Below, piece after piece: positions 1-20,700 of a DNA stretch of 20,700 bases. A program made the position numbers and the translations under genes. The notes beneath the pieces were generated by a model. The model did not search any database. It was not told the DNA's origin and was given only the letters and a program-made list of their open reading frames with translations. Position 1 is the first letter of the stretch. The number at the start of each line of letters is the position of its first letter. Origin of the DNA: a virus; the IMG/VR virus record IMGVR_UViG_3300021180_000055, positions 1 through 20,700 of that record. The stretch is one strand, 5' to 3'.

Positions 1-443
1 AGCGCCGCCTCGGCCCTGCCATCGTCCATCTTGCGCGCGAACAGTTGGGCTTTGCCCGGCCAGCGATTGATGGCGTTCGATCGCGCCATGTCCTTCATGT
101 CTTTGACGGGCGGGATGCCGACGACGCGCTTCCATGTGACGGGGGTGATGAAGATGGTGGGAATAGCTGCGGCAGCGAGGACGCCACGAACAACACCTTT
201 TGCATCTCCAAAGCTGAAAGCCCCGACAGCTCCCTCCATAGGTCGAGGACCGACGCGTTCAACAAAGGCTCGATCGGCGTGAGATTTGTAGACGATTTCA
301 GCCAGGAGCGGAGCATTGATGGTTCTCCGTTTTGCCGGGCCATCGCGTAGGCACGGCATGTCGAACACGTCGACCAGCTCGCCCGCGTCGGTCAAGACGG
401 CGAGCGCTCCGCCCGCGCCGATGTCAACGCCGAGAATTGTCAT
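1..443 (-). CDS. RuvC-like Holliday junction resolvase (partial, C-terminus off the window)
   Basis: Reading leftward from ATG at 443 gives at least 147 residues with the layout of phage RuvC-like endonucleases. The start is MTILGVDIGAGGALAVL, with the first catalytic Asp at residue 7. A strand ending in FVERV supplies Glu62, and MDDGRAEAA near the edge supplies the distal acidic pair (Asp140/Asp141, Glu145). The conserved middle KGVVRGVLAAAAIPTIFITP (residues 82-101) also fits. Such enzymes use an RNase H fold to cut four-way DNA junctions; in phages they are thought to clear branched DNA before packaging. The start is preferred because the family's first beta strand begins right there, and because the stop of a possible upstream tiny ORF overlaps it as ATGA. 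The last residues lie outside the window, so the final catalytic Asp cannot be checked. The family call is firm; the in vivo role is inferred. Confidence 0.8.
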   Translation of the reverse strand, partial: MTILGVDIGAGGALAVLTDAGELVDVFDMPCLRDGPAKRRTINAPLLAEIVYKSHADRAFVERVGPRPMEGAVGAFSFGDAKGVVRGVLAAAAIPTIFITPVTWKRVVGIPPVKDMKDMARSNAINRWPGKAQLFARKMDDGRAEAA

Positions 444-502
444 CGTCGACCGCTTCGTCTGACGGGTCCGGTTCGGCCGCCTCGCCCCGGCGACCGTCTC
501 AT
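440..502 (-). CDS. doubtful 20-aa Arg-rich ORF bridging to the resolvase
   Basis: The ORF begins MRRSPGRGGRTG and has eight Arg in 20 residues. Its ATG overlaps the stop of the 49-aa ORF (ATGA), and its TGA overlaps the ATG of the resolvase (ATGA). That tidy overlap is the only support. There is no good Shine-Dalgarno and no recognisable domain. Arg-rich frames arise easily by chance in this GC-rich DNA. It is listed so that the stretch is described, not as a confident gene. Confidence 0.15.
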   Translation of the reverse strand: MRRSPGRGGRTGPVRRSGRR

Positions 503-648
503 GGGTTTCTCCGCGATCGACGCCTGCCTCGGCCGACGCCCTGCCGATGTCCTCGGGCGCGCTTGACGCGCGTCGTCGGTCGCTTGGTGGGGAGCCTGCC
601 AGCGGGATCGACGCGAGAGCGCGGGCCAAGCCGCACGCCTTTCGCCAT
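499..648 (-). CDS. small basic protein, 49 aa, unknown
   Basis: The ATG at 648 sits five bases after a perfect AGGAGG, one of the best ribosome binding sites in the window. The product begins MAKGVRLGPRSRVDPAGR and becomes almost purely Arg, Gly and His in its second half. A GTG at 693 in the same frame would add 15 residues (VDASPQFVPQRQEDV), but its ribosome site is poor. After the stop, the same frame continues with an acidic, protein-like stretch (GEAAEPDPSDEAVDDD) up to the resolvase start. The +1/-1 frames also look partly coding, so an indel inside a once longer gene is possible. No family is recognised. Confidence 0.35.
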   Translation of the reverse strand: MAKGVRLGPRSRVDPAGRLPTKRPTTRVKRARGHRQGVGRGRRRSRRNP

Positions 649-767
649 CACATCCTCCTGCCTTTGCGGTACGAATTGAGGCGAGGCGTCCACCGTGGCA
701 GACGCCAGCCTTTAGGCTTGAGCTGCCTCTGCAAATTTTGCGTATTGCGGAGGCCAGTTCGGCGCAT
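648..767 (-). CDS. small basic protein, 39 aa, unknown
   Basis: The ORF starts MRRTGLRNTQNLQRQLKPKG and ends KGRRM. Its last codons carry the AGGAGG that serves the next gene, and its stop overlaps the next ATG as TGATG, a junction seen twice elsewhere in this phage (3433 and 12585). Its own ribosome site is weak. Another minus frame over the same bases reads NAPNWPPQYAKFAEAAQA between two stops and looks equally protein-like. The coding frame is therefore uncertain. Confidence 0.25.
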   Translation of the reverse strand: MRRTGLRNTQNLQRQLKPKGWRLPRWTPRLNSYRKGRRM

Positions 768-771
768 TGGC

Positions 772-834
772 CTAACGGCGCTTACGAGCGCGGATGCGAC
801 GGGCGCGTCGCGTCTGTCGGAGCCGTTTAGCCAT
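772..834 (-). CDS. tiny Arg/Lys-rich ORF, 20 aa
   Basis: The ORF starts MAKRLRQTRRARR; about half of its 20 residues are Arg, and most of the rest of its charge is Lys. A GGAGG lies eight bases before the ATG, inside the end of the 26-aa ORF. It ends at a TAG; the same frame then stays open for 19 protein-like codons to a TAA. If translated, it would bind nucleic acid by charge alone. It could equally be composition noise. Confidence 0.25.
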   Translation of the reverse strand: MAKRLRQTRRARRIRARKRR

Positions 835-839
835 GGACC

Positions 840-920
840 TTACCTCCGCCTGCCCCTTCGACCGCGCCGACGGCCACGTCGATCTTCGGTGAAGTCATCC
901 CAATGCGTGTTCGGTCCCAT
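840..920 (-). CDS. tiny ORF, 26 aa, acidic start and Arg/Gly tail
   Basis: The ORF reads MGPNTHWDDFTEDRRG and ends in an Arg/Gly run. AAGGAG lies six bases before the ATG, well placed. It is the first ORF after the gp10-like gene, 66 bases downstream, and opens the chain of tiny ORFs before the resolvase. The varied N-terminus makes it the most protein-like of the set. No function is recognised. Confidence 0.3.
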   Translation of the reverse strand: MGPNTHWDDFTEDRRGRRRGRRGRRR

Positions 921-986
921 GGCTCTCTCCTTGTTGCAGCAAGGCCACGCGGCGGACGACGCGACGTGGCGTCACCTCTCGTCTTT

Positions 987-2621
987 CTACGCTCCGTAGA
1001 GCGTTCTCTCCTCGGCGGCCAAGTGGAGCCGCTCGATCACAAAATCAGGCGAATTTGACTGCAAGTCAATGGCGGACCAAATTCCCGCACCGTGCAGCGG
1101 CGAAGGCAGAATGCCGAACTGTCGGCCGCGCGTCAGCTCGAAATCGACGTTTTCGACGCCGCCGGGGATGCCGCCGCCGCCGCTGGTGACGGTTCCCGTG
1201 ATCGAGACGCCGCGTCCGTCATTGTCCTCGACTTCTGCATAGAGCCGCTTGACGTTCTTGAACGTCAGCGCCGACAGCTTGCCCGATGTCACGCGCAGTT
1301 GCTTGGTCGACAATCGCTTGACGAGCGTCGAGCTCGGGGCGGCGAACAGCCGATAGAGATGCGTTCCGTCGGTCCCGTAGGGCGTGATCGTGCTGTCCTG
1401 TTCGTAAGCGCTGATATTGGTCAGCTCCAAGCCCTGTGAGGCGACGGACCAAAATTCGTTGCCCTTGGTCGGGTGAAACATGAGCAACAGCGAGCGCGTG
1501 ACGCCGAATGGATCGGTGAAGCGTCCGTTGAGGAGCATGACGCGGAAGCCGAAGATCGTCGCCGGGGCGAACGTGGGCAGATATTGCGACGTGTCGACGG
1601 TGTTCCAGATGTTCGTGATCTTGTCGCCGATCGGCACGGCTTCGCCGCCTTGCAGGATCGAGATGCCTGCGCCGTTGAACATGGTGAAATAGCGCCCCAG
1701 CCGTCCGATCGGACGCGGGAAGCGCTGCCCGACTTGCGGGTCGACGTTGAAGTAATTGAAGTCGGTCGTGACGGGCTGGGTGAGCTGGCCGGGCGTGCCA
1801 ATCAGAGTGACGTTGTTGATGGCGTCGATCGAGCTGTCGCCGAAAAAATAGAGGTAGCCAGCGGACGCAGCGATGTCCATGAACGAGTAGACGAGCCGAT
1901 CGCCGAAATAGCCGAAGCTGCCGCCGCCGTTGGCGGTCGAGAAATCAGCGCCGTTCGATGGCGCACTGAATGAACAGACATCCTTGCCGATGACCCAAAG
2001 GCGGGAGCTGTAAACCTCCATGCCATAGATGCCGGGGAGGCCGACGGGCATCGGCGGGATTGGGGCGGTCGGGTCTGTTTCGGCGAGGTCGGTCAGCCAA
2101 TCGGGGGCGGGATCGCCGGGCGCCGAGAGGGTGACGCCGTCCCACGCGTACAAGCCACGCGGGCTACCGAACAGGACGCCGCCCTGCTGTCCGACTTGCG
2201 AGCCGACGAACGCCGGTCGCCAGACTTTGGCGCTCGCCCAATATTGCGGCGCTATCGGTTGCCAAGCAATCCCGCTCGCGCGGAGCCCCGTCGTCGCCGA
2301 CGTATTAAGATCGACCTCGTCAATGGTGCCATCAGAAAGAAAAAACCAACCCATGGCGCCGGGAGGAGGAGCGCCAAATTGGCTCGTCTGGTTGCCGTAG
2401 AACCCAGTAAAGAACCTAAGAATGGTCGTGCCGGTCGGAGCGGTGTAAATGGGCGCGGACGGTCCCCAGCATGTGCGAAGATTGCCGGGGCCGACGGCGA
2501 AGAAATTCTCGTTCCACCACTCCTCCTGATCGTCGATCGAGCCGCGCTTGGATTGTTGGTTCAATCCGCGCCATTGCTCGACCGTCGTGATGTCAAAGGG
2601 ATTGTCCGACTGTATGGCCAT
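987..2621 (-). CDS. P22 gp10-like packaged-DNA stabilisation / tail hub protein
   Basis: A 544-residue protein starts at ATG 2621. It is rich in short beta strands with repeated aromatic-glycine turns (FFTGFYGNQ, YLYFFGDSSIDAINNV, GRYFTMFNGAGISILQGG, THLYRLFAAPSS), as expected for a propeller-like virion protein. Length and position fit the phage stabilisation family of P22 gp10, about 470 residues, which closes the portal channel below gp4 and above the tail needle. Here it follows the gp4-like adaptor and the Ala/Pro-rich protein, the order expected for a podovirus neck. There is no clear Shine-Dalgarno before the ATG; the dyad and promoter region at 2623-2665 begins just upstream. The neck assignment is inferred from fold-like texture and order, not from an exact motif. 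A generic tail protein is the alternative. Confidence 0.55.
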   Translation of the reverse strand: MAIQSDNPFDITTVEQWRGLNQQSKRGSIDDQEEWWNENFFAVGPGNLRTCWGPSAPIYTAPTGTTILRFFTGFYGNQTSQFGAPPPGAMGWFFLSDGTIDEVDLNTSATTGLRASGIAWQPIAPQYWASAKVWRPAFVGSQVGQQGGVLFGSPRGLYAWDGVTLSAPGDPAPDWLTDLAETDPTAPIPPMPVGLPGIYGMEVYSSRLWVIGKDVCSFSAPSNGADFSTANGGGSFGYFGDRLVYSFMDIAASAGYLYFFGDSSIDAINNVTLIGTPGQLTQPVTTDFNYFNVDPQVGQRFPRPIGRLGRYFTMFNGAGISILQGGEAVPIGDKITNIWNTVDTSQYLPTFAPATIFGFRVMLLNGRFTDPFGVTRSLLLMFHPTKGNEFWSVASQGLELTNISAYEQDSTITPYGTDGTHLYRLFAAPSSTLVKRLSTKQLRVTSGKLSALTFKNVKRLYAEVEDNDGRGVSITGTVTSGGGGIPGGVENVDFELTRGRQFGILPSPLHGAGIWSAIDLQSNSPDFVIERLHLAAEERTLYGA

Positions 2622-2622
2622 G

Positions 2623-2643
2623 TGTCACGCTAATGGGTTGACA
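2623..2643. promoter_or_regulatory. operator-like dyad TGTCA-N11-TGACA
   Basis: Both half sites are exact and 11 bases apart. The right half also opens a second, 17-bp palindrome GGGTTGACAGTCAACCC at 2635-2651. The site lies between the divergent gp10-like gene (start 2621) and the 68-aa gene (start 2686), so one bound protein could affect both. The same dyad recurs throughout the window. Confidence 0.6.
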
Positions 2644-2665
2644 GTCAACCCGATTGCGCTATGAT
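2638..2665 (+). promoter_or_regulatory. sigma70-like promoter for the 68-aa membrane protein
   Basis: TTGACA at 2638-2643, a 16-base spacer, then TATGAT at 2660-2665. This is a full-consensus -35 and a five-of-six -10, the strongest promoter match seen. The -35 is shared with the dyad and the 17-bp palindrome, so a bound regulator should block it. GGAGG at 2673-2677 is followed by ATG at 2686. Confidence 0.7.
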
Positions 2666-2685
2666 GCACAGTCGGAGGCTGGAAC

Positions 2686-2892
2686 ATGTTGGACCTGATC
2701 GGCGTGGCGATGGTAACGGCTGGATTGCTGACTTGCACGGGCGGCGCCTTGGCTGTTTTGCCACGAAAGAGGAGGCCGCTGCTCATGTACGCGCTGGCGG
2801 CGCCCATCCCGTGGGCGCTACCGCTGGTGATGGCCGGACAGACCATTAGCTGGCTTATTCGGACTGCGTATCGGGGTCTTGCGGGTCTTTGA
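2686..2892 (+). CDS. small two-helix membrane protein on the opposite strand
   Basis: A 68-residue protein begins MLDLIGVAMVTAGLLTC. It has two hydrophobic segments, about residues 4-27 and 33-58, separated by a basic loop (PRKRRP); the tail is basic. GGAGG lies eight bases before the ATG, and the promoter at 2638-2665 is well placed. It is the only plus-strand gene inside the late block, and its last 38 bases overlap the convergent end of the 192-aa gene. Its own promoter, the operator and the reversed strand give it a moron-like profile, perhaps made at a different time from the virion genes. A holin-like or superinfection role is possible, but nothing in the sequence decides it. Confidence 0.6.
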   Translation: MLDLIGVAMVTAGLLTCTGGALAVLPRKRRPLLMYALAAPIPWALPLVMAGQTISWLIRTAYRGLAGL

Positions 2893-3433
2893 GCCGCCCG
2901 CGCGCCATCTTGCTGCGCGCCTTTTTCGCCAGCGCTCCGGCGACGGCTTGCTCGCCGACGGCGCTCGCTGTGTCGGCAGCTTCGCCCGGCGCCCAGAAGC
3001 CGCCGCCGCTTCCCATCGGCGGGTTGAGCGCCTTGTCGACGGCTTGCTCGCCCCACGCCTGCCCTCGGGTGCGATCGACTTCGGCGGTCGGCGACGGGGC
3101 GGTTGATTGCCCGACGGCTTGCTCGCCCCACGCCTGCGCGCGCGGATCGCGCTCGCCCTGAAACGCTTCGCTCTTGACGTTTAGCGTCGGGGGTTTTTCC
3201 AGCTCGCGCTGCACCGCGCCCCTGCCATAGTTCTGAGCGCGAAGGGCGGGAGCCGCCGCCGCTATGGCGTCAGGACCGGCCGCCGCTGGCGCGGGAGCTG
3301 CGGCGGGCGCAGCCGGGGCGGGCGTCCCCATGGTCGGCTCAATGCGCTGATTGAGACCGTAGGGATCCTCGGCCAGCAACCACGAGCGCATGAGCTGGTG
3401 CAGCCCGTGCATCTGTCCCGCGTCTTTCGCCAT
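2855..3433 (-). CDS. Ala/Pro-rich virion-associated candidate with GEQAV repeats
   Basis: A 192-residue protein starts at ATG 3433 (MAKDAGQMHGLHQLMRSW). Its start overlaps the stop of the gp4-like gene by one base (TGATG). An N-terminal helical part is followed by a long Ala/Pro linker (about residues 38-70). After that comes a segment carrying QAWGEQAV twice and VGEQAV once. The tail is basic (KKARSKMARGRLK). The tight coupling between two neck genes suggests a virion or assembly role. I recognise no family. A longer reading from upstream starts would run through the gp4-like gene in another frame and is rejected. Confidence 0.6.
   Translation of the reverse strand: MAKDAGQMHGLHQLMRSWLLAEDPYGLNQRIEPTMGTPAPAAPAAAPAPAAAGPDAIAAAAPALRAQNYGRGAVQRELEKPPTLNVKSEAFQGERDPRAQAWGEQAVGQSTAPSPTAEVDRTRGQAWGEQAVDKALNPPMGSGGGFWAPGEAADTASAVGEQAVAGALAKKARSKMARGRLKDPQDPDTQSE
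2942..3137 (-). repeat. in-gene direct repeats encoding GEQAV
   Basis: A 25-base direct repeat occurs at 3038-3062 and 3113-3137, 75 bases apart. A 15-base partial copy lies at 2942-2956. All three are in the same frame of the 192-aa gene, and both full copies encode GEQAV preceded by QAW. Near-identical DNA, not just protein, points to recent duplication or recombination-driven growth. Confidence 0.75.
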
Positions 3434-4167
3434 CACGCGCTCCTCATCGTTGCGCCGTAGACGTTCTGGATCATCTGCGGACAAACGACGGCTGCGCACA
3501 TCGGAAGATCGCTGTTGAACAGCTCCGCCATCGCTTGCGCGTCCTCCTTCCGCTGCTGCTGGGTGAGCGCCAGCATCGCCGCCCAATAGCTCACGGCGTC
3601 GGTCCACGGATAGGGAATGGGCTCGAGGTCGTCATCGGTGAGCAACGGCTTGGGGATGATGGTGAGGTCGACTTCCATCGGCGCGGCGATCGACGGGATC
3701 GGCGCGAGGTAGAGCGCGGCCAGCGGGCCGACGCCATATTGCGCGTACCAGCCAGGCTGGCTGATCGTGCCGTAGAACGTCCCGCCATAGATGCGAAACC
3801 TGCCTTGGAAATCGGTCCACACGATGCGCTTCCAAACCGGCTTCCACGTTCCGCCGGTGATCGACCAGATGCCGTCGACGTCCTCCTGCCATTGGCCGCC
3901 GATGCCGATGGCGAGCGAGCGGCAGGAGAGGATCGACTGCGCCTGCGGGCAAACCTGTTGCACGAGCGCGTTCCATTCGGAGAACGGATAGACTTCGCGG
4001 TTCGGCTTGGTTTGCAATCCGGGCGGGATGAGGCGGATGCAGCCTGAGACGGCGGCGATGCGGCGGCGGGAGCGATTGATGAAGGCGTTAAGCTGCGGGA
4101 TCGTGAAGAATTGCCCCTGAGTGTCGTTCAGGTGGCTTTGAACCTCACTGACATAAGCCGCTAGCAT
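3433..4167 (-). CDS. P22 gp4-like head-tail adaptor
   Basis: A 244-residue protein begins MLAAYVSEVQSHLNDTQGQF, then FTIPQLNAFINRSRRRIA. This helical opening, with a 'duration of ordered strip, then N-R-SRRRIA' pattern, is typical of podovirus adaptor proteins of the gp4 type. They ring the portal and accept gp10 and the tail. The middle contains IYGGTFYGTISQPGWYAQYG, and the end is helical (YWAAMLALTQQQRKEDA). It is longer than P22 gp4 (about 166 residues). The gene lies between the Ig-like protein and the coupled 192-aa gene, close to the gp10-like gene. There is no strong Shine-Dalgarno. Homology is judged by eye, so moderate confidence. Confidence 0.55.
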   Translation of the reverse strand: MLAAYVSEVQSHLNDTQGQFFTIPQLNAFINRSRRRIAAVSGCIRLIPPGLQTKPNREVYPFSEWNALVQQVCPQAQSILSCRSLAIGIGGQWQEDVDGIWSITGGTWKPVWKRIVWTDFQGRFRIYGGTFYGTISQPGWYAQYGVGPLAALYLAPIPSIAAPMEVDLTIIPKPLLTDDDLEPIPYPWTDAVSYWAAMLALTQQQRKEDAQAMAELFNSDLPMCAAVVCPQMIQNVYGATMRSA

Positions 4168-4176
4168 CAGCCATCT

Positions 4177-5052
4177 TTACCGCTTTTTCTTCGTCGGGGC
4201 GCGATGCCCGGTGCGGTGCGTGGGGGCGGGGGCAGCGCGGGAGGGCAGAGTATCGGGCGCGTCCTCCTCGTCGAGCGGCGGCGGCGTGATCGGGCCGACG
4301 GGCAGGCTGGACATGCTCGCTTCGCCGCCCGGCCCGGTCGCGGTGACATCGACGCCGATTAGGGCGCCTTCGTCCGCGCCGACGAGCGCATAGACCGCCC
4401 CGGTCGCGCCTGCGATCGGCGAGCCGTCGCGGGTCCACTCACGGGCGTAAGTCGTCGCGTTCGTCCATGTTCCGGTGGTCGAAGTCAGGTTCGAGCCGGT
4501 TACTGTCGTGCCAGTGACCAGTGGTCGCACGGTGTTGACCGGCGGCGGCTGGGTCGGCGGCGGGTTCCACGGCAGTTGCGGAATGGTCGGGACCGACGAA
4601 TAGACGATCGGCGGCGGGGTCTGGCCGGGCGTCGACGGCAGAGGCGGCGGCACGGTCCCGATCTTGAAGATGTTGGCGAACACGATCGGCGGCGATGGCG
4701 GCGTGGTCGTGGTGTAGCCGGGGAACAGGGTCGCCGGGACGAGCGCGGTGCCGGGCGGGACGAACTGCGGTTGCGTGACGCCGGGAATGGAGGGCGGAAC
4801 GGGCGCCGGGCCGACGGCCGGGCCGACGAGCGGACCTCGTGGAACTGTGACGGGTGCGGTGTTTGATCCGGTCGGCGGGAAAACCGGATAGCCGACGGGA
4901 TTGGCGATCGGCGGCGGCGGAATGATCGGCGTGCCGGTGATGGGGCCTGCAGCTGGCACGGTCGCCGAGCCGCTGCTGAATACGGGCTGCGGGATGCCCG
5001 CGATCGAGGGCGGGACGGGCGCGGGCTGGATTGGGGGCGTGCCGTTGCTCAT
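4177..5052 (-). CDS. Pro-rich protein with C-terminal Ig-like domain
   Basis: A 291-residue protein starts at ATG 5052; the ATGA overlap with the stop of the 168-aa gene suggests coupled translation. Residues 1 to about 180 are Pro/Thr/Val-rich with repeats such as PAPVPPSIAGIPQP and PAPVPPSIPGVTQP. Then follows a classic bacterial/phage Ig-like domain (about residues 182-262). Signature pieces are GTWTNATTYAREWTRDGSPI, AGATGAVYALVGADEGALIG and VDVTATGPGGEAS. The tail is short and basic (APTKKKR). Phage Ig-like domains usually decorate capsids or tails and may bind surface sugars. Downstream of the coat gene, a head fibre or decoration role is a reasonable inference. Confidence 0.6.
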   Translation of the reverse strand: MSNGTPPIQPAPVPPSIAGIPQPVFSSGSATVPAAGPITGTPIIPPPPIANPVGYPVFPPTGSNTAPVTVPRGPLVGPAVGPAPVPPSIPGVTQPQFVPPGTALVPATLFPGYTTTTPPSPPIVFANIFKIGTVPPPLPSTPGQTPPPIVYSSVPTIPQLPWNPPPTQPPPVNTVRPLVTGTTVTGSNLTSTTGTWTNATTYAREWTRDGSPIAGATGAVYALVGADEGALIGVDVTATGPGGEASMSSLPVGPITPPPLDEEDAPDTLPSRAAPAPTHRTGHRAPTKKKR

Positions 5053-5555
5053 ACGCTGTACGCCTGCGTTATGGTGGCGCAGCCGCTCCCGGTGATGACG
5101 ACGTTCTGGCCGTCGGCGATGACGAGCCCTAACGCGCCGGATGGAACGAGCGTCGAACACGGCGCGGGAACGAACTGCCAGCCGAACCAATTCGGCGGCC
5201 GGCGCCCGGCGAACGGGTAGATGGGCGGTCCGGCGTCCCCGGTTTTGCGCTGCCAAGCCCGAAATCCCTCAAGCACATCGTCGAACCGACGGAAGGGCGG
5301 CGGGCCTTTCGGTGGACAACTAGTTGGCGGAACCGCGCCCCCGACTAGTCCAGTGCCGGGCGTTCGGGCTGGGTTGGAGGGGATCACGGGCGGGTAATAC
5401 ATGACGACGCGGTTCGAGCCGGTTGCGACGACCCACGCGCCGGTCGGGATCACGAAACCGTTACAGAAACACCCGACGTTGATCTGGCGCGGTTGTCCGA
5501 ACGGCGACAGCGAAGCGCCGGGAGGTCCGGGCGGCCATGCGCTGACGGGGAGCAT
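5049..5555 (-). CDS. Gly/Pro-rich protein next to the coat gene, unknown
   Basis: A 168-residue protein. Its ATG at 5555 directly follows the coat TAA, and it overlaps the next gene by ATGA. The sequence is rich in Pro, Gly and aromatic residues with beta-like pieces (GCFCNGFVIPTGAWVVATGS, NRVVMYYPP, NWFGWQFVPAPCSTLVP, NVVITGSGCATITQAYSV). Five Cys residues are spread along it. There is no signal peptide. The position, locked between the coat and the Ig-like gene, suggests a capsid decoration or head-surface protein. No family is recognised. Confidence 0.5.
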   Translation of the reverse strand: MLPVSAWPPGPPGASLSPFGQPRQINVGCFCNGFVIPTGAWVVATGSNRVVMYYPPVIPSNPARTPGTGLVGGAVPPTSCPPKGPPPFRRFDDVLEGFRAWQRKTGDAGPPIYPFAGRRPPNWFGWQFVPAPCSTLVPSGALGLVIADGQNVVITGSGCATITQAYSV

Positions 5556-6575
5556 TTAGAACGGCGCCCCTCCCGTGATCCCGGTTATCTGCATCCCGGT
5601 CGATGGCTTAGAGCAGACCAAATTGAGCGCAGTAATCGAAAGACCCACGCTCGCGATCTGTCCTTGCGGGATGGTGGAGTACCAGCCGGTCCACGCAAAA
5701 TTTGCATCTTCATGCACCACTAGTGTGATGTATTTTGAGTTGAAGCCGTAGGCGGTTCCTTGGGGGCAGTTGAGGTCGAAGAATATTGGAGTATCCCCCA
5801 ACAGAAGCCCGCGAAAACCAGAATTAACAGGATCATCCTTACCCCAGCGGGAAGAAGGATCATTGTTGTAGCGCTCCACCGCCATGAAGTCGGTGAGGAG
5901 GGTCGTCCAATCCTCGACCGAACAGACCATGAAATCCAACGCTTCGCCGCCTGAGTTTTTAACCGCGGCGAGCATGTTGGGGATGAACGCGGCGCGGGTC
6001 AGGATGTCGCCAGCGCCTGCGACGACGAGCCCCTGCCAATCCGGGTAGGTCGCCCGACTGAGGCCGCCATAGGTGGGCGCGGTGGTGGCGTTGCCGTAGG
6101 CGTCCTGTAGACTGAACATCTGCAAGACGTTGACGCCGATCGGCGGGCCGAACAGCGCGGTTGTGAGCGCCTGCAATGACGAATTTTTCAGATCGTTGAG
6201 CTTGAGCATGAGGCGCGAGGCGACGGCGATCGCGTCCTGCGTCACGAGCTGTTCGAGGCCAAGCGAGCTGACCGGCGTGGCCAGCGCGCACATGTTAAAT
6301 TCCGCATTGACGGTCGCGGCCACGTCCTGCGGCAGATTGAACTGCCCGGCTGGCCCGATCCAGCTCGATTGGACGTATTGCCCGGTCTGCACCGGCTGGG
6401 TGTACGGCGAGACGCCGCCGCTGGCCCGGATGGCGTTACGAAGGAGGAGGGCGAGGAGCGGATTTTGTTTGTATATTAAGATCACGACCATCTGCGCAAA
6501 GACGCGGCGGACGGTCGCTTGCAGTTCCAATCCGATTGGACCGGATGGAATAATACCCGCGCCAAGCAGGGGCAT
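5556..6575 (-). CDS. major capsid (coat) protein
   Basis: A 339-residue protein starts at ATG 6575 after GGGAG. The order portal, scaffold, coat and its length fit an HK97-fold coat. The N-terminal region (RRVFAQMVVILIYKQNPLL, helical) is followed by a segment with TQPVQTGQYVQSSWIG. A long helix with dense small residues lies near the middle (EQLVTQDAIAVASRLMLKLN). LDFMVCSVEDWTTLLTDF and YNNDPSSRWG are followed by a GDTPIFFD strand and ITLVVHEDANFAWTGW, the usual late strands of viral coats. No protease gene lies nearby, which fits a P22-like head built on a scaffold rather than by cleavage. The exact coat family cannot be set by eye. Confidence 0.7.
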   Translation of the reverse strand: MPLLGAGIIPSGPIGLELQATVRRVFAQMVVILIYKQNPLLALLLRNAIRASGGVSPYTQPVQTGQYVQSSWIGPAGQFNLPQDVAATVNAEFNMCALATPVSSLGLEQLVTQDAIAVASRLMLKLNDLKNSSLQALTTALFGPPIGVNVLQMFSLQDAYGNATTAPTYGGLSRATYPDWQGLVVAGAGDILTRAAFIPNMLAAVKNSGGEALDFMVCSVEDWTTLLTDFMAVERYNNDPSSRWGKDDPVNSGFRGLLLGDTPIFFDLNCPQGTAYGFNSKYITLVVHEDANFAWTGWYSTIPQGQIASVGLSITALNLVCSKPSTGMQITGITGGAPF

Positions 6576-6578
6576 GGT

Positions 6579-7118
6579 TCATCTCCCTCGGGCGCGCTCC
6601 TCGTCACGGTGGATTGCGCCTAGGATTTCTTTGCGTCCCCACGCTTCCGGGTCTTTAGCGATTTCAGCGAACTCCGGGGCCTTTTCATGATGCCAAAACT
6701 GGCTGTCATGGGTCGGAGCTGACATCTGCGGGTTCTTGCTCGCCCTGTATTCGGCCTCCACTTCGTGATCGGCGACGGCTTTTTCGTGCATCCACTTTTC
6801 GAGGTCTTTCATCCCCTCGTCGGTGAAACCGTATTGTTTCTGGACCCGCGCGCGGCTGGCGTTCCACGCCTCGCGATCGGCGCGGGCCGCCGCCTCGGCC
6901 GCCTCGCGCTGTTTCTTCTCGTCCTCGGCGCTGAACCGTTGCTCGACCTTCTGCTCCAGATCGAAGTCGGGGATGGCGAGGTTCGGGTACTTGCGCTTGA
7001 TGAGGCGCTTCGCCTCTTTGTTCAACTGCGGATCGTTATAAATGCTCTCGACGAAATCCGCCGTCATGCGCTTGTCTTGCAGGTATTTATATTCCTCGTC
7101 CGAGATGGTGCGCGGCAT
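6579..7118 (-). CDS. capsid scaffolding protein
   Basis: A 179-residue, highly charged, almost wholly helical protein. It starts MPRTISDEEYKYLQDKRM, has a long coiled-coil-like core (AEDEKKQREAAEAAARADRE) and a basic end (HRDEERARGR). That profile and a place directly before the coat gene fit a scaffold, which guides procapsid assembly and is then lost. The basic tail could contact the coat, as in P22 gp8; that is inference. The stop lies three bases before the coat ATG. An exact TGTCA-N11-TGACA dyad lies inside the gene at 6704-6724. Confidence 0.65.
   Translation of the reverse strand: MPRTISDEEYKYLQDKRMTADFVESIYNDPQLNKEAKRLIKRKYPNLAIPDFDLEQKVEQRFSAEDEKKQREAAEAAARADREAWNASRARVQKQYGFTDEGMKDLEKWMHEKAVADHEVEAEYRASKNPQMSAPTHDSQFWHHEKAPEFAEIAKDPEAWGRKEILGAIHRDEERARGR
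6704..6724. promoter_or_regulatory. intragenic copy of the TGTCA-N11-TGACA dyad
   Basis: Both halves match exactly, with the same 11-base gap as the intergenic copies. It lies within the scaffold gene, about 130 bases before the coat ATG on the minus strand. The spacer is GC-rich and has no -10-like sequence. It may be chance or a secondary binding site. Confidence 0.3.
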
Positions 7119-7121
7119 GGT

Positions 7122-7307
7122 CTAGCTCTTGTTGTCCTTGCCAACGACGGAAGGCTGCAACGGGACGCCGCCTTCGGGCTTAGGCACGACCTTGGGGATC
7201 GCGCCCCACTCGCTGACTTCCGATTGGGTGTCGACTTGGAGGATCGTCCTCGGCGGCGTCTCCGGGGGCGACGTGATCGGCGGGTCGTATGACCTGTTCT
7301 GTGCCAT
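7122..7307 (-). CDS. small Pro-rich protein, 61 aa, before the scaffold
   Basis: The ATG at 7307 lies after GGAGG-AAAAC, so it is preferred over an in-frame TTG at 7319. The product starts MAQNRSYDPPITSPPETPPR and is hydrophilic and disordered-looking throughout, ending VVGKDNKS. Its stop is three bases before the scaffold ATG. It is the first gene after the dyad at 7333-7353 and so may open a scaffold-coat transcription unit. No family is recognised. Confidence 0.55.
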   Translation of the reverse strand: MAQNRSYDPPITSPPETPPRTILQVDTQSEVSEWGAIPKVVPKPEGGVPLQPSVVGKDNKS

Positions 7308-7332
7308 GTTTTCCTCCAAGTCTAGGTTAGAC

Positions 7333-7353
7333 TGTCAACCCATATGGATTACA
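7333..7353 (-). promoter_or_regulatory. operator-like dyad and possible promoter before the scaffold-coat genes
   Basis: On the minus strand the site reads TGTAA-N11-TGACA, one mismatch from the common dyad, with TATGGG in the spacer where other copies have TATGGT. The -35 match is poor. It is followed by the palindrome GTCTA-ACC-TAGAC (7320-7332), then GGAGG and the 61-aa gene. That order (dyad, hairpin, ribosome site, gene) matches the early units. It overlaps the stop codon of the PEP-CTERM-like gene. Confidence 0.45.
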
Positions 7354-7912
7354 CTAGCAATTCGCGCGGCTTGCGCCGGGTCATCGTCCCCCAGATGAAG
7401 CCGACGCCGATGACGAGCATGGCCCACGTCGACAACTCGGGCGTCGCGACGGCGGTCACAGTGCCGTCGACCGCGAGATGGATCGGCGACGAGCCGCTGA
7501 CGCCCGACACTTCGGCGAAATAGGCGCCAGCGTTGAGGATGTCGGGGACGACGGTCGCTTCCTGTCCGCCGACGACGTTGTTGATCGGCGAACTCTCAAT
7601 CAACGCGCCTGCCGGAATGAACAGCGGACCCGGCCCGGTCGAGGTCTGCGTACTGAGGGAGAGGACGCCGCCGACGATGCCGAGATTGCCAATGCCGCTG
7701 TCGGATAAACTGAGGGTGACGGTTTCCCGCGTCGGCAGGGTGAACTCGAAAAATTCGTTGAAACCGATGCTGGAGCCCGGCGTGTCATTCGCTGGAAGCG
7801 CAAGGCTTTCGTTGAAAACGCTGCCGACGTTCTCGACACTGACTTGAATTGCCGCTGCGCTGGGCGCGGCGGTCGCCGCCAAAATGGCGGCAGTCAAAAG
7901 CAATCTGTTCAT
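7349..7912 (-). CDS. secreted PEP-CTERM-like protein
   Basis: A 187-residue protein starts at ATG 7912, chosen because a Sec signal peptide begins there (MNRLLLTAAILAATAAPSAA). The mature part is Ser/Gly/Val-rich and beta-like (FNEFFEFTLPTRETVTLSLS, AGAYFAEVSGVSGSSPIHLA). It ends with TPELSTWAMLVIGVGFIWG followed by TMTRRKPRE. This is a sorting tail of PEP-CTERM type: a P-E-x-S-TWAM motif, a membrane helix, then a basic cluster. The exact motif is PEL rather than PEP. In bacteria with exosortase, such proteins are cut and anchored in or released from the envelope. A phage gene of this kind between virion genes suggests a host-surface or biofilm effect, or cargo taken from the host. Confidence 0.65.
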   Translation of the reverse strand: MNRLLLTAAILAATAAPSAAAIQVSVENVGSVFNESLALPANDTPGSSIGFNEFFEFTLPTRETVTLSLSDSGIGNLGIVGGVLSLSTQTSTGPGPLFIPAGALIESSPINNVVGGQEATVVPDILNAGAYFAEVSGVSGSSPIHLAVDGTVTAVATPELSTWAMLVIGVGFIWGTMTRRKPRELLV

Positions 7913-7959
7913 GTCACGGACCCCTGCTCGAAATTGAGCGTGCTGTCGTAACACGAGGG

Positions 7960-8454
7960 TCAACTCCCCGGTAGGGGTGTGGATGGCATCGGAGCGCCGC
8001 CTTGGCCGCCGCCCGGCTGGCCTTGTCCGCCCGATCCCATGATTTTTTGCAGCAGCGCGTTCTGGATCGTGCGTTTGAGCTGGTCGCCGATCATCGTCTT
8101 CTGGATACCGACGGCCGGTCCCATGCCGCCCGCGCCGCCGAGATGGCGCGAGAGCTGGCTGATGGTGCGGAACACGTCGGAGTGGAGCTTGCTTCCCGGC
8201 TGCAATCCAAGCCCCGCCTGCTTCAAGGTTTGGATGGCTTGGATGATGAGGTTCATGCTGTCGGCTTGGTTGCCGGGTCCGGGCGCCGAGACTTGCGCGC
8301 CCATTTTCGAGCGGGCGAAGGCGGCGAGGTCGCCGCCCTGCATGGGCGCAGTGTCGCCCGGCGGCTGACCGCCAGTGGGAGGACCGGGAGGAGCGCCACC
8401 GGGCGGGGGCTGGTCTTGCCCCATCTCGGGATCGTCATCCGTTACGTCGGCCAA
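7960..8454 (-). CDS. Gly/Pro-rich protein downstream of the portal
   Basis: A 164-residue protein. The start is a TTG at 8454, seven bases after GGGGAG; no in-frame ATG fits. The ends are low-complexity (PPPGGAPPGPPTGGQPPG near the start, GGQGQPGGGQGGAP near the end). The core (about residues 63-130) is helical: MNLIIQAIQTLKQAGLGLQP, then VFRTISQLSRHLGGAGGM. Position after the portal suggests a head or assembly protein, but no family is recognised. Confidence 0.55.
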   Translation of the reverse strand: MADVTDDDPEMGQDQPPPGGAPPGPPTGGQPPGDTAPMQGGDLAAFARSKMGAQVSAPGPGNQADSMNLIIQAIQTLKQAGLGLQPGSKLHSDVFRTISQLSRHLGGAGGMGPAVGIQKTMIGDQLKRTIQNALLQKIMGSGGQGQPGGGQGGAPMPSTPLPGS

Positions 8455-8473
8455 TTCGCTACTCCCCTGAAGG

Positions 8474-8512
8474 CCGCCCCCGCGCGGTTGGGGGCAATGT
8501 TAACGGGGGCGG
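8474..8512 (-). other. GC-rich inverted repeat between portal and next gene
   Basis: The 9-bp arms CCGCCCCCG and CGGGGGCGG are separated by 21 bases. They lie in the 128-base gap after the portal gene, just before the ribosome site of the 164-aa gene. There is no T-run on either side, so it is not a standard intrinsic terminator. It might be an RNA processing or stability hairpin. The rest of the gap (8513-8582) shows nothing I can name. Confidence 0.35.
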
Positions 8513-8582
8513 TCATCCCGTTTTGCGGTGTCTGCCCTAGGGGGTAAGGGCCGGGACGGCGGGAAGCTAGCCGATTATCGCA

Positions 8583-10322
8583 TCACTGCAAAGTCGGCTT
8601 TCCCCCGCCTGCTTTCTTGCGCGAGCCGCCGCCGCCCGGTTTGATGCCCAAAATCTGCATCATCAAGCCTTCCTGCTTGTCCTCCTTCGCCTGCGCGGCT
8701 TGGGCTTTCTGCCGCTGCTTCAAGCGCGACAGAAGTAGCTCTGCGCCCGGCGGATGGAGCATGTGGATCAAATCCTCGGCGTCGATCGCACCCGCGCGAG
8801 CGAGCGCAATAGCGACCTGACGATTGTCCTCCGCGAAGGCGGGTGAGGCCGAGTGGCTGTCGACTTGGACTTGGAAATTGCCCGGAAGCTGGGAGAGGAG
8901 AAATTCAATTTGGCTGTCGGCTGTGGTGTAGATGAGGGCGTCCATGGCTTGCATGATGCGGAGCGCCAGCCACCCACAATCGGCGAGCTGCCGTTCGAGC
9001 GTCGCGGCTTGTTTGATGAGGTGGGGGGACGAAGTTCTAACCAAGGTTTGAGCATGGACGCCAGCTCGGACACCCGGCTCTCCCGATCCAGACATGATAG
9101 GCGAGAACCCAGATGCTTCATCAAACAATTTGAAAATAAATTCGAGTTCTTCCAAGTAGTTTTCCGGCGGCGGGTCCAGTAGTTTTGTCGCTTTTGCGTT
9201 AGGGTTTGGATCGTTAATGAAGCCTCCCTCGTTGACAATCTTAAAGTATTGTTCCTCGGTGACGGAGGAGAAGCCTGAGAAGACTTGAGGGGCGTTGACA
9301 TTGCGATCCCACATGACTTTGATGTCGCGCATTCGCTTGTTCAGCATGTCCTGCAACATCTGAACGTCGGCGATCATCGAGCGGCCCCAGAAATAGCCGG
9401 GGGTCGGCTGCGGCTGCACCTTGACGAAGCTCGATTTGCCGGGGACGCGCGACAGGTTCCGGCGCGTGTCGTCGCCTTCGATGATGATCGGCTCGGCCCC
9501 GTAAATGACTTGGATCGTCGTCCAATCCTCGTCCCGGTCGCGGTCCTTGATCCACACTTCGCAGTGCTTGACGGTCGGGGCGAACGAGCGCTGCGGGCGC
9601 CACGGCGTGGGAACGGGAAAGACGTTGACGATACCCGCAGCGCTACTGGGGGCGTCGCCAACGTCGCCCAACGGTTGCAGCCCGCCCACAACCATTTGGT
9701 GAAAGTAGGTGGGCTCCTCCTCCTCGCGCATCGGCCCCGGCTGGCTGTCCAGCTTGGCCATGATTTCCTCGTAGCGCGGATGTTCGAGCAGCATCGTGCG
9801 CAGCCGCGACTTGGTCGGATAGCTGACGTGGCAGAACGCCTCTTGCTCGTCGAGGTTGAGGGTCGTCTCGGAAAGCACGCCGAAATTCTGCGGGTGCACG
9901 GGCGCGGTCTTGAAGGTGCCGCTGTCGCCGTCGGGCAGGACTTTGAGGATTTGACAGCCGTTCACGAGGCTCCAAACGACCGCCTCGGCGAAGGTGATAT
10001 CCGCGTCAGTCTGCCGGAAATCCATCGACAGTTTTTCGGCCACGAGCTGCGAGCGTTCGAGGATGCTCTCGTCCTCGCCGCTGTCGTAAATGAGCTGGAA
10101 GCGGACGTCGGTCGGCTGCATGAGGAAACCGGCGAGCTTGTCGATGAAGGGCTTGGTTTTGTTGTAAAGCGCAGCCCTATTGTCCGTCGACCCCATGTAG
10201 TAATATTGAGCGGCGCGGGAATAAATCATCCCCCGCTCCTCGGACGACGCCATGCACTGGTCGATCATCTCTCGTATCCAGAGCTTGAGGTCGTCGGATT
10301 TCGACGGGATTTTGAGCGCCAT
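8583..10322 (-). CDS. portal protein
   Basis: A 579-residue protein of the usual size for podovirus portals, twelve copies of which form the DNA entry ring. Seen features are a helical N-terminus with YSRAAQYYYMGSTDNRAALY and KTKPFIDKLAGFLMQPTDVR. A wing/stem region follows with GYFWGRSMIADVQMLQDMLN and KRMRDIKVMWDRNVNAPQVF. A late stretch reads FDEASGFSPIMSGSGEPGVR, then AGVHAQTLVRTSSP. The Gln/Lys-rich C-terminal coil ends in a Gly/Lys tail. The GEPGVRAG-type motif after a helical stem is common in portals. The gene sits between the secreted glycosidase-like gene and the Gly/Pro-rich gene. Start ATG 10322 has a weak ribosome site. Confidence 0.8.
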   Translation of the reverse strand: MALKIPSKSDDLKLWIREMIDQCMASSEERGMIYSRAAQYYYMGSTDNRAALYNKTKPFIDKLAGFLMQPTDVRFQLIYDSGEDESILERSQLVAEKLSMDFRQTDADITFAEAVVWSLVNGCQILKVLPDGDSGTFKTAPVHPQNFGVLSETTLNLDEQEAFCHVSYPTKSRLRTMLLEHPRYEEIMAKLDSQPGPMREEEEPTYFHQMVVGGLQPLGDVGDAPSSAAGIVNVFPVPTPWRPQRSFAPTVKHCEVWIKDRDRDEDWTTIQVIYGAEPIIIEGDDTRRNLSRVPGKSSFVKVQPQPTPGYFWGRSMIADVQMLQDMLNKRMRDIKVMWDRNVNAPQVFSGFSSVTEEQYFKIVNEGGFINDPNPNAKATKLLDPPPENYLEELEFIFKLFDEASGFSPIMSGSGEPGVRAGVHAQTLVRTSSPHLIKQAATLERQLADCGWLALRIMQAMDALIYTTADSQIEFLLSQLPGNFQVQVDSHSASPAFAEDNRQVAIALARAGAIDAEDLIHMLHPPGAELLLSRLKQRQKAQAAQAKEDKQEGLMMQILGIKPGGGGSRKKAGGGKPTLQ

Positions 10323-10331
10323 GGGCCGCGA

Positions 10332-11252
10332 TCACTTGCAGCAAGGGACGCAATCGCCCGGCTTTTCCGGCCCCTCCGGATAGGGCGGCTCGGGCTCGGG
10401 CTCGGGCGTGATGTTCCGATTGGCGAACCAATCCCGATAAACCTGCTGCATCGCCGTGTCGCGCGACAGGCAGTCAGTCGACTGCTCCTGACAGCTCCAA
10501 GCGTAGGCGTATTCCATCATCGGGTTAGGCAGACGCTTGTGCCAAGTGTCGAGGATTTTCTGCGTCTGCGCCACGGTCGGCATTAGGAACACGCCGCCGG
10601 TCGCCTCGGTGCGCCAGCCAGCGAACGCCTGATAGGTGGGAGCTAAATTGGCGGTCGGGATGTGCTTCTCGGCGGCGTCGACATAGCGGTCGACCATCGT
10701 CCAATCGCACCCGTCTTCCATGCCGGGATGCCCGACGAAATCAGACCGGCACATGTACGAGCCGACGCCGAAGACGTCGATCCCGGTATTGCCCGGATAA
10801 TAATCGTCGTAATTCGGAGCTTTCTGCCCGTCGCTGTTGCCCATCTTGATATAGGTTTTGGCGGTCGGGATGATCGATTTGATGTAGCGCGTCTCGGCCA
10901 GCAAATTGCCCGGCGGACAGGGCGGCTTGCCGCCGTAGCCCTTCACATAAGGCTCGTCGATCAGGTAAAATCCCCAGAGCTTTTCGTTGCCCCGGAAGGG
11001 GTCGACGAAGGCGCGGAAGGCTGACGTGTCGCCGCCGCAGCCGATCGAGCTGGACACGTACACCAGCCCCAGCACTTTCTCGGGCAAGCGGTTGAGGTTG
11101 CTGACGCTGTTCACGTCGGCGAGGTTGAAACCAACCGGCCCCGGCATGTACTCGCCGTTCACCAGATTGCCGCCGGACGTGAAGTGCATGGTTGGAGTTT
11201 GCGCGGCGGCTGGCGTTGCCAGCAGAGCCAGCGCGAGAAGCCAGCGTTTCAA
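10332..11252 (-). CDS. secreted glycosidase-like TIM-barrel protein
   Basis: A 306-residue protein starts at TTG 11252, five bases after a perfect AGGAGG. The TTG also begins a clear Sec signal peptide (MKRWLLALALLATPAAAQ). The mature part has TIM-barrel glycoside-hydrolase texture. GFYLIDEPYVKGYGGKPPCP places an acidic D-E pair at a strand end. LLAETRYIKSIIPTAKTYIK, GNTGIDVFGVGSYMCRSDFV and NLAPTYQAFAGWRTEATGG follow the strand-helix rhythm. Several Cys residues may pair after export. It ends in a Pro/Glu linker and a Cys-rich tip (PGDCVPCCK). I infer a wall- or polysaccharide-active or sugar-binding secreted protein; catalysis is not shown. Its ribosome site overlaps the stop of the zinc-ribbon gene. 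Confidence 0.55.
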   Translation of the reverse strand: MKRWLLALALLATPAAAQTPTMHFTSGGNLVNGEYMPGPVGFNLADVNSVSNLNRLPEKVLGLVYVSSSIGCGGDTSAFRAFVDPFRGNEKLWGFYLIDEPYVKGYGGKPPCPPGNLLAETRYIKSIIPTAKTYIKMGNSDGQKAPNYDDYYPGNTGIDVFGVGSYMCRSDFVGHPGMEDGCDWTMVDRYVDAAEKHIPTANLAPTYQAFAGWRTEATGGVFLMPTVAQTQKILDTWHKRLPNPMMEYAYAWSCQEQSTDCLSRDTAMQQVYRDWFANRNITPEPEPEPPYPEGPEKPGDCVPCCK

Positions 11253-11261
11253 TCGTTCCTC

Positions 11262-11726
11262 CTACCAGACTTTGATAGCCCGCCGCCTTGACGCCTCAAT
11301 TAGGTCCGGTTGCGCCCCGCTGGCAAGATTGGCCTTGAGCATGTCGAGCCCGTCGAAGCCGCCATTCTCGCGCCGGTTCTGCTTGCCGATCGCGACGGCG
11401 GTTTCGATTGCGCCCTGGATTTGGCCGCCCCACGTCGATTGCAGTTGGCTCGCCGATTGATCCTTGTAGCGGACCTTGGGCGTGCCGCCCTGCCGGTTGT
11501 CGAACTGGACGTTGGCGACGTTGTAGTCGTTGGCGATGATGTCTTCGGCGACGCGGTGCGCTCTCATGCTGACTGAGCCGCCGATCGCGGGCGCCTTGAA
11601 CTCCTGCCCCATGCGGGCGTCGCAGTTCTCGCAGCTCGGCGGCGGCGCGTCCCATTGCTCGGCCGACAAGACAACTTCCATCCGGTGGCTGCAATCGCGA
11701 CACATGTAGGTCCGCATGATCGGCAT
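11262..11726 (-). CDS. zinc-ribbon protein (FmdB-like N-terminus)
   Basis: A 154-residue protein starts at ATG 11726, preceded by AAGG nine bases upstream. The N-terminus MPIMRTYMCRDCSHRMEVVL followed by PSCENCDARMG gives two CxxC pairs 21 residues apart, a rubredoxin-like zinc ribbon as in FmdB-type proteins. The rest is unlike FmdB: helical, with AHRVAEDIIANDYNVANVQF and IQGAIETAVAIGKQNRR. The in-frame reading continues upstream to 12122, but that extension is Ser/Arg-rich and overlaps a better coding frame, so the later ATG is preferred. Phage proteins like this often lie near terminase genes; the role is unknown. Confidence 0.6.
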   Translation of the reverse strand: MPIMRTYMCRDCSHRMEVVLSAEQWDAPPPSCENCDARMGQEFKAPAIGGSVSMRAHRVAEDIIANDYNVANVQFDNRQGGTPKVRYKDQSASQLQSTWGGQIQGAIETAVAIGKQNRRENGGFDGLDMLKANLASGAQPDLIEASRRRAIKVW

Positions 11727-11727
11727 C

Positions 11728-12122
11728 TTACTCGCCTTCGCAGCGGCTCGCATGGCTGGCCAGCAGCGAGGCGAACGCCATCGCTTTGCCCGGCCTAATC
11801 GCGAACCTCGCGACAGGTCTGCCGAGTTTGACGTGAACGAGCCTGCCGCCGTCGCCAACGCCCATTTCCAATTCACCTTCGTCTGGTTCTTTGGGTTTGA
11901 AGTTGAACTGCGCGCCGTTCGGTCCCTCTTGTTCTTTTTACAAACGAAGCCCAACAGCCAGAGGATGAGGAAGATCACGAGGATGACGCCGACGATCCCC
12001 AAGCCGGGAGTGCCGTAGCCGTAGCCATACTGCCAGTTCGGATTGAAGCGCGGCCCGGCGAAGCCCCCGAACAGGATCAGGATCAGGAGGATGACGACGA
12101 CGATGCCGAGAGGGCTTCTCAC
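11728..12122 (-). CDS. two-helix membrane protein, apparently joined by a -1 frameshift
   Basis: A GTG at 12122 (GTGA overlap with the previous stop) starts MRSPLGIVVVILLILILFGG. Two hydrophobic helices follow, about residues 7-22 and 41-60, around a WQYGYGYGTPG loop, resembling small DUF3309-type proteins. There is no stop in this frame until 11262, but after codon 63 it turns into Ser/Arg-rich shadow. The -1 frame entered at AAAAAG (11934-11939) is protein-like: EQEGPNGAQFNFKPKEPDEG, then GRLVHVKLGRPVARFAIRPG, ending CEGE at 11728. A -1 slip gives a 131-residue protein. Alternatives are a missing A in the A-run (assembly or mutation), or a separate 45-aa gene from ATG 11865 after GAAGG. Which is true cannot be told here. 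Confidence 0.5.
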
Positions 12123-12355
12123 GGGCGGCGGCCAATTCCAACCGGCGGCGCCGCGACGCGCGCCTCAAGCTTTTCAACGCGCTCGATCAAAGCGACGTGG
12201 CTCGTGAACAGGGCGTCGAGGCGGTCGGCCAGAGAGTTGCCGCTCGCGTTCGTCTGCGGTGGCTCCTCGATCACGGGCGAGGTCGTTGCGTCCTCGCCGG
12301 GCTCGGGCGGCTCGGGCTCGGGTTTTGGTTTCGGCTTCGGTTGCGTCGCCATCAT
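12119..12355 (-). CDS. Pro-rich coiled-coil protein, 78 aa
   Basis: Start ATG 12355 overlaps the previous stop as TAATG, with GGAGG five bases upstream; a second ATG at 12352 is also possible. The product has a Lys/Pro/Glu N-terminal part (QPKPKPKPEPEPPEPGEDA) and a short C-terminal heptad-type helix (SLADRLDALFTSHVALIERV, EKLEARV). It may be an oligomerising linker protein. No family is recognised. The GTG start of the membrane protein overlaps its stop, so the two are probably co-translated. Confidence 0.5.
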   Translation of the reverse strand: MMATQPKPKPKPEPEPPEPGEDATTSPVIEEPPQTNASGNSLADRLDALFTSHVALIERVEKLEARVAAPPVGIGRRP

Positions 12356-12585
12356 TATGTCCTCCAAGTCGCTGCTTTCACGCTCCACATCTGCGCCGTC
12401 TGCGCCTCGGTGATCGCCACCGAGTACATGCGTTTGACTTCGGGATCGGTCGCCGCACTGCGCAATTCGTTGCAAGCGTCGATGAACTCGGCTGCGCGCT
12501 GTTTCAACTCGGCCACGGCGTTGTCGCCGCTCGGATTGAAGGTCAGCCCGACGGCGCGCTCGCCAAACGACTGTTCCTTGTCCAT
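12355..12585 (-). CDS. Acb2/Tad1-like putative anti-CBASS or anti-Thoeris sponge
   Basis: A 76-residue helical protein starts at ATG 12585, seven bases after AGGAGG, its start overlapping the terminase stop by one base (TGATG). It reads MDKEQSFGERAVGLTFNPSG, then a helix (VAELKQRAAEFIDACNELR), then VAITEAQTAQMWSVKAATWR. The FGE-AVGLTFNPSGD opening and TEAQTAQMW-VKA-TW close recall, to my memory, phage proteins annotated with the Acb2/Tad1 helical-hairpin domain. Acb2 and Tad1 bind the cyclic nucleotides made by CBASS and Thoeris defence and stop the signal. The family call is by pattern only and the ligand is unknown. Its place right behind the terminase would give late expression, which is odd for a counter-defence gene. 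Confidence 0.6.
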   Translation of the reverse strand: MDKEQSFGERAVGLTFNPSGDNAVAELKQRAAEFIDACNELRSAATDPEVKRMYSVAITEAQTAQMWSVKAATWRT

Positions 12586-14387
12586 CAGAAAACCTCCTTG
12601 CGCCGCCCCGCGTTCTGATTGATCCGGCGGATGTGTTCCGAGAACGCGAAGGATAGCACCGTCCCGGCATTTTGCGGAGGCGGATCGCCCTTCACGCTGT
12701 CCCACGTCAGTTTGCGGGCGATCAGTCCCGGCCGACGCCACTCAATCCACGTGTGATGCGCCAAGGTGACGGCGCTGACAAGATCGTCGTTCTCTCCGGT
12801 GTCAGGCCCGGCCCCTAACCAGCCGTCATCTTCGACGATCGCCTGCAACTGCTTGACGAGCCGGATCGACCGCAGCTCGATCTGGCGCAGCATCAGGCTG
12901 TCGCGGAGCGCCGAATAGATCGCCTGCTTGTTGTCCTGATTGGTTTTCCAGTTGATGACGTTGCCAGCCCCGCCCAGCGTGTCGGCGCGCTTGTAGAGAA
13001 ACCAACGGACGGCTCCAACCATGTTGAGAATGCTGTCGCTGCCTTGCTCGGCTTGGATGATGCCGCGCTGCGCGAGCTGGCGGAGGTTGCGCACTTCGGG
13101 GATGACGGCGGCCCCGACGCCTGAGACTTCGACGTTCGCCAGATGGTCGCGGTATGCGCCGCACAGGTGGCAAAGCACCCATGCGAACTGATAGGTCAGA
13201 GGCTTGTTCGATTGGAACTCGGCGACTTGAACCAATCTGTCGGCGTAGCAGCGCAGGACTTGCAGCGAGTGGTCGTTAGCGTCCCCCCCGCCGCCCCCCG
13301 ACGGATCGCCGCCGATGACGTACACGCCCGCCGGTTCCGGCGGCTCCCACACCCTTAGCTGCACTTCGTCTTTGTTCGTCGTCTGCACGATCGACGAGCC
13401 AAGAAAGGCGTCCTCGAAGTTGTACTTGTAGCCCTGGTACGGCGGTCCCTCCGCTAGGCTCTCCGCCAGTTCGAGCGTTCGTGCTGCTGGGAAGAAAGAC
13501 GAGCCCGAAGCGATGAAGCATTCCCGCTCGTTCCACGGATAGTGACGGAGCATATATTCCTCCGCCCGGAACTCCGCCTCGCGTCGCCACCACGCCACTT
13601 GCTCCGGTTTGACGATGATGTTGTAGCGCGCTCGCACGTCGCGCGCTCTGATTAACTCCTCGTCGTCCAGCCTGCCGTCCCAATAAACTTTGTAGTCGGG
13701 ATCGGACTTGTCAATCGAGTAGGTTGGATTGGCCCAGAAGCCGACGAAAATGAACCGCATGTGGCGGTCGCTCTTGGCTTGCTGGCAATGGTTGTAAAAC
13801 CAATTGAAGCCGTTTGCGATGCTCTCCCAAATGTAGAGCCGGTGCGGGTTGACGCGCGCCAACGAGGCTTTCAAGCTCTCGACGCCCGCTAGCGACTTCC
13901 ATTGGCCGCACTCGGTCATGTGGCACATGTTGAGGGCGCGCGAGGCGCCAAGGTCCGGGTTCGAGGCCGCCGCCATCAAGTCGATCACGCTGCGGTTGGC
14001 GAACGCCATGCCGTTGCGGTTGTTCTGGATCAGGCGGTGTTCGGAGCTGCGCCACTCGGGCGGCAAAGTCTCGAGGAGCGCGGCGAAGATGCGCCGCAAC
14101 CGCTCAAGGTTGTCAGTGCGGTCGGCGATGATCGCGCCTTGGACGCCGGGATTGGCGAGCGCCCAGAACAATTCGATCACGCTGCAAACGGTCGTGATCG
14201 CGACTTGGCGGCATTTCAAGACGACGAACTCGTGGACGCCCTCGTTGAGCCCCTTGGCGACGGCGTCAATCACCAGCCGTTGCGACAGCCACGGCTCAAC
14301 GTGGGTCCGCCCTTCCTCCTTGGTGTCGATTTCGACGGCGTTGAGGAGGTCGTAGATGCCGGTTCGGATGCTTGGCTTAGTGGCCAT
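12585..14387 (-). CDS. terminase large subunit
   Basis: A 600-residue motor protein that packages DNA into the head and cuts it. Start ATG 14387 overlaps the end of the 72-aa gene by 11 bases. The N-terminal ATPase has a deviant Walker A, LKCRQVAITT (residues 57-66, Lys58, Gln61, Thr65), a variant common in phage terminases. The Walker B-like site is LNMCHMTECGQW (about 152-163, Glu159). The nuclease has VYVIGGDPSGGGGGDANDH (Asp361), NVEVSGVG (Glu420) and GENDDLVSAV (Asp534/Asp535), the three acidic clusters of the RNase H-like domain. The length is normal to long. An upstream in-frame extension to 14432 lacks a ribosome site and is not used. Confidence 0.9.
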   Translation of the reverse strand: MATKPSIRTGIYDLLNAVEIDTKEEGRTHVEPWLSQRLVIDAVAKGLNEGVHEFVVLKCRQVAITTVCSVIELFWALANPGVQGAIIADRTDNLERLRRIFAALLETLPPEWRSSEHRLIQNNRNGMAFANRSVIDLMAAASNPDLGASRALNMCHMTECGQWKSLAGVESLKASLARVNPHRLYIWESIANGFNWFYNHCQQAKSDRHMRFIFVGFWANPTYSIDKSDPDYKVYWDGRLDDEELIRARDVRARYNIIVKPEQVAWWRREAEFRAEEYMLRHYPWNERECFIASGSSFFPAARTLELAESLAEGPPYQGYKYNFEDAFLGSSIVQTTNKDEVQLRVWEPPEPAGVYVIGGDPSGGGGGDANDHSLQVLRCYADRLVQVAEFQSNKPLTYQFAWVLCHLCGAYRDHLANVEVSGVGAAVIPEVRNLRQLAQRGIIQAEQGSDSILNMVGAVRWFLYKRADTLGGAGNVINWKTNQDNKQAIYSALRDSLMLRQIELRSIRLVKQLQAIVEDDGWLGAGPDTGENDDLVSAVTLAHHTWIEWRRPGLIARKLTWDSVKGDPPPQNAGTVLSFAFSEHIRRINQNAGRRKEVF

Positions 14388-14595
14388 GCAGTCCGGGCTC
14401 GTCGGTCGCCATCGGCTGCGGCTCGCTGTCATAAATCATGTCGAATGACAATTCCATGATTTGCAGCCAGCGCTTGCGATCGTCCTTCGAGAAGTAGTCG
14501 CCGGGCGGGGGCAAATGCTCAAGCAAGGCGTTTATGATCGGGTCCAGCTCCATCCCGTTGTCGTGGTTGTCAGGCTCGATTTTTGTTTTCGGCAT
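14377..14595 (-). CDS. small acidic protein before terminase, possible small subunit
   Basis: A 72-residue protein begins MPKTKIEPDNHDNGMELDPI. ATG 14595 lies a few bases after GAGAGG. A helical middle (INALLEHLPPPGDYFSKDDR, then KRWLQIMELSFDMIYD) is followed by an acidic end. It overlaps the large terminase gene by 11 bases, suggesting coupled translation. Many phages place the small terminase subunit here, but this protein is short and has no visible helix-turn-helix, so that role is only possible. Confidence 0.55.
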   Translation of the reverse strand: MPKTKIEPDNHDNGMELDPIINALLEHLPPPGDYFSKDDRKRWLQIMELSFDMIYDSEPQPMATDEPGLHGH

Positions 14596-14606
14596 TGGTT
14601 TCCTCT

Positions 14607-16100
14607 CTAGGCGGGTCCAAGGTCAACGATGAGGATTTGCGAGCGTCGCGGGCCAGTGCCGCCAAGGATGGTGAGCGTTGTCGGCGCTCCGGTGAGGGCA
14701 AGCGAGGTCACTTCAACCGGAATGGTGACGGCCCCGGCTGCGCCGTCATAGTACAGGTTGCAGGAAAAGCCGACACTCTCCCCTCCGGGCGTCACGCCGA
14801 AGCCAAACACGCTGCGCTCCGCGCCGCCCTCCGCTAGCCTGACGCCGATGCTGGCGACGTTGTTCACGCCGCTGGTGTTGCAGTTGAGCGTGATTTGAAC
14901 CCGCGACAAGCCGGTGCGGGTGAGGATGAACGGCACGCGGGCCAGTTCCTGCCAAGATCCATCGCTGGACACGGGAACGTCGTCGGGGAGGTCATAGAGA
15001 ACAGTTGGCGCACGCGAGTTGAGGATTGCGCCATCCACATAGTTTTTGTTGGCTGCGTCGGTTGGCAGGATTGCGTTGCCGATAGCAGTGACGGGATTGC
15101 CGCCCATGCTCAACGGTCCGGTGAATAGAACGCTCCGGGCGTTCCCGTCGAGCAACATGAGTGGATAGCCGAGCGCCATGAAGGACAGCGAGTCGCCCTG
15201 TCGATAGAGACCGGTTGTCCCTTCGCCCACAGCGATGCCGAGATCATTGATCCCGCTTCCCGCCTTAGCGGTCAATGTGCCGGTCATGGTCCCGCCTGAG
15301 ATTGGCAGGAAGCCGCCCGCGCCCGCTTGCATGTAGCGTGCATCGCCTGTGCGCAGGTTGAGGGCGTCGTCATTCGCCACCGGATCGCCCACGGCGTTGA
15401 GCGCTTTGCCGGTGAAATTGACCGGAACGAAATAGGCGGCGAGCGACGGCTGGATCTGCGCCACGATTGCGCCAGCGACGGTCGTCACCAAAAGCTGGCT
15501 GCCGCCTTTGTAGAAGCCGGTCGTGTTATCGCCGATGCCGATGCCCGGATTGGCTGCGCTGCCGCCGTCCCGCGTAATGAGCGTGCCGGTCATCTGGCCG
15601 CCCGCCTTGTCGAGGTAGTTCCCGGCTGGCGCAAAGACCCCGGCTAAATCCGTCCAGCCCGTCGTGCCGCCGCTGCGCGAACGGGCGTACATGCCCTGTC
15701 CGACCGGGACTTCGGGGACGTAATCCCCGGCGGTCTGGAAGTTCGCGAGCACGTCGTCGAGCGAAATCCACGTGATGTCCGATCCGGCGCTCGCCCGCGC
15801 CCAGCCGTAGGTCGAGCGGCGCGCGGTCGCGGCTGGCGCTTCCTCAACGACGGGTTGCCATGTGTACTGATAGCGGCCGTAGTAATTATTATCGAAGGGC
15901 GCCTCGGGGATGTTGACGAGGGCTTGGGTGTAGCTGTCGCCGTCGCGGCGTTGCCAGCGCCCGGCCATGAAGCCCTGCGCGATCGTGGGCTCGTTGGGCC
16001 AGCCGGTGAGGACGGTTTCGCGCTCGCTTTGGAGCTTCGCGAGTTCGTGTTCGAGGCGGTCGATCCGGGCGGTCAGCTCGTCGGTGTCGCCGTTACTCAT
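14607..16100 (-). CDS. tail-fibre-like protein
   Basis: A 497-residue protein starts at ATG 16100; the longer in-frame start lacks support. A short coiled coil opens it (DELTARIDRLEHELAKLQSE). Then comes a segment with GFMAGRWQRRDGDSYTQAL and NNYYGRYQYTWQPV. A repeated fibre module follows twice: GGQMTGTLITRDG with GIGIGDNTTGFYKGGSQLLV, and GGTMTGTLTAKAG with GIAVGEGTTGLYRQGDSLSF. Each MTGTL repeat is typical of trimeric tail fibres. The C-terminus is a beta-rich tip (SRVQITLNCNTSGVNNVASI, SVGFSCNLYYDGAAGAVTIP) likely to touch the receptor. There is no reverse transcriptase or obvious template repeat in the window. The stop is 11 bases before the 72-aa ATG. Confidence 0.7.
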   Translation of the reverse strand: MSNGDTDELTARIDRLEHELAKLQSERETVLTGWPNEPTIAQGFMAGRWQRRDGDSYTQALVNIPEAPFDNNYYGRYQYTWQPVVEEAPAATARRSTYGWARASAGSDITWISLDDVLANFQTAGDYVPEVPVGQGMYARSRSGGTTGWTDLAGVFAPAGNYLDKAGGQMTGTLITRDGGSAANPGIGIGDNTTGFYKGGSQLLVTTVAGAIVAQIQPSLAAYFVPVNFTGKALNAVGDPVANDDALNLRTGDARYMQAGAGGFLPISGGTMTGTLTAKAGSGINDLGIAVGEGTTGLYRQGDSLSFMALGYPLMLLDGNARSVLFTGPLSMGGNPVTAIGNAILPTDAANKNYVDGAILNSRAPTVLYDLPDDVPVSSDGSWQELARVPFILTRTGLSRVQITLNCNTSGVNNVASIGVRLAEGGAERSVFGFGVTPGGESVGFSCNLYYDGAAGAVTIPVEVTSLALTGAPTTLTILGGTGPRRSQILIVDLGPA

Positions 16101-16186
16101 GGTTGTCGCCTGCACGTTTTGCGTGTTAACAGGCTTTTTTAGCGCCGTTCCCGTCACGGGGGAAAGGGCGTTACTCCGGGTCAGAT

Positions 16187-16217
16187 GCCGCCGGGTTCCC
16201 CGCCCGGCGGCCTTTTT
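16187..16217 (+). terminator. intrinsic terminator for rightward transcripts
   Basis: GCCGCCGGG and CCCGGCGGC form a perfect 9-bp stem with a 7-base loop, then CTTTTT on the plus strand. On the minus strand the T-run is missing, so leftward late transcripts should pass. No plus-strand gene ends here. The rest of the gap 16101-16220 shows nothing else I can name. Confidence 0.7.
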
Positions 16218-16220
16218 ATG

Positions 16221-16385
16221 TCAGAACGGCTCGGGCATCTGACGCGTTGCGTAGATGCCTAACGCGCCGATCAGCATGGTCAACGCCCAAATCCAAGTCA
16301 CCCACATCAAGACGTTGAAGTCGGCTGGCTTAGAGACGGTGCGCCACCATCCGGGGAAATCGAGCCAATGCCAGAGCGTGAGCAT
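16221..16385 (-). CDS. small single-helix membrane protein, 54 aa
   Basis: ATG 16385 gives MLTLWHWLDFPGWWRTVSKP, then FNVLMWVTWIWALTMLIGAL and a short end RQMPEPF. There is one membrane helix at about residues 25-46, and Trp is unusually frequent (7 of 54). The ribosome site is weak, and the start lies only six bases from the stop of the Cys-rich peptide, so translation may be coupled. A holin or pinholin-like role is conceivable from size and topology, but no lysis gene is adjacent. Confidence 0.5.
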   Translation of the reverse strand: MLTLWHWLDFPGWWRTVSKPADFNVLMWVTWIWALTMLIGALGIYATRQMPEPF

Positions 16386-16391
16386 GGGTTA

Positions 16392-16520
16392 CTACCGGCA
16401 GTCGACGTAGCAGTAGCCGGTTCCCCACGCGCCGTCCCGGCAAACCTCGCGGCAATGAGTTCCCGCCAATGCGGCGGAGGTTCCGATTGCGAGCGCAACG
16501 AGGGCGAATAAAAGTTTCAT
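16392..16520 (-). CDS. small secreted Cys-rich peptide, 42 aa
   Basis: ATG 16520 follows AAAGGAAGGCAA, the same leader as the early genes. A signal peptide (MKLLFALVALAIGTSAALA) is followed by a mature peptide of about 23 residues, GTHCREVCRDGAWGTGYCYV, ending DCR. Four Cys in the pattern C-x3-C-x10-C-x3-C suggest two disulfides after export. The promoter at 16552-16579 stands upstream on the same strand. No family is recognised; a secreted effector or envelope-acting peptide is possible. Confidence 0.55.
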   Translation of the reverse strand: MKLLFALVALAIGTSAALAGTHCREVCRDGAWGTGYCYVDCR

Positions 16521-16551
16521 TTGCCTTCCTTTCTTTGTTGTAGGCTGTCAA

Positions 16552-16579
16552 GCCATACGCTTTACGCTGCGTTTGTCAA
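16552..16579 (-). promoter_or_regulatory. sigma70-like promoter for the Cys-rich peptide
   Basis: On the minus strand: TTGACA (16574-16579), a 16-base spacer, TATGGC (16552-16557). Spacing and -10 type match the early promoter at 18099. A weak dyad copy (TGTCA-N11-TTACG on the plus strand, 16546-16566) covers the -10 and start. The stop codon of the ORF remnant upstream lies inside the -35. Confidence 0.65.
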
Positions 16580-16689
16580 TCCAGCTTGTCGCCAAAGGTG
16601 ACGCCCTTGCCGAACTGCCACTCGAAAGCAACGCTATCGTCGTCACGCGCGATGATGTGAACCTTGCGGATGATGCCGATCTGTGCGTG
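16576..16689 (-). pseudogene. gene remnant without a start codon
   Basis: An open minus frame of 37 codons reads GIIRKVHIIARDDDSVAFEW, then QFGKGVTFGDKLD and TGA. Third positions are mostly G or C, as in nearby genes, and the TGA is nested in a -35 TTGACA, as for two clear genes (18102, 18591). It contains no ATG, GTG or TTG in frame, and upstream a TGA falls in the dyad at 16688. It may be the 3' end of a decayed gene, or use an unusual start. The opposite strand is also open here, so doubt remains. Confidence 0.3.
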
Positions 16690-16708
16690 TCAAGCTCCTT
16701 ACATGACG
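16688..16708. promoter_or_regulatory. operator-like dyad TGTCA-N11-TGACG
   Basis: One mismatch from the common dyad. It lies 57 bases before the 99-aa plus-strand gene, and its plus-strand context (TGTCAAGCTCCTTACATGAC) resembles that at 17134. No good -35 is seen for the plus gene. On the minus strand the spacer gives TAAGGA, so the direction is not certain. Confidence 0.45.
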
Positions 16709-16765
16709 CCTTATGAACGATTGGTCATCGCCCTTCGACACGGCGTCCTTGTACGGAGGAAGGCA

Positions 16766-17065
16766 ATGCAAAGGTTCCATTCGGATGTCGTCACACTGTC
16801 CGCGCGCAGGGCGGACGAAGATCGGTTCACTGTGGTTCCGATTGAGGCGGCCGACGCAATGAGTGCGGCGCAACGGATCGCGGAGATTGCTGCGCGTCGC
16901 CGCTACGGGGACGACGGTTCCGTTGGCTACGTCTCGCCCGCAGCGCTTGTTCACAATATGCAGGATGGTTTTTATCGCGCGACGATTGGCGTTCAGCATC
17001 CAGCCAATGACGGGATCGTTCTCAAGGGCGTGACGATTTCAATTCACGTCTGGCCCACGGATTAA
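16766..17065 (+). CDS. unknown early protein, 99 aa
   Basis: ATG 16766 follows GGAGGAAGGCA, which combines a GGAGG with the early leader motif, so the longer in-frame start at 16664 is not used. The product starts MQRFHSDVVTLSARRADEDR. It has a helix with Ala/Arg (AAQRIAEIAARRRYGDDGSV) and ends in a beta-like stretch (FYRATIGVQHPANDGIVLKG, VTISIHVWPTD). There is no signal peptide, membrane helix or Cys. It is the first plus-strand gene of the early-like region and stands alone, 150 bases before the next. No family is recognised. Confidence 0.6.
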   Translation: MQRFHSDVVTLSARRADEDRFTVVPIEAADAMSAAQRIAEIAARRRYGDDGSVGYVSPAALVHNMQDGFYRATIGVQHPANDGIVLKGVTISIHVWPTD

Positions 17066-17125
17066 GCACCATTTTTTTATGTGAAATTATTTGAAAACGA
17101 TCTGTGATTTCTCGGGTGAATTATA

Positions 17126-17154
17126 GGGTTGACTGTCAACCCCTATACATGACA
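17126..17154 (+). promoter_or_regulatory. compound operator/promoter before the 77-aa gene
   Basis: The 17-bp palindrome GGGTTGACTGTCAACCC (17126-17142) overlaps the exact dyad TGTCA-N11-TGACA (17134-17154). TTGACT (17129-17134) could be a -35 with a weak CATACT -10 at 17153 (18-base spacer). The palindrome is the reverse complement of the copy at 2635-2651. The minus strand also holds TATAGG in the dyad spacer, so the site may fire both ways. Confidence 0.6.
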
Positions 17155-17162
17155 TACTTATG

Positions 17163-17193
17163 GCGCGGGGATCGCACACAGCGGTCCTCGCGC
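17163..17193 (+). ncRNA. 5'-leader hairpin of the 77-aa gene
   Basis: 13-base arms surround an ACACA loop; eleven pairs are Watson-Crick and two are G-U in RNA. The hairpin begins a few bases after the promoter and ends 23 bases before the ATG, leaving GGAAGGCAAA free. It is an mRNA leader structure, not a separate RNA gene. Confidence 0.5.
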
Positions 17194-17215
17194 TCTCTAA
17201 CGGAAGGCAAATCCG

Positions 17216-17449
17216 ATGAAAACGAAACTACTGTTCGACGCTGGCGACATCGTCAACGTCAAGGTCAGCTATCCCTTCAAGTACGAAGGCAAGGGCCAAA
17301 TCGTCGCCATGCGACATGCGGTCGGGAACACGCGCACGGGCTCGTTGAGTTGGGGCGCGGACATCCTCTTGGGGAACGGGCGCGTCATATTCGCGTACCT
17401 CCACGATCTGGCGAAAGACAACGCGGACAAATTGGAGGCGCTCCAATGA
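17216..17449 (+). CDS. unknown early protein, 77 aa
   Basis: ATG 17216 lies seven bases after the GGAAGGCAA leader motif. The product begins MKTKLLFDAGDIVNVKVSYP, continues FKYEGKGQIVAMRHAVGNTR and ends LAKDNADKLEALQ. The first part looks like a small beta barrel (short strands with Gly turns) and the end is helical. It is hydrophilic, without membrane segments. The stop overlaps the next start (ATGA), so the pair is one operon. No family is recognised. Confidence 0.6.
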   Translation: MKTKLLFDAGDIVNVKVSYPFKYEGKGQIVAMRHAVGNTRTGSLSWGADILLGNGRVIFAYLHDLAKDNADKLEALQ

Positions 17450-18102
17450 CCGACGCAACGCAAGAGGGCTTCGACAGCTCCTATGAGGAGCTGAAAGCGC
17501 AAGAGGCGGCCGACGCTGCTGACCGGCTCAAGCGCGGTCAATCGTGGGACGATTGGAACAAAATCGGTGTGTTCCTCAACATCGGCCGCAACAAGGCAAT
17601 GTTGCGCGCGGGAACCAACGAACCAATCGGCGCGCGTTACATCAAGGCGTTTTCCGAGTGGATGGCGGTCTATCCTTGGATCGGCGAAATCGACAAGGCG
17701 ACGCGCACACACGCGATGTGGTGCGTCGACCATGGCGACGAGCTGGTCAAGCTTCGCGAGAACATGGGGCTAACCCAGCGGCTCGCAGCCAACCATCCAA
17801 CCACGATGCGCCGCAAGTGGGACAAGGCGAACAAAGAAATCGACAAGCCCGCGTCGACAGGCGTGAAGGAAACCAAGGCGCAACAGATCGGCCGCGAATT
17901 GGAGGCGATGGCGGCCGAACGCGACAAGTGGAAGCGCGAGGCGGAGAAAGACGGTTCGCTATTCGACTTGAAACAAGACCCGGCGCCGTTAATCGCCAAG
18001 GTGATAGTGGCGCACGTGACGCCGTACAAGGTGGGCGAGATTTTGAAAGCGCTCACGGCCGAACGCGATCGGCTCAAGGCGGTCAAGAAACAGGCTGGTT
18101 GA
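17446..18102 (+). CDS. unknown early protein with C-terminal coiled coil, 218 aa
   Basis: ATG 17446 follows GGAGG by seven bases, and the ATGA overlap links it to the 77-aa gene; a longer in-frame reading from 17104 runs through that gene in a wrong frame and is rejected. The opening is helical and acidic (EGFDSSYEELKAQEAADAAD). A compact middle follows: WNKIGVFLNIGRNKAMLRAG, YIKAFSEWMAVYPWIGEIDK and LRENMGLTQRLAANHPTTMR. That middle recalls DUF3102-like phage DNA-binding proteins, but the match is loose. The C-terminus is a charged coil (RELEAMAAERDKWKREAEKD). A DNA-associated role is a guess. Its stop codon lies inside the next promoter's -35. Confidence 0.6.
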   Translation: MTDATQEGFDSSYEELKAQEAADAADRLKRGQSWDDWNKIGVFLNIGRNKAMLRAGTNEPIGARYIKAFSEWMAVYPWIGEIDKATRTHAMWCVDHGDELVKLRENMGLTQRLAANHPTTMRRKWDKANKEIDKPASTGVKETKAQQIGRELEAMAAERDKWKREAEKDGSLFDLKQDPAPLIAKVIVAHVTPYKVGEILKALTAERDRLKAVKKQAG

Positions 18103-18139
18103 CAACTTGCGCCTGTCATGTATGGTACATGACAGGCGC
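18099..18139 (+). promoter_or_regulatory. promoter with a 31-bp near-perfect operator palindrome
   Basis: TTGACA (18099-18104), a 16-base spacer, TATGGT (18121-18126). The -10 is at the centre of a palindrome at 18109-18139 with perfect 14-base arms around TGG; its core is TGTCA-N11-TGACA (18114-18134). A protein bound here would cover the -10 and start site. The upstream gene's TGA is inside the -35. Confidence 0.75.
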
Positions 18140-18150
18140 ACTTTTGCGCC
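18135..18150 (+). ncRNA. 5'-leader hairpin of the 138-aa gene
   Basis: GGCGCA and TGCGCC form a perfect 6-bp stem with a CTTT loop, at the expected start of the transcript. GGAAGGCAAA follows at 18161. It is too short of T-run to be a terminator and is better read as an mRNA leader element. Confidence 0.5.
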
Positions 18151-18174
18151 GCAAACCAACGGAAGGCAAAACCG

Positions 18175-18591
18175 ATGTCTGCATATGTCGTCGATAGCCA
18201 AACCATTGACACGCTGATCGCTGGCGCGTTGCGCGCCAAGCTATTCGGCGAGAACGAGGCAACCGAAAAAGGACAAATGCTTTGGCGCGAGAACGTCATC
18301 AGCGTCTCATACCGCTACAATCTGCCCTCGCGCGACGCGACAGAGCTTGCCCAATACGAGGGCGATGTCGAAGCTTACGAATATGCCCCTTGTGACCCGA
18401 CCGGCGAAATGGTTGTCCGGGCGATTGACGAATTGGACTATCAATCGTGCGAACATGATGGATGGCAGGCGAGCGCGGCTTATGCGCTGCTGGCGAACCT
18501 TCGCATTGCCTTTCCGCCGCCGCCGCCGCGCGGCTTGTCGCGCGTCCAAGTCAAACCTTACATGTGGCGCGGCACGTTGAACGGGGTTTGA
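18175..18591 (+). CDS. unknown phage/plasmid-type protein, 138 aa
   Basis: ATG 18175 follows GGAAGGCAAAACCG. The product opens MSAYVVDSQTIDTLIAGALR, then AKLFGENEATEKGQMLWREN and later ALLANLRIAFPPPPPRGLSR. Proteins with this MSAYVV-D--TI opening are common in phages and plasmids near DUF932 genes; their function is unknown, as far as I know. It has the DUF932 gene two units downstream, which fits that context. The stop lies inside the next promoter's -35. There are no membrane segments. Confidence 0.65.
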   Translation: MSAYVVDSQTIDTLIAGALRAKLFGENEATEKGQMLWRENVISVSYRYNLPSRDATELAQYEGDVEAYEYAPCDPTGEMVVRAIDELDYQSCEHDGWQASAAYALLANLRIAFPPPPPRGLSRVQVKPYMWRGTLNGV

Positions 18592-18621
18592 CACGGCCCG
18601 TGTCATGTATTAGGGTTGACG
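18588..18621 (+). promoter_or_regulatory. promoter and dyad before the 74-aa gene
   Basis: TTGACA (18588-18593) with a 17-base spacer to TAGGGT, or 14 to TATTAG (18608-18613). The dyad TGTCA-N11-TGACG at 18601-18621 has one mismatch. The -35 contains the previous gene's TGA. Confidence 0.6.
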
Positions 18622-18642
18622 GCGCGGCATGTGTCGCGCCGT
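18619..18642 (+). ncRNA. 5'-leader hairpin of the 74-aa gene
   Basis: ACGGCGCG and CGCGCCGT form an 8-bp stem with an 8-base loop, followed by TTTCACG and then GGAAGGCAAA. Four T follow part of the stem, so partial termination is possible, but the design matches the other leaders. Confidence 0.5.
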
Positions 18643-18666
18643 TTTCACGATGGAAGGCAAACCCCG

Positions 18667-18891
18667 ATGAAAAATTTCAAACTGAGCGGCATCAAACCTC
18701 GCCTTGTTGGCGGAACCTTGTTCGTCGCCTTGCCTGTCGAATTGCAGCGAACAATCGAAGGTGGATGCAATTGTCCAGAGTGCAAAGCCCATCCGGACAA
18801 GACGCCAATGTGGGACACGCTGGCGATTGACGCCAAGGCGCAGCGGCACACTTGGACGGTTCATTACCCCGAACTGCGCGTTTGGCGCTAA
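18667..18891 (+). CDS. small protein with CxCPxC motif, 74 aa
   Basis: ATG 18667 lies after GGAAGGCAAACCCCG; an in-frame TTG at 18616 is within the hairpin and is not used. The product starts MKNFKLSGIKPRLVGGTLFV. It carries GGCNCPECKAHPDKTPMWDT, with three Cys (C-x-C-P-x-C) and a His that could bind a metal, then HTWTVHYPELRVWR. Similar small CNCPxC proteins occur beside DUF932 genes in phages and plasmids; their function is unknown to me. Confidence 0.6.
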   Translation: MKNFKLSGIKPRLVGGTLFVALPVELQRTIEGGCNCPECKAHPDKTPMWDTLAIDAKAQRHTWTVHYPELRVWR

Positions 18892-18912
18892 ACCAATCGT
18901 CGCGCGTTAGAG

Positions 18913-18948
18913 TTGACACTGGCGAAGTGTCATGCTAGGTAGATGACA
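18913..18948 (+). promoter_or_regulatory. promoter and exact dyad before the DUF932 gene
   Basis: TTGACA (18913-18918), a 16-base spacer, CTAGGT (18935-18940). The exact dyad TGTCA-N11-TGACA at 18928-18948 covers the -10. It stands 21 bases after the previous stop, so here the -35 does not contain a stop codon. Confidence 0.65.
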
Positions 18949-18970
18949 GCGCCGCAATGTCGCGGCGCTG
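18947..18970 (+). ncRNA. 5'-leader hairpin of the DUF932 gene
   Basis: CAGCGCCGC and GCGGCGCTG form a perfect 9-bp stem with an AATGTC loop; an A-T pair extends it. TTTTCACG and the GGAAGGCAAA leader follow. With a short T-run, it could also act as an attenuator. Confidence 0.5.
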
Positions 18971-18996
18971 TTTTCACGTTTGGAAGGCAAACCAAA

Positions 18997-20043
18997 ATGG
19001 CACACTGCATTGAAAACCGTGACGGCGTCTATTCCTTCGCGTTCACTGGCGAGCGCTCGGAGATTTGGCACAGGCTAGGGCAGGAATTGGACGCGAGCGC
19101 GACGCGCGAGGAATGGCTTGACGCCGCTGGCATGACGTACAGCGTCGAAAAGGTTCCGGCGATTGCTTCGCTCAATTCCGCTGACTTCGATCATATCGCG
19201 CCGGAAAAGAGGTTCGTGGAAACGGACAAGAGGTTCCTAGTCCGACAGGACAATGGCCACGTTTTGGGCATTGCGGGCGAAGGCTACCAGACCGTGCAAC
19301 CGGCCGATGTCTGGAGCTGGTTTGAGAACTACATCACAGTAGACGACAGGTTCCATATTGACGCCGCTGGCGTGCTAGGTTCCGGCGAAAGATTGTGGAT
19401 CACGGCGCGGTTTAACGGTTCGTTGGAAGTGGCGGGCGATCGCCACTTGGCGCGTCTGCTCATGTCGACATCGTTCGACGCGTCGCAAGCCACAAGAAAC
19501 GAGGCAACGCTAACGCGCGCCGTCTGCGCCAACACCTTGCGCGCCGCTCACATGTCGGCGAAAGCTCTGGTTAAGACGCGGCACAACACGCGTTTCAACG
19601 GCGCGCAAGTGGCGCGTGAGCTCGGACAAATCGCGCAATCCTTTGCCGAGTTTAAGGCGATGGGTGACGCGATGGCGCAAACCAGCATGACGCGCGACAC
19701 TATCCAATCGTTCTTTGCGACGCTGCTAGGCGTGGCGTCCGACGCCAAGGCGTCGGACATCTCCACCCGGACAAAGAACATTGCTAGCGATTTGGCGTCA
19801 TCCTACAGGCGAACGCAGCATGAGCGGAATTCCGATCGCCATGACGTTTGGACGGCGTTGCAGGCAGTGACGCGCTATGTCGACCATGACCGCAGTGTGC
19901 GCAATGCCCCGAACGAAGTTGTCGGGCGGTTCGATAGCGGGACGTTCGGGTCCGGCGATCAAATGAAGGGTAAGGCTCTTGAGTTGCTTATGCCGCTGGT
20001 GGACCCAAGCTTGTTCCGCGAGAAAGTGTTAATCCCCGCGTGA
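18997..20043 (+). CDS. DUF932 family phage/plasmid-like protein
   Basis: A 348-residue protein starts at ATG 18997 after GGAAGGCAAACCAAA; the in-frame ATG at 18943 is in the promoter and is not used. Family marks are MAHCIENRDGVYSFAFTGER near the start, IWHRLGQELD, and FLVRQDNGHVLGIAGEGYQT with VQPADVWSWFENYI. The centre carries MSTSFDASQATRNEATLTRA, then VCANTLRAA, typical of the family. The C-terminal half is helical. DUF932 proteins are spread through phages and conjugative plasmids and have no settled function that I know of. It is the largest early gene here and has its own promoter, hairpin and terminator. Confidence 0.85.
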   Translation: MAHCIENRDGVYSFAFTGERSEIWHRLGQELDASATREEWLDAAGMTYSVEKVPAIASLNSADFDHIAPEKRFVETDKRFLVRQDNGHVLGIAGEGYQTVQPADVWSWFENYITVDDRFHIDAAGVLGSGERLWITARFNGSLEVAGDRHLARLLMSTSFDASQATRNEATLTRAVCANTLRAAHMSAKALVKTRHNTRFNGAQVARELGQIAQSFAEFKAMGDAMAQTSMTRDTIQSFFATLLGVASDAKASDISTRTKNIASDLASSYRRTQHERNSDRHDVWTALQAVTRYVDHDRSVRNAPNEVVGRFDSGTFGSGDQMKGKALELLMPLVDPSLFREKVLIPA

Positions 20044-20063
20044 CGTTATCCAACACTCGGACT

Positions 20064-20091
20064 AAGGGCGCCTTTACGGCGCCCTTTTTTT
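20064..20091 (+). terminator. intrinsic terminator after the DUF932 gene
   Basis: AAGGGCGCC and GGCGCCCTT form a 9-bp stem with a TTTAC loop, followed by a run of T to 20091. It lies 20 bases after the TGA. The T-run ends two bases before the next dyad. Confidence 0.85.
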
Positions 20092-20092
20092 A

Positions 20093-20122
20093 TGTCATGT
20101 ATGGCGCGTGACATGGCGTCAC
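20093..20122 (+). promoter_or_regulatory. dyad and leader hairpin before the 122-aa gene
   Basis: The exact TGTCA-N11-TGACA (20093-20113) has TATGGC in the spacer at the usual -10 place. No TTGACA-like -35 exists; the terminator occupies that space. A small hairpin, GTGAC-ATGGC-GTCAC (20108-20122), follows, then GGAAGGCAAA. Transcription may need an activator at the dyad or read-through of the terminator. Confidence 0.5.
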
Positions 20123-20139
20123 AATGGAAGGCAAACCAC

Positions 20140-20508
20140 ATGGACAAGCTTGTAACTCTCACTTTGACCGATAGCGATTGTTTGAACGTGCGCCTTGCGT
20201 TGAACGCGACCGCGATGGAATGGGGCGATAAGGCGAGCGCGCATCGCGCCAAGGGCGAAGACTTTGACGCGCGCATCTGTGAGAACATTCGGTCAAGTTA
20301 CCATCGTCTATGGGACGCCGTGAACGCGGCGCAAGAGGCGGCGCCAGACGCGCGTCTGGCATGGTTCGATGAGGACCGCCAGGCGCCCCCGCCCGCAGCG
20401 GCGCCGCCAGCGACATGCTGCCAGTTCCATATGAGCGGCGGTGAACGCGACTTGTCATGCGGCGGTGACTTCGCGATTGACCGCACGGGGCCGAATGCGA
20501 CGCGCTAG
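20140..20508 (+). CDS. unknown early protein, 122 aa, Cys at the C-terminus
   Basis: ATG 20140 lies after GGAAGGCAAACCAC. The N-terminal half is helical (LVTLTLTDSDCLNVRLALNA, SSYHRLWDAVNAAQEAAPD). A Pro/Ala linker (QAPPPAAAPPA) leads to a short Cys-bearing end, TCCQFHMSGGERDLSCGGDF. The N-terminal part resembles small phage proteins that count helices around a D-x-x-N-x-R pattern, but I recognise no family. Two terminator-like hairpins follow the stop. Confidence 0.6.
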   Translation: MDKLVTLTLTDSDCLNVRLALNATAMEWGDKASAHRAKGEDFDARICENIRSSYHRLWDAVNAAQEAAPDARLAWFDEDRQAPPPAAAPPATCCQFHMSGGERDLSCGGDFAIDRTGPNATR

Positions 20509-20533
20509 AGGCGGATATTCCCTACTAATCCGA

Positions 20534-20580
20534 TAGGCGTTTAAATCGCCTAGGGCGCCCACTGAGGCGCCCTTTTTTTT
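20534..20580 (+). terminator. intrinsic terminator closing the early block
   Basis: The main stem is GGGCGCC (20553-20559) and GGCGCCC (20566-20572) with a six-base loop and eight T. Just before it, TAGGCG and CGCCTA (20534-20552) form a second short stem. The GGGCGCC/GGCGCCC arms are the same as in the terminator at 20064. Confidence 0.85.
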
Positions 20581-20700
20581 CGCCATAGCGCGGTGTCTAA
20601 TTTTCTAGACCCTACTCAGTGACGCGCCTAGCGTCACCGTTCCCCACATACCTTTCGCGTGAATAGCGATTTTCCCGCCATGTCGACTTGCTCCGAATTG
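20581..20700. other. non-coding right end with two small dyads
   Basis: There is no supported gene in these 120 bases. GTCTA-N6-TAGAC lies at 20595-20610 and GTGACGC-GCCTA-GCGTCAC at 20619-20637, a perfect 7-bp inverted repeat. The first uses the same arms as the palindrome at 7320-7332. An ATG at 20681 could start a plus-strand gene beyond the edge but lacks a ribosome site. They may be regulatory sites for the next gene; nothing more can be said. Confidence 0.4.

Follow-up and report, generated by a model that had tools for sequence, protein, structure and literature searches.

We found that a gene for a PEP-CTERM-like secreted protein, situated among the head genes of a soil phage, is one member of a mobile, modular family that occurs in many unrelated, uncultured phages from soil. 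The stretch analysed, called the window here, is a 20.7-kb IMG/VR virus record, a metagenomic contig fragment, in which the original prediction had singled out one odd gene; its widening into a family strengthens the core idea. We favour, with some reservation, the explanation that these are mobile phage accessory (moron-like) genes whose products are exported by Sec and passed to the host exosortase, which would place them at the cell surface or within exopolysaccharide, with a probable effect on adsorption, superinfection or aggregation.

Results

Profile searches recognised several phage genes in the window, including a tail-fibre-like gene and, on the minus strand, those for the terminase large subunit (12585–14432; phrog_2, E=3.6e-17), the portal protein (8583–10322; a weak SU10 portal match and 31% identity to the annotated portal of MW202753) and the major head protein (5556–6575; phrog_9953, E=2e-24). 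The predicted ORF at 7349–7912 proved to be real; it runs on the minus strand from an ATG at 7912 to a stop at 7349, encodes 187 amino acids and is co-directional with the head genes, with gaps of 47 bp upstream and 29 bp downstream. It had been placed between portal and scaffold genes. Its position inside the head cluster stands, but its direct neighbours are a 164-aa ORF (7960–8454, minus strand), the conserved upstream border in the slot survey and DNA comparison described below, and a 65-aa ORF on its downstream side (7122–7319, minus strand; ORF list and DNA comparison). The word scaffold is a guess from position, as no profile gives a name to the scaffold-like ORF (6579–7118, minus strand) that served as the downstream border in the survey.

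The N-terminus of the 187-aa protein, MNRLLLTAAILAATAAPSAAA, resembles a signal peptide (residues 1 to about 22; 7847–7912, minus strand), with a basic start, a hydrophobic core peaking in hydropathy at residue 4 and an A-x-A-like site; it is conserved in 25 homologous proteins and kept across ectodomain types. The C-terminus, ATPELSTWAMLVIGVGFIWGTMTRRKPRELLV (ending also written TPELSTWAMLVIGVGFIWGTMTRRKPRELLV), has the tail architecture of P-E-x-x-T-W, then a helix, then RRK. This putative PEP-CTERM tail (7349–7447, minus strand), delimited by profiles, AlphaFold, hhalign and hydropathy, comprises PELSTW at residues 158–163 and a membrane helix predicted by AlphaFold at about 160–178, followed by RRKPR; all type A proteins (see below) have 3–5 basic residues past the helix. 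The most hydrophobic 15-mers begin at residues 160 and 4, and the top hydropathy windows are confined to the two ends; the interior maximum is 1.45 at residue 73, where the model has no long helix. Hydropathy and AlphaFold thus indicate that nothing between the signal peptide and the tail spans the membrane.

The NCBIfam model NF038126 (FxDxF PEP-CTERM) matched the protein over its full length (E=6.2e-8; residues 5–181 to model positions 2–165 of 165), spanning signal peptide, ectodomain and tail, at 33 bits against a cut-off of 50. NF035944 (PEPxxWA-CTERM) gave E=1.1e-3 and 18.8 bits against a cut-off of 35; PF07589 did not match, and nothing in Pfam or PHROGs was significant. The window protein therefore lies below every curated PEP-CTERM cut-off, and it has PEL where the canonical motif is PEP. 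Among type A proteins the motif reads PEP in 26, PEA in 5, PEL in 4, PEI in 2 and PET in 2, while P-E-x-x-T-W is invariant; indeed, P158, E159, T162, W163 and M165 are invariant in an alignment of 36 type A homologues, the majority of which were gathered or recovered with ectodomain patterns independent of the tail. PF07589 scored above its cut-off in 12 of 23 phage records with homologues and in 0 of 14 control genomes. On these matches the family qualifies as PEP-CTERM, and the window copy is a diverged, sub-threshold relative. A search with PEP-CTERM models, proposed as a check at the outset, thus returned matches, below cut-off for the window protein and above it for homologues; together with the co-direction with head genes, these support the claim of a phage-borne PEP-CTERM-like secreted protein in the head cluster. 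A chance motif was ruled out by the NF038126 and NF035944 matches, the invariant residues in 36 homologues and dN/dS.

Most proteobacterial PEP-CTERM genes have a sigma-54-type upstream element, which is not a strict requirement. Searching upstream for such an element, we obtained best-site scores no higher than in shuffles, with no enrichment; were the gene transcribed along with those of the phage, no such element would be expected.

Between the two ends lies the ectodomain (residues 23–155; 7448–7846, minus strand), which is the portion swapped among relatives. An AlphaFold model built from 36 homologues predicts a beta-sandwich between two end helices, with a mean pLDDT of 65 and most of residues 51–140 at 74–84. 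The best PDB resemblances were weak (beta-sandwiches of the p24 GOLD domain, CBM35 and CBM6; TM about 0.3–0.4 by query length), and no PDB match reached E<=1e-3; there was also a weak likeness to domains of phage tail proteins. A carbohydrate-binding role is allowed by the predicted fold but not supported by it. The type B model (pLDDT 58) was too poor for a fold search.

The proteins found in this position have three ectodomain types: A (that of the window), B (EVFDNGSLIDN) and C (ITETDFTANA). P-E-x-x-T-W is kept in all 25 aligned slot and homologous proteins of the three types, and the FxDxF PEP-CTERM model matched 25 of 25 (best 8e-14), PEPxxWA-CTERM 21 of 25 and PF07589 21 of 25. In hhalign comparison of A with C only the C-terminal 39 columns align, so the tail behaves as a module; A and B can be aligned over their whole length, though the match is convincing only at each terminus. 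Phages that are near-identical to the window but have a type B gene share with it 86–92% DNA identity in the portal gene, 92–94% in the 164-aa gene and 85–100% in the intergenic stretches flanking the gene on both sides. Within the gene, identity is 73–76% in the signal peptide and 71–83% in the tail, as against 48–50% in the ectodomain. This pattern is one of cassette replacement, the ectodomain being exchanged while the export and sorting tag stays constant. The families are also under purifying selection, with dN/dS of 0.1–0.45 in the closest within-family pairs (medians 0.39 for A, 0.15 for B and 0.36 for C). We also observed a large family of PEP-CTERM-tailed ORFs in viral contigs, type D (LQLSISSGGSTFTC; pattern loci L111–L227), which hhalign links to type B.

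To follow the gene among relatives of the window, 80 viral loci were fetched with the portal, and the slot, defined as the interval between the portal and the scaffold-like ORF, was counted where both of its borders were present. It held a PEP-CTERM gene in 10 of 10 loci at portal identity of at least 90% (including one, L016, whose protein extends past the tail), 15 of 18 at 80–90%, 2 of 3 at 75–80% and 1 of 36 below 75%. The gene is thus accessory to a single subclade and has been acquired or lost whole. Two loci with no PEP-CTERM gene (L038 and L047) have HNH-endonuclease-like ORFs in the same interval. In L016 (11432–12148, plus strand) the tail continues for tens of residues beyond the RR cluster, possibly through a frameshifted or extended end. 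Directly upstream of the window's portal gene lies another gene (10332–11252, minus strand), which encodes a second secreted protein of 306 aa with the signal peptide MKRWLLALALLATPAAAQ and a glycosidase-like GFYLIDEP stretch, for which we found no significant match in Pfam, PHROG or PDB. Its relatives were confined to L011 (49%) and to a set of five viral contigs (L269–L273; 83–85%), so it is likewise taken to be a sporadic insert.

A place for the protein in the virion, as a decoration or adhesin produced alongside the head proteins, would suit a gene between portal and head protein genes and the weak likeness of its beta-sandwich to phage tail protein domains. We regard this as very improbable, since the signal peptide and the membrane helix at the C-terminus would export the protein from the cytoplasm, where capsids are assembled, since the gene is absent from relatives of about 70% identity with the same head genes, and since other phages carry it among replication genes or on the strand opposite the portal.

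Scanning by ectodomain, with the alignment of type A as query, yielded 52 type A loci on 51 viral contigs, at 56–80% identity; one contig, IMGVR_UViG_3300021475_000019, has two type A PEP-CTERM genes (L241 and L251). By gene sharing, 43 type A loci fell into five backbone groups, the carriers including the window's own group, primase-module phages, integrase-bearing phages and phages with a phrog_1216 portal. The last also have a different terminase, and their PEP-CTERM gene is on the strand opposite the portal; among other carriers the gene adjoins portal or replication genes. Of 30 carrier records, 17 had a phrog_2 terminase and 12 a phrog_1 integrase, and no integrase was detected in four records of the window's lineage (G000, G001, G005 and G007). 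Type A is thus carried by five or more unrelated phage backbones, some of which have integrases while others lack them. A wider search with a PEPSTWAM DNA pattern matched at least 120 stretches, and the PEP-CTERM-like ORFs among the matches listed fell by ectodomain into about 48 groups; some of the single-member groups are spurious ORFs or may be genes of the host.

That the gene is a passenger from a bacterium, or an assembly chimera, functionless in the phage, might be suspected from the bacterial character of the protein type and from the window being a metagenomic contig fragment. This seems to us the least credible of the explanations: the same slot is filled in independently assembled contigs from many samples, the gene is under purifying selection, and it recurs in unrelated phages. 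The first and last of these observations rule out a chimera or passenger.

The same distribution bears on a role in lysis, for example as a protein resembling a unimolecular spanin, whose beta-rich ectodomain and C-terminal membrane helix would disrupt the envelope. Export, the C-terminal helix, the beta-rich ectodomain and the head-cluster position would all fit. Unimolecular spanins have an N-terminal lipoprotein signal, yet a lipobox pattern was present in only 1 of 95 proteins of four families; the gene lies among head genes, or elsewhere beside portal or replication genes, and not in a recognised lysis cassette, and the window protein matches no PHROG lysis family. In PHROGs the PEP-CTERM proteins had no match, except that a single type D protein showed weak similarity to a holin (E=0.08). 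We consider a lytic function very unlikely.

Searches for exosortase (PF09721, TIGR02602) in sets of 20 and 22 phage records found none; if sorting takes place, the enzyme must come from the host. Among cultured phages, a search of 50,697 phage records gave no match for types A, B, D or the bare tail, PADLOC gave no match, and PLSDB plasmids had none to the window's type A protein. GTDB genome contigs yielded no type A relative and no portal relative, each scan using only two short peptide patterns, which makes absence weak evidence; the portal scan found no prophage relative from which to read the host. For type B and D proteins, most matches were to PEPxxWA proteins of sphingomonad-like character and lay chiefly in the tail, and these nearest cellular relatives of the tail hint at alphaproteobacterial hosts, although they do not prove them.

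The lack of a phage exosortase would also suit a periplasmic protein that is anchored in the membrane and serves superinfection exclusion or guards the envelope; its tail would be a stop-transfer anchor, and no exosortase would take part. Signal peptide, C-terminal helix and basic end make up a complete type I membrane topology, and the window motif is PEL rather than PEP. A bare anchor, however, needs no P-E-x-x-T-W, which is nonetheless invariant in 36 type A homologues and in 25 of 25 proteins of three types, and models derived from exosortase substrates do pick out the tail. We judge a simple anchor unlikely, while taking it seriously.

Discussion

The original interpretation was partly supported: the PEP-CTERM-like protein in the head cluster stands, and PEP-CTERM models do match it. 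A bolder reading, which we consider somewhat less likely than not, is that uncultured soil phages of many lineages share a mobile pool of exosortase substrates, with a constant signal peptide and PEP-CTERM tag and freely exchanged ectodomains, and that by means of this pool the phages commandeer the host exosortase and so give infected cells or lysogens a new surface. According to the published model, a PEP-CTERM protein crosses the inner membrane by means of its signal peptide and is kept in place there by its tail, and its PEP site is what EpsH/exosortase recognises (PMC1569441). By analogy, the phage protein would be translated together with head genes, exported by Sec and retained in the inner membrane by its tail; host exosortase would then recognise PE..TW, remove the tail and deliver the ectodomain to exopolysaccharide or the outside of the cell. 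Once there, this exchangeable beta-sandwich would alter what the infected cell presents, or the lysogen in the case of integrase-bearing carriers. The effect, the least certain step, would most likely be superinfection exclusion, with receptors or exopolysaccharide masked from rival phages, or else changed aggregation. Swapped ectodomains in a fixed slot are what a trait diversified by exchange among competitors should show, which makes exclusion or the masking of receptors our first guess and aggregation our second.

Aggregation could also be the main purpose, with the protein acting as a matrix protein that brings progeny to new hosts rather than excluding rivals. Cellular PEP-CTERM proteins and exosortases are required for flocs and biofilm (PMC9850573, PMC12188702), and the weak resemblance to carbohydrate-binding-type beta-sandwiches is in keeping with such a role; carriers without a detected integrase, however, look virulent and would have little time to build a matrix. 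We hold this purpose to be rather doubtful.

Until now PEP-CTERM sorting has been known solely from cells, where it serves proteins of the surface and of exopolysaccharide. Were phages to supply substrates, it would become a battleground between phages, and if our explanation is true, it offers a handle on the role of the orphan, homology-poor ectodomains of PEP-CTERM proteins. Such phages would then be predicted to infect only exosortase-positive hosts, which would narrow the possible hosts for a large number of uncultured soil phages, and their genes would form a virus-encoded, variable surface system not reported before. We found no report of a phage PEP-CTERM protein in the literature covered, which leaves out most subscription journals. 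A bacterial sorting system seems to be exploited by phages, a viral use that we did not find reported before.

The closest known family is that of NF038126, which the window protein resembles over signal peptide, ectodomain and tail, and from which it differs in its score (33 bits against the cut-off of 50), in PEL for PEP and in being phage-encoded. The likeness to NF035944, PF07589 and TIGR02595 lies in P-E-x-x-T-W-A-M followed by a helix and a basic cluster, and relatives pass the PF07589 cut-off. Whereas cellular genomes usually carry many PEP-CTERM substrates plus EpsH (PMC1569441), the phages have one or few copies and no exosortase. The phage genes for superinfection exclusion or lysogenic conversion that alter the host envelope (reviewed in PMC11436027) are likewise accessory, sporadic and envelope-acting; we found no reported example among them with an exosortase tag, whereas here ectodomains are swapped behind a constant one. 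The new part is the phage-borne, modular and mobile character of the PEP-CTERM family.
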